Below are positions 1-64,000 of a stretch of DNA of 64,000 nucleotides, piece after piece. Made by a program: the position numbers and the translations under genes. A model generated the notes under the pieces. The model was given only the letters and a program-made list of their open reading frames with translations, was not told the DNA's origin and did no database searches. Position 1 is the first letter of the stretch. Each line of letters begins with the position of its first letter. Source of the stretch: Gammaproteobacteria bacterium (GTDB lineage Bacteria > Pseudomonadota > Gammaproteobacteria > Burkholderiales > Gallionellaceae); NCBI GenBank assembly GCA_018814405.1, contig JAHIZO010000007.1:62001-126000 (forward strand). The letters run 5' to 3'.

Positions 1-1
1 C

Positions 2-526
2 TACCTAGATACCTCACCTGTCATCGGCGATAAGACCTACCTGCATCCATCCTGCCAGGTGATCGGCGATGTGACCATCGGTGAAAACAGTTCCATCTGG
101 TGCAACACGGTGTTACGCGGCGATGTGAACCACATCGTGATCGGGCGCTGTTCGAATGTGCAGGACCTGAGCATGGGCCATGTGTCGCACAAGACTCCCG
201 AGAAACCGGATGGCTCGCCGCTCATCATCGGCGACTACGTAACGATCGGGCATTCGGTAATCTTGCATGGCTGCACCATCGGCAACGAGTGCCTGATCGG
301 TATGGGTTCCATCATCATGGACGATGTGGTGATACCCGATCGTGTGATGGTGGGAGCGGGCAGCTTGATCTCGCCGGGCAAGACGCTGGAAGGCGGCATG
401 CTGTACATGGGACGGCCTGCCAAGGCGGTGCGTGCGCTGACTGATGAAGAGATCGAATATCTGCGCTACTCCGCCGAGCATTACATGCGGGTAAAAGACA
501 ATCATCTGAAAAGCGAGGCTGCCTGA
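2..526 (+). CDS. gamma-class carbonic anhydrase family protein (5' truncated by window edge)
   Basis: Open frame continues upstream of the ATG at 59 to the window edge (YLDTSPVIGDKTYLHPSCQVIGDVTIG...). Left-handed beta-helix hexapeptide repeats (VIGDVTIGENSSIW, IGDYVTIGHSVILHGCTIGNECLIGMGSII). Confidence 0.9.
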   Translation, partial: YLDTSPVIGDKTYLHPSCQVIGDVTIGENSSIWCNTVLRGDVNHIVIGRCSNVQDLSMGHVSHKTPEKPDGSPLIIGDYVTIGHSVILHGCTIGNECLIGMGSIIMDDVVIPDRVMVGAGSLISPGKTLEGGMLYMGRPAKAVRALTDEEIEYLRYSAEHYMRVKDNHLKSEAA

Positions 527-527
527 G

Positions 528-902
528 ATGTTCGGCGACGATATCGTTTTCAGAGTTGAGCGCGAACTGGAATTGGAGATCGAGCGCAAGTGCCTGATCC
601 TGCAGCTGGATAGCCACGATGCTGTGGCGGCACAGGCGTTCGCACATGATGTACTTAACCACCTCGATAGCTATGGCAAAGCCGCTGCCGATGGCGATAT
701 GCAGGCAAGGATCAAGATCGAGCTATATGGTATGGCCGTGTTGATGCACAAGAGTAATACGGCAAATTTTGGTGCGGGCTATATGACACAGCTGGATGCG
801 CTATCTGCGCGTGAATCCGCCTGGGTGAACATTGCACGTGCCATTTGGAACGAACTAGAAAGGCGTAGTTCGATGGATGAAGTTAGGAATGCACAACAAT
901 GA
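528..902 (+). CDS. conserved hypothetical protein
   Basis: 124 aa ORF directly downstream of the gamma-CA gene, overlapping the next ORF by 4 nt; co-directional compact cluster. Confidence 0.65.
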   Translation: MFGDDIVFRVERELELEIERKCLILQLDSHDAVAAQAFAHDVLNHLDSYGKAAADGDMQARIKIELYGMAVLMHKSNTANFGAGYMTQLDALSARESAWVNIARAIWNELERRSSMDEVRNAQQ

Positions 903-1219
903 GCATGGAAAACGACGAAAAGCTGCTGCGCGGCCAGATCAACCTTGAGACGGCGCAGATAGCTTGGCGTGAATTGCAACGCTATTTCGCCAGTGGCGCG
1001 ACGGTCTTCGTCGGCCCGGAGCTTGATCTGGTCGAGGTGGCGTATCAGATAGCGAAAGACAATGCGACACAGGTTGGCGAGTGGATGGAACAAGGACAGA
1101 TCGCCCGTGTCACGGATGAACAGGCTTTGGCCTGGCATGAAGCTGACGCCCTTGTGTGGGCCGTGGTCGCTAGACCTTACGTTTTGATACAGGAGAACCG
1201 CCATGTATTACATAGTTGA
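899..1219 (+). CDS. DUF2288-like protein
   Basis: 106 aa ORF (LRGQINLETAQIAWRELQRYFASGATVFVGPELDLVEVA) resembling the DUF2288 family; ATGA overlap with preceding ORF. Confidence 0.7.
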   Translation: MSMENDEKLLRGQINLETAQIAWRELQRYFASGATVFVGPELDLVEVAYQIAKDNATQVGEWMEQGQIARVTDEQALAWHEADALVWAVVARPYVLIQENRHVLHS

Positions 1220-1586
1220 TAGCGAGAAACCTTTCGAGCAGGCCTCCGCCGATTTGGAAGCATCCGTGAAGAAACACGGTTTCGGCGTGCTGCATGTGCA
1301 TGACATCGGCAACACACTGCGCGGCAAGGGTCTGGCATTCGAACCGCAGTGCCGTGTGTTCGAGGTGTGTAATCCGGTGCAGGCTTCCAAGGTGATGGCG
1401 GCGGATATGCGCTTGAACATGGCGCTGCCCTGCCGGATCTCGGTCTACACCGAGGGTGGCAAAACGCACATCGGCATGATCAAACCTGCCGCCATCCTCG
1501 CTTCGCTGTCACAGGACCTTGCGCTCAAGGTCGTGGCGCAAGAGGTTGAGCTGAAGACGATGCTGATGATCGACGAGGCGAAGTAG
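1203..1586 (+). CDS. DUF302 domain protein
   Basis: 127 aa ORF with DUF302-like pattern (KKHGFGVLHVHDIGNTLRGKG...CRVFEVCNP..A..VMAADMRLNMALPCRISVYTEGGKTHIGMI). Confidence 0.8.
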   Translation: MYYIVDSEKPFEQASADLEASVKKHGFGVLHVHDIGNTLRGKGLAFEPQCRVFEVCNPVQASKVMAADMRLNMALPCRISVYTEGGKTHIGMIKPAAILASLSQDLALKVVAQEVELKTMLMIDEAK

Positions 1587-1590
1587 GCTT

Positions 1591-3081
1591 TTACTTCGCT
1601 TTCTTCAGCGCCGCTTCGATGCGGTCGCACATGGTCTTCAGTATTTTGATGCGGGCAAAATACTTGTCGTTGGCCTCGACCAAAGTCCACGGGGCGATCT
1701 CGGTGCTGGTCCTATCCACCATGTCGCACACCGCGTGTTCGTAGTCGTCCCATTTATCGCGATTGCGCCAATCCTCTTCCGTTATTTTGAATCGCTTGAA
1801 GCCGATCTTCTCGCGCTCCTTGAAACGACGCAGCTGCTCTTCCTTGCTGATCGCAAGCCAGAACTTGACCACCACGATGTGGTGCCGCACCAGTTGCGTC
1901 TCGAAGTCGTTGATCTCGCTGTAGGCGCGCATCCAGTCGGCAACTGAACAGAATTTCTCCACCCGTTCCACCAACACCCGGCCGTACCATGAGCGGTCGA
2001 AGATGGTGACACGGCCGCGCCGCGGCACATGCCGCCAGAAGCGCCACAGATAGGGTTGGGCGCGCTCTTCCTCGGTCGGCGCGGCAATGGGGATGATGTT
2101 GTACTGGCGGGCATCCAGCGCACTGGTGATACGGCGCACCGCGCCACCTTTGCCGGCGGCATCGTTGCCCTCGAACATGGCGACAACCGTAAGCTTTTTG
2201 AATTTTGGGGAACGGGTCAGCATGGCAAGCTTGCCTTGATACTTTTCCAGCTCCCTCACATAGTCCTTCTTGTCCAGCTTCTGCTTCAAATCCAAAGTCT
2301 TCAATACGTTCAGCTGGTCGATCGAAGGCATGGGCGGGGGCGCCGTCACTTCAGTGCTTCGTTTGGCCGGTTGCTTCATGCGTTTGTTGAGCGCGTCGAG
2401 CAGGATCTTGCCGACCGTCAGACTGCGATAGCGCGTGTCATAACCTTCGACGATGGTCCACGGTGCATCGGCCGTACTGGTATGGCGGATCACACGTTCA
2501 TTCACCGCATTGAATTTGTCGTACAAAGTGTAGTGCTCCCAATCACGCTTGGTCACGCGCCAACGCGTCTTGGGATCTTTCTCCAGTGATTTGAGCCGTT
2601 TTTCCTGCTTCTCTCTGGAGAGGTGCATCCAGAATTTGAGTACCAGCGCGCCCTCGTCTACCAGCATCTTTTCCAGTTTCTTGGCACGCTCCAGACTTTG
2701 ATCCAGTTCGGCATTCTTGGTCACACCGCGCACACGGTTGAGGATAGGCCAGGTATACCAAGAGCCGAGGAAGATGCCGATGCGCCCTTTCGGCGGCAAT
2801 TCACGCCAGAAGCGCCACATCATGGGGCGGTCGAGTTCTTCATCGGAAGGCTCTCCCATGCCATGGGTCTGCACAAAGCGCGGGTCCATCCATTCGTTGA
2901 GCAGGTTGACGGTCTCGCCGCGACCCGCGCCATCCACACCGCCGATCAGGATAACGACCGGGAATTTGGCCTGTTTGGCCAGCTCCATCTGCGCTTCAAG
3001 TAAGGCTTCACGCAGCACCGGTACTTCTGCATCGTAGGTGGCTTTGTCCAATTTGTGCCCGAGTTCGGCGGATTCAAACAT
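1591..3081 (-). CDS. pap: polyphosphate:AMP phosphotransferase (tandem PPK2 domains)
   Basis: 496 aa with two PPK2-type domains: N-terminal GGVDGAGRGETVNLLNEWMDPR and C-terminal EGNDAAGKGGAVRRITSALDAR...RFWRHVPRRGRVTIFDRSWYGRVLVERVE. Confidence 0.88.
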   Translation of the reverse strand: MFESAELGHKLDKATYDAEVPVLREALLEAQMELAKQAKFPVVILIGGVDGAGRGETVNLLNEWMDPRFVQTHGMGEPSDEELDRPMMWRFWRELPPKGRIGIFLGSWYTWPILNRVRGVTKNAELDQSLERAKKLEKMLVDEGALVLKFWMHLSREKQEKRLKSLEKDPKTRWRVTKRDWEHYTLYDKFNAVNERVIRHTSTADAPWTIVEGYDTRYRSLTVGKILLDALNKRMKQPAKRSTEVTAPPPMPSIDQLNVLKTLDLKQKLDKKDYVRELEKYQGKLAMLTRSPKFKKLTVVAMFEGNDAAGKGGAVRRITSALDARQYNIIPIAAPTEEERAQPYLWRFWRHVPRRGRVTIFDRSWYGRVLVERVEKFCSVADWMRAYSEINDFETQLVRHHIVVVKFWLAISKEEQLRRFKEREKIGFKRFKITEEDWRNRDKWDDYEHAVCDMVDRTSTEIAPWTLVEANDKYFARIKILKTMCDRIEAALKKAK

Positions 3082-3097
3082 TCTCTTCTCCCTATGG

Positions 3098-3550
3098 TTA
3101 CAGGCTTTCCGGGGTGATGGCCAATTTCAGATTGGTCTGGAAGTCGCCTTCGTTCGTGCGTCGTGTCAGCCACCACACCGCGCCTTTTTTTACGCTGAAA
3201 CCGGCGTTCGAATCTGACAGCAGCTGGGCAGCGATCTGTCCCAGCGTGGGCTGGTGTCCGACCACCAACACAGCGCCTTCTGCATCCGGCCAGCCGACGG
3301 CATCCAATACATTTTGCGGGCTCGCGGATGTGCCCAGTGCTGCATCGGTGATGTAGTGTTTGGTGAGTGCGAGTGCGGTCTGTTGCGTACGCTTGGCAGG
3401 ACTGACCAATATACGGGTGTGTTCGGGTAAACGGTCACGCAGGAAGGCGGCCATCTTGTCAGCTTGCTTGCGACCTTTGCCGGTCAATTCGCGGTCGATA
3501 TCGGGCGTCCCGTCTTCTGCCTCGGCGTGTCGCCAAAGTATCAGTTCCAT
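3098..3550 (-). CDS. sixA: phosphohistidine phosphatase SixA
   Basis: Starts MELILWRHAEAEDG (RHG phosphatase motif); LVVGHQPTLGQ second catalytic His region. Confidence 0.88.
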   Translation of the reverse strand: MELILWRHAEAEDGTPDIDRELTGKGRKQADKMAAFLRDRLPEHTRILVSPAKRTQQTALALTKHYITDAALGTSASPQNVLDAVGWPDAEGAVLVVGHQPTLGQIAAQLLSDSNAGFSVKKGAVWWLTRRTNEGDFQTNLKLAITPESL

Positions 3551-3634
3551 GCTGCCTCTCCCGAAATATTACAATCGTGTCAGCAGGATATACCGTCTAT
3601 ACTGTTTTTGCCATCTCACTACTGGAGACTCAAC

Positions 3635-4024
3635 ATGGTCACACCCGCCACCAAAAAAGCCACACCTGTTGCACGTAAATCTGCCAGCACGACACGCAGT
3701 GCTACAACCGCCAAGGCTAAAGCGACACCAAAGCCGGTCAGCACAGCTCGTAGAACCACAGCTGCTGCAAAACCGGCAGCCAAGCCCGCAACTAAACCTG
3801 CCAAGAAAGTCAAAGTAGTGCGCGACAGCTTCAGCATGCCGCAGGATGATTACGCGTTGATCGCGAAGCTGAAAGAGAGATTGCTAGCCAGTGGCTTGCA
3901 GGTCAAGAAGAGCGCGCTGTTGCGTGCCGGCCTGCAGTTGTTGGACAAGAGTAGCGCACTGCAGTTGAAGCGCGTGATCTCCGGCCTGACACCGATCAAG
4001 ACCGGCAGGCCGAAGAAGCACTAA
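3635..4024 (+). CDS. histone H1-like Lys/Ala/Pro-rich N-terminal tail plus C-terminal putative DNA-binding domain
   Basis: ATG at 3635 preceded by a purine-rich site; MVTPATKKATPVARKSASTTRSATTAKAKATPKPV...AKKVKVVRDSFSMPQDDYALIAKLKERLLASGLQVKKSALLRAGLQLL. The longer 3464 start overlaps the sixA gene and its promoter region. Confidence 0.75.
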   Translation: MVTPATKKATPVARKSASTTRSATTAKAKATPKPVSTARRTTAAAKPAAKPATKPAKKVKVVRDSFSMPQDDYALIAKLKERLLASGLQVKKSALLRAGLQLLDKSSALQLKRVISGLTPIKTGRPKKH

Positions 4025-6117
4025 GCGCTTTCTTCTTCTTTTGGCGTTGGCATCTGCCCCAATAGGGCCGCCAACTCGACTTGTGCGTTGACGGGTTTAC
4101 TGCGATTCGGTTTCTTGCGGTGCCAGAAGCCGTTGCAGTCCATCTCCCATGCCTGCCGGTTGTCTTTCAGGTAGATATTCAACCCTTCATCCAGCACACG
4201 CTTCTTCAGTTTCTTGTCGAGGATGGGGAAGCACGCTTCGATACGACGGAAGAAGTTGCGATCCATCCAGTCGGCACTTGCCAGATAGATATCCTCCTTG
4301 CCACCATTGCGGAAGTAGAAAATACGGGTATGTTCCAGGAAGCGTCCGATGATGGAACGTACGCGGATGTTCTCCGAAAGTCCTTTCACCCCGGGTCGCA
4401 AAGCGCAGACACCGCGCACGATGAGGTCAACTTTCACACCCGCTTGCGAAGCTTCGTACAACGTGTTGATGGTCTCCGGCTCCAGCAGGGCATTCATCTT
4501 GGCGATGACGTGTGCCGGCTTGCCTGCCTGCGCCAGCGCGATCTCGTTGCGGATAGATTCCAGCACCTTGCTGTGCAATGTGAACGGTGACTGCCACAGA
4601 TGTTTGAGCTTGCTCGCCTTGCCCAGTCCGGTGAGCTGAACGAAGATCTCATTCACGTCGCTGCACACTTCCTCATCGCAGGTGAACAATCCAAAGTCGG
4701 TATACAGGCGCGCAGTGCGCGGATGATAGTTGCCAGTGCCCAGATGCACGTAGCGACGCAAACCACCCTCTTCGCGGCGCACCACCATCAGCAATTTGGC
4801 ATGCGTCTTATGGCCGACCACACCGTACACGACATGTGCGCCGACCTGCTCTAACCGTGATGCCCAGACGATGTTGGCTTCTTCGTCGAAGCGTGCCAAT
4901 AGCTCCACAACGACCGTGACTTCTTTGCCGCGCTTGGCTGCCGCAATCAAGGCATCCATCAATTCTGAATCGACACCGGTACGGTACACCGTCTGCTTGA
5001 TCGCCACCACTTCGGGATCTGCCGCTGCCTGCTGGATGAAATCGATCACTGGCCGGAACGACTGATAGGGATGATGTAGCAGCACGTCTCCCTTGCGTAT
5101 GACCTTGAACATGTCCGCGCCCTTCTTCTTCAGCAGGGGCGGCATGCCGGGCACGAACGATGGGAATTTTAGATCTGGCCTTTCCACCTTATCGGGGATG
5201 CCCATGAGGCGTACCAGATTGACGGGGCCATGCACGCGATACAGATCGTCGTTGTTCAATTCAAAATGTTGCAACAGAAAATCCGCCAATTCCGGTGGAC
5301 AGTTATCTGCCACTTCCAGTCGCACTGCATCACCGAAATGACGCTGTGGTAATTCACCCTGCAGGCTGATACGCAGATTCTTCACTTCTTCCTCGTCCAC
5401 GAACAGATCACTGTTGCGGGTGACGCGGAACTGATAGCAGCCCTTCACCTCCATGCCGGAGAACAGTTCGCCCACGTGTGCATGCAGGATGGATGACAAA
5501 AATACAAATCCATGCGGACAGCCGGCGATCTCGGGCGGCATCAGGATCGCGCGTGGCAACACGCGCGGTGCCTGCACGATGGCTTTGGCGGAATTGCGGC
5601 CGAAGGCATCCTTACCTTGTAATTCCACTGCGAAATTCAGGCTCTTGTTGAGTACGCGCGGGAAAGGATGTGCCGGATCGAGCCCGATCGGTGTCAGTAC
5701 CGGCATCACTTCACGCAGAAAGAAGTCTTTAACCCAATCCTTCTGGGCCGTATTCCAATGCGTGCGACGCAGAAACTTGATGCCCTGTGCCGCCAGTGCC
5801 GGCACCAGCTCTTCGTTAAACAGCTGATATTGGCGAGCGATCAGCTGATGCGTCGGACCGAACAGACGCTTGAGGATCTGTGAAGCTTCCAAGCCGTCTG
5901 CTCCTGCAGCGATGCCTCCCAGCCGGACTTGCTCCTTCAGACCTGCGACACGTATCTCAAAGAACTCGTCCAGATTGCTGCTGACGATGCACAGATACTT
6001 GAGCCGTTCCAGCAACTGCACACTCGGATCCTCCGCCTGCGCCAATACGCGCCGGTTGAACTCGAGCAGGCCGAGTTCACGGTTGAGGAAGTTCTGTGCG
6101 GTGTAGGTCTTGGCCAC
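4021..6117 (-). CDS. ppk1: polyphosphate kinase 1
   Basis: PPK1 sequence (FLNRELGLLEFNRRVLAQAEDPSVQLLERLKYLCIVSSNLDEFFEIRVAGL; HPYQSF; YVHLGTGNYHPRTARLYTDFGLFT). GTG start proposed at 6117; the ORF-track 802 aa version includes about 104 aa of non-PPK1 sequence antiparallel in frame to yggX. Confidence 0.93.
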   Translation of the reverse strand: MAKTYTAQNFLNRELGLLEFNRRVLAQAEDPSVQLLERLKYLCIVSSNLDEFFEIRVAGLKEQVRLGGIAAGADGLEASQILKRLFGPTHQLIARQYQLFNEELVPALAAQGIKFLRRTHWNTAQKDWVKDFFLREVMPVLTPIGLDPAHPFPRVLNKSLNFAVELQGKDAFGRNSAKAIVQAPRVLPRAILMPPEIAGCPHGFVFLSSILHAHVGELFSGMEVKGCYQFRVTRNSDLFVDEEEVKNLRISLQGELPQRHFGDAVRLEVADNCPPELADFLLQHFELNNDDLYRVHGPVNLVRLMGIPDKVERPDLKFPSFVPGMPPLLKKKGADMFKVIRKGDVLLHHPYQSFRPVIDFIQQAAADPEVVAIKQTVYRTGVDSELMDALIAAAKRGKEVTVVVELLARFDEEANIVWASRLEQVGAHVVYGVVGHKTHAKLLMVVRREEGGLRRYVHLGTGNYHPRTARLYTDFGLFTCDEEVCSDVNEIFVQLTGLGKASKLKHLWQSPFTLHSKVLESIRNEIALAQAGKPAHVIAKMNALLEPETINTLYEASQAGVKVDLIVRGVCALRPGVKGLSENIRVRSIIGRFLEHTRIFYFRNGGKEDIYLASADWMDRNFFRRIEACFPILDKKLKKRVLDEGLNIYLKDNRQAWEMDCNGFWHRKKPNRSKPVNAQVELAALLGQMPTPKEEESA

Positions 6118-6119
6118 GC

Positions 6120-6392
6120 TTAGTTTTTTGGCGGCACGAAGCCCTGCGGCATCTGCGCTTCCCCGCCGAAGAAGTAGTTCTCCATCTGTTGCGCCAGATA
6201 CTGGCGTGCCTTGATGTCCGCCAGATTGAGGCGGTTCTCGTTCACCAGCATGGTCTGGAACTTGATCCAACCCTGCCATGCTTCCTTCGACACGTTGTCG
6301 AATATGCGCTGTCCCAGCGGACCGGGATAGGTCGGGCGCTCCAGCCCTTCCGCTTCGCGACCCAGTTTTACGCACTGCACCATTCTTGTCAT
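6120..6392 (-). CDS. yggX: oxidative damage protection / Fe(II) trafficking protein
   Basis: 90 aa [77 protein letters not shown]; typical YggX. Confidence 0.95.
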
Positions 6393-6460
6393 TGATCTTC
6401 TCCATAGCCGGTTGATGATAGGCGCGCAATGTTACACGCCGATGAAACGAAGCATCTCAT

Positions 6461-6601
6461 GGGTGTCTCTAAAAATTCAAAATTCTAAGTAAGACAAGAC
6501 GCGAGCAAAAAATTACGACGCAGCATATGTTTGATATGTAAGGAGTAATTTTTTGCAAGCAACGCAGTATTACGACGAAGTTTGGGTTTTTAGAGATGCC
6601 C
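6461..6601. repeat. long imperfect palindrome (MITE-like/structured intergenic element)
   Basis: Arms GGGTGTCTCTAAAAATTCAAA...GCGAGCAAAAAATTAC and GTAATTTTTTGCAAGC...TTTGGGTTTTTAGAGATGCCC are reverse complements with mismatches over ~56 bp each, with ~27 nt between. Confidence 0.8.
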
Positions 6602-7921
6602 TCATTTCAGATTCTTTACAAATACCTTTGAGCGGCGCTGGTAGTTGTACAAAGCCTTCTTCTCCTTGGGCAGCTGATTGACATCCGCTTCCTTGAAGCC
6701 GCGCTCGATGAACCAATGCGCAGTACGCGTAGTCAGCACGAACAACTTCTTCATGCCTTGGCTCTTGGCCAGCGCCCCCATGTGGTTGAGGACAGCCTCG
6801 CCATAGCCTTGGTCACGATACTGGCTGTCCACAGCCATACACGCCAGCTCTGCAGACGCTTCATTGGGGAACGGATACAGCGCAGCACAGCCGATGATGC
6901 GATGGTCGTGTTCCAGCACTTCGAAGCGTGATATCTCGCGCTCCAGCAACTCGCGCGAACGCCGCACCAGAATGCCTTCTTCTTCCAAGGGGCGCAGCAA
7001 CTGCAAAATGCCGCCCACATCCTCGATGGTCGCTGCCCGCAAAGTATTGAGCGTGGATTCGACCACCATGGTGCCGATGCCGTCGTCGCTGAACAGCTCC
7101 TGCAACACCGCTCCGTCTACATGACGGCTGACGAGGTGCGTGCGTGCCACGCCTGCCTCACAAGCGCGGACGGCACAGGGCAAGAACAGGCTGATGTCAT
7201 CGGGAAGCTTGCGCTTGCCGGACAAGATGGCTTGTGCTTGACTGATGGTCAGCTCTTTTAACAGCCCGCCCTTTTTCTCCTGCACACCGTCTGTGTCCAT
7301 CAGGAACACCAACTTGTCGGCATCGAGTGCGATGGCGGTGGCAGTCGCAACATCTTCCAGTGTGAGATTGAATACCTCACCGGTAGGCGAATATCCCAGT
7401 GGCGAAAGCAGCACGACTTCGCCGAAGTCCATGCGGTCATTCAATGCGGCAGCGTCCACTTTGCGCACACTGCCGGTATGCATCAGATCGACCCCGTTGA
7501 TGACGCCGAGCGGTTGAGCAGTGATGAAGTTGCCGCCGGCCACGCGGATGTCGGCATTCGCCATCGGCGAATTGGCCAGCCCCATCGACAGCAGCGCCTC
7601 GATCTCGACCCGCACGCGCCCGACTGCCTCCTTCACGCAAATCATGGTCTCGGCATCGGTCATGCGTACCCCGTGATGGTAAGCGTCTTCCAGCTTGTTC
7701 TTGGCCAGATGCTGTTCGATCTGCGGCCGGGCGCCGTGTACCAGCACCAGCCGGATGCCCAGTGCCGCCAGCAGATTGAAGTCGTGCGTCAGTTCGACGA
7801 ACTTACCGTCCGCCACCACTTCGCCGCCGAATGCGATGACGAAAGTCTTGCCGCGGAAGGCATTGATGTAAGGCGCGACCGAACGGAACCAGTTGACGAA
7901 CTCGGTGGACTGGAATGGCAT
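6602..7921 (-). CDS. argA: amino-acid N-acetyltransferase (N-acetylglutamate synthase)
   Basis: N-terminal amino-acid-kinase fold (LVLVHGARPQIEQHL) fused to C-terminal GNAT domain (YRDQGYGEAVLNHM). Start at internal ATG 7921 (MPFQSTEFVNWFRSVAPYINAFRGKTFVIAFGGE); ORF may extend to 7948. Confidence 0.92.
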   Translation of the reverse strand: MPFQSTEFVNWFRSVAPYINAFRGKTFVIAFGGEVVADGKFVELTHDFNLLAALGIRLVLVHGARPQIEQHLAKNKLEDAYHHGVRMTDAETMICVKEAVGRVRVEIEALLSMGLANSPMANADIRVAGGNFITAQPLGVINGVDLMHTGSVRKVDAAALNDRMDFGEVVLLSPLGYSPTGEVFNLTLEDVATATAIALDADKLVFLMDTDGVQEKKGGLLKELTISQAQAILSGKRKLPDDISLFLPCAVRACEAGVARTHLVSRHVDGAVLQELFSDDGIGTMVVESTLNTLRAATIEDVGGILQLLRPLEEEGILVRRSRELLEREISRFEVLEHDHRIIGCAALYPFPNEASAELACMAVDSQYRDQGYGEAVLNHMGALAKSQGMKKLFVLTTRTAHWFIERGFKEADVNQLPKEKKALYNYQRRSKVFVKNLK

Positions 7922-8065
7922 GGCTATCGTTTCGGGAGAAGTTGGCAACGTTTGTAATTAGACACCCAGAACGAAAAAATTGCCATTTGTCACTCAATGT
8001 AAAGAGACTAGAATCGAATCAACAATCAAGCAGACAGCAAGCGTCTCCATGCAAAGGGTGTAGCC

Positions 8066-8695
8066 ATGAACAATCTCCTCAGCCAGGTCTCCTATCCGGT
8101 GTTTCTATACATGACCCTGCTTTTCTTTCTGATCGCCAGCGTGTTCTCTTTTCTGGTCGGCGTAGGACTTTCCTTCAGAAGTCGGCGTGCTCTACGCTTG
8201 TTCGATGCCTTGAATGGCTGGGTGTCCATGCGCAAGATGCTCAAACCCCTCTCCATGAAGCACGAGGTTGAGCCCACCTTGATGAAACAACCTGTCTGGC
8301 TCGGAACGACCATCATCGCCGGTGCAGCAACCGCGCTCTACCTATTGCAGGATGTCAGCTTGCAGCCAGCCTTGTTGCTATTTGACGGCAGCCTGACCCC
8401 ATTCGAAATGGAGAGCGTGGCCGACAACCTGAAAACATTCCTGTTGGTCGGCAACGCCCTCTGTCTGCTGGTCGGGATATCCATCATGTTCTTCCCGCGC
8501 ACACTGACTGTGGTCGAGCGCTATACGGATCATTGGTACACCGCCCGCCGCAGCACGCGCGTACTGGACGAGATGCATATGGAAGTGGATAGGTGGGTGC
8601 TGAATCATCCGACCAGCGTTGGCATCACCATGTCACTGATGTCACTAAGCCTTGGGATGATGATGTACAGCCTGATGCAGAACCTGCCCGCCTGA
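8066..8695 (+). CDS. predicted membrane protein of unknown function
   Basis: 209 aa with about four hydrophobic segments (YMTLLFFLIASVFSFLVGVGL, LGTTIIAGAATALYLL, FLLVGNALCLLVGISIMFF, GITMSLMSLSLGMMMYSLM); no family recognised. Confidence 0.7.
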   Translation: MNNLLSQVSYPVFLYMTLLFFLIASVFSFLVGVGLSFRSRRALRLFDALNGWVSMRKMLKPLSMKHEVEPTLMKQPVWLGTTIIAGAATALYLLQDVSLQPALLLFDGSLTPFEMESVADNLKTFLLVGNALCLLVGISIMFFPRTLTVVERYTDHWYTARRSTRVLDEMHMEVDRWVLNHPTSVGITMSLMSLSLGMMMYSLMQNLPA

Positions 8696-8698
8696 TCA

Positions 8699-8830
8699 TC
8701 ATTCCTCGTCCAGGAGTTTGCCGGCGATAGCCCAGTTCTCGTCGGGCAGTTCGTCGAAAGCGATGTAGGTGTGCGACTGCGACACGTTACTGGCGTAGCC
8801 AGCCGCTTGCGGGAGCAGTCGCCGCCACAC
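8699..8830 (-). pseudogene. decayed partial 3' duplicate of the adjacent tautomerase gene
   Basis: Minus-strand translation ...SHTYIAFDELPDENWAIAGKLLDEE* nearly matches the C-terminus of the intact neighbour, YTYISFDELPEENWAIAGKLLDEA*. Upstream part of the copy is not tautomerase-like. Confidence 0.75.
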
Positions 8831-8832
8831 CG

Positions 8833-9018
8833 TTACGCTTCGTCCAATAGCTTGCCGGCAATTGCCCAATTTTCCTCAGGCAGTTCATCGAAGGAGATAT
8901 AGGTGTAGCTCGCCGGTTTGTGCGCGATGCGTTCCAACGTATCGGTGATCTCTGCGGCGATCTTTGCTTTCTGTTCGCGGCTCAATGTTCCCGCGATGCG
9001 GATGTTCACATAAGGCAT
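8833..9018 (-). CDS. 4-oxalocrotonate tautomerase family protein
   Basis: 61 aa MPYVNIRIAGTLSREQKAKIAAEITDTLERIAHKPASYTYISFDELPEENWAIAGKLLDEA; N-terminal Pro after Met. Confidence 0.88.
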   Translation of the reverse strand: MPYVNIRIAGTLSREQKAKIAAEITDTLERIAHKPASYTYISFDELPEENWAIAGKLLDEA

Positions 9019-9033
9019 GCGCGCCTCCTTCTG

Positions 9034-9774
9034 CTAGTTGAAATCGCCCCACAGGGTCTGAATGGCGGTGATACCTGCGATGGCCGCCGTCTCGGTGCGC
9101 AATACACGCGGCCCGAGCAGGATGGGTGCGAAACCGACTTGTTGTGCGACATTGGCTTCATCCGCAGTAAAGCCGCCTTCAGGCCCGATCAATAGCGTCA
9201 CGCGTTCTTGTGGTTTGGCTTGCGCCTTAAGCGCACAGGCCCCGCCCGGCATCAGAATGAATTTGCTGCCGCTTTGGGCGCGTGTGGTCTGTAACCATTC
9301 CGCCATGGTGACAGGAGGCAGGATGCTTGGCATGTCGTTGCGGCCGCACTGTTCGCAAGCCGAGATGATGACGTTCTGCCAATGTTGGGCACGTTTCTCT
9401 GCGCGTGCACCGGTCAGTTTCGCCACACTGCGTTGCGCTTGGATGGGCACGATCTCAGTCGCGCCCAGTTCAGTGGCTTTTTGTATCACCCAGTCCATCT
9501 TCTCGCTGCTGCATAGGGATTGCGCCAGCACGATCTGCAATTCACCGCCCTGCTGTTGCACCATGCAGGTTTGCAGATTGCCCAGATATACATGCTTGCC
9601 CGTGATGCTGTTGATGGTGGCATCCAACGCATTGCCTAGGCCGTCGAAGATCTGCACCGCATCGCCGACACGCAGACGCAATACACGGCTGGCGTGATGA
9701 GCGGCTTCGGGCGGCAATTCGCAGTGGTTGTTTTGCGGGAGCGGCGGCGGACAATAGAATCTGGGGGCTGACAT
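9034..9774 (-). CDS. rsmE: 16S rRNA (uracil1498-N3)-methyltransferase
   Basis: RsmE hallmarks MSAPRFYCPPPL, HHASRVLRLRVGD, LLIGPEGGFTADE, LGPRVLRTETA; internal ATG 9774 chosen. Confidence 0.93.
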   Translation of the reverse strand: MSAPRFYCPPPLPQNNHCELPPEAAHHASRVLRLRVGDAVQIFDGLGNALDATINSITGKHVYLGNLQTCMVQQQGGELQIVLAQSLCSSEKMDWVIQKATELGATEIVPIQAQRSVAKLTGARAEKRAQHWQNVIISACEQCGRNDMPSILPPVTMAEWLQTTRAQSGSKFILMPGGACALKAQAKPQERVTLLIGPEGGFTADEANVAQQVGFAPILLGPRVLRTETAAIAGITAIQTLWGDFN

Positions 9775-9851
9775 GGTGAACCGTAGGCATCTGAATGGGC
9801 GTGATAATATAACGCCGCAAAAAATCACGCTGTTCATCAGGAGGAAGTTTC

Positions 9852-10412
9852 ATGGTCAGTCTGCAACCACCATTGTGCGATTTCGGCTGGAAGGCGCTGC
9901 CTTTCGACTTGCCGGGAGCCGATGGCAAGCGCTATTCACTGGAGAATGCTCGCGGCCCCAACGGCCTGCTGGTGATGTTCATCTGCAACCACTGCCCCTA
10001 CGTAAAATCCATCCGCGAGCGCATCATCCGCGATGTGCGCGAGCTGCAACAGCACGGCATCAACGCCATCGCTATCATGTCGAACGACCCGGCCGACTAT
10101 GAAGAGGACTCCTTCGATAACATGAAGAAGGTGGCACAGGAGTTCAGTTATCCCTTCCCTTATGTGTGGGATGAGACGCAGCAGATCGCCAAGAATTACG
10201 GTGCAGTCTGCACGCCGGATTTCTTCGGCTTCAACGCCAAGATGGAATTGCAATATCGCGGCCGTCTGGATGCTTCGCGCAAAGAAGCGGCGCCGGATGC
10301 CAAGCGCGATCTGTTCGAAGCCATGCTGCAAGTGGCACAGACCGGTCAGGGCCCGCGCGAGCAGATCGCCAGCATGGGCTGTTCCATCAAATGGAAAGGC
10401 GAAGCAGCGTGA
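9852..10412 (+). CDS. thioredoxin-fold (AhpC/TSA-like redoxin) protein
   Basis: FDLPGADGKRYSLENARGPNGLLVMFICNHCPYVKSIRERI; CNHCPY active-site-like motif. Confidence 0.85.
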   Translation: MVSLQPPLCDFGWKALPFDLPGADGKRYSLENARGPNGLLVMFICNHCPYVKSIRERIIRDVRELQQHGINAIAIMSNDPADYEEDSFDNMKKVAQEFSYPFPYVWDETQQIAKNYGAVCTPDFFGFNAKMELQYRGRLDASRKEAAPDAKRDLFEAMLQVAQTGQGPREQIASMGCSIKWKGEAA

Positions 10413-11782
10413 AGATCCTCATCCTCGGCGCAGGGCAGGTCGGTTCCTCTGTTGCCGAAAGTCTGGTCGGCGAAGCGAACGACATCACCATCATCGACTC
10501 CGATGCCGATAAATTACGCGTACTGCAGGACAGGCTGGATCTGCGCACCGTGGTTGGCAACGCAGCCCACCCTTCCACACTGGAACAGGCAGGTATCGCC
10601 GATGCCGATATGTTGCTGGCGGTAACACAAAGCGACGAGGTGAATCTGGTTGCCTGCAAACTGGCGGCCAGCCTTTACAACACACCGACCCGCATCGCTC
10701 GCATCCGTGCCACGGACTATCTGAACCGGCCCGAGATCTTCGAAAAGGATATGCTGAGTGTGGATTTTTCCATCTGCCCCGAGCAGATCCTTACCGAATA
10801 CATCGTCAAGCTGATCGAGTTCCCGGAAGCCTTGCAAGTGCAGAAGTTCTCGCAGGGCAAAGCTTCGCTGGCCGCTGTGCGCGCTTTCAGGGGCGGGCCA
10901 CTGGTGGGCCAGCCCCTTTCCTTTTTGCGCACCGACATGCCGCAGGTCGAGGCCCGTGTGGCCGCCATCTTCCGCCATGATCGCCCTATCACTCCCGAAG
11001 GAACTACCGTGGTCGAAGACGGGGATGAAGTGTTCTTCATCGCCGCTACCGAGAACATCCGCAGCGTGCTTCACGAACTGCGCCGCATGGACAAACCGGT
11101 TAAGCGCGTCGCTATCGTCGGCGGCGGCAACATCGGTTTCCGTCTGGCCAAAGCGATCGAGAATGATTATCAGGTGAAGCTGATCGAGTACGACAAAAAG
11201 GCCTGCACGCGCCTTGCCAGCCAGCTCACCAACACGCTGGTACTGAACGGGGATGGCACCGACGAGAAATTGATGCAACAGGAGCACATCGGCGATGTGG
11301 ATGTGTTCTGTGCACTGACCAACGATGATGAGAACAACATCATGTCTGCCCTGCTGGCCAAACAGGCCGGTGCCCGCAAAGTGATCGCCCTGATTAACCG
11401 CAGTGCTTATGTAGATCTGTTGCAAGGCGGCAAGATCGACATCGCGCTGTCGCCCGCCCAGGTCACCATCGGCTCGTTGCTGGCTTATGTTCGTCAGGGC
11501 GATGTGGTTGCCGTGCATTCGCTGCGACGCGGTGCCGCTGAAGCACTGGAACTGGTCGCGCATGGCGATCAGAACTCTTCACGCGTGGTCGGCCGGCGCC
11601 TCGATCAACTCGACCTGCCCAAGGGAGCGACCATCGGCGCCATCGTGCGCAACCGCGAGGTGATCATCGCCCACCACGACACCGTTATTGAAGCCGAAGA
11701 TCATGTGATCGTGTTCGTCATCGACAAGAAGATGGTGAAGAAGGTCGAAAAACTGTTCCAGGTCAGCCTCGGGTTCTTCTGA
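10409..11782 (+). CDS. trkA: Trk potassium uptake regulatory NAD-binding protein
   Basis: Two KTN/RCK halves (VKILILGAGQVGSSVAESL; RVAIVGGGNIGFRLAKAIE). GTG start at 10409. Confidence 0.93.
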   Translation: MKILILGAGQVGSSVAESLVGEANDITIIDSDADKLRVLQDRLDLRTVVGNAAHPSTLEQAGIADADMLLAVTQSDEVNLVACKLAASLYNTPTRIARIRATDYLNRPEIFEKDMLSVDFSICPEQILTEYIVKLIEFPEALQVQKFSQGKASLAAVRAFRGGPLVGQPLSFLRTDMPQVEARVAAIFRHDRPITPEGTTVVEDGDEVFFIAATENIRSVLHELRRMDKPVKRVAIVGGGNIGFRLAKAIENDYQVKLIEYDKKACTRLASQLTNTLVLNGDGTDEKLMQQEHIGDVDVFCALTNDDENNIMSALLAKQAGARKVIALINRSAYVDLLQGGKIDIALSPAQVTIGSLLAYVRQGDVVAVHSLRRGAAEALELVAHGDQNSSRVVGRRLDQLDLPKGATIGAIVRNREVIIAHHDTVIEAEDHVIVFVIDKKMVKKVEKLFQVSLGFF

Positions 11783-13242
11783 TGGGTCGCGCCCTGACGG
11801 TTATCAATGCGCTGGGTTTGCTGCTGGTGATGTTCAGCCTCACTTACAGCCTGCCCATCATCACGGCGCTGGTGTACGACGATCACGCGATACTGGTCGA
11901 TTTTTTGGCCGCCATGTTGTGGACGGCCAGCTCCGGCATCCTGATGTGGTTGCTGACACGCCGTTATAAAGGTGAACTCTCCATTCGTCACGGCTATCTG
12001 CTGGTGGTAACCATGTGGACCGGGATGCCGCTGTTCGCTACGCTGCCTCTGCTGCTGGCTATTCCAGGCCTGAGTTTCACCGATGCCTATTTCGAATCCA
12101 TGTCCGGCATCACCACTACCGGGGCAACAGTATTGACCGGTCTGGACAACATGTCCCCCGCAATCAACATCTGGCGGCATGAGATGGAATGGCTGGGCGG
12201 GCTGGGCATCATCGTGCTGGCAGTCGCCGTGTTGCCGCTGCTGGGCATCGGCGGCCGTCAATTGTTCAAGGCCGAGACCCCGGGGCCGATGAAGGACAGC
12301 GCGTTGACACCACGCATCGCCGATACCGCGCGCAACTTGTGGGTCGTGTATGCGGTGATCACCCTCGCCTGCATCCTGACACTCAAATGGGCGGGCATGG
12401 ATTGGCTGGATGCGATCTGTCACGGCTTCTCCACCACCGGTTTAGGCGGCTTTTCCACGCATGACAGCAGTGTCGCGTTTTTCAATTCGCCACTGATCGA
12501 ATTCGTGATGATGGTGTTCATGCTGTTTGCAGTGATCAATTTCGCCACCCACTTCCTCGCCTGGCGTGGCAAGACTTTGCGCGTCTATCTTTTCGATACC
12601 GAGGCACAAGCTGCGCTGGGCTTGATCGTTACCAGCTGCTTCGGCATCGCCCTCTTCCTCTGGGTGAACAACGTTTACCCGGATTTCCTGACCGCCTTGC
12701 GCCACGCCAGCTTCAACGTCGTCTCCATCGGTGCCAGCTCCGGTTTCGCCAGTGTCGACTACGGGCAATGGCCGATCTTTGCGCCCTTGTGGATGCTATT
12801 CGTCGGCTGTATCGCGGCCAGTTCCGGTTCCACCGGTGGCGGCATCAAAATGATCCGTACACTGGTGTTGGTAAAACAGGCGGGGCGCGAATTCGTCAAG
12901 CTGCTGCACCCGAACGCGGTCAATCCGATGAAGATCGGCGGGCACGTGATCGCCAACAACATCGTGTTCGCGGTATTGGGCTTCATCTTCCTGTATTTCA
13001 TAACCATCGCTTCGCTGACTTTCCTGCTGCTGATCAGCGGCTTGGACTTCATTACGGCTTTCTCGGCGGTGCTGGCCTGCGTCAATAACTTCGGTCCCGG
13101 CCTCGGCATGGTCGGTCCGGCATCCAACTATCAGGGGCTTACCGACTTCCAGACCTGGGTGTGTGCTTTCGGCATGTTGGTCGGCCGACTGGAGATCTTC
13201 ACCGTGCTGATCCTGTTCACGCCCGCCTTCTGGCGCCGATAA
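11782..13242 (+). CDS. trkH: Trk potassium uptake membrane protein
   Basis: 486 aa polytopic protein with K+-filter-like loops (SMSGITTTGATVLTGLD, ICHGFSTTGLGGFSTHD, IGASSGFASVDY, AVLACVNNFGPGLGMVG); overlaps the trkA stop. Confidence 0.93.
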   Translation: MGRALTVINALGLLLVMFSLTYSLPIITALVYDDHAILVDFLAAMLWTASSGILMWLLTRRYKGELSIRHGYLLVVTMWTGMPLFATLPLLLAIPGLSFTDAYFESMSGITTTGATVLTGLDNMSPAINIWRHEMEWLGGLGIIVLAVAVLPLLGIGGRQLFKAETPGPMKDSALTPRIADTARNLWVVYAVITLACILTLKWAGMDWLDAICHGFSTTGLGGFSTHDSSVAFFNSPLIEFVMMVFMLFAVINFATHFLAWRGKTLRVYLFDTEAQAALGLIVTSCFGIALFLWVNNVYPDFLTALRHASFNVVSIGASSGFASVDYGQWPIFAPLWMLFVGCIAASSGSTGGGIKMIRTLVLVKQAGREFVKLLHPNAVNPMKIGGHVIANNIVFAVLGFIFLYFITIASLTFLLLISGLDFITAFSAVLACVNNFGPGLGMVGPASNYQGLTDFQTWVCAFGMLVGRLEIFTVLILFTPAFWRR

Positions 13243-13342
13243 ACACGTTGAGGCGGCAGGGACAAATGGGGTAGGATTCGCCCGTATCGCGGCGGCGATG
13301 CGGTAGGAGGGGGATTCGTTCCAACTAACTTGGGTGTACAGC

Positions 13343-13750
13343 ATGAGCGATAGTCTGGCCGGGATAAGTGTATTACTGATAGACGATAGCAACACCATAC
13401 GCCGTAGCGGCGAGATCTTCCTGTCGCAAGCAGGCGCCAAAGTGGTACTGGCCGAAGATGGGTTTGATGGCCTGTCGAAGGTGGTCGATCACAAACCTGA
13501 CATCATCTTCGTCGATGTCATGATGCCCCGGCTGGATGGCTACCAAACCTGCGCACTCATCAAGAACCACCGCGATTTCAAGGATGTGCCTGTAGTGATG
13601 TTGACCAGCAAGGACACGCTGTTCGACCGCGCCCGCGGCAAGCTGGTCGGTTCCGACCAGTATCTGACCAAACCATTCAGCAAAAAGAGTCTGATTGAGG
13701 CGGTCATCGCCCATACGCAACAATACGAGGATGTGGATTATGGCAATTAG
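13343..13750 (+). CDS. pilG: twitching motility response regulator
   Basis: MSDSLAGISVLLIDDSNTIRRSGEIFLSQAG...PDIIFVDVMMPRLDGYQTCALIK...VVMLTSKDTLFDRARGKLVGSDQYLTKPFSK; context pilH-I-J-chpA. Confidence 0.9.
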   Translation: MSDSLAGISVLLIDDSNTIRRSGEIFLSQAGAKVVLAEDGFDGLSKVVDHKPDIIFVDVMMPRLDGYQTCALIKNHRDFKDVPVVMLTSKDTLFDRARGKLVGSDQYLTKPFSKKSLIEAVIAHTQQYEDVDYGN

Positions 13751-14105
13751 CAAAGTGATGGTAGTGGACGACTCGGCAACAGAGCGCCACGTTTTGGGGG
13801 ACATCCTCGGCAAGAAGGGTTTTCAGGTGGTCTATGCTGAAAGCGGCGAACAGGCAGTGGCGAATTCCAAGACCGAATTGCCCGACCTGATCCTGATGGA
13901 TGTGGTGATGCCCGGACTCAACGGCTTCCAGGCCACGCGCGCCATCACCCATGACGATGCGACCAAACACATCCCCATCATCATCTGTACCACCAAAGGG
14001 CAGGAGACCGACAAGGTGTGGGGACTGCGTCAGGGCGCCAAGGATTACGTCACCAAGCCGATCAGCGCCGACGAGTTACTCGGCAAGATCGCCGCACTCG
14101 GCTGA
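13740..14105 (+). CDS. pilH: twitching motility response regulator
   Basis: MAISKVMVVDDSATERHVLGDILGKKGFQVVYAESGEQA...DLILMDVVMPGLNGFQATRAI...YVTKPISADELL; ATG at 13740 overlapping pilG. Confidence 0.9.
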   Translation: MAISKVMVVDDSATERHVLGDILGKKGFQVVYAESGEQAVANSKTELPDLILMDVVMPGLNGFQATRAITHDDATKHIPIIICTTKGQETDKVWGLRQGAKDYVTKPISADELLGKIAALG

Positions 14106-14116
14106 TCCCCTAGACG

Positions 14117-14611
14117 ATGTCGAAACGCTTCAACCTGCGCGAATTCCAGCAACAAGTGCTGGATCGCCTCCAGGCGCAGACTGCCGGTGAAGGCCGCCAG
14201 TCGACACTGGGCATCCAGCTCGGGCAGGAGAATTGGCTGGTCGATATGACCGACATCAGCGAGGTCATGCCGATGCCACCGCTGACAGAGGTTCCCCTTA
14301 CAAAGAACTGGTACTGCGGTGTCGCCAACGTGCGTGGCAATCTGTACAGCATCATCGACCTGAACACCTATAACCGCCAGGAGGCGACCGCTCGTGACGC
14401 GCACAATCGCGTGATGCTGCTGGGACATCGCTATGCCTTCAACGCGGGATTGCTGGTGTCGCGTGTGCTGGGCCTGCGCAACACGGAAGATTGGACACAG
14501 CGCGAAGAGAACGGCACGACCAGTTATCAAGATCCCAGCGGCCAGATATGGCACAAGCTGGACATCCACCAATTGTTGTCACAACCAGAGTTTTTGCAGA
14601 TCGGGGAATGA
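14117..14611 (+). CDS. pilI: CheW-like adaptor
   Basis: CheW pattern (WLVDMTDISEVMPMPPLTEVPLTKNWYCGVANVRGNLYSIIDLNTY); order in Pil-Chp cluster. Confidence 0.88.
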   Translation: MSKRFNLREFQQQVLDRLQAQTAGEGRQSTLGIQLGQENWLVDMTDISEVMPMPPLTEVPLTKNWYCGVANVRGNLYSIIDLNTYNRQEATARDAHNRVMLLGHRYAFNAGLLVSRVLGLRNTEDWTQREENGTTSYQDPSGQIWHKLDIHQLLSQPEFLQIGE

Positions 14612-14637
14612 ACCCCGTCGCACAGGGAGAATAAGAA

Positions 14638-16653
14638 ATGGCTTTCAAGTTACCGTTCGGAAAAACCTCACCCAAGCTCACCAAGCACGGGGCCGGCTCG
14701 CAGAAAGCCTCCAGCGCCATCCGTATTCCTTGGTTCAGCGATCAATCGTTCGACCGGCAACTGCGTATCCTGGGTTTCCTGCTGCTGGTATTTTTGATCG
14801 TTGCTGCCGTATTCACTTATCTCGATACCCGCACTTCGAGCGCAGGCTCACGCTATGTCGCCCAGGCTTCCAAGCTGCAATTGCTAGCTTTGCAACTGGC
14901 CAAACATGCGGAAGTCGCCAGTATCTCCGGTGAGAACGATGCGTTCGATGCGCTGCTCAGTACGCGCGCAGCATTCACGGACACACTGAACAGTCTGGAT
15001 AAGGGCAATGCCGAGCTGCCCGCCACGACAGGCGCGCCGCGCGACTCGCTGGATCTGCTGCTGCAAAAATGGCAGCGGCAGGAAATCCTGCTGAACCAAG
15101 TGGAAGAAGGTCGTCCTTTGCTGGTGACACTTGAGCGCGGCGCTTCGCTGCAACGCGACATGCTGCACCGCGCGGATGTCATCGCTTTGCGTGCACCGCT
15201 TGTTTATGCCCAGAAAGCCGCCCGTTTGCAATTGCTGCTCGAGCAGATTGTAGGTGCGGTACAGACCGTACAGACTTCCTCGTCCATCGATATTCTCGCG
15301 ACCCTCCCCGACAAGATGCAGGCTGCCCGAGCCCTGTTCAGCGAATTGCCGCAAACCGACTCCGACGTGCTGGAATTGGCTGAAGAGTTCGAAGGCTATC
15401 AAAACGTGGTGGGCTTCATCATCTCCAACCAGAAGACTTTGCTCAGTTCACGCCAGGCCGCGCAGCAACTGCTGAATGAGGATGCGCGCATGCAGTCACT
15501 GATGCAGAACCTGCTGAATGCATATGAACAATCCGGCTCGAATCGCCTCACCAGCTTCGTGGTCGCCTTCTCCGGCGGTATGTTGCTGTTGCTGCTGTTG
15601 CTGCTGTCCAAGATCTATCTGGATGAATCGCAGCGCCGCGAGCACGACTCCGCCCGTATCAACCGCCAGAACCAGCAAGCCATTCTGCGCTTGATGAACG
15701 AACTGTCAGATCTGGCAGACGGCGACCTGAGTGCCAAAGCGACCGTCTCGGAAGACATCACCGGCGCCATCGCCGACTCGATCAATTACACCACGGACGA
15801 ACTGCGTAAGTTGGTAGCACGCGTTATCACCGCCTCGGAGCAAGTGAACAAGGCCACCAGCGATGCGGGTACTGTCGCCAAAGGCCTGTTGAACGCGGCG
15901 GGCAAACAGGCTGAAGAGATCCGCGAAGCCGGTAGTGCGGTGGAGCTGATGACCAAGTCCATTCAGGAGGTCGACAGCAGTGCGGCACAGGCTTCGCAAG
16001 TGGCGTCTCGTACTTTGCAGGTGACAGAACAGGGCGCCAAGGCTGTGCAGACTTCCGTGACTGGTATGGATAGTATCCGCGAGCAGATCCAGGAAACGTC
16101 CAAACGCATCAAGCGTCTGGGCGAGAGCTCGCAGGAGATCGGCGAGATCGTGGACCTGATCTCGGACATCACCGAGCAGACCAACGTGCTGGCTTTGAAC
16201 GCTGCCATTCAGGCGGCTTCGGCCGGTGAAGCGGGACGCGGCTTCGCGGTGGTGGCGGAAGAGGTGCAGCGCCTCGCGGAACGTTCCGGCGAGGCGACCA
16301 AGCAGATCGGCTTGCTCGTGAAAACGATTCAGGGCGACACCAATGATGCGGTGGCCGCGATGGAGAAGAGCACGCAAGGCGTGGTCGAAGGTGCGCAACT
16401 TGCCGATGACGCCGGTCATTCGCTGCAAGAGATTGAAAAAGCCACGCGAGAACTGACCGACCTGGTGAACAGTATCTCGGTCTCCACCCAGGTGCAGACC
16501 GACATGGCGCAGGAAGTTGCGTCAGCGATGGCCGACATCCTGAAAATCACGGAACAAACCACCAAGGGTACCCAGCTCACCAGTGCTTCAGTCAACCAGC
16601 TGGAAGGCTTGGCCAAAGAACTGAGTGGTTCGGTCTCTGGCTTCAAACTCTAA
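14638..16653 (+). CDS. pilJ: methyl-accepting chemotaxis protein of the Pil-Chp system
   Basis: 671 aa, two TM segments, MCP hairpin (ISDITEQTNVLALNAAIQAASAGEAGRGFAVVAEEVQRLAERSGEATKQIG). Confidence 0.92.
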   Translation: MAFKLPFGKTSPKLTKHGAGSQKASSAIRIPWFSDQSFDRQLRILGFLLLVFLIVAAVFTYLDTRTSSAGSRYVAQASKLQLLALQLAKHAEVASISGENDAFDALLSTRAAFTDTLNSLDKGNAELPATTGAPRDSLDLLLQKWQRQEILLNQVEEGRPLLVTLERGASLQRDMLHRADVIALRAPLVYAQKAARLQLLLEQIVGAVQTVQTSSSIDILATLPDKMQAARALFSELPQTDSDVLELAEEFEGYQNVVGFIISNQKTLLSSRQAAQQLLNEDARMQSLMQNLLNAYEQSGSNRLTSFVVAFSGGMLLLLLLLLSKIYLDESQRREHDSARINRQNQQAILRLMNELSDLADGDLSAKATVSEDITGAIADSINYTTDELRKLVARVITASEQVNKATSDAGTVAKGLLNAAGKQAEEIREAGSAVELMTKSIQEVDSSAAQASQVASRTLQVTEQGAKAVQTSVTGMDSIREQIQETSKRIKRLGESSQEIGEIVDLISDITEQTNVLALNAAIQAASAGEAGRGFAVVAEEVQRLAERSGEATKQIGLLVKTIQGDTNDAVAAMEKSTQGVVEGAQLADDAGHSLQEIEKATRELTDLVNSISVSTQVQTDMAQEVASAMADILKITEQTTKGTQLTSASVNQLEGLAKELSGSVSGFKL

Positions 16654-16671
16654 TCACGGCACAGGCATCTA

Positions 16672-19600
16672 GTGACTCCCGCGTTCAATCCTCTGCTGCT
16701 GTCATCGGTCAAATCCGAGCTGGACAGCTCGCTGGCCACCATCATCCGCGAACAGGAGCAGTTCTTCTCCAGCGGCGGCAAACACCCGCTGGATACCGCG
16801 CTGGAAGAGTTGCATCGTCTGCGCGGCGTATTGCAGATGCTGCACCTGCAAGCTCTGGAAGTGTTCTGCGGCGAACTGGAAACCCTGATGCGGGAAATGG
16901 CGGAGCAGCCGGACAACGCCACCGTGATGCATCTGGATGCGATGCGGCATGCCTTGTTCGGCCTCACCCATTATCTGGATGCGCTCTCCGCCGGTGCTGC
17001 CAACGCAGCCCTGCGACTTTTCCCGGAATATCAGGAACTGCACCAGGTGCGCGGCCTGGATATGGCTTTCGAAGTCGACCTGTTCTTCCCCGAACTGAAT
17101 GTCGATCTGCCACCCGAGCTGCTGGAAGGTGCGGTGCCCGACAACGCAGCTGCACGCATCAAGCAGGCACGCATGCACTTCCAGCAAGGCCTGCTCAAGT
17201 GGCTGCGCCGAGACGAAGCGGACGATGCCTTGCGTGCCATGACGGCCGCCGTCAAGACGGTCGCAAATTGTGTGACAAGCGAAGAGCGCTCATTCTGGTG
17301 GGTGGCGGAAGGTATTTTGGGCTGTGTCGCGCTGGAAGGTGTGCCGCCCGAGTTGAACGTCAAGAAATCGTTCAGCCGTATCGATCAGGGCATGCGCGCC
17401 CTGCTGGACGATAGCGCCTTTGACACGGTTGTTGCCATGAGCGAGATGCTCTATCTGGTCGCGCGCAGCCACACCGTCAATGAGACGGTAGAGCGGATCA
17501 AGCAAGTGTTCGATCTGGACACCTATCTGCCCGAAGCGCCGCCTCTGCCGGCGGGCGAGACATCGGCATTGCTGGACAACATGCGCGCGCAACTCACCGT
17601 GGCGGACGAAGCATGGGAACAATGTGTACTGAACGACCGCGCCTCCTGCACCCGCTTCGCGGCACAGTCGGAACAACTACATGCCTTGTCCGAACAGCTG
17701 GATCGCAACACACTGCAGTTCCTTTGCAAACAGATCCATGCCACGGCGCAGCATGTGGAGAATCCGGAACACGCGCAGTCCATCTCCATGGATATGGCGA
17801 TGGCGTTGTTGTTGCTCGATAGCGGTATCGAACACTATCAACATCTGGGCAGCGGCTTCCACGAACAGGCGCGACTGCTCACCTCGCGCCTCCATGAAAC
17901 GCTGCTGAACCATCCCGAAGACCATAACAAGCTGGCCAGTCTGGTCGCGCTGTACTGCGAGATGGAACAGCGCGACGTCATGGGACCGCTGGCTATCGAG
18001 ATGCAGAGCAATCTGCAACATATCGAACAGACGCTGAACGCCTTCTTCGGCAATGCCGCCAAGCGTACCGAGCTATTGCAGGTCAATCGCTTGCTGAGCC
18101 AGGTGCAGGGGGGCTTGCACATCCTCTCGCTGGATATCGCCGAACAGCTGCTAGTCACTCTGCGCCAGATCACAGAACGCTACCATCAGGGAGACACGCC
18201 TTCCTCCGCCGAGATGCGTGCCGTTGCAACAGCCATCAGTGTCATGGACGATTACGTTCACGGGCTGACATTGGGACAGAAACCCGACCCGATGTCGCTG
18301 AACGATGTCTTACGCAATCTGGCCGAAGCGACTGCCGGCCATGCCCAAGCTGAAACAGAAGCGACTGAGGAAGCAAGCTCTGCCTCAGTCGTATCCATCC
18401 GTTCCGGCGATGAAGATGCCGAACTGCTGGAAGTGTTCCTAGAAGAAGCGCAGGAAGTGATGGAGACCTTGCGCACCAATCTGGAGGTCTCGCGCCTGCA
18501 TCTGGATAGTCGCGATCCGTGGATCACCATGCGCCGTGCCTTCCATACACTCAAAGGTAGCGGCCGCATGGTCGGACTGACTGAGCTGGGCGAAGTCGCC
18601 TGGGCAGTCGAGCGGGCCATGAACAAATGGATCTCCTCCAATCAGCCTGCAACGCCGGATCTGCTCGATCTGGTCGGCGATGCCGAAGTGTTGTTCCAGC
18701 ACTGGGTAGACATGCTGGAGAACGGCAGCACCACGGCCCAGATCGACACCGCGCATCTGCTCACGCTGGCAGATTGCATCGAACACGGCAAACCGGCACC
18801 CCAGCCTGTCGTGCCTGCCGCCACAGAACCTGAGCCTGAGATCGAAGCTGCTGTCGAGTCCGCCCCCGAACCTGAAGATGAAGGTCCTATCGTCATCGGC
18901 GACGTCAGCATGTCACCGGTATTGTTCAATATCGCTTCAGAAGAAGCGCTGGAACATGTGCAGGCCCTGCGCGCCTGTTTTGACATCGTTCAAACATCTT
19001 TAAAGCCGGTGGTCTCTTACGATTTCATGCGCGCCGCCCACACGCTGGCCGGCGTCAATCGCACCATGGGCTTCCTGCCAATCGCCGAACTCGCTTACAC
19101 CCTGGAGATGTGGCTGGAGCCCCGTATCGACAAAGCCGGTGCCATCGGCACGCCGCAACTGGTCTTACTGGACGATGTCATCACCCGCTTGGATGCGCTG
19201 TCCCATGGCGTGCGCGAGCGCAAAGCACCGGAGCCACAAACTGAGCTGATCGAGCGCCTGCAATCCGACAAGATCGTTGGCGGGTCTGAAATCCCGCAGG
19301 AAGCTGAGGAAGCCGCTGACGAAGAAATCATCGAGATTGCCACACCGGCGGAGATGGTCGCTCCACAGATTGAGTCTGTTACACCCTCGTTGCAAGCCGA
19401 GCCCGAAGAAGTGGCGCAGGAAGAAGAGGAATCACCCGCGCCCCAAGCTGAACCACATGAGCGCACCGTACACGACGAGGTGGACGAGCAGCTGCTGCCC
19501 ATCTTTCTGGAAGAAGCCCATGAGCTCTATCCGCAGATCGGCAGCACTTTGCGCGCATGGCGCGATAACCCGGAAGATGCCCAACAGGGGCGCAATCTGC

Positions 19601-21720
19601 AACGCAGCTTGCACACGCTCAAGGGCAGTGCACGCATGGCAGGGGCCATGCGACTGGGTGAACTGACCCACCGTGTTGAAGACCGTGTCGGCAAAGCGAT
19701 CTCACAAAACGCGCTGGACGAGAACTTGTGGAACGAGATGGACAACTATCTCGACCGCATCGCGCATGCCATCGAACAATTGTCCCAACCTGCTACGCCT
19801 GAAGTCCCGGCACAGCAAGCAGAAGAAACTGGAGCAGCTGTCGCCGAAGCTTCCGCTACTAAAACACCTATCGCCCCTGCGGCACCTGTCGCCGCATTGG
19901 AAGTGGGTGCCGAGCGCGCGATGCAATCCGCCCTGCTGCGCGTGCGCTCCGATATCGTGGATAGGCTGGTCAACGAAGCCGGCGAGGTCAGTGTGACGCG
20001 CTCGCGTGCCGAGGCTGAGTTGCGCGAATTCAAGACCAGCGTGCTGGAACTGACGGACAGTGTGAGCCGGCTGCGTAAACAATTGCGCGAGATCGAGATT
20101 CAGGCAGAAAGCCAGATGCAGGCCAATGTCGCCGTCAACACGGATGTCGCCGACCAGTTCGACCCACTTGAGTTCGACCGTTTCACACGCTTCCAAGAGC
20201 TGACGCGCTTCATGACTGAGAGCGTGCACGACGTGCAGACTGTTCAGCAGTCACTCTTGAAGAATCTGGATGAGACTGCCGCCGCGCTGAACGCACAGTC
20301 ACACCTCACCCGCGATCTGCAACAGGGCTTGATGAGCATACGCATGGTGCCCTTCGCCAGTATCAGCGAACGCCTGTATCGCATCATGCGTCAGACCGGC
20401 AAAGAGATGGGCAAACGCGCCAACCTGGAATTGTCCGGCACCGAGATCGAACTCGACCGCAGTGTGCTGGAAAAGATGACGGCACCATTTGAGCATCTTT
20501 TGCGCAACGCGATCGCGCATGGACTGGAAGCACCGGAGCAGCGTGCCGCCAGTGGCAAGCCTGCCATCGGTGAAGTGCATTTCTCTTTGCGCCAAGAAAG
20601 TAACGAAGTCGTGTTCGAGCTGGCCGATGACGGCGCCGGACTGGATATCGAGCGCATCCGCCAAAAAGCGCTGGACAGCGGTCTCATCACCGCCGATGAG
20701 GAGATCAGCGACGAACAATTGATGCAGCTGATCTTCACTGCCGGTTTGTCTACTGCGGGCGAAGTGACCGAGATCGCCGGACGCGGCGTCGGTCTGGACG
20801 TGGTGCGCAGCGAGGTGTCGGCACTGGGCGGGCGCGTCGATGTCAGCTCCGAGCCCGGCAAGGGCGTGCGCTTCACCATCCACCTACCCTTGACGCTGGC
20901 TGTCACCAGAACATTGATGGTGCGCGCGGCGCACGCTGTCTATGCCCTGCCCGGCACCATGGTCGAGCATGTGCAGCAAACAAAGCCCGCGGAATTGAAC
21001 GCCCTCTATGCCCAGCAATATGTCGATTGGCAGGGCAAGCGCTACCCCTTGTTCTATTTGCCGCGCGTGCTCGGCGACGATCAGGCGGAAGTGGTCAGCC
21101 AGCCGCACAACCCGATCCTGCTGCTGCGCAGCGGCGAGCAGCGCATCGCCCTGCATGTGGACGCCCTGCTTGGTAATCAGGAAGTGGTGGTCAAGAACAT
21201 CGGTCCGCAATTGGCGCGTCTGCCCGGCATCGCCGGGGCAACGGTATCCAGCAGCGGCGACGTGATCCTGATCATCAATCCGGTGGCCTTCACCCAGCGT
21301 ATCGCCGTGACGCGCAAGATCGCCAAGAAGGTCGAAGTCGAAGCGGTACATAGCAAGCCGCTGGTGATGGTGGTCGACGATTCGCTGACCGTGCGCAAGA
21401 TCACCACCCGCCTGCTGGAACGTAACGGCTATCTGACCGTGACCGCCAAAGACGGTGTGGAGGCACTGGAACAGCTGATGGAGATTGCACCCGACGTGAT
21501 GCTGCTGGATATCGAGATGCCGCGCATGGACGGTTTCGAGTTGGCCAAGCGTCTGCGTCAGGACAGCAAGACCAAGGCTTTGCCCATCATCATGATCACC
21601 TCGCGCACGGCGGACAAACACCGCAACTACGCGATGGAGTTGGGCGTGAACGAATACCTCGGAAAACCCTTCCAGGAAGATGAATTGCTCAGCCACATCG
21701 CCAGCTTCGTCAAACAGTGA
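16672..21720 (+). CDS. chpA: hybrid chemotaxis histidine kinase (CheA-like, multiple Hpt domains, C-terminal REC)
   Basis: 1682 aa. Hpt-like motifs (HTLKGSGRMVG, HTLAGVNRTMG, HTLKGSARMAG), CheA HATPase (HLLRNAIAHGLEAPEQR, TAGEVTEIAGRGVGLDVV), CheW-like region, terminal REC (VMVVDDSLTVRKITTRLLERNGY...MLLDIEMPRMDGFE). GTG start. Confidence 0.92.
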   Translation: MTPAFNPLLLSSVKSELDSSLATIIREQEQFFSSGGKHPLDTALEELHRLRGVLQMLHLQALEVFCGELETLMREMAEQPDNATVMHLDAMRHALFGLTHYLDALSAGAANAALRLFPEYQELHQVRGLDMAFEVDLFFPELNVDLPPELLEGAVPDNAAARIKQARMHFQQGLLKWLRRDEADDALRAMTAAVKTVANCVTSEERSFWWVAEGILGCVALEGVPPELNVKKSFSRIDQGMRALLDDSAFDTVVAMSEMLYLVARSHTVNETVERIKQVFDLDTYLPEAPPLPAGETSALLDNMRAQLTVADEAWEQCVLNDRASCTRFAAQSEQLHALSEQLDRNTLQFLCKQIHATAQHVENPEHAQSISMDMAMALLLLDSGIEHYQHLGSGFHEQARLLTSRLHETLLNHPEDHNKLASLVALYCEMEQRDVMGPLAIEMQSNLQHIEQTLNAFFGNAAKRTELLQVNRLLSQVQGGLHILSLDIAEQLLVTLRQITERYHQGDTPSSAEMRAVATAISVMDDYVHGLTLGQKPDPMSLNDVLRNLAEATAGHAQAETEATEEASSASVVSIRSGDEDAELLEVFLEEAQEVMETLRTNLEVSRLHLDSRDPWITMRRAFHTLKGSGRMVGLTELGEVAWAVERAMNKWISSNQPATPDLLDLVGDAEVLFQHWVDMLENGSTTAQIDTAHLLTLADCIEHGKPAPQPVVPAATEPEPEIEAAVESAPEPEDEGPIVIGDVSMSPVLFNIASEEALEHVQALRACFDIVQTSLKPVVSYDFMRAAHTLAGVNRTMGFLPIAELAYTLEMWLEPRIDKAGAIGTPQLVLLDDVITRLDALSHGVRERKAPEPQTELIERLQSDKIVGGSEIPQEAEEAADEEIIEIATPAEMVAPQIESVTPSLQAEPEEVAQEEEESPAPQAEPHERTVHDEVDEQLLPIFLEEAHELYPQIGSTLRAWRDNPEDAQQGRNLQRSLHTLKGSARMAGAMRLGELTHRVEDRVGKAISQNALDENLWNEMDNYLDRIAHAIEQLSQPATPEVPAQQAEETGAAVAEASATKTPIAPAAPVAALEVGAERAMQSALLRVRSDIVDRLVNEAGEVSVTRSRAEAELREFKTSVLELTDSVSRLRKQLREIEIQAESQMQANVAVNTDVADQFDPLEFDRFTRFQELTRFMTESVHDVQTVQQSLLKNLDETAAALNAQSHLTRDLQQGLMSIRMVPFASISERLYRIMRQTGKEMGKRANLELSGTEIELDRSVLEKMTAPFEHLLRNAIAHGLEAPEQRAASGKPAIGEVHFSLRQESNEVVFELADDGAGLDIERIRQKALDSGLITADEEISDEQLMQLIFTAGLSTAGEVTEIAGRGVGLDVVRSEVSALGGRVDVSSEPGKGVRFTIHLPLTLAVTRTLMVRAAHAVYALPGTMVEHVQQTKPAELNALYAQQYVDWQGKRYPLFYLPRVLGDDQAEVVSQPHNPILLLRSGEQRIALHVDALLGNQEVVVKNIGPQLARLPGIAGATVSSSGDVILIINPVAFTQRIAVTRKIAKKVEVEAVHSKPLVMVVDDSLTVRKITTRLLERNGYLTVTAKDGVEALEQLMEIAPDVMLLDIEMPRMDGFELAKRLRQDSKTKALPIIMITSRTADKHRNYAMELGVNEYLGKPFQEDELLSHIASFVKQ

Positions 21721-21770
21721 TGCACTGCATCTAATTTGTGAAGGCTGGCGGCAATAGCTACAATGCCGCC

Positions 21771-22331
21771 ATGTCCGACATCGACCTCACCAACCACTTC
21801 CTCATCGCCATGCCGGCGATGACCGATCCATTCTTCGCCAAATCACTCACCTATGTGTGCGAACACAATGAAGAAGGCGCGATGGGTATCGTGGTGAATC
21901 GCCCCATCAGCCTGACCTTGAGCGAGCTGTTCGCCCAGATCAACATGCCGCTGACCCAGTCCGATCTGGAAGATATGGCGGTGCATTTCGGCGGCCCAGT
22001 GCAAACTGACCGCGGCTTCGTGTTGCATGACACCGGCAAAGAGTGGCAATCCACACTGCAAGTGAATGACAAGGTTAGTCTCACCACCTCTAAAGATATC
22101 CTACAAGCTGTCGGAGAAGGCAGCGGGCCCAAGCACCTGCTGATCACACTAGGCTATGCCGGTTGGTCGGAAGGTCAATTGGAACAGGAAATCGCCGACA
22201 ACGCATGGTTGTCAGTGCCAGCGACCGAGCACATCCTGTTCGATCTGCCTGCCGAAGAGCGTCTATCTGCTGCCATGGCCCTACTCGGTGTCGACTACGC
22301 CACCTTGTCGGAGGAAGCCGGACATGCCTGA
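21771..22331 (+). CDS. YqgE/AlgH family protein (DUF179)
   Basis: [38 protein letters not shown]; start at ATG 21771. Confidence 0.92.
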
Positions 22332-22779
22332 GGGCGTGACCGCGACCTATTCCGGCACCCTGCTTGCTTTTGATTTTGGTACCCGTCGCATCGGCATCGC
22401 GGTCGGCAACACCGTCTCCGGCACGGCACGCCCGCTGACCACTATCAACGACGAGCGCAACGATGTGCGCTTCGCCAGCATAGCTGGCCTGCTGCAGGAA
22501 TGGCAACCGGTCGCACTGATAGTAGGCCTGCCCTGCAACGATGATGGCACGCCGCACGAGATGACCGCACATTGCCGACGCTTTGCCAATCGACTCAAAG
22601 GCCGCTTCAATTTGCCCACTTTGCTGGTGGATGAGCGTTATACTTCCGCCGCCGCGAGTTCAGCACTGGATGATGAAGGGATACACGGCAGAAAGCAGAA
22701 ATCCCTGATCGATCAGTATGCCGCGCAACAGATACTGCAAGCGTATTTCGATGAACCCAGCGCAGGGATCCATGCATGA
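22324..22779 (+). CDS. ruvX: Holliday junction resolvase-like / pre-16S rRNA nuclease YqgF
   Basis: [17 protein letters not shown]...[17 protein letters not shown]...[14 protein letters not shown]; overlaps yqgE stop. Confidence 0.92.
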
Positions 22780-23726
22780 ATAATCCACAGTTGAATAAGA
22801 ACGGTGAACTACAGCACCTGCTGTCCACCGAAGGTTTGCCTGCGCGCATCCTGCGCGACATCCTCGATCAGGCAGCCGAATTCGTAAATCCGAACGGTGG
22901 CAGCGAGATACGCAAAGTGCCGCTGCTGCATGGCAAGTCGGTGTTCAACATCTTCTTCGAGAACAGCACCCGCACCCGCACCACTTTCGAGATCGCCGCC
23001 AAGCGCCTGTCGGCCGACGTGGTCAACCTCAATATCGGCTCCTCGTCCACCAGCAAAGGCGAGACCCTGCTCGATACCGTGGACAACCTGTGCGCGATGC
23101 ATGCGGACATGTTCGTGGTGCGCCATTCTTCGGGTGGCGCTGCGCACCTGATCGCCAAGCATGTTGCACCCGATATCCATGTGATCAATGCCGGTGACGG
23201 CCGCCATGCCCACCCGACGCAGGCGCTGCTGGACATGTTCACCATTCGCCACTACAAAAAAGAATTCCACAACCTGACTGTCGCCATCGTCGGCGATGTG
23301 CTGCACTCGCGTGTGGCGCGTTCGCAGATCCACGCGCTGACCACTCTGGGCGTGCCGGAAGTGCGCGTGGTCGCACCCAAGACCCTGTTGCCGACCCATG
23401 TCGACAAGCTGGGTGTACGCGTCTTCCACAACATGGAAGAGGGTCTTAAAGGCGTGGATGTGGTGATGATGCTGCGCTTGCAGAATGAACGCATGCAGGG
23501 CGCGCTGCTGCCTTCGGCACAGGAATATTTCAAATACTACGGCCTAACGCAGGAACGTCTGGCGCTGGCAAAGGACGACGCCATCGTGATGCACCCGGGC
23601 CCGATGAACCGCGGTGTGGAGATCGACTCCAGCGTGGCGGACGGATCACATGCGGTGATCTTGCCGCAGGTGACATTCGGTATCGCAGTACGCATGGCGG
23701 TGATGAGCATGCTGGCGGGGAGTTGA
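22776..23726 (+). CDS. pyrB: aspartate carbamoyltransferase catalytic subunit
   Basis: [34 protein letters not shown]-like ([16 protein letters not shown]), [12 protein letters not shown]. Confidence 0.95.
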
Positions 23727-25003
23727 CCATGAATATCCATATCAAGAACGGTCGCCTGATCGACCCCAAGAACAAACTCGATGCACAGCAGGATCTGTTC
23801 ATCGTTGACCGCCGTATCGCGGCCATCGGCAACGCGCCCAAAGGCTTTATCGCCGAGCAGGTGATCGACGCCGGCGGCATGATCGTGATGCCGGGATTGG
23901 TCGATGTGGCAGCACGCCTGCGCGAGCCGGGATATGAATATCGCGCCACGCTGGAATCCGAGATGAACGCTGCCGTTGCCGGCGGCGTGACCTCGCTGGC
24001 CTGCCCGCCCGATACTGATCCGCCGCTGGATGAACCGGGCTTGGTCGAGATGCTTAAACACCGCGCGCGCGCACTCAATCAGTGCCGCGTGTTCCCCATC
24101 GGCGCCCTGACCTATGGCTTGAAAGGTGCTGAACTGACCGAGATGGTGGAATTGAGTGAAGCCGGCTGCAAAGCATTCAGTCAGGCCGATGCGCCGCTCA
24201 CCGATACCCGCGTACTGATGCGTGCCATGCAATATGCGGCCACCTTCGACTACCGCGTGTGGCTGCGCCCGCAAGACAGTTTCCTCGCCAAGAACGGCGT
24301 GGCGCACGACGGCGAAGTCGCCACACGCCTCGGTTTACCGCCGATCCCGGTGGTGGCTGAGACTGTCGCACTATCGACCGCGCTGCAATTGGCGCGCGAA
24401 ACCGGCGTCACCTTGCATATCTGCCGCATATCCAGCGCCGCCGGAGTGGATATGATCCGCGCCGCCAAACAGGAAGGACTGAATGTCACCTGTGATGTAT
24501 CGATGAACCATGTGCACCTGACTGAGATGGATATCGGCTTCTTCGATTCAAACTGCCACCTGTTACCGCCGTTACGCAGCCAGCGCGATCGTGCCGGTCT
24601 GCGCGCCGGTCTGCTGGACGGCACCATCGATGCCATCTGCTCCAACCATTCGCCGGTGGACGACGATGCCAAACAATTGCCTTTCGCGGAAGCGGAAGCT
24701 GGGGCGACTGGGCTGGAATTGTTGCTGACTTTGGTACTGAAGTGGGCCGAGCAGGAGAAGGTGCCGCTGCTGCATGCCCTATCGCGTATCACCATCAACC
24801 CGGCACAGTTACTTGGCCAAAAGATGGGCCACCTGTCGCTGGGCGCGCATGCTGATATCTGCATCTTCGATCCTGTTGAGAGCTGGCGCGTGGCACCTGC
24901 TGCATTGCGTAGTCAGGGCAAGAACACCCCGTTCAACGGCTATGAGATGCAGGGCCGCGTACGCTATACCTTGCTGGACGGACAGCTCGTATTTCAACAA
25001 TAG
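23723..25003 (+). CDS. pyrC': dihydroorotase-like protein, probably non-catalytic (PyrC'/PyrX type)
   Basis: Dihydroorotase-family sequence over full length, but [14 protein letters not shown] instead of PGLVDxHxHLREPG. Other usual metal-ligand positions also substituted (see findings). Confidence 0.88.
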
Positions 25004-25042
25004 GCACACCCTTCAGGTTGTGCCGTTCTTAACGTGAGCCTT

Positions 25043-27088
25043 ATGAACAATCCTCTACTCGACCAATCCGGTCTGCCGCGCTTTGCTGAGATCAAGCCCC
25101 AACATGTCGCCCCCGCCATCGATCGTTTGCTGGAAGAGAACCGCGCGCTGAATGTCCGCCAGTTATCCGATGCCGTAGCACCGACCTGGGACGATTTCGT
25201 GCGCCCTATGGAAGACGCCAATGAGCGCCTGTCCCGCGCTTGGGGTCCGGTGGGGCACCTGAATGCGGTGATGAACTCGCCCGAACTACGCGAGGCCTAT
25301 AACAGCACGCTGCCCAAGATCACCCAGTATTACGCCGAGCTCGGCCAGAACCAGTCACTGTTCGAGAAGTTCAAGTCTTTGCGCGCCAGTGCCGAATTCG
25401 ACACCTTGAGTCCGGCGCGCAAGCAGGTGATCGAGAATGAATTGCGCGATTTTCGTTTGGGTGGTGCCGAGCTGCCCGAGGACAAAAAGGCGCGTTACAT
25501 GCAAGTGCAGGAACGCCTGAGTGAACTGTCTTCGCGCTTCTCGGACAACCTGCTGGATGCGACCAACGATTTCACGCTGCTGGTCGAGCAGCGCGGTGAA
25601 GTGACCGGCATGCCGGAAGACGTGCTGCAGACTGCACGCGAAACCGCCGAAGCTGCGGGCAAGACCGGCTGGCTGTTCACCTTGAAAGCGCCCTCTTATA
25701 TGCCGGTGATGCAGTTCGCGGATAACCGCGAGCTGCGCGCAAAGATCTACCGCGCCTACGCCACGCGCGCTTCAGAATTCGGCAAGCACGACTGGGACAA
25801 CACACCGCTGATGGACGAGATCATCGCCCTGCGTGCGGAGGAAGCCGAGCTGCTCGGCTTCGCCAACTACGGCGAACTGTCGCTGGCCGCCAAGATGGCA
25901 GAGACACCGCAACAGGTCGCGGACTTCATGCGCGAACTGGCACAGCGCGCGCGCCCCTTTGCCGAAAAGGATCTGCTCGAACTGCGCGCGTTCGCCAGCC
26001 AGGAACTGGGACTGGGACTGGCTGAATTGCATTCATGGGATGTGGCCTACGCCAGCGAGAAACTACGCGAGCAGCGCTATGCTTTCTCGGAGCAGGAAGT
26101 TAAACAATACTTCCCGGAGGATGCGGTATTGAGCGGTTTGTTCAAGTTGATCGAGACCCTGTACGGCCTGACTATCAAGGCTTCCAGTGCGCCGGTATGG
26201 CACGAGTCCGTGCGTTTCTTTGATATCAGTGACGATCAGGGTGAGCTGGTCGGTCAGTTCTATTTCGACCTGTATGCGCGCAGTAGCAAGCGCGGCGGGG
26301 CTTGGATGGATGATGTGATCGCACGTCGCCGGCTGGCCGATGGCACGATCCAGACGCCGGTCGCTTACATGAACTGCAACTTTTCCGCGCCGGTAGGCGG
26401 CAAGCCTGCCCTGTTCACCCACGACGAGGTGAACACACTGTTCCACGAGTTCGGCCATGGCCTGCATCACCTGCTAACCGAAGTGGAAGAACTGGGCGTG
26501 TCCGGTATCAACGGCGTGGAATGGGATGCCGTGGAACTGCCCAGCCAGTTCATGGAGAACTTCTGCTGGGAATGGGACGTATTACAGAACATGACAAGAC
26601 ACGTGGACAGCGGCGAGCCGTTGCCGCGTGAGTTGTTCGACAAGATGCTGGCCGCGAAGAATTTCCAGAGCGGCTTGGCCACCCTGCGCCAGATCGAATT
26701 CGCTTTGTTCGACATGCTGATGCACAGCACCTTTAAACCGGGCGATGGCAAGTCCATCCTGCAGTTGCTGGACGAAGTGCGCGCCGAAGTCGCCGTGCTG
26801 ATCCCGCCTGAGTTCAACCGCCTCCCCCAAAGTTTTGCACACATTTTCTCCGGTGGTTATGCTGCGGGCTATTACAGCTACAAGTGGGCCGAGGTGTTGT
26901 CGGCTGATGCTTACAGCCTTTTTGAGGAGCACGGGGTGCTCAATCCCGAGATCGGCGCACGCTTCCGTAGCGAGGTTCTTTCCTTCGGGGGCGCACGCCC
27001 GGCAATGCAATCCTTCACTTCATTCCGTGGCCGCGCCCCTTCCATCGACGCGCTGCTGCGGCATAATGGGCTGGTCGAAACCAAATAG
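25043..27088 (+). CDS. prlC: oligopeptidase A (M3 family metallopeptidase)
   Basis: HEFGHGLHHLL zinc motif; MNNPLLDQSGLPRFAEIKPQHVAPAID start. ORF can extend to GTG at 25034. Confidence 0.93.
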   Translation: MNNPLLDQSGLPRFAEIKPQHVAPAIDRLLEENRALNVRQLSDAVAPTWDDFVRPMEDANERLSRAWGPVGHLNAVMNSPELREAYNSTLPKITQYYAELGQNQSLFEKFKSLRASAEFDTLSPARKQVIENELRDFRLGGAELPEDKKARYMQVQERLSELSSRFSDNLLDATNDFTLLVEQRGEVTGMPEDVLQTARETAEAAGKTGWLFTLKAPSYMPVMQFADNRELRAKIYRAYATRASEFGKHDWDNTPLMDEIIALRAEEAELLGFANYGELSLAAKMAETPQQVADFMRELAQRARPFAEKDLLELRAFASQELGLGLAELHSWDVAYASEKLREQRYAFSEQEVKQYFPEDAVLSGLFKLIETLYGLTIKASSAPVWHESVRFFDISDDQGELVGQFYFDLYARSSKRGGAWMDDVIARRRLADGTIQTPVAYMNCNFSAPVGGKPALFTHDEVNTLFHEFGHGLHHLLTEVEELGVSGINGVEWDAVELPSQFMENFCWEWDVLQNMTRHVDSGEPLPRELFDKMLAAKNFQSGLATLRQIEFALFDMLMHSTFKPGDGKSILQLLDEVRAEVAVLIPPEFNRLPQSFAHIFSGGYAAGYYSYKWAEVLSADAYSLFEEHGVLNPEIGARFRSEVLSFGGARPAMQSFTSFRGRAPSIDALLRHNGLVETK

Positions 27089-27100
27089 TAGGAGAGTGTC

Positions 27101-27592
27101 ATGAGGATTTTCATGATTATTGCCATGCTCTGCGTTTTTATCGGCAACGCACAGGCCGGGCTTTACCGGTCTGTGGATAGCCAAGGCAAAGTACATTACA
27201 GCGACAGTCCGCTGCCAGGCACAGATGATGTGGAGCAGCTAAAGCTAGGTGCCAAACCAACACCGGATACCAGTTTGCCCTACGAGACGCAGCGCGCTCA
27301 CAAGAATTTCCCGGTAATGCTGTATGTCTCACCTAACTGCGGCGCACCCTGTAACGAGGCACAGTCGTTCCTGAATAAGCGCGGTATCCCTTTTACCGAA
27401 CAGAGTCTGGATACCGCTGAAAAAGTCGAGACATATCGTAATAAGAACGGTGACTTGACTGTTCCTGCCCTCACCATTGGCGACACCCGGCTCAAGGGTT
27501 TCCTTGAATCATCCTGGAACATGGAGCTGGATTTTGCCGGTTACCCCAAATCCGCTCCCTATCGCCCGCGCCCCGTGCAACCTGCTCAATGA
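27101..27592 (+). CDS. DUF4124 plus glutaredoxin-fold protein, exported
   Basis: Signal peptide, GLYRSVDSQGKVHYSDSPLPG (DUF4124 pattern), then VMLYVSPNCGAPCNEAQSFLNKRGIPFTEQSL...GDLTVPALTIGDTRLKGF (glutaredoxin-like). Confidence 0.82.
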   Translation: MRIFMIIAMLCVFIGNAQAGLYRSVDSQGKVHYSDSPLPGTDDVEQLKLGAKPTPDTSLPYETQRAHKNFPVMLYVSPNCGAPCNEAQSFLNKRGIPFTEQSLDTAEKVETYRNKNGDLTVPALTIGDTRLKGFLESSWNMELDFAGYPKSAPYRPRPVQPAQ

Positions 27593-28347
27593 AGATTGCT
27601 ACCTGGAACGTCAATTCACTCAAAGTGCGTTTACCACACCTGCTTGATTGGCAGGCGGAATCGCCGGTGGACGTGGTCTGTCTGCAAGAGACCAAGACGG
27701 AAGACAAGAATTTCCCGCTGGCAGATATCGAAGCTGCCGGTTTCCATTGTGTCTTCAGTGGCCAGAAGACCTATAACGGCGTCGCCATCCTCAGCCGCAG
27801 CGCGGCCAGCGATGTGCAAGTCGGCATCCCGGATTTCGAGGATGAGCAAAAGCGCGTGCTCGCCGCGACCATCGATGGCGTGCGCATCATCTGTGTCTAC
27901 ATCCCCAACGGCCAAGAGGTCGGCTCGGACAAGTATGACTACAAACTGCGCTGGCTAGCCGCATTGCATGCCTGGCTAAAGGATGAGATGCGGAAGCATC
28001 CCAAGCTGGCACTGTTGGGCGACTACAACATCGCTCCCGATGACCGCGATGTGTATGACCCGGTCGCCTGGAAAGACAAGGTGCTGTGCAGTGTTCCTGA
28101 GCGTGACGCGTTCCGGAGGCTGCTGGATCTCGGTCTGCGTGATACGTTCCGCTTGTTCGAAAACGGCGACAAACTCTATTCCTGGTGGGATTACCGCATG
28201 ATGGCTTTCCGCCGTAACATGGGTATGCGCATCGATCACATCCTGATCAGTGATGCACTGCAATGCGCAAGCTGCCACATCGACAAAACGCCGCGCAAAC
28301 TGGAACGTCCTTCCGACCACACGCCTGTGGTGGCCGACGTCGCTTGA
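27589..28347 (+). CDS. xth: exodeoxyribonuclease III
   Basis: MKIATWNVNSLKVRLPHLLDWQ...VCLQETKTEDKNFP...LGDYNIAPDDRDVYDP...MRIDHILIS...SDHTPVVADV. Confidence 0.93.
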   Translation: MKIATWNVNSLKVRLPHLLDWQAESPVDVVCLQETKTEDKNFPLADIEAAGFHCVFSGQKTYNGVAILSRSAASDVQVGIPDFEDEQKRVLAATIDGVRIICVYIPNGQEVGSDKYDYKLRWLAALHAWLKDEMRKHPKLALLGDYNIAPDDRDVYDPVAWKDKVLCSVPERDAFRRLLDLGLRDTFRLFENGDKLYSWWDYRMMAFRRNMGMRIDHILISDALQCASCHIDKTPRKLERPSDHTPVVADVA

Positions 28348-28967
28348 CTCGCCACGATGTTGAACTGCTGTTCGTTGATGACTACCTGCTGGTAGCCGTC
28401 AAATCTGCCGGTCTGCTGTCGGTACCTGGCCGTGGCCCGGATAAGCAGGATTGTTTGTCCGCGCGTGTGCAATCTCGCTTCCCCGACGCACTCGTCGTTC
28501 ATAGGCTGGATATGGCGACATCGGGCTTGATGTTGTTCGCGCGCGGGCCCGAGATACAACGCTTGCTGTCGATGATGTTTCAACAGCGCGAGATCGATAA
28601 ACGCTATATCGCCGTATGCGCTGGCAAGCTTCAACAACCCCAAGGCGAGATCGATCTGGCTATCTCGCCCGACTGGCCGAACCGGCCCCTGCAACGCATC
28701 GATGTTGAGCTTGGTAAGCCCTCGCTTACACGTTATCGCCTACTGCATGAGGAAAGTGATCGCTCACGTGTCGAATTGGAGCCGGTCACAGGGCGTAGTC
28801 ATCAATTACGTTTACATCTGGCTACCCTTGGCCACCCTATCCTTGGTGATGCACTTTATGGTGATGAATACAGTGCACCACGCCTGCTGCTGCATGCCTG
28901 CAAGCTGCACTTAATCCATCCCATCAATAGGGAATCACTCACGTTTGAACATGCGCCATCCTTCTGA
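28344..28967 (+). CDS. RluA-family pseudouridine synthase
   Basis: VVHRLDMATSGLMLFARGPEIQRLL (catalytic HRLD), EPVTGRSHQLRLHLATLGHPILGDALYG. TTG start overlapping xth stop proposed; ORF-track start at 28263 lies inside xth. Confidence 0.88.
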   Translation: MTRHDVELLFVDDYLLVAVKSAGLLSVPGRGPDKQDCLSARVQSRFPDALVVHRLDMATSGLMLFARGPEIQRLLSMMFQQREIDKRYIAVCAGKLQQPQGEIDLAISPDWPNRPLQRIDVELGKPSLTRYRLLHEESDRSRVELEPVTGRSHQLRLHLATLGHPILGDALYGDEYSAPRLLLHACKLHLIHPINRESLTFEHAPSF

Positions 28968-29027
28968 ACTCGCTTGTCACTACGGTATACTGCGCGTCCT
29001 GTTTGAATATCAAATCCAAGGATGTAT

Positions 29028-29867
29028 ATGAAACATATTGCTGTTGCCCTGACGCTGCTACTCACCAGTTTGTCCCTGATCTCGACCAGCGCCGAAGCCA
29101 AGCGTCTCGGTGGTGGTCTCAACCTCGGCAAGCAGCGCACGATGAGCGCACCGCAAAAGCAGGCTGCACCCGCTCCTGCCCAAGCCAATCCCGCACAAGC
29201 AGCTGGCACGCCGGCCAAGCAGGGCAACAAATGGCTTGGCCCGCTGGCTGGCATCGCCGCTGGTCTGGGTCTGGCCGCGCTGTTCTCTCACCTTGGACTG
29301 GGTGAAGGTATGGGCATGCTGCTGATGATCCTACTGTTGGCCGTTGGTGCTTTCTTCCTGTTTTCGATGCTGCGCAAGAAGCAGCAACCCGCGATGCAGT
29401 ACGCAGGTGCAAGCACTAACTATGACGTCCCCCCTCAGCCTGCGCCCTCAACGACCAATGTTTCAGCCGATACCGTACCGCAACGTGCGGCGAATATCCC
29501 AGCCGATTTCCCGGTAGAAAGTTTCCTGCGCAGCGCCAAGATGTCTTTCATCCGCCTGCAAGCTGCAAATGATCGTAAAGATCTGAACGACATTCGCGAA
29601 TACACGACGCCCGAGATGTTCGCCGAGATCAGTATGCAGCTGCAGGAGCGCGGTGATGCACCACAACAAACCGATGTCGGCTTTGTAAACGGCGAGTTGC
29701 TGGAAGTCGTGACCGAGAATGATCTTGCCATCGCCAGCGTGCGCCTGAGTGGCCAGCTGCGCGAGAACAATGCCGCGCCGGAGAACTTCGAGGAAGTTTG
29801 GCATGTGCAGAAAGACCTGAAGGATGACAATTCTGTATGGTTGTTAGCTGGAATTCAGCAGAATTGA
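29028..29867 (+). CDS. Tim44-like domain membrane protein
   Basis: Signal/TM N-terminus, LGGGLNLGKQRTM, C-terminal FLRSAKMSFIRLQAANDRKDLNDIREYTTPEMFAEISMQLQERG typical of the bacterial Tim44-like family. Confidence 0.88.
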   Translation: MKHIAVALTLLLTSLSLISTSAEAKRLGGGLNLGKQRTMSAPQKQAAPAPAQANPAQAAGTPAKQGNKWLGPLAGIAAGLGLAALFSHLGLGEGMGMLLMILLLAVGAFFLFSMLRKKQQPAMQYAGASTNYDVPPQPAPSTTNVSADTVPQRAANIPADFPVESFLRSAKMSFIRLQAANDRKDLNDIREYTTPEMFAEISMQLQERGDAPQQTDVGFVNGELLEVVTENDLAIASVRLSGQLRENNAAPENFEEVWHVQKDLKDDNSVWLLAGIQQN

Positions 29868-29889
29868 ACGTGAACTGAAGTAGACTTAC

Positions 29890-29918
29890 GGGCACGGCGC
29901 TTTGGCCGTGCCCTTTTC
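29890..29918 (+). terminator. Rho-independent terminator
   Basis: GGGCACGGC-gctttg-GCCGTGCCC followed by TTTTCATTT, just after the Tim44-like gene. Confidence 0.8.
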
Positions 29919-29928
29919 ATTTGTAGCG

Positions 29929-31452
29929 ATGCGTTTCTTTCGACTGATCAAGATCATCTACATCGTCCTCCGCTTCGGACTGGACGAATTTCTGCTGGCA
30001 CATGCCCGTACCAGCTGGCTGTTGCGCCCGCTCAATCTGCTGCTGTTCTTCCGAGACAACAAAAGGCCACGCGGCCTGAGACTGCGCTTGGCGCTGGAAG
30101 CACTGGGCCCTATCTTCGTCAAATTCGGTCAGTTGTTATCGACACGGCGTGATCTGATCCCGACGGACATCGCCGATGAGCTTGCATCCCTGCAAGACCA
30201 GGTTCCACCTTTTCCATCCAACCAAGCTGTGGCGTTGCTGGAGACGGCCTATGGCAAGCCTTTGCAGGATGTTTTCGCCAGTTTCGAGCAACTTCCGGTC
30301 GCCAGTGCTTCGGTCGCGCAAGTCCATTTCGCCGTGCTGCCTGATGGGCGAGAAGTCGCCGTCAAGATCTTGCGGCCCGGTATTCAACAGATCATCGAAC
30401 ACGATCTCGCGCTGCTCGATATCGCCGCATCCCTGATCGAGCGTCTATGGGAAGACGGCAAGCGGCTTAAACCCAAAGAAGTGATCGCTGAGTTCGAAAA
30501 GACGCTGCATGACGAGCTGGATTTGATGCGCGAAGCTGCCAATGCCAGCCAGCTGCGCCGCAACTTCAGCGATGCGACTTTGCTCCTAGTGCCCGAGATC
30601 TACTGGGATTGGTGTAGCGAACAAGTGATGGTAATGCAGCGCATGCAGGGAATTCCCGTCAGCCAGATCGCTTCGTTGCGTGAAGCCGGGATCGATATCC
30701 CAAAACTAGCCAGTGACGGGGTCGAGATCTTCTATACGCAGGTGTTCCGCGACGGCTTCTTCCATGCCGATATGCATCCCGGCAACATCCTGGTAGCGCG
30801 TGATGGACGTTATGTGGCGTTGGATTTCGGCATCATGGGTACGCTCACCGATAACGACAAACATTATCTGGCGCACAACTTCATCGCCTTCTTCAATCGC
30901 GATTACCGGCGCGTGGCGGAGCTGCATATCGAGTCGGGCTGGGCGCCTTCCACAACGCGCATCGATGAATTCGAATCAGCTATTCGCGCGGTATGTGAGC
31001 CCATCTTTGACAAACCGTTACGCGAGGTATCGTTCGGCCGTATCCTGCTGAGGCTTTTCCAGACATCGCGCCGCTTCGGTATCCAGATCCAGCCGCAATT
31101 GGTTTTGCTGCAAAAAACGTTGCTGAATATCGAAGGCTTGGGGCTGCAACTCGATCCCGAACTCGACCTGTGGAAGACGGCCAAACCCTGGCTGGAACGC
31201 TGGATGAGTGAACAGATAGGATGGCGCGGATTCTTGAAAGCCCTGAAGCGTGAGACACCCCGTTTCGCCACCTTGATCCCGGAATTACCTCGCTTGATCC
31301 ATCAGCGCCTGAAGCAGGAGCCTTATGAACATGCTGCACCATTATTGATGGAATTGGTCGTTCAGCAAAGACGGCGCAATGGTTGGTTATCACTGATCTC
31401 CGTGCTGCTTGCTTCCGCCCTTGCACTGGCCTTATTCGTGCAGTTCGGCTAG
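29929..31452 (+). CDS. ubiB: UbiB/ABC1 kinase-like ubiquinone biosynthesis protein
   Basis: [37 protein letters not shown]...[26 protein letters not shown]...[12 protein letters not shown]. Start 29929 preferred because the 29902 start overlaps the upstream terminator hairpin. Confidence 0.93.
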
Positions 31453-32213
31453 ATAAAGCCGGTCTCGGTCAGCTCTTTGGCGAGCGCTCTGTAATCCGCC
31501 GCACCCGGGCTATTCGGCGCATAGGCAAACACATCCAAGCCGTGCATCGGGCTGGTCGCCAACGCAACCGTCTCGCCGATACGGGTCTTGCACACCAGAT
31601 TGCCGTAGCGTTGTTTGAGCTTGTCATAGATGTCGAATGAGAGCTTACGACGTGAATCGAATCGGGTCACTACGATGCGGCGCTCGAATGTCCTCTGTAA
31701 CTTCTTTTCCAGCACATTCAGTGCGCTGTCCAATCTGTGTACGCCATGCTGCGACAGATAATCCGGCGATACCGGTATCAGCACCTTGTCTGATGCCAGT
31801 AAGGCGTTCAGCGTCAACACACCGAGCATGGGACAACAGTCGATCATGATAGGCGCACCTGTCAATCCCAGTTCTTCTGCTATCCCTTGTTTTAACTTCT
31901 TTGCGGCTTGCGGGTCGTTGCCATACATTGCATCGATCTTGGACAGTTCCAGCGTCGCAGGGATCAGTTGCCAACCAGCTGGTGTCTCATACAGCAACTT
32001 GGCCAGTGGCGTGCCGTCTTTAAAGAATGACGCGATGCTTTCTCTTTGAGTCGTACCGTGGCGCAATCCTGATGCTAGGCTCAAGTGCCCCTGGGGATCC
32101 ATATCAATGGCGATAGGACTGCGCTGGGCAAGCGACAGCGCTGCCGTCAGGTTGAGGCAGGTCGTGGTCTTACCTACACCACCTTTTTGGTTGAATACGG
32201 CGATAGTCGCCAT
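31449..32213 (-). CDS. ParA-family ATPase (no adjacent ParB)
   Basis: Deviant Walker [51 protein letters not shown]. Confidence 0.88.
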
Positions 32214-32307
32214 GCTGTGCTTTTCTCCGGTGATACGGGAGGGTGGATATCAGCATCCTCTTAGGTATTCAGCCCATTGATTTGCTGGATACCCATGATT
32301 TAACTGC

Positions 32308-34131
32308 TTATTCCACCGTAACGGATTTGGCGAGATTGCGAGGCTTGTCCACATCCGTTCCCTTTTGCAGTGCCACGTAATATGCCAATAGTTGCAATGG
32401 GGCGGTATGCAGAATAGGGCTGAGAAACCCTGCGTGTTCTGGCATTTGCAGGATGTGAACGCCTTCGCTGGTGTGTATGTGGGTATTCGCATCCGCAAAG
32501 ACGAATAGTTCTCCTCCCCTCGCTCTGACTTCTTGCAGGTTGGATTTGAGCTTTTCCAGAAGCGTGTCGTTGGGCGCGACTGATACCACGGGCATGTCCT
32601 TGTCTACCAGTGCCAGAGGCCCGTGCTTCAATTCACCTGCGGGGTAGGCTTCTGCATGGATATAGGAGATTTCCTTGAGCTTCAGCGCACCTTCCGCCGC
32701 AATCGGGAAATGCATACCGCGACCAAGGAACAGTGCGTGATGTTTGGTCGCGAAGTGGGTGGACATCTCTGCGATCTGAGGTTCCAGTGCCAATACTTTC
32801 AGCATCGCGGCAGGAAGATGCCGCAATTCATGCAGGAATTGTTGTTCGCGCGCTTCATTCAAATGACCACGTACTTTGGCCATCACCAGCGTAAGCAGGA
32901 ATAGTCCCGCTAGCTGGGTGGTGAAGGCCTTGGTTGAGGCTACCCCGATCTCCGGGCCGGCACGCGTCAGGAACCGTAGTTTCGATTGGCGGATGATCGC
33001 GCTTTCCGGCACGTTACAGATCGCCAGCGTGTAACCATGCCCTGTTGCCTTGGCATGGTTCAGTGCGGCCAAAGTATCTGCCGTCTCCCCTGATTGCGAT
33101 ATGGTGACTACCAATGTTCTGGGGTTGGGTACGCTTGTGCGATAACGGTATTCGCTGGCAATCTCCACTGTGCATGGTATCCCTGCGATCTCTTCCAGCC
33201 AGTAGCGCGCCACTTGGCCAGCGTGGTTGCTGGTGCCGCAAGCGAGGATGAGGATGTTCTCTACCTTCGGGAAAATTTCATTTGCCTCTGCGCCAAATAT
33301 CCCCGGCACTAGAGACTGACTGTTGCACACCGATTCTAGGGTGTCCGCCAAAGCTTGGGGCTGCTCGTGAATCTCTTTCTGCATGTAGTGCTGGTACTCG
33401 CCCAGTTCTACACTGTCGTTGTTCAGCTCGCTTATCTGCACCGGTCGCTGCACTTCAACACCCTGCTCATCAAATATCCGGTAGCTATCAACGTTCAGTT
33501 CGACCACATCCCCCTCTTCCAGATATACGACGTTCCTTGTGACCTGCAACAAAGCTGACATGTCGGAACCTACGAAATGTTCGCCTTCTCCAACGCCGAG
33601 TAGCAAAGGACTGCCCTTGCGTGCCGCGATAAGCTGATGGGGATTGTCCGCAGCGATGACACCGATCGCATAAGCACCGATCAATTGTGTCAATGCCATT
33701 TTCGTGGCTGCCAACAGGCTGCCTTGCACGTAATGGCTGTGCACCAGATGTGCGATGACTTCCGTATCTGTGTCTGAAGTGAATTCGTAACCTTGCGCGG
33801 TTAATTCTGTACGCAATTCTTCATAGTTCTCGATGATGCCGTTATGCACCACAGCGATCAGATCACGGCTCATATGCGGGTGTGCGTTGCGTTCGCTTGG
33901 TACCCCGTGTGTGGCCCAGCGAGTATGTGCGATGCCGACTTCTCCTTGAGTGTTCGCGCTCTTTTGCACCAGTTCCGCAACGCGGCCTTCACTACGCACG
34001 CGTGCCAACTTGCCTTCATGCACTACCACCAAACCTGCTGAATCATAGCCACGGTATTCCAGTCGAAGTAGGCCATTGACCAAGACTGGGACGATGTTTC
34101 GCTTTGCGACTGCTCCGACGATACCGCACAT
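32308..34131 (-). CDS. glmS: glucosamine--fructose-6-phosphate aminotransferase (isomerizing)
   Basis: [49 protein letters not shown]-terminal LAKSVTVE. Confidence 0.97.
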
Positions 34132-34132
34132 G

Positions 34133-35497
34133 CTATTTTTTTCCTTTCACGGGACGTTTCCAGCCGGTGATCGAGAGTTGCTTGCTGCGGGAGAGAGTGA
34201 GTTCTCCGGCGGGCGTATCTTTGGTGATAGTTGAACCGGCACCTATGGTTGCGCCTTTTCCTACCGTGACGGGCGCAACCAGTTGTGTATCCGAACCGAT
34301 GAAGGCATCGTCTTCGATGATGGTGCGGAACTTGTTCGCGCCATCGTAGTTGCAGGTGATAGTTCCCGCTCCTATGTTGACGCGACTACCCACTGTACTA
34401 TCGCCGATGTAACTGAGGTGGTTGGCCTTGCTACCTTGACCGATCTCGCTGTTCTTTATCTCTACGAAATTGCCCACATGCGCATGATCGTGCAGTTTGC
34501 TGCCTGGACGTAAACGTGCGTAGGGGCCGATGTGGCAGCTAGCACCCACTTCGCTGCTATCGATGTGACTATAGGGTGCTATCTGAGTATCCTGCGCGAT
34601 TGTTGCGTTGCGAATGATGCTGTAAGCGCTGACTTTCACGCGGTCACCCAGCGTGACTTTGCCTTCAAAGATACAGCCGACGTCTATCTCTACATCTCGC
34701 CCGCACACCAGATTACCGCGCACATCGATTCGCGCCGGATCAGTCAGGGTCACGCCTTGGGTCAACAACCTTGCTGCTATCTCTTTTTGCCACACGCGCT
34801 CAAGGCTAGCCAGCTGCATCTTATTATTGATACCTTCTACCTCCCAAACATGGGCAGGTTGCACAGTGTGCACCTCAACATTCTGCTCCACAGCCATCGC
34901 CACGATGTCGGTTAGGTAGTACTCACCCTGCGCATTATTGTTACTCAATCTGCTTAGCCATCCTCTAAGTTTGGCTGTCGGAACCAGCATGATGCCGGTA
35001 TTTACTTCTTGTATTTCCAGCACTTCCGGTGAGGCGTCCTTTTGTTCGGCTATACGCTGTACGTCACCCTCATTATTACGCACGATACGACCGTAGCCTG
35101 TTGGGTTTTCCAGATTGACCGTCAGTATGACCAGCCCTTCGCCCGCGTTCTGCATCTGGTGCAATGTGCTGTGCTGGATCAACGGCACGTCACCATACAA
35201 GATCAGTGTATGGCTATCATCTACCAAGTGTGGCATAGCCTGTTGCACTGCATGGCCGGTACCAAGTTGCGGTTCCTGAATGACGAATGTTGCGCCGTAC
35301 TGCTGCATTGCCTGCGGCACTGCCTCACCGCCATGGCCGTAGACTGTACAAATTTGCTGTGGCAATAATGAAACGGCGCAATCAAGTACATGCTGTACAA
35401 GGGGTTTACCTGCCAGTGAATGCAACACTTTAGGCTTGTCCGAATACATGCGGGTGCCTTTGCCGGCAGCCAAGATAACGATATTCAATGCGCTCAT
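34133..35497 (-). CDS. glmU: bifunctional UDP-GlcNAc pyrophosphorylase / GlcN-1-P N-acetyltransferase
   Basis: [33 protein letters not shown]; LbH repeats [28 protein letters not shown]. Confidence 0.97.
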
Positions 35498-35540
35498 ATT
35501 CTTTGGTTCTTCATGGATATGCGAGTATATCTTTCAGGCA

Positions 35541-35565
35541 ACAAAAAAGCAGCCGAAGCTGCTTT
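35541..35565 (-). terminator. Rho-independent terminator of the atp operon
   Basis: Minus strand AAAGCAGC-TTCG-GCTGCTTT followed by TTTGTT, downstream of atpC. Confidence 0.85.
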
Positions 35566-35589
35566 CTCGTTTTGTCCACTAAGGGATAC

Positions 35590-36015
35590 TTAGTGCGTAG
35601 ATTTGCGCATTTGCTGAATTGCACGCAATTGAGCGATCGCCTCTGCCAACTCTGCCTGAGCTGCAGCGTAATCGATATCGGAGGTGCGATTCTTCATCGC
35701 CTCTTCTGCCGACTGTTTGGCTTCCAATGCACGTGCCTCATCTAGGTCAGCACCGCGAATCGCAGTGTCGGCCAGAACAGTAACCACGTTAGGCTGAACT
35801 TCAAGCATGCCACCGGATACGTAGATCAGCTCTTCCTGCTCCTGATCCGGACGCTTGATGCGTACAGCACCTGGCTTGATGCGAGTCATCAGGGCGGTAT
35901 GACGCGGGTAGATACCCAATTCGCCCATCTCGCCCGGTACCACGACGACTTCAGCTAGCCCGGAGAAGATCTGCTCCTCCGCGCTCACTACGTCTACATG
36001 TACGGTCATTGCCAT
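35590..36015 (-). CDS. atpC: F-type ATP synthase epsilon subunit
   Basis: [49 protein letters not shown]; operon context. Confidence 0.96.
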
Positions 36016-36032
36016 GGTTTATACCCCACTAA

Positions 36033-37469
<1,437 letters not shown>

Positions 37470-37495
37470 CTAAATTAATTCTGAATTCTTGCCGA

Positions 37496-38362
37496 TCAAC
37501 CGATCGCCGCTGCACCGCCCACGATCTCCGAGATTTCCTTGGTGATCGCTGCCTGACGTGCTTTGTTGTATACCAGCTTAAGCTCGGAGATAACGGTCTT
37601 AGCGTTATCGGACGCGGCCTTCATTGCCACCATACGCGAGCTTTGCTCGGAAGCCATGTTCTCCACTACCGCTTGATACACCAGAGATTCGATGTAACGC
37701 AGCAACAGTTCGTCGATGACCTTCTTTGCATCCGGTTCGTAGATGTAGTCCCAATTGCCTTCGCTGGTGCCCATTTGCTCACCACTAAGCGGTAGTAATT
37801 GCTCTACGCGCGGCTCCTGCTTCATCGTATTGACGAAGTGGTTGTAGCTTAAGTAGATAGCATCGATCTCGCCTGCCACATATGCATCCAGCATCGCTTT
37901 AACGGTACCGATCAGCTTTTCAATATGCGGTGTATCACCCAATCCTGTCAGGTGCGACTGGACCTTGGCGCCAATACGGTTCATGAAGCTGAAGCCCTTG
38001 TTGCCGATCGGACACACCAGAAGCCCTTTGCCTTCACCTTCCCAAGTCTTCATCTCATTGACTGCGAGACGCAACAGGTTGGTGTTCAAGCCTCCGCACA
38101 GACCTTTGTCTGATGTGACAACGATCAGGCCGACGTTCTTCACTGTTTCACGATTGACCAGGAATGGATGCTTGTATTCCGGATTTGCGCGTGACAAGTG
38201 AGCGGCGACGTTACGAATCTTCTCGGCGTAAGGGCGAGCGGCACGCATGCGATCCTGCGCTTTGCGCATCTTCGCAGCTGCCACCATTTCCATCGCACGC
38301 GTGATCTTGCGCGTATTTTCAACGCTCTTGATTTTGGTGCGAATCTCTTTACTGCCCGCCAT
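37496..38362 (-). CDS. atpG: F-type ATP synthase gamma subunit
   Basis: [37 protein letters not shown]-terminal [22 protein letters not shown]. Confidence 0.98.
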
Positions 38363-38375
38363 AACTCAGCTCCCC

Positions 38376-39917
38376 TTAATAGACAGCAGTTGCCTTGAAC
38401 GATTCGATCGCAGCCGCCAGCAATTTTTCATTGTCAGCAGACAATTCCTTGGTGGATTCAATCGCGTCCATCAACTCTTTGCTGTTGGCCTTCAGGTTAG
38501 CGTGCAACGCAGATTCGAATGCCAAAGCTTTCGGCACAGGAACATCATCGAAGTAGCCCTTGTTCACAGAGAACAGTGTCGTTGCCATTTCAGAAACAGA
38601 CAACGGCTCATATTGCAGCTGCTTCATCAGTTCTGTCACCAGACGACCACGCTCCAATTGCTTACGTGTCGATTCATCCAAGTCGGAAGCGAACTGCGCG
38701 AACGCAGCCAATTCGCGGTACTGAGCCAGTGCCAGACGCACACCGCCACCCAATTTCTTGATGACCTTGGTCTGTGCAGCCCCACCCACGCGGGACACCG
38801 ATACGCCGGCGTTGATCGCGGGGCGGATACCGGCATTGAACAAGTCAGCTTCCAGGAAGATCTGGCCGTCGGTAATGGAAATCACGTTGGTCGGCACGAA
38901 TGCGGAAACGTCACCAGCTTGGGTCTCGATGATCGGAAGTGCGGTCAGCGAACCTGTCTTGCCTTTGACTTCGCCCTTGGTGAAGGCTTCAACGTACTCG
39001 GCGTTTACGCGGGCTGCGCGCTCCAGCAGACGGGAGTGCAGATAGAACACGTCGCCAGGATAAGCTTCACGACCAGGCGGACGACGCAGCAGCAGTGAGA
39101 TCTGGCGATATGCCCAAGCTTGCTTGGTCAAGTCATCATAAACGATCAGCGCGTCTTCACCACGATCACGGAAATACTCGCCCATGGTGCAGCCGGCATA
39201 AGGTGCCAGGAACTGCATCGCTGCGGAATCGGAAGCAGTAGCTGCCACAACGATGGTGTATTCCATCGCGCCGTGTTCTTCCAGTTTGCGCACCACGTTA
39301 GCGACGGTTGACGCTTTTTGACCGACCGCAACGTAGATACAGGTCATGTTCTGACCCTTCTGGTTGATGATGGCGTCAACTGCAACAGCTGTCTTACCAG
39401 TCTGACGGTCACCAATGATCAGTTCGCGCTGTCCACGGCCAACCGGAACCATGGAGTCGATGGACTTCAGACCGGTCTGTACTGGCTGGTCAACTGATTT
39501 ACGTGCGATAACGCCTGGAGCGACTTTTTCGATCTTGTCGGTCATCTTGGCATTGATCGGCCCCTTACCGTCGATGGGTTGACCCAGCGCGTTCACCACG
39601 CGACCGCGCAGCTCAGGACCAACCGGCACTTCCAGAATGCGACCAGTACACTTGACTGTATCGCCTTCGGTGATGTGTTCGTACTCACCCAAAATCACGG
39701 CGCCGACAGAGTCACGCTCGAGGTTGAGTGCCAGGCCGAATGTATTGCCTGGGAATTCCAGCATCTCGCCTTGCATCACGTCAGACAAACCGTGCACACG
39801 AACGATACCGTCGGTCACGCTGACCACCGTACCTTCGGTGCGCGCTTGGGTCAGTGCTTCGAAGTTATCGATGCGACTGCGAATCAAATTGCTAATTTCA
39901 GAAGGATTGAGCTTCAT
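38376..39917 (-). CDS. atpA: F-type ATP synthase alpha subunit
   Basis: [36 protein letters not shown]. Confidence 0.98.
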
Positions 39918-39947
39918 CTGGATTTCCTTATTCTTGATAAATCTTTA

Positions 39948-40481
39948 TCAGGCTAGGGCTGTCGCCATTTCGCCAAGGCGCGCCAACGCAGATCCGTCGA
40001 TGACCTTGTCTCCGGCGCGGATCACCACGCCACCCAGCAATTCTTTTTTAATGCGGCTTTCAAGCTTGATCTCGCAGCCCATGCGTTTCTTTAACGAAGC
40101 TGCGATCTTGTCTTGTTGCTCAACTGACAATTCAAACGGAGACTCAACCACCACATTGATCGATTTTTCAGCCTCGGCCTTAAGTGCTTCAAAGCTGGCT
40201 GCGATCTCAGGCAGAACTGTAACGCGCTGATTGTCTGCAAGGATGCGCACGAAATTTTGCAGCTTTGCATCCGGGCTGTCGCCCAGAAACGCCTCCATCA
40301 GCGAAGCCACTTGGGCTTTCGCTACCTTAGGACTGCCGATGATGGCACTCACTTCAGGGTGGGAGGCTGCTTCTGCCAGTGTATTGAGTGCATCTGACCA
40401 AGCCTGTAGCGCATTCAGCTTTTGAGCTTCCTCAAAAGCTGCCTGGGCGTAAGGACGTGCAATGGTTATGGCTTCAGACAT
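39948..40481 (-). CDS. atpH: F-type ATP synthase delta subunit
   Basis: ITIARPYAQAAFEEAQK...LGGVVIRAGDKVIDGSALARLGEM. Confidence 0.96.
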   Translation of the reverse strand: MSEAITIARPYAQAAFEEAQKLNALQAWSDALNTLAEAASHPEVSAIIGSPKVAKAQVASLMEAFLGDSPDAKLQNFVRILADNQRVTVLPEIAASFEALKAEAEKSINVVVESPFELSVEQQDKIAASLKKRMGCEIKLESRIKKELLGGVVIRAGDKVIDGSALARLGEMATALA

Positions 40482-40486
40482 AGCGA

Positions 40487-40957
40487 TCAGATTTCCGCAA
40501 CGAGTTTGTCGAGCAGGTCGTTGTGTGCCTTAGCGTCGATCTCTCGACCCAGAATCTTACCGGCGCCTGCCAGTGCGATTGCGGACACCTGCGTACGCAG
40601 TTGTTCTTTAGCGCGGAACACTTCCTGATCGATCTCAGCCTTCGCACCAGTGATGATGCGATCACCCTCTACCTTGGCTTGAGTCTTTGACTCTTCGACG
40701 ATCTCACTTGCGCGCTTTTCACTGTTTCCAATGATTTCGCCAGCTTTTTCTTTGGCTTCACGCAGGATCTCAGCAGAACGGCGAGAAGCAAGCTCCAGAT
40801 CCTGCTTGGCACGCTCTGCATCTGCCAGACCGTCAGCGATCTGTTTCTTGCGCTCATCCAATGCCGCCACGATCGGGGTCCACACGAACTTCATGCAGAA
40901 CCATACGAACAGCGCGAACATGATCAGCTGTGCGAGAAGAGTTGCATTGATATTCAT
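40487..40957 (-). CDS. atpF: F-type ATP synthase subunit b
   Basis: [44 protein letters not shown]. Confidence 0.97.
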
Positions 40958-40997
40958 GCAAGCTTCCTTTCTAAATTATGCGATTCGCTTGCGCGAA

Positions 40998-41252
<255 letters not shown>

Positions 41253-41288
41253 TTAGATAAAAGTAAAGTTAAAGTTAATGAAGCAGAA

Positions 41289-42660
<1,372 letters not shown>

Positions 42661-42663
42661 CGT

Positions 42664-43521
42664 TTATCGGGCTTGGGTCAATCGCGCAATCAATTCATCC
42701 AAGTGATCGTTGCTGGCATATTCGATGACAAGCTTACCTTTACCCTTTTTCCCGGACTTGATTTCCACCCGCGCACCAATCTTGTCAGTCAGCTCTTCCT
42801 GCAGGCGTTCTGTGTCTCTATTACTTGCCTTTTGCTTGGTGCTTTCTTTTGGGGCGGCTGTGGCTCGCTTTTGCACCAACACCTCAGCTTCACGAACCGA
42901 CAGCCCTTCGAGCGCCACTTTGTTTGCCAACATGATTTGTTGCGCCGGCTCCAGCGACAACAAAGCCCGCGCGTGCCCCATGTCCAGTTTGTTTTCCATC
43001 AGCATGCCCTGCACTTCTGCAGGCAGTTTGAGCAAACGCAGTAGATTACTCGCAGCGCTTCTCGAGCGCCCGACCGCATCAGCGGCTTCCTGATGGGTCA
43101 TCTGGAACTCGTCGATCAGACGCTGGATACCTACCGCCTCTTCCAGCGGATTCAAATCTTCGCGCTGGATATTCTCGATCAGTGCCATGGCCAACGCTGC
43201 ATTATCAGCAACAACTCTTACCAATACGGGAACTTGCGTCAATCCCGCCAATTGCGACGCACGCCAGCGGCGCTCACCGGCGATGATCTCGTAACTGCTA
43301 TTCGGCAATTCCCGCACCAAGATCGGCTGCATCACCCCTTGAGACTTGATAGAAGCCGCTAACTCCTTGAGTGACTCTTCGTCCATATGGCTGCGTGGCT
43401 GGTATTTACCCGGCTTGAGCTGATTGACATTTAACTCACGCAATGACTCATTTGTCTTAGTCGCACCGCCTCCCAGCAGCGCATCCAAACCTCGTCCCAG
43501 CCCTTTGTTTATTTTTGCCAT
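42664..43521 (-). CDS. parB: chromosome partitioning protein ParB
   Basis: GLGRGLDALLGG; QPRSHMDEESLKELAASIKSQGVMQPILVR; GERRWRASQLAGL; HTH MTHQEAADAVGRSRSAASNLLRLLKLP. Confidence 0.96.
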   Translation of the reverse strand: MAKINKGLGRGLDALLGGGATKTNESLRELNVNQLKPGKYQPRSHMDEESLKELAASIKSQGVMQPILVRELPNSSYEIIAGERRWRASQLAGLTQVPVLVRVVADNAALAMALIENIQREDLNPLEEAVGIQRLIDEFQMTHQEAADAVGRSRSAASNLLRLLKLPAEVQGMLMENKLDMGHARALLSLEPAQQIMLANKVALEGLSVREAEVLVQKRATAAPKESTKQKASNRDTERLQEELTDKIGARVEIKSGKKGKGKLVIEYASNDHLDELIARLTQAR

Positions 43522-43543
43522 TATATTTTCCGTTCAATTTAAG

Positions 43544-44326
43544 TTATTGAATTCCTTGCTGACTCTTCGCTCTATTTAGGATTTCTCCAGCCAGTGCCAG
43601 ATATGCTTGAGTGCCTTTGGATTGCGCATCGTGATACAGCACTGGCACTCCATAGCTAGGCGCTTCTGCCAAACGAATATTGCGAGGAATCACGGTGCGA
43701 TAAACTTTTTCACCAAAATGCTGCTGCAATTGAGCAGATACCTGCTGCGCCAATGAATTGCGCGGATCGAACATGGTGCGTAGCAATCCTTCGATCTCCA
43801 GTTGAGGATTCAGATTTTCTCGCACCATGCGTATGGTGTTCACCAAATCACTCAGTCCTTCCAGCGCATAATATTCACACTGCATCGGGATCATCACAGA
43901 ATGGGCTGCACACAAACCGTTCAAAGTCAGCAAATTCAGCGCAGGTGGACAATCTACTAGCACATAGTCATATTCTTCTGCGACCGCCTCGATTTCTTTT
44001 TTTAGACGCGTTTCACGTCCGTCCACATTAACCAGTTCGATTTCCGCACCTGCCAGATCTCTGCTCGCCGCTAAAACGTCGTACTTCCCCTGCTGATAAC
44101 TTATTCTTGCTTGCGCAATGCTGGCTTCGCCCAATAACACATCGTAAACAGTCACTTCCTGTGCATGCTTGTCGATGCCGCTGCCCATAGTCGCGTTCGC
44201 TTGCGGATCTAAGTCTACCAACAGCACACGCTTCTTTGCTGCGGCCAGGCTTGCTGCCAAATTCACCGTTGTTGTAGTCTTGCCAACCCCGCCTTTCTGG
44301 TTGGTGATTGCCATTATCCTTGTCAT
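43544..44326 (-). CDS. parA: chromosome partitioning ATPase ParA/Soj
   Basis: [46 protein letters not shown]. Confidence 0.96.
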   Translation of the reverse strand: MTRIMAITNQKGGVGKTTTTVNLAASLAAAKKRVLLVDLDPQANATMGSGIDKHAQEVTVYDVLLGEASIAQARISYQQGKYDVLAASRDLAGAEIELVNVDGRETRLKKEIEAVAEEYDYVLVDCPPALNLLTLNGLCAAHSVMIPMQCEYYALEGLSDLVNTIRMVRENLNPQLEIEGLLRTMFDPRNSLAQQVSAQLQQHFGEKVYRTVIPRNIRLAEAPSYGVPVLYHDAQSKGTQAYLALAGEILNRAKSQQGIQ

Positions 44327-44338
44327 TCCTGTCGCTCC

Positions 44339-44953
44339 CTATTTCCTTCCTGCGATCACCAGACTTCTTGAAGCATCAAGACCCGGCACTTGCAATGTAA
44401 TGATCTGATCGATTCTATATTGCAGTGGAATCGCCTCTTCCATTTTCCCCTTCATCGCTGCCCATCGCCCCTCCGGCGCCAACAATCCTTCTGTCAGCCT
44501 GAAAAAATTCCCAATCTCTGTAAATGCCCTGGAAATTATTCCGTCAAAACGAGCACTTTCCTGCCAATCCTCTACTCTGCCCGTGTGTACTTGCACATTC
44601 TTTAGGCCCAACTGAATGGCCACCTGCTGCACAAACCCCGTCTTCTTTGAATTACTGTCCAGCAATGTGAATTCCCAGTCTGGCCGCATGATGGCCAGCA
44701 CAACTCCCGGCAACCCACCCCCACACCCGACATCCAGCCACTTACCCGTCCAAAGGTGGGGCAGCACCGCCAAGCTGTCCAGTAAATGATGTGTCACCAT
44801 TTCGGGGCCGCTGCTGATAGCCGTCAAGTTGTACACTTTATTCCATTTTTGCATCAGGGCCATATATTCGAGCAACTTCGACTGCGCATCAGCTGTCAAT
44901 TCAATGCCCAACAGGCCCGCCCCAGATGTTAGCGTTTGGCGTTCACTTTGCAT
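44339..44953 (-). CDS. rsmG: 16S rRNA (guanine527-N7)-methyltransferase
   Basis: [50 protein letters not shown]; between mnmG and parA. Confidence 0.95.
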
Positions 44954-46856
44954 CTTCGTTACCCGCCTTGTTCGTACGAAATCCCCGCTTTAGATGTACC
45001 AAGAGCAATGAAATATCGGCCGGTGTAATACCTGAGATACGGCTTGCATGGCCGATAGTCTCCGGCTTTTGCAGATTCAATCTCTGTTGCGCTTCGATAG
45101 AAAGTGCTCGCACCTCTCGATAATCGAGCGTTGCAGGAAGCGCCAAGTCTTCCTGAGCTGCCTGTTGTTGCACTTCCTGATTCTGTTTCGTGATGTAGCC
45201 TTGATACTTGGCACCGATCTCCACCTGCTGGGCCACCACATCTTGCGCCACCCTCTCGCCGCTATTGGGCAATGACATCAAGGAGTCGTAACTCACTTCC
45301 GGTCGCCGCAACAGATCGTACAAGGAATATTCCCGCTCAACGACCTTCCCCAAGACGCGAATCGCGTGTTCTTCGCTCAGGACTGCAGGATTAACCCAAG
45401 TGGTTTTCAAGCGCTGCTCTTCACGAGCAATAGCCTCCCGCTTTTCATCGAATGCGCGCCAACGCGTTTCACTGACCACCCCCAAATTCCAGCCGATCTC
45501 TGTCAACCGCAGATCCGCATTATCCTCGCGCAACTGAAGTCGATACTCAGCCCGACTGGTGAACATTCGATATGGCTCAGTCACCCCTCTTGCAGTCAAA
45601 TCATCGACCATCACCCCCAGATAGGCTTCATTGCGCTTCGGGCTCCATGCCTCTTTCTCGCAAGCATGTCGCGCGGCATTGATCCCTGCCAGCAAGCCTT
45701 GTGCCGCCGCCTCTTCATAGCCCGTCGTGCCATTGATCTGCCCGGCAAAGAACAAACCTTCTATAACTTTGGTTTCCAAAGATCGCTTTAGCCCTCTTGG
45801 ATCAAAATAGTCGTATTCGATGGCATATCCAGGACGCAATATATGCGCATTTTCAAGGCCCCTGATTGAGCGAACCAATGCTATCTGCACATCGAACGGC
45901 AGGCTGGTCGATATTCCGTTCGGGTATATCTCATGTGTTTCCAAGCCCTCCGGCTCAAGGAATATTTGATGTGAGCTTTTTCCGGCAAACCTAGTTATCT
46001 TGTCTTCAACGGAAGGACAATAACGAGGACCGACACCCTCGATCACTCCCGTGAACATCGGCGAGCGATCTAACCCCCCTCGTATGATTTCATGGGTTTT
46101 TTCATTGGTCTCAGTGATCCAGCATGGTAACTGCCTTGGATGTTGTTCCGCTTTGCCCATGAAAGAAAACACCGGGGCCGGATCATCTCCCCATTGCTCG
46201 TGCATGACTGAAAAATCAATGCTGCGACCATCTATTCTTGGTGGCGTACCGGTTTTTAATCTTCCCACCGGCATTCCCAGCGCTCGGAGTTGCTCAGAAA
46301 GCGTAATCGAAGGGGGGTCGCCGGCGCGCCCAGCGGAGTAATTTGACTGCCCGACATGAATCAAACCCGACAGAAATGTGCCCGCCGTCAGCACCACGCT
46401 TTTTGCAGAGAAACACACCCCCGCTTGCGTTTTTACGCCCTCAATTCTGTCTGTATTGACAATCAATGCGTCCACAGCCTGCTGGAACAACCATAGATTC
46501 GGTTGATTCTCCAACCTCGAGCGAATGGCTTGCTTGTAAAGCAACCTGTCGGCTTGTGCTCTAGTGGCCCTAACCGCCGGCCCTTTGCTTGCATTTAGAA
46601 TACGAAATTGAATGCCCCCCTCATCCGCCGCCGCCGCCATTGCCCCATCAAGCGCATCCACCTCTTTGACAAGGTGCCCCTTTCCAATCCCCCCAATCGA
46701 AGGGTTGCAGGACATCTGCCCCAAAGTCTCGATGTTATGGCTGAGCAGCAATGTTTTGCAGCCCGCCCGCGCACTCACCAAGGCCGCCTCGGTGCCTGCG
46801 TGACCACCACCAACAACGATTACGTCAAATTTATCCGGATAATCCATCGTGTTCAT
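44943..46856 (-). CDS. mnmG: tRNA uridine-5-carboxymethylaminomethyl modification enzyme
   Basis: [62 protein letters not shown]. Confidence 0.98.
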
Positions 46857-46906
46857 GAATCTTAAGGGGGGCGCATCTTACATCAGGGAGGCTGGTTACA
46901 AAACCA

Positions 46907-46922
46907 TGTTTCACGTGAAACA
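46907..46922. promoter_or_regulatory. parS: parS site (TGTTTCACGTGAAACA)
   Basis: Exact 16-bp palindrome matching the widely conserved chromosomal parS consensus, in the mnmG-mnmE spacer. Confidence 0.92.
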
Positions 46923-46935
46923 ATTGCTTGGGTCT

Positions 46936-48279
46936 TTATTTTCCTATGCAAAACTTGCCGAAGATCTCGCCCAATAAATCATCTGCTACAAATTCTCCAG
47001 TGATTTGGTTGAGTTCGTTTTGGGCTAGGCGCAAGGATTCGGCAAATAACTCGAGCCGTGAACTTAGTGCCTCTGCGCCCTGAAGGGCTGCCAGCGCTTG
47101 GGAGATCGCATCTAAGTGCCTGGATCTAGCCATGAACACCCCTTCTTCCTTATGCCAGCCCACTGCGTTCAGAATTTCGCTTTTTAAAAGACTGACTCCA
47201 GCCCCGGTCTTGGCAGAAAGAAACACTTGGGTAGTGCCATCATTCTTCTCAATAGTGGGCTGCAAACCAGTCAGATCGATCTTGTTATGAACAAAAATCG
47301 TTGGGGTGATGCCAACATTGATTTCTGCCTTAATAAAGTATTTTGCCTTTGTTGCATCGGATTCATCGATTAGCAAAATGAGAAGGTCGGCCTTTTCTAT
47401 GCTCTGGCGAGCACGGACAATGCCCATCTGTTCCAGTATGTCATTGGTTTCGCGGATACCTGCGGTATCTACCAGATGGATGGGGATCCCGTCGATCTGA
47501 AGCGCCTGGCGTATGGTATCCCGTGTGGTTCCAGGAATATCGCTCACCATCGCGACATCCTCACCGGAAAGCTGGTTCAATAAGCTTGATTTTCCTGCAT
47601 TAGGAGCGCCTATCAATACAACTTGGGCGCCTTCCCGGAGGATATTTCCCTGTGTAGCCAGCGACTCGATATGCTCAAGCTCGCCCTTTAAAGTACTCAA
47701 ATCAACTAACAAGCGATCCGAATCAACTACAACTACACCCTCCTCTTCAGGAAAGTCCAGTGTCGCCTCTACAAAAGCCCTTAGATGTATGATTTTTTCC
47801 AAAACACGGGTAATAGCCCGCGAAAATTCGCCGCTTAATGAGCGGACAGCACTTTTAGCTGCCTGCTGAGTGGTCGCGGCAATCAGGTCTGCGATGCTTT
47901 CTGCTTGCGCCAAGTCCAGTTTGCCATTTAGAAAAGCGCGTTGGCTGAATTCTCCCGGTTGAGCAAGACGCGCGCCAAGACTGATGCAACGATGCAGAAC
48001 AGATTGCAGCACAGCGGGGCCGCCATGCCCTTGGAATTCAACCACTTCTTCGCCGGTAAATGAGTTGGGGGCGGCAAAATACAGTGCTATTCCCTGATCC
48101 AGAGTCTCTCCAGACTCATCTAAAAATGGTGTATAGGTGGCGATTCGCGGAATAAGCTCTTGTCCGGTAATGGCTGAGGACAAACTCTTGAGGTTCGCGC
48201 CCGAAACGCGAACCACGCCGATCCCGCCTTGACCGGGTGCCGTAGCGATCGCCGCTATTGTGTCAGGCTTTGGAAGCAC
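46936..48279 (-). CDS. mnmE: tRNA modification GTPase
   Basis: IAAIATAPGQGGIGVVRVSG; GAPNAGKSSLLNQLSGEDVAMVSDIPGTTRD; C-terminal FCIGK. Confidence 0.97.
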   Translation of the reverse strand: MLPKPDTIAAIATAPGQGGIGVVRVSGANLKSLSSAITGQELIPRIATYTPFLDESGETLDQGIALYFAAPNSFTGEEVVEFQGHGGPAVLQSVLHRCISLGARLAQPGEFSQRAFLNGKLDLAQAESIADLIAATTQQAAKSAVRSLSGEFSRAITRVLEKIIHLRAFVEATLDFPEEEGVVVVDSDRLLVDLSTLKGELEHIESLATQGNILREGAQVVLIGAPNAGKSSLLNQLSGEDVAMVSDIPGTTRDTIRQALQIDGIPIHLVDTAGIRETNDILEQMGIVRARQSIEKADLLILLIDESDATKAKYFIKAEINVGITPTIFVHNKIDLTGLQPTIEKNDGTTQVFLSAKTGAGVSLLKSEILNAVGWHKEEGVFMARSRHLDAISQALAALQGAEALSSRLELFAESLRLAQNELNQITGEFVADDLLGEIFGKFCIGK

Positions 48280-49894
48280 CCTTTTGAGCCGCTTCTGCGT
48301 TATGGGTGATGTACCACTGTTGTGATATGGACAAGATGTTATTCACGATGGAATACAAAACTAGTCCGGCAGGGAAAAAGAAGAATATGACGCTGAATGC
48401 CACCGGCATGATTTGCATAATCTTGGCTTGAAGCGGGTCTGTGGGTGTTGGGTTCAACTTGCTTTGTATCAGCATACTGACACCCATAATAATAGGCAGC
48501 ACAAAGTAAGGGTCGGTTGCTGATAAATCAACAATCCAACCGACAAATTCCGCATGACGCAACTCGACGCTTTCAAGAATCGCCCAATATAAACCGATGA
48601 ATACAGGGATTTGGATCAATACCGGCAGACATCCACCCAAAGGATTGATTTTTTCGCTCTTGTATAGATCCATCATGGCGCGATTGAGTCGCTCACGATC
48701 ATCGCCGCATTGTTGTTTTATCTTTTCCAGCTTTGGTGCGACCAAACGCATTTTGGCCATGGACCGATAGCTCGCTGCCGACAACGGGAAGAATGCCAGC
48801 TTGATCAATACTGTCAGCAATACGATGGATACACCCCAATTCCCTATCCAGGTATTCAGGAAATCCATTAGCCAAAACAAGGGAGAGGCAAATATCGTGA
48901 AAATCCCATAATCTACCGATAGGCCCAAGCCGGGGACTATGTCATTAAGTTTGGTCTTGGCTGGGCCTACATATAATCGGGATTTGATTTCGGCTGTTTG
49001 ACCAGGGGCTATTTCCGCTTCTGGCATTACAACACCAGCAGAAAACAGGCCCTCTCCAAGTGATTTTGTGTAGAACTCCCGCTGACCATTACCTTCTGGT
49101 AGCCATGCAGATACAAAATAGTGCTGCAACATCCCAACCCAGCCGTTGTTTGCCGCTGTGGGCAACTTTTGCTTTTCTTTGGCAATGTCACTGAATTCTA
49201 TCTTCTTGAACTTCTCTTCATCCGTATAGATAGCCGGACCGGTATAGGTTGGAATGAACTTCGATCCACCTTCTGGAGGCTCGTCGTCCCTTACCAGCTG
49301 GAAATACGCTGTTGGCTGGATTGCTTCCTTACTCTTGTTTTCAATTTGATAAACGACATCAACCAGATAAGAATCGCGATGAAAAGTATATGTTTTGGAA
49401 ACTTGTACTTTGTCCTTATCTGCTGCGGTCAGTATGATCGAGATGTCGTTTTTGCCGCTTTCTAGGCGGGCTGTGCCACTCAAGGTCGTTTCAAAAGTGG
49501 CATTATGTGTGGGCAAACCCCGGCCTAACAAGCCAGATTGGGCTAAATAAGTATGGTTTTCATCTTGTTGAAACAGCTTAATTGGCTTTGTTTTATCGTC
49601 TGTTTCACGATGTTTCAACAATGTAATGCCATTGATATTTCCGCCTGCGGTGTTGATATTCACGACATAGTTGTCGGTTTCAACCACCAAGTTCGCGCCT
49701 GTCGGTGCCTCGATTTTGCTCTCTTTGGGCTGTGCAGGAACTGACTTGAGTGACGTTACTTCAGGCGTTTGGCTAACGCCCTTATTTTCTTGGATCTGGG
49801 GGCTTGCGGGCTGCCCTTGGCGATTCCATTCTCCCCACAATATGATCAAGGAAAAAGAAAAGACAATAAATAGTAATAAGCGCCGCGTTTCCAT
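48263..49894 (-). CDS. yidC: membrane protein insertase
   Basis: Periplasmic P1 domain plus NWGVSIVLLTVLIKLAFFPLSAASYRSMAKMRLVAPKLEKIKQQCGDDRERLNRAMMDLYKSEKINPLGGCLPVLIQIPVFIGLYW. Confidence 0.97.
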   Translation of the reverse strand: METRRLLLFIVFSFSLIILWGEWNRQGQPASPQIQENKGVSQTPEVTSLKSVPAQPKESKIEAPTGANLVVETDNYVVNINTAGGNINGITLLKHRETDDKTKPIKLFQQDENHTYLAQSGLLGRGLPTHNATFETTLSGTARLESGKNDISIILTAADKDKVQVSKTYTFHRDSYLVDVVYQIENKSKEAIQPTAYFQLVRDDEPPEGGSKFIPTYTGPAIYTDEEKFKKIEFSDIAKEKQKLPTAANNGWVGMLQHYFVSAWLPEGNGQREFYTKSLGEGLFSAGVVMPEAEIAPGQTAEIKSRLYVGPAKTKLNDIVPGLGLSVDYGIFTIFASPLFWLMDFLNTWIGNWGVSIVLLTVLIKLAFFPLSAASYRSMAKMRLVAPKLEKIKQQCGDDRERLNRAMMDLYKSEKINPLGGCLPVLIQIPVFIGLYWAILESVELRHAEFVGWIVDLSATDPYFVLPIIMGVSMLIQSKLNPTPTDPLQAKIMQIMPVAFSVIFFFFPAGLVLYSIVNNILSISQQWYITHNAEAAQKGASKA

Positions 49895-49918
49895 CGATCT
49901 ATCACCTGTTAATAATAT

Positions 49919-50128
49919 TTATGGTACGGGGTCAAATCCACCCGAGTTCCAAGGATTGCATCGCAATATCCGCTTTACAGAAAGCCAAGCGCCCTTCAGC
50001 GCTCCGTATTTAACGATAGCTTCTTCTGCATATTGTGAGCAGCTAGGATGAAACCTGCATGACGGTGGCAAGAGTGGACTGATCAGATATTTGTATCCGC
50101 GCACGAAGAGTAGAAATAAAGACTTCAT
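49919..50128 (-). CDS. yidD: membrane protein insertion efficiency factor
   Basis: 69 aa; [59 protein letters not shown]. Confidence 0.96.
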
Positions 50129-50508
50129 TTTTTCGCCAATACACCCTTAAGTATCTCTGTCAATACAGAGAAAACCTGAGATTGTTCTGTCTTTTCGATC
50201 GGTCTTCTCAATCGAATAATCACATCTTGTTGTAAGCCACTTCTGACTTGAAGACGAAAGTTCTCGCGAATTTTCCTCTTCAATCTGTTACGTTGTGCAG
50301 CGCTTGGGATATGGCGCTTACCAACGGACAGCCCTAGTCTTGCACATCCTGAATTATTGGGTCTGGAATGAACAGCAAACCAACGACTCAAAAGGGGCCT
50401 TTCTTGCAAAAGCCCTGAAAAACCTTCTTGGCGAGAAATTCTACAACGCCGGGAAAAATGAAAATTGTGTTCTGCTTTAGACACCAAGACGGGTTCTGCC
50501 CTTAGCAC
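50125..50508 (-). CDS. rnpA: ribonuclease P protein component
   Basis: [30 protein letters not shown]; between yidD and rpmH. Exact start uncertain because the long ORF overlaps rpmH's 3' end. Confidence 0.92.
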
Positions 50509-50611
50509 GACGGGCTGCGATTACTGCACGACCACCTTTGGTCTTCATGCGAACGAGAAAACCGTGGGTACGTTTTCTTTTGGTTACTGACGGCTGAAAT
50601 GTGCGCTTCAT
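50477..50611 (-). CDS. rpmH: 50S ribosomal protein L34 (missing from supplied ORF track because it is short)
   Basis: Minus-strand translation [44 protein letters not shown], 44 aa. Confidence 0.97.
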
Positions 50612-50690
50612 GGCTAAATCCTATATTTCTAGTATTGAAAAGCGCGCAATTACAATCGTTTGCGCTTCTGCTGTCAAGTTTAATTTATAT

Positions 50691-50699
50691 TGTGGATAA
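50691..50699 (-). promoter_or_regulatory. DnaA box (TGTGGATAA, rpmH-dnaA spacer)
   Basis: Exact reverse complement of TTATCCACA. Confidence 0.8.
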
Positions 50700-50756
50700 C
50701 TTTGGGTGGAGCTTGTAGAATTGGCCGGTCTATAAGTAATCGAATCCTAGCTTTTT

Positions 50757-52103
50757 ATGTCATCTCAAGGCTTGTCTGTGTGCTACCAGAAATATTTTCA
50801 GGAATTGCTGCCTCCGCAACAATACAATTCCTGGATCAAGCCGTTATTGTTTGAAATGGATGGTAATAAAGTCATTCTTACCGCGCCGAACAGCTTCACA
50901 TTAAGAATCATACAAGAGCGGTTTCTTTCTGCCTTATCAAAGCAGGCTCATGATTTTTTTGGTTTTCCTACGGAAATTGAGCTGCGATTGCAAAAGAAAC
51001 GAGCCGTGAAGATAGTAAGCCCTGCTGATACTCCTGTTGTCACAGAGAATAATCCGAAAGCACCACCTAAAGTATCAAAATCGGCCAGTAAACTTAATCC
51101 CTTGCTGACTTTTGATTCTTATGTGACCGGCAAAGCGAATCAACTTGCCCATGCTGCTGGCTTACAGGTTGCTGAAACACCAGGCGCAACATACAACCCG
51201 CTTTTCATTTATGGCGGGGTCGGACTTGGAAAAACCCATCTACTACAATCAATTGGCAATCTGGTCGCAAAAGAGAATAGTGATGCAAAGATCTGCTATA
51301 TCCATGCAACCAATTACGTTTCAGGTGTAGTTAAGGCGTTTCAGACAAAAAGTTTTGACGAGTTCAAACAGTTTTATAACTCTTTGGATTTACTACTCAT
51401 TGATGATATTCAGTTCATTGCAGATAAACCCGGTACTCAACAAGAGTTCTTCTATACCCTCAACTCACTAATTGATACCAACAAACAGGTTGTAATCTCT
51501 TGTGATACGTTCCCAAAAGAAATTACTGGGATTGAACCCCGCCTTACCTCCAGATTTACTTGTGGTCTTACCGTTGCAATTGAACCACCGGGCCTTGAAA
51601 TGCGGGTGGCGATCCTGCTACAGAAAGCCGCAAATAGTTCAACTCCGATAACAGAGGATGTAGCATTCTTTATTGCTAAACACGTACGTTCAAATATTCG
51701 TGAGTTAGAAGGCGCACTAAATAGAATTGAGGCTTACGCGCGCTTCCATAAGAAAGTGATTTCTATCGATTTAGCCAAAGAAGCACTAAAAGATCTGCTT
51801 GCCGCCCAAAATAAACAAGTAACGATAGAGAATATACAAAAAACAGTTGCTGACTTTTACAGACTAAAACTAGTCGACTTGCTTTCAAAAAAAAGGACTC
51901 GAGCAATTGCACGACCTCGGCAAATTGCCATGTCATTAGCCAGAGAATTGACTCAACTTAGTCTTCCTGAAATTGGCAACACCTTTGGTGGCAGGGATCA
52001 CACCACCGTACTACATGCTTGTAAGACCATTGATGCATTAAGAAACTCTGATTCTGTAATCGAAACAGAATTCAATCTTTTGCATCAGACTTTAAGGGGA
52101 TAA
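50757..52103 (+). CDS. dnaA: chromosomal replication initiator protein
   Basis: NPLFIYGGVGLGKTHLLQSIGN; LLLIDDIQFIADKPGTQQEFFYTLNSLI; domain IV ARELTQLSLPEIGNTFGGRDHTTVLHACKTI. Confidence 0.98.
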   Translation: MSSQGLSVCYQKYFQELLPPQQYNSWIKPLLFEMDGNKVILTAPNSFTLRIIQERFLSALSKQAHDFFGFPTEIELRLQKKRAVKIVSPADTPVVTENNPKAPPKVSKSASKLNPLLTFDSYVTGKANQLAHAAGLQVAETPGATYNPLFIYGGVGLGKTHLLQSIGNLVAKENSDAKICYIHATNYVSGVVKAFQTKSFDEFKQFYNSLDLLLIDDIQFIADKPGTQQEFFYTLNSLIDTNKQVVISCDTFPKEITGIEPRLTSRFTCGLTVAIEPPGLEMRVAILLQKAANSSTPITEDVAFFIAKHVRSNIRELEGALNRIEAYARFHKKVISIDLAKEALKDLLAAQNKQVTIENIQKTVADFYRLKLVDLLSKKRTRAIARPRQIAMSLARELTQLSLPEIGNTFGGRDHTTVLHACKTIDALRNSDSVIETEFNLLHQTLRG

Positions 52104-52126
52104 CTTCGGATATTGATACTTGTAAT

Positions 52127-52171
52127 TGTGCATAACTATGGATATTTTCCATATCCAAATAATTATCCACA
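52127..52171. promoter_or_regulatory. oriC: DnaA-box cluster / putative oriC component in dnaA-dnaN spacer
   Basis: TGTGCATAA (52127), TATGGATAT/ATATCCAAA inverted pair (centred ~52148) and exact TTATCCACA (52163-52171), followed by AT-rich DNA up to dnaN. Confidence 0.65.
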
Positions 52172-52303
52172 ATCGATTTACAGTAAACAATGAAGGTAGC
52201 TAACAGTTAAAATGTATCGTTTGTTATTGAATTAAATTAAGTTTTACGAGTTTCCACAAAAACCGACCCAATTATTATTTATATTAAGAATTTAAGGAAA
52301 AAC

Positions 52304-53413
52304 ATGTTTATCAAACAAATCAATCGAAATGACTTGGTAAAACCCTTACAAGCTGTAGTTGGTATTGTGGAACGAAAACAACCTCTCCCAATCCTTTCTA
52401 ATGTACTTCTTAAAAAGATCGGTGATTCGCTACACTTGGTTACAACAGATCTTGAAATTCAGATTGAAGCCAAGCAAAAAGTAGAACTTCAAGAATCAGA
52501 TGGGCCGGACGCCATCACAATTTCAGCAAAGAAATTTCAGGATATTTTGAAAGCCATTCCTGAAGAAAGTTTAATTAGCTTGGATATTCGTGAGAGCAAA
52601 TTACTTGTAAAAGCGAATAAAAGTAAATTCAGCTTACAAACCTTACCTGCTCAAGACTTTCCAAATCTCACTGATCAACTGGAAGGCGCTACACAGATCC
52701 GTATTAAGCAAGGGAAAATGAGGCGTCTATTAAGTTCGGTGCAGCATGCAATGGCGCAGCAAGATATTCGCTATTATCTGAATGGTGTTTTGGTTGTTGT
52801 TGAGAACAGCTCTATAAAGCTTGTAGCGACTGATGGCCATCGTTTGGCATATATTGCTGAAGATATGGACGAGGACTATCCGAAATTGGAGGTGATCCTT
52901 TCCAGAAAGACAGTAAATGAACTATTGAAGCAATTGACTGATAGCGACGATGAACTACTTATCGAACTTGCTGAAAAACAGGTCCGCTTCAATTTTGCCG
53001 ATACAACCATGACCTCAAAGGTCATTGACGGAAAATTCCCGGATTACACCCGTGTCATACCAAACCATATCAACCATTTGGTGTTGAATAGAATGGTCAT
53101 TATGCAAGCGCTGCAAAGAGCGGCAATTCTGTCTAACGAAAAATTTAGAGGAGTACGTCTACTCCTCACTGAGAACAATTTACAAATCATCAGCAATAAC
53201 AGTGAACAAGAAGAGGCTCAAGAAGATATTGAGACGCAATACTCAGGCGGTGCTTTAGATATTGGATTTAATGTGAACTATCTATTGGATGGCATTAACT
53301 ATCTGAATAGCGAAGAAGTTACTTTTTCTTTCGGTGATCAAAACAGCAGTCTGCTGGTAACAACGCCTGAAAAGAATGACTACAAGTATGTGGTCATGCC
53401 AATGCGTATTTAA
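52304..53413 (+). CDS. dnaN: DNA polymerase III beta sliding clamp
   Basis: MFIKQINRNDLVKPLQAVVGIVERKQPLPILSNVLLK; C-terminal YKYVVMPMRI. Confidence 0.98.
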   Translation: MFIKQINRNDLVKPLQAVVGIVERKQPLPILSNVLLKKIGDSLHLVTTDLEIQIEAKQKVELQESDGPDAITISAKKFQDILKAIPEESLISLDIRESKLLVKANKSKFSLQTLPAQDFPNLTDQLEGATQIRIKQGKMRRLLSSVQHAMAQQDIRYYLNGVLVVVENSSIKLVATDGHRLAYIAEDMDEDYPKLEVILSRKTVNELLKQLTDSDDELLIELAEKQVRFNFADTTMTSKVIDGKFPDYTRVIPNHINHLVLNRMVIMQALQRAAILSNEKFRGVRLLLTENNLQIISNNSEQEEAQEDIETQYSGGALDIGFNVNYLLDGINYLNSEEVTFSFGDQNSSLLVTTPEKNDYKYVVMPMRI

Positions 53414-55882
<2,469 letters not shown>

Positions 55883-55933
55883 TTTTGTAGGTTTGTAGGT
55901 TCTCAGAAAAGGTGAAATTATTATCACCAAATG

Positions 55934-55964
55934 AAATGGCCACAGTTACTGTGGCCATTTTTAT
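55934..55964 (+). terminator. terminator hairpin, copy 1 (downstream of gyrB)
   Basis: AAATGGCCACAG-TTA-CTGTGGCCATTT followed by TTATT; perfect 12-bp stem. Confidence 0.88.
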
Positions 55965-56015
55965 TAAAAGAGAAGCACGAAACTTACATAAGCCAATAAC
56001 TACGGGTATTGAAAG

Positions 56016-56120
56016 AGGGGCGCTCAGAAAGCGCTGTGGCTCGTTAAATGTGCCGCCCTGAGGCGGCTAGCCCATAAAACCTTAAAAGCGGCGTATGGGC
56101 TTATAAACGAGCCGAACCCT
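56016..56120. other. candidate structured RNA (multibranch inverted repeats) in gyrB-topA spacer
   Basis: Nested helices AGGG/CCCT, GCGCT/AGCGC, GGCTCGTT/AACGAGCC, GCCGCC/GGCGGC and AGCCCATA/TATGGGCT, no ORF support. Confidence 0.45.
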
Positions 56121-56266
56121 GTCCGCTCAAAACCTCATACAATTTGGTGTTGGTAATATGTTCTTATGGGAATCACCTTTTGTTTTCTCCTGATTAAAAA
56201 TTGGGCAGCGTACTCGGATTAGCCGGTCAATTTTCTGTGCGCGGCAACAATTATTCTCGCCAAATG

Positions 56267-56297
56267 AAACGGCCACAGTTTCTGTGGCCGTTTTTAT
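56267..56297 (+). terminator. terminator hairpin, copy 2
   Basis: AAACGGCCACAG-TTT-CTGTGGCCGTTT followed by TTAT; perfect 12-bp stem, near-duplicate of copy 1 at offset 333 bp. Confidence 0.8.
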
Positions 56298-56351
56298 ACG
56301 ACTGGCTTGTGAAAACAACGAGAAAAAACTAGGGCTTGCTTGTACTAGATA

Positions 56352-58967
56352 CTATTTCTTGGCGGCCTTCTTAACCGCGGGTTTCTTTTCGGTAGCTTTG
56401 GCAGTGGACTTTTTAGTTGTTGTTGCTTTAGAGGCAGTTTTTTTGGCCGAAGTTGTTGCAGTTTTGGTGGTTTTCTTGGCTGACGCCTTTTTGGCCGTTG
56501 CTTTTTTGGGAGCTTTGGCTTTGCCAGTGCCGCCCTTTGCGGCTCTTGCGGCGATTAGCTCAAGAGCCTCTTCCAATGTAACCGCTTCCGGTGTTACATC
56601 CTTGGGCAAGGTGGCGTTGATCTTGCCGTGGCGTACATAAGGGCCATAGCGTCCACTACACACTTCGATAGGAGCTTTGTCATCTGGGTGCTCACCAAGC
56701 GCGCGCAACACTGTGGCACCCCCTGCCTTGGCCTGTGAGAGTAATTCCACAGCACGTTCTAAACCAATATCGAAGATGCTGTCAGTGCGCGGGATAGATT
56801 TGAACTTTCCATCGTGCCCAATGTATGGACCGAAGCGACCAATATTGACGATGACCTTCTTGCCGCTTTCTGGGTGAATACCCACTTCTCTTGGAAGAGA
56901 TAGCAACTTAAGCGCAGACGCAAGGTCGGCTCCCTCCAAGGGAAGCTCCTTCGGCCAGGAAACCCGTTTGGGTTTTGTCTTGACGCCTTCTTCCTGTTCG
57001 CCCAGCTGAACGTAAGGACCGTAAGGGCCGCGTAACAACAAAACGACTTGTTTGGTATCCGGGTGCTCGCCTAGCTCCTTGCGTGCTTCTCCAGTGTCTT
57101 CTTCTCCGTCAAGGCTGCGAGTAAAGTCGCACTCAGGATAACCGGTACAACCGATGAAATTGCCTCGTTTTCCAAGTCGCTTGGAAAGCGGCTTGCCGCA
57201 CTTGGGGCAAGCTTCTTCCAGAATTTCGGTGCCAGGACGATCGACATCCTTCTTATCAACAATCAGCTTATGAAAGCCCGTCCAAAAGGCATCAAGCACA
57301 GGTATCCAATCTCGCTTGCCTTCAGAGATTTCGTCCAGTTCATCTTCAAGATTGGCGGTAAAACTATAATCGACATACTTTGTGAAGTGCTCGTTAAGGA
57401 ATTTAATTACGACGCGACCCACATCAGTGGGCATGAAACGCTTCTTATCGAGTGTTGCGTATTCGCGAGCTTGCAGCGTGGAGATGATGGCGGCATAGGT
57501 AGAAGGACGACCAATGCCATACTCTTCAAGTGTTTTTACCAGGCTGGCCTCAGAATAACGAGGTGGAGGCTGGGTAAAGTGCTGCTCACCATAGAGTTTA
57601 TCGATTGGCAAAACATCGCCTTCCACTAGGGGCGGCAACTTCGCGCTATCCTCTTCCTCAGCATCATCCACATCTTCCATGTAGACGCCAATAAAACCTG
57701 GAAACACCAAGGTTTGGCCACTTGCTCTGAATAGGGTGTCATCACTGCTCAGGCGAATATCAACACTAACCGTGTCAAAGCGTGCAGGCGACATTTGACT
57801 GGCCAGAGTGCGTTTCCATATCATTTCGTACAAACGCATCTGGTCAATGTTCAGATGGTCTCGAAGACTATCGGGTGATCGTTCAATAGAAGTAGGACGA
57901 ATCGCTTCGTGCGCCTCCTGGGCATTCTTTGATTTGCTTTTGTAGGTGGGTTGCTTTCCGGGCAGGTAATCGGAAGCGTAATTATCTTTGATATAGTCAC
58001 GAATCTCCGCGACGGCTTCGTTGGCCAAATTCAAGGAATCGGTACGCATGTAGGTGATCAAACCTATGGTCTGTCCGCCGATATCAACGCCTTCATACAA
58101 TGACTGTGCGGTGCGCATAGTGCGATCGGATGTCATGCCAAGTTTGCGGACCGCTTCCTGTTGAAGGGTAGAGGTCGTAAAGGGCGCAGCAGGACTTCGC
58201 TGCTTTCCCTTTTTATCCACACGAACAACCTTTGGAGGCAATTTGGCATCATTTAGCTTGGCATGGATCGAGTCATATTCACCCTGGCTGCCGATGCTGA
58301 GCTGTTCCAGTTTGTTACCTTGATACTGAAAGAGTTTAGCTTTGAACGGAATACCGATTTTCTGGCTATCCAGATGTACGGACCAATATTCCTGACTATT
58401 GAACTTCTCGATCTCCAGCTCACGCTCGACGATAAGGCGAAGCGCAGGACTTTGAACGCGGCCGGCAGAAAGCCCGGGTCTGATCTTGCGCCACAGCAAA
58501 GGAGAGAGATTAAAGCCAACCAGGTAGTCCAGAGCTCTTCGAGCCTGTTGGGCATTTACCAATGGCATCGAGATCTCTCTGGGTTTGGCGACAGCTTCTT
58601 GGACAGCACTTTGCGTGATCTCATAAAAGACGACGCGTTGCATGTTCTTCTTTTTGAGTGTGCGCTTACTTTTAAGTAGTTCAGCGATATGCCAAGCGAT
58701 AGCCTCACCCTCGCGGTCCGGGTCGGGTGCGAGAAAGATGTTGTCAGCTTCCGCTGCGGCTTTGGCAATGGCATCGACATGCTTAGAGTTACGAGCAATG
58801 GTCTCGTAGTTCATTGCATAGCCGTTATCAACGTCAACAGCGCCGTTTTTGGGGATCAGGTCGCGAACATGACCGTAGGAAGCGAGAACCTCAAAGTCCT
58901 TGCCTAGATATTTCTTGAGTGTCTTGGCTTTGGCTGGGGACTCAACAATAAGCAGATTGGTTGCCAT
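56352..58967 (-). CDS. topA: DNA topoisomerase I with Lys/Ala/Thr-rich C-terminal tail
   Basis: MATNLLIVESPAKAKTLKKYLGKDFEVLASYGHVRDL; ITYMRTDSLNLA; zinc-finger-like CPKCGKPLSKRLGKRGNFIGCTGYPEC; K/A-rich tail. Confidence 0.97.
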   Translation of the reverse strand: MATNLLIVESPAKAKTLKKYLGKDFEVLASYGHVRDLIPKNGAVDVDNGYAMNYETIARNSKHVDAIAKAAAEADNIFLAPDPDREGEAIAWHIAELLKSKRTLKKKNMQRVVFYEITQSAVQEAVAKPREISMPLVNAQQARRALDYLVGFNLSPLLWRKIRPGLSAGRVQSPALRLIVERELEIEKFNSQEYWSVHLDSQKIGIPFKAKLFQYQGNKLEQLSIGSQGEYDSIHAKLNDAKLPPKVVRVDKKGKQRSPAAPFTTSTLQQEAVRKLGMTSDRTMRTAQSLYEGVDIGGQTIGLITYMRTDSLNLANEAVAEIRDYIKDNYASDYLPGKQPTYKSKSKNAQEAHEAIRPTSIERSPDSLRDHLNIDQMRLYEMIWKRTLASQMSPARFDTVSVDIRLSSDDTLFRASGQTLVFPGFIGVYMEDVDDAEEEDSAKLPPLVEGDVLPIDKLYGEQHFTQPPPRYSEASLVKTLEEYGIGRPSTYAAIISTLQAREYATLDKKRFMPTDVGRVVIKFLNEHFTKYVDYSFTANLEDELDEISEGKRDWIPVLDAFWTGFHKLIVDKKDVDRPGTEILEEACPKCGKPLSKRLGKRGNFIGCTGYPECDFTRSLDGEEDTGEARKELGEHPDTKQVVLLLRGPYGPYVQLGEQEEGVKTKPKRVSWPKELPLEGADLASALKLLSLPREVGIHPESGKKVIVNIGRFGPYIGHDGKFKSIPRTDSIFDIGLERAVELLSQAKAGGATVLRALGEHPDDKAPIEVCSGRYGPYVRHGKINATLPKDVTPEAVTLEEALELIAARAAKGGTGKAKAPKKATAKKASAKKTTKTATTSAKKTASKATTTKKSTAKATEKKPAVKKAAKK

Positions 58968-58976
58968 GCGTGGTTT

Positions 58977-59432
58977 CTAATGTAGTGGCGTGGTGCCGGA
59001 AGGTGTAAGCAGATCTTCAATCAACATTGGATCAAGTTCTTCATGTTGGCTCCATAACACCATGAGCATAATGAGCTTCACTTTATCCAATTGAAGGTTT
59101 TCACGGTCAAGGGCGACAGCGCGGTCTATGATCATTTCACGCTCGATCGGCGAGATGAATTTGTTGTGTTCCCAGAATTTCAAGAAAAGAAGCGCTTCGG
59201 AACTGATGCGCCGCTGTTCATATTCGGAGAAAAGGCGAAAGCCGCTTTGATTGATGCTCTCTGGATATTTTGCTTGGGTAAGCTGTTGCAAACCAGACAA
59301 CCAAACCAAAGCTTGATTGATATCCTCTTCCTCAAACCCAGCAGCTGAGAGCTTTAGGGAAAGTTTGTCGTGATTGGGATAACTGCCAAGATCGAAATAA
59401 CTCTCGAACAGGAATAAGAGGATATCAAACAT
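58977..59432 (-). CDS. smg: Smg family protein (DUF494)
   Basis: MFDILLFLFESYF...; position topA-smg-dprA. Confidence 0.9.
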   Translation of the reverse strand: MFDILLFLFESYFDLGSYPNHDKLSLKLSAAGFEEEDINQALVWLSGLQQLTQAKYPESINQSGFRLFSEYEQRRISSEALLFLKFWEHNKFISPIEREMIIDRAVALDRENLQLDKVKLIMLMVLWSQHEELDPMLIEDLLTPSGTTPLH

Positions 59433-59447
59433 TAATGTATATGAGTT

Positions 59448-60518
59448 TTAGGCGATACGTTGATACAACCCGCCAGGCAGGCATGTTACGCACCCGTCGA
59501 GTTCAAGTTGCAACAGGATGGCTGATAGCTCGCTTATCGTCAAGCCGCTGCGATGAACGAGCACTTCAGTATCAACTGGATCGAAACCTAAGTGAACAAA
59601 CAATGGGTGCTCTGTTGAGGTGCTTGGCATCGAAACATCGCACAGGGGGTGTCCAAGCTCCTCAAGGATGTCATTTGCACTTTCGACCAGTTTTGCGCCT
59701 TGCTTGATCAACGCGTGGCAGCCCTTGGCATGCGGGGAATGGATTGATCCGGGAATAGCAAAGACATCTTTGCCCTGCTCTACCGCCAAACGTGCCGTAA
59801 TAAGTGAACCGCTGCGGACAGAAGCCTCGACAACCAAGCATCCAAGACCAAGTCCGCTGATGATTCGATTGCGACGAGGAAAGTTAGCTGCCAAGGGAGG
59901 TGTGCCAAGAGGAAATTCCGAAATGATAGCGCCTGATTGAGCAAGCTGATGAGCCAGATCCCGGTTGGAGGCGGGATAGACTTTATCAAGTCCGGTACCT
60001 ACAACAGCAATACTTGATGCATGACCTCTCAAGCCGCCAGTATGTGCGGCGGTGTCGATGCCTTGCGCTAAACCGCTAACAACGCACAGACCGGAATCCG
60101 ATGCAGAAAGTGCAAAGGCTTCCGCATTGCGAACACCCTGAGCAGAGGCATTACGACTACCTACGATGGCCAAAGCAGGAACATTCAAAAGGTCAAGCCG
60201 GCCTTTTACAAACAGCAACAAGGGCGGATCGGGAATATTGAGCAGGGATTTGGGGTACGTATCATCAGCGATTGTGATGACATGATTCAGCGGATCATCC
60301 AACCAAGCAAAAACAGCATCAATGATTGAAGAATCAAATTCAGCCAACAGGGCGCGAGCAATTGCCGGTTTGACGTATTGGGTGAGATCAGAAATGGATT
60401 GAGAAAAAACCACAGAGGGAGAGCCAAAGACTTTTAACAGGCGGCGCTGGCTTTCTCCCCCCAGCCCCGGAACCATGTAGAGTTGGAGCCAGGATGCGAG
60501 TCCTGAATCAACAGCCAT
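59448..60518 (-). CDS. dprA: DNA processing protein
   Basis: Rossmann-like LAIVGSRNASAQGVRNAEAFA...VVSGLAQGIDTAAHTGGL...VVGTGLDKVYPASNRDLA...SEFPLGTPPLAANFPRRNRIISGLG. Confidence 0.95.
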   Translation of the reverse strand: MAVDSGLASWLQLYMVPGLGGESQRRLLKVFGSPSVVFSQSISDLTQYVKPAIARALLAEFDSSIIDAVFAWLDDPLNHVITIADDTYPKSLLNIPDPPLLLFVKGRLDLLNVPALAIVGSRNASAQGVRNAEAFALSASDSGLCVVSGLAQGIDTAAHTGGLRGHASSIAVVGTGLDKVYPASNRDLAHQLAQSGAIISEFPLGTPPLAANFPRRNRIISGLGLGCLVVEASVRSGSLITARLAVEQGKDVFAIPGSIHSPHAKGCHALIKQGAKLVESANDILEELGHPLCDVSMPSTSTEHPLFVHLGFDPVDTEVLVHRSGLTISELSAILLQLELDGCVTCLPGGLYQRIA

Positions 60519-60527
60519 TTAATTCGC

Positions 60528-61571
60528 TTATTCCGGGTTGCGCGCGCTATCGAGTATCTGGACCGGTAGTCTGGTTTCCATAACCAAAGCGTATGAGACC
60601 TTGTTGAAAACACGGAACACCATGACCAAACCATAGCGCATGTCAGGAAGATTGATGTTGGGCTCAAACCAACCCTGGGTCTTGAGTACTTCACCTTTTT
60701 GATACAAAGCAAGGATATTGCCAGCCTCTAGTCCGTCGCGGCGGCCTTTATTCAGCGTGATAACGGCATGTTGACCTGCCTGCTGGACGCCGCCGTAAAT
60801 AGAGATGACCTTGGCAGAGATTTGACTCTCAGGTGCACGCGGTAAATACGTAGCACTATATCCAGTGCCCGCTTGGGCTAAATAATCACCCTTGTTGATT
60901 TCCAAAATCGCATTGCTAATGCGTAGCGTGCTGGGGTCACCGAATTTCTCAACAGTCGCGTCACCAAGATACATGACCTCTTGGCCAAGTTCTTCATCGG
61001 TATCGGGATCGACAAACTCCACATTGGGGCGGTAGACCTGCCATTGTGTGCCTTTGTCTGAAGGTAAGTTCTGAACATAAGCCAAATCATTGACCGACAG
61101 AAGCGTGCGCTGCTCATAGGTACCCACCAACTTGGGGGCATTATCTAGCTCTTCATCATCAACCACCAAAGGGCGGCGTAAAAAAGAAGCAATCAGATCA
61201 AGCGGGATAGCAGGAATAGCTTCAGTGTTTTGCGCGACGACTCGAACCTTGGGCTCAAGTTTCACAATGTTGGACGGCGTGACGGGCTGGTCTTCGGGTG
61301 TGGGCGGCGTTGTGGTCAGGGTACCCGTACGACGATCCAAATAGACCAAATCTCCAGGATAGATCCAATGCGGGTCCTTGATGGCTTGCTTGTTCAATGC
61401 CCAAATCTCGGGCCATTTCCACGGATCTTTGAAGAACATCGCCGAGATATCCCACAAAGTGTCTCCCTTGACGACGACATAACGGTCAGGAGCATCTTCG
61501 CGAATCTGCAACACATCTGCGGAAGCGAGGATGGGCAACAGAAAGCAAATCAGCGATATAATCTTGCGCAT
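60528..61571 (-). CDS. LysM domain periplasmic protein
   Basis: Signal peptide MRKIISLICFLLPILASA; LysM DRYVVVKGDTLWDISAMFFKDPWKWPEIWALNKQAIKDPHWIYPGDLVYL. Confidence 0.9.
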   Translation of the reverse strand: MRKIISLICFLLPILASADVLQIREDAPDRYVVVKGDTLWDISAMFFKDPWKWPEIWALNKQAIKDPHWIYPGDLVYLDRRTGTLTTTPPTPEDQPVTPSNIVKLEPKVRVVAQNTEAIPAIPLDLIASFLRRPLVVDDEELDNAPKLVGTYEQRTLLSVNDLAYVQNLPSDKGTQWQVYRPNVEFVDPDTDEELGQEVMYLGDATVEKFGDPSTLRISNAILEINKGDYLAQAGTGYSATYLPRAPESQISAKVISIYGGVQQAGQHAVITLNKGRRDGLEAGNILALYQKGEVLKTQGWFEPNINLPDMRYGLVMVFRVFNKVSYALVMETRLPVQILDSARNPE

Positions 61572-61660
61572 GGAAAACCCCAGCAAAGTAAAGAAATGCG
61601 GTGCAAAGTTTGTGCACCTGTTTAAATTCTGCATCTAGTCTCTTAAGTTGGCAAGCATTT

Positions 61661-62164
61661 ATGGCATTACTACCCATTATTAAATATCCAGATCCGCGTT
61701 TACATAAGGTAGCCAAACCCGTTGCGGCGGTGACGGAAAACACCCGGAAACTGATACGGGATATGAGCGAGACGATGTATGCGGCACCCGGCATCGGACT
61801 CGCTGCGACACAAATCGACGTGCATGAGCAGATCGTCGTGATTGACGTGTCTGAAACCCATGACGACCTAATAGTCTTCATAAATCCGGTTTTACTAGAA
61901 CTTGAAGGCACCGAAGAGAGCGAAGAAGGATGTCTTTCGGTTCCTGGTATCTATGAAACAGTGACAAGGGCGAATCGAATCAAGGTGCAGGCTCAAAATG
62001 AGAGTGGAGAAATCTTTCAACTGGAAGCGGATGGCCTGCTTGCGGTTTGTATTCAGCATGAGATCGATCATTTGCACGGTAAGGTGTTCGTTGAACACCT
62101 GTCTCACCTCAAACAAACCCGTATCCGTGCCAAGCTGAAGAAACAGCGGCGCGAGACGCTGTAG
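61661..62164 (+). CDS. def: peptide deformylase
   Basis: [61 protein letters not shown]. Confidence 0.97.
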
Positions 62165-62173
62165 AACGCTAGC

Positions 62174-63112
62174 GTGAATATCATCTTTGCGGGTACTCCT
62201 CAGTTTGCAGCCAGCGCACTTGCGGCGCTTATAAATACAGAACACAAAGTGCTGGCGGTGCTGACGCAGCCAGATCGCCCGGCAGGCCGCGGCATGCAAT
62301 TGACCGCAAGCCCAGTCAAACAACTAGCTGTCGAGCACGGTATTTCCGTATTACAACCCACTTCTCTGAAGTCGGAGGCCGTGCAACAGATGTTGGCTGA
62401 GCTGAAAGCGGATGTGATGGTGGTCGCAGCATACGGTTTGATTCTCCCCGCTGAGGTGTTGCATATCCCCCGTCTCGGCTGTTTGAATATTCACGCCTCA
62501 CTTTTGCCCAGGTGGCGCGGTGCGGCACCAATACAGCGTGCTATCTTGGCCGGAGATGCAGAAACGGGTATCACTATCATGCAAATGGACGTTGGTTTGG
62601 ATACGGGCGACATGCTATTCAAGTATCCCTGCCCTATTACAGAAATAGATAACGCCCAGACCTTGCATGACAAGCTGGCGGACATAGGCGCTACAGGTAT
62701 CGTCAAAGCGCTACAACTGTTGGAAAGTGACAAAGTCCACCCAGAGAAGCAAGACGATAGCAAAGCTTGCTATGCAGCAAAACTGAACAAACAGGAAGCG
62801 CTTATCGACTGGAACCAGAAGGCTGTTGACCTAGAAAAAGCGATTCGCGGCTACTTCCCATTCCCTGTGGCACATACAGTGTTCAATGGAACGGCAATAA
62901 AACTTATGCGCGCCCACAACGGGCCTGAAGATACGGCTAGTCCCGGAACGATATTGGCCGTCAACAAGATGGAAATCGTTGTGGCATGCGGGCAAGGCAC
63001 ATTGGCGCTGGAAGTTTTGCAGAAACCAGGTGGAAAACCATTGCCTGTGGCGCAATTTGTACAGGGATTTCCGCTCAAGGTCGGTGACAGATTCGGTGCC
63101 AGTGAAACGTGA
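62174..63112 (+). CDS. fmt: methionyl-tRNA formyltransferase
   Basis: MNIIFAGTPQFAASALAALI; LNIHASLLPRWRGAAPIQRAILAGDAETGITIMQMDVGLDTGDML. Confidence 0.97.
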   Translation: MNIIFAGTPQFAASALAALINTEHKVLAVLTQPDRPAGRGMQLTASPVKQLAVEHGISVLQPTSLKSEAVQQMLAELKADVMVVAAYGLILPAEVLHIPRLGCLNIHASLLPRWRGAAPIQRAILAGDAETGITIMQMDVGLDTGDMLFKYPCPITEIDNAQTLHDKLADIGATGIVKALQLLESDKVHPEKQDDSKACYAAKLNKQEALIDWNQKAVDLEKAIRGYFPFPVAHTVFNGTAIKLMRAHNGPEDTASPGTILAVNKMEIVVACGQGTLALEVLQKPGGKPLPVAQFVQGFPLKVGDRFGASET

Positions 63113-64000
63113 ATGTCATTCAGACAGAGGCAGCAGGAATTGTCCAGCGTGTCATGGACGGATGCAATCTGGACCGCGCGCTGGCTGACAGGCTGGCAGC
63201 TAATTCAGACTATTCTCCCCAACAAAGGGGTGCCCTTCAGGATTTGAGTTATGGCACGATCCGCTACTACGCGCGTCTTGAATTTATGCTGGGAAAACTA
63301 CTCGACCGCCCACCCCGCGATAAGTTGGTGTCCCATCTGTTAATGGTGGCCCTGTACCAACTGGAATATAGCAAAGCCGGATCACACGTCATTGTCGATC
63401 AGGCAGTGCGCGCTGCTAAGAAAATGAAATCTCCGATCAGTGGGCTGGTGAATGCCGTGTTGCGCAACTTCCTGCGCCAGCAGGAAAGCCTTCGCATGGC
63501 AGCAGATGCAGAAAAAAGCAGTCGCTTTGCCTACCCAGATTGGTGGATAAAAGAAATAGAACAACAGTACGGGGAAAGTTCGCCAAGCATACTAGAGGCC
63601 GGCAACATGCATCCGCCGATGACACTCAGAGTCAATCGTTGTCGCACGACAACGGGGGACTACCTGTCATTGTTGGAAAGTGCAGGCATTGCTGCACAGC
63701 GTGTCGCACCAGAAGCCTTATTGCTGGCACAACCAATGTCCGTGGAGCGTTTACCGAAATTTGACGAAGGCTGGGTATCGGTACAAGACGCTGGTGCGCA
63801 GTGCGCCGCTCCCATTCTTGATGTCGCAGATGGCATGCGCGTACTTGACATGTGTTCAGCCCCGGGCGGCAAAGCGATGCATATGCTGGAGCAAGCGGAC
63901 ATCGAGCTTGTGGCCTTGGACAAGGATGAGCGACGACTGGATAGGGTCAGGCAAAACCTAAAACGGGGGGGGCAGAGTGCAGAAGTGATTTGCGGAGATG
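63109..64000 (+). CDS. rsmB: 16S rRNA (cytosine967-C5)-methyltransferase (3' truncated by window edge; not in ORF track)
   Basis: GTG start overlapping fmt stop; translation VNVIQTEAAGIVQRVMDGCNLDRALADRL...RGALQDLSYGTIRYYARLEFML...MRVLDMCSAPGGKAMHMLEQADIELVALDKDERRLDRV. Confidence 0.93.
   Translation, partial: MNVIQTEAAGIVQRVMDGCNLDRALADRLAANSDYSPQQRGALQDLSYGTIRYYARLEFMLGKLLDRPPRDKLVSHLLMVALYQLEYSKAGSHVIVDQAVRAAKKMKSPISGLVNAVLRNFLRQQESLRMAADAEKSSRFAYPDWWIKEIEQQYGESSPSILEAGNMHPPMTLRVNRCRTTTGDYLSLLESAGIAAQRVAPEALLLAQPMSVERLPKFDEGWVSVQDAGAQCAAPILDVADGMRVLDMCSAPGGKAMHMLEQADIELVALDKDERRLDRVRQNLKRGGQSAEVICGD

Follow-up and report, generated by a model that had tools for sequence, protein, structure and literature searches.

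The stretch of inverted repeats at positions 56016–56120, in the spacer between gyrB and topA of the 64,000-nucleotide segment of Gallionellaceae DNA analysed here (the window), is probably a decayed remnant of the inner edge of a Tn7-like transposon that was once inserted just after gyrB and carried a restriction enzyme gene. The preliminary description had presented this stretch as a candidate multi-helix RNA, possibly a switch or pseudoknot. Judged from its single close homologue, the five-helix fold is very probably not a maintained RNA structure, because the homologue loses base pairs without compensation, lacks the fold and retains pairs only to the extent expected under random mutation. 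A different, ~90-nt element located in the same interval in related genomes is the real structured-RNA lead and is possibly functional.

Table 1 Features of the gyrB–topA spacer and the flanking genes (positions in the window)
Feature	Positions	Strand	Basis or remark
gyrB	53453..55882	+	ORF translation; a Tn7-like element family apparently uses the 3' end for attachment
Tn7-like transposon left terminal sequence (TGTAGGTTCTCAGAAAAGGTGAAATTATTATCACCAAATGAAA)	55894..55938	+	Starts 11 bp past the gyrB stop
Direct repeat, copy 1	55916..55964	+	Hairpin and tail of the transposon left end
Bidirectional terminator-like hairpin, GGCCACAG TTA CTGTGGCC	55934..55960	.	Inverted repeat, 26/27, from self-comparison
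Diverged copy of the ~90-nt gyrB–topA element (model R1)	55990..56035	-	Local alignment
Five nested helices, 31 pairs	56016..56120	.	All pairs present; 11 lost in G009
Cargo gene hsdR, relic 3' end (KLYEVLSGQGSARL-stop)	56101..56145	-	Translation; DNA homologous to G009
Direct repeat, copy 2	56249..56297	+	Truncated left-end-like sequence plus hairpin 56267–56293; adjoins topA
topA	56352..58967	-	ORF translation; convergent with gyrB

Directly past the gyrB stop, the window, the genome G009 and several other species share the sequence TGTAGGTTCTCAGAAAAGGTGAAATT. In the relative G014, this sequence forms one end of a ~24-kb element, the opposite end of which repeats it in inverted orientation and contains internal repeats; the inverted ends (TGTAGG...CCTACA) are flanked on both sides by the 5-bp target duplication ATTTT. 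Its gene products include a TnsA-like nuclease, an rve transposase, TniB/TnsC and TniQ, along with the restriction-modification subunits HsdR, HsdM and HsdS. In the Pfam comparison, the TnsA-like N, TniB and TniQ domains scored above the curated cut-offs and the rve (TnsB) match was marginal (32.2 vs 32.6 bits), with HSDR_N, HsdM and Methylase_S identified in the cargo. The TnsA, TnsB, TnsC and TniQ genes, the TGT...ACA ends with their internal repeats, the 5-bp duplication, the near-fixed distance past the 3' end of a conserved gene and the defence cargo are all shared with Tn7 and the Tn7-like elements that use TniQ/TnsD selectors (PMC11406308, PMC10293859), and identify the G014 element as Tn7-like. 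The left end of the G014 element recurs, together with hsdR cargo, in the genomes G013 and G024, and G013 also contains homologous tns-type ORFs, recognized by eye in the sequences. The distance between the gyrB stop and the element end is 10–12 bp in the window, G009, G013, G014, G024, G030, G010 and G254, the last from another genus, and 2–3 bp in G015 and G486.

Several observations concern individual copies of these elements. The gene between hsdS and hsdR in G014 (L140:4203-5948) matches the PADLOC models Orf5/HEC-06/SspE, which suggests a composite defence cargo in this transposon; inspection of the larger ORFs of this copy gave no sign of CRISPR genes. G030 includes a second topA contig (L145, G030:C32) with the same transposon end ~100 bp from topA, which may represent contamination or a second locus.

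The attachment sites named for Tn7-like elements include glmS, tRNA genes and parE (PMC11406308). The elements described here differ in that the apparent target is gyrB, the paralogue of the reported parE site; gyrB is an essential gene and in the window lies near dnaA. By gyrB comparison, the closest named relatives of the window are Gallionellales and Sideroxydans genomes, a placement in or near Gallionellaceae. We found no report of gyrB as a Tn7-like attachment site in the literature searched, most of it outside subscription journals (PMC8649781, PMC10293859, PMC11406308, PMC12452197). By analogy with TnsD at glmS, and in parallel with the known parE-targeting elements, the TniQ/TnsD-type protein would read the 3' end of gyrB and direct insertion just downstream.

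Only the left end of such an element is recognizable in the window, where it is 90–96% identical over 43–59 bp to the left ends of the G014, G013 and G024 elements. We searched the window for a transposon right end and found none; the TnsA, TnsB, TnsC and TniQ genes are absent from the relic, which is deleted, and, compared with the intact elements, the region from the left end to hsdR is dissimilar beyond the first ~50 bp. Unlike the intact Tn7-like elements, the window thus retains one end and a cargo stub only. In the lineage of the window, most of the element would have been deleted after insertion, leaving one end, the gene stub, two hairpin terminators and the inverted repeats.

The cargo stub is best seen through G009, where the C-terminal residues of an hsdR stub match the full-length type I restriction enzyme HsdR of the G014 element (53 aa, 68% identity, E 2e-23). 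The window keeps the last 14 hsdR codons only, in the same DNA as in G009; unlike HsdR, this stub is non-functional, and it is identified as an hsdR remnant through its DNA homology with G009. Of the helix arms, AACGAGCC and CCCT consist of hsdR codons, and position 56101, on which the TATGGGCT arm ends, is the first base of the hsdR stop codon. The hsdR codons and stop hence supply 3' arms, so that the nested hairpins extend across the point at which a dead restriction gene ends; the earlier statement that no ORF accounts for the stretch is to this extent incorrect, given the overlap of these arms with the relic coding end of the minus strand. The spacer is 86% identical between the window and G009, in contrast to about 41% for the third codon positions of gyrB in the same pair, and the third positions of hsdR are 0.73–0.75 identical between species, compared with 0.48–0.67 for the host gyrB. 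Such greater similarity of the spacer and hsdR than of the host gyrB is expected for a horizontally moving element.

The relic is also repetitive. The terminator-like hairpin previously noted at 56267 is real (GGCCACAGTTTCTGTGGCC followed by a T run), and a near-identical hairpin, together with its flank, is additionally present upstream, at 55934–55960. The two belong to a 49-bp direct repeat (55916–55964 and 56249–56297; 90% identity by self-comparison), the copies of which, each with a terminator-like hairpin, bracket most of the relic. This repeat is probably the trace of repeated insertion or deletion at the gyrB–topA site.

As a structure in a single sequence, the proposed fold was confirmed: direct inspection showed that all 31 pairs of the five helices are Watson–Crick at the coordinates originally given, and the nested arrangement was reproduced by the MFE fold of 56010–56126 on both strands. 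The MFE is -48.6 kcal/mol on the plus strand (z -3.41; -3.51 in an independent run) and -52.6 kcal/mol on the minus strand (z -4.96; -4.62 in an independent run). In a comparison with 426 other segments of 117 nt from the window, among which 9 reach z <= -3.4 and 3 reach -4.6 on either strand, the fold stability of the stretch is unusual but not unique, placing it roughly in the top 1–2% of the window. No Rfam family matched the stretch at the gathering score; at a loose E-value, the spacer produced only sub-threshold, chance-level matches, and 20 relatives yielded nothing credible. A search for a promoter-like site detected none, and a plasmid collection contained no match to it.

Among the 158 genomes of the family, G009 is the only one with a close homologue of the stretch, located at the same gyrB–topA site (~86% identity over 262 bp). 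In this homologue, 11 of the 31 pairs are lost, with 0 compensatory changes, and the sequence folds no better than its shuffles (z -1.4 on the plus strand and -0.8 on the minus strand). Differences between the window and G009 affect 9 of the 60 paired sites and 22 of the 203 sites elsewhere. Under a random-mutation null, the probability of keeping at least as many pairs as observed is 0.98 on the plus strand and 0.84 on the minus strand, or 0.28 on the latter with free transition direction, such that pair retention equals the random expectation on both strands. The covariation that a five-helix RNA should display in homologues was thus looked for and is absent in the single close one available, and the same pair loss, the null-level retention and the lack of a promoter-like site leave the switch or pseudoknot unsupported.

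These comparisons bear on two ways in which the stretch could act as RNA. The plus-strand fold (z -3.4) and the presence of hairpin terminators on both sides would fit the original proposal of a free-standing structured small RNA that includes a switch, but we consider this extremely improbable in view of the missing Rfam match and promoter-like site, the 11 of 31 pairs broken in G009 with none compensated, and the fact that each G/A change at a paired site breaks a plus-strand pair. Read on the minus strand, all such differences (6/6) are of the type that leaves a G–U pair; this hints weakly at constraint on that strand, with a non-significant random test. The minus strand could accordingly encode a functional RNA, namely, a 3' UTR or terminator of hsdR or of a read-through topA transcript, retained for the sake of stability or termination: this strand folds better (z -4.6 to -5.0), 6 of the 11 pairs lost on the plus strand would be G–U on the minus strand in G009, and the minus-strand hairpin of the R1 family, described below, covaries in relatives. 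We nevertheless regard this explanation as unlikely, given that pair retention is that of random mutation (P 0.84; 0.28 with free transition direction), that in G009 the minus strand is no more stably folded than shuffled sequence (z -0.8) and that the gene served would be a dead stub. Under the preferred interpretation, as a transposon relic, the five-helix fold would have no present function, its hairpins being those of the 3' flank of the dead gene combined with a diverged copy of the R1 family.

The preliminary description had also allowed for a DNA-level mobile element. This part of it holds insofar as the spacer appears to be the remnant of a Tn7-like transposon, but not in the form of a multi-copy MITE, because the element is single-copy. 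A REP- or MITE-type dispersed repeat was considered owing to the motif AAGCCAATAACTACGGGTAT at 55990–56009, which resembles a palindromic repeat with ~52–63 copies each in G017, G021 and G026; the likeness to REP/REPIN palindromic repeats, a short motif around AAGCCAATAAATACGGGC, is limited to the first ~20 bp, outside the five helices, whereas structure and flanks differ. The 126-bp element occurs once in its own genome, which otherwise contains only a 17-bp match, and no flanking duplication was seen; a dispersed repeat is therefore a highly unlikely explanation, and membership of the window copy in a REP family or MITE was rejected on account of its single copy. The palindromic repeat itself, centred around AAGCCAATAAATACGGGCAT, recurs 52–63 times in each of the genomes of three species in the genus (L226–L243 and L245 in G021; G017; G026), is often paired with an inverted partner ~50 bp away and is REP/REPIN-like.

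The expectation of a structured element between gyrB and topA gains some support at the level of the family, for a different sequence of which the window has a diverged copy only. A ~90-nt single-copy sequence is present in the gyrB–topA interval of 12 other genomes of the genus, a count that excludes G014, which matches by the flanking hairpin only. The covariance model built from 14 sequences (R1) matches 31 of the 158 family genomes, in three genera, at E <= 0.1, and is single-copy in nearly all of them. At 20 or more of the 30 R1 loci, gyrB or topA lies within 1.5 kb in constant orientation, R1 being co-directional with topA. The matches (L258–L283 and, in addition, L056:1886-1992) belong to no Rfam family.

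The R1 minus-strand hairpin shows moderate covariation: double changes amount to 20 cells against 8.7, beyond all 500 shuffles, in an alignment that was fitted to the model and in which one pair dominates; a free RNAalifold run was weak. Short conserved peptides within the element were rejected by eye for want of a consistent start codon. Since single cargo genes precede the conserved element in several species, an integron attC site was also considered, but visual inspection revealed no core-site sequences. Downstream of gyrB in L043, L046 and L055, between gyrB and R1, there are tiny ORFs such as MFTLAIKLELSYKQLVQIIGLLLMFFS with a terminator, which look like small type I toxin-like peptides.

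In the window, the segment 55990–56035 aligns locally to the R1 element with a score of 42 (shuffle maximum 33; 0/200) and keeps 9 of the 15 R1 pairs, while the covariance model itself gives no match there; by sequence, the segment is a diverged copy of R1. Beside the left end in G014 and G024, the corresponding score is reached by 74/200 and 9/200 shuffles, respectively, and the similarity is not significant or weak. The copy in the window is located between the transposon end and hsdR, in contrast to its position beside topA in other species. We tentatively put forward, as a joint claim that is rather doubtful in its entirety, that R1 is an unreported structured RNA of a Gallionellaceae-like betaproteobacterial family, that the window copy was split from topA by a Tn7-like insertion and that Tn7-like elements use gyrB as an attachment site not reported before.

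A strong-looking multi-helix fold can, then, arise from the debris of a mobile element. For these bacteria, gyrB would join the apparent settling sites of Tn7-like elements that carry restriction systems, in parallel with its paralogue parE, and R1, a small conserved element beside topA, merits attention as a possible RNA.
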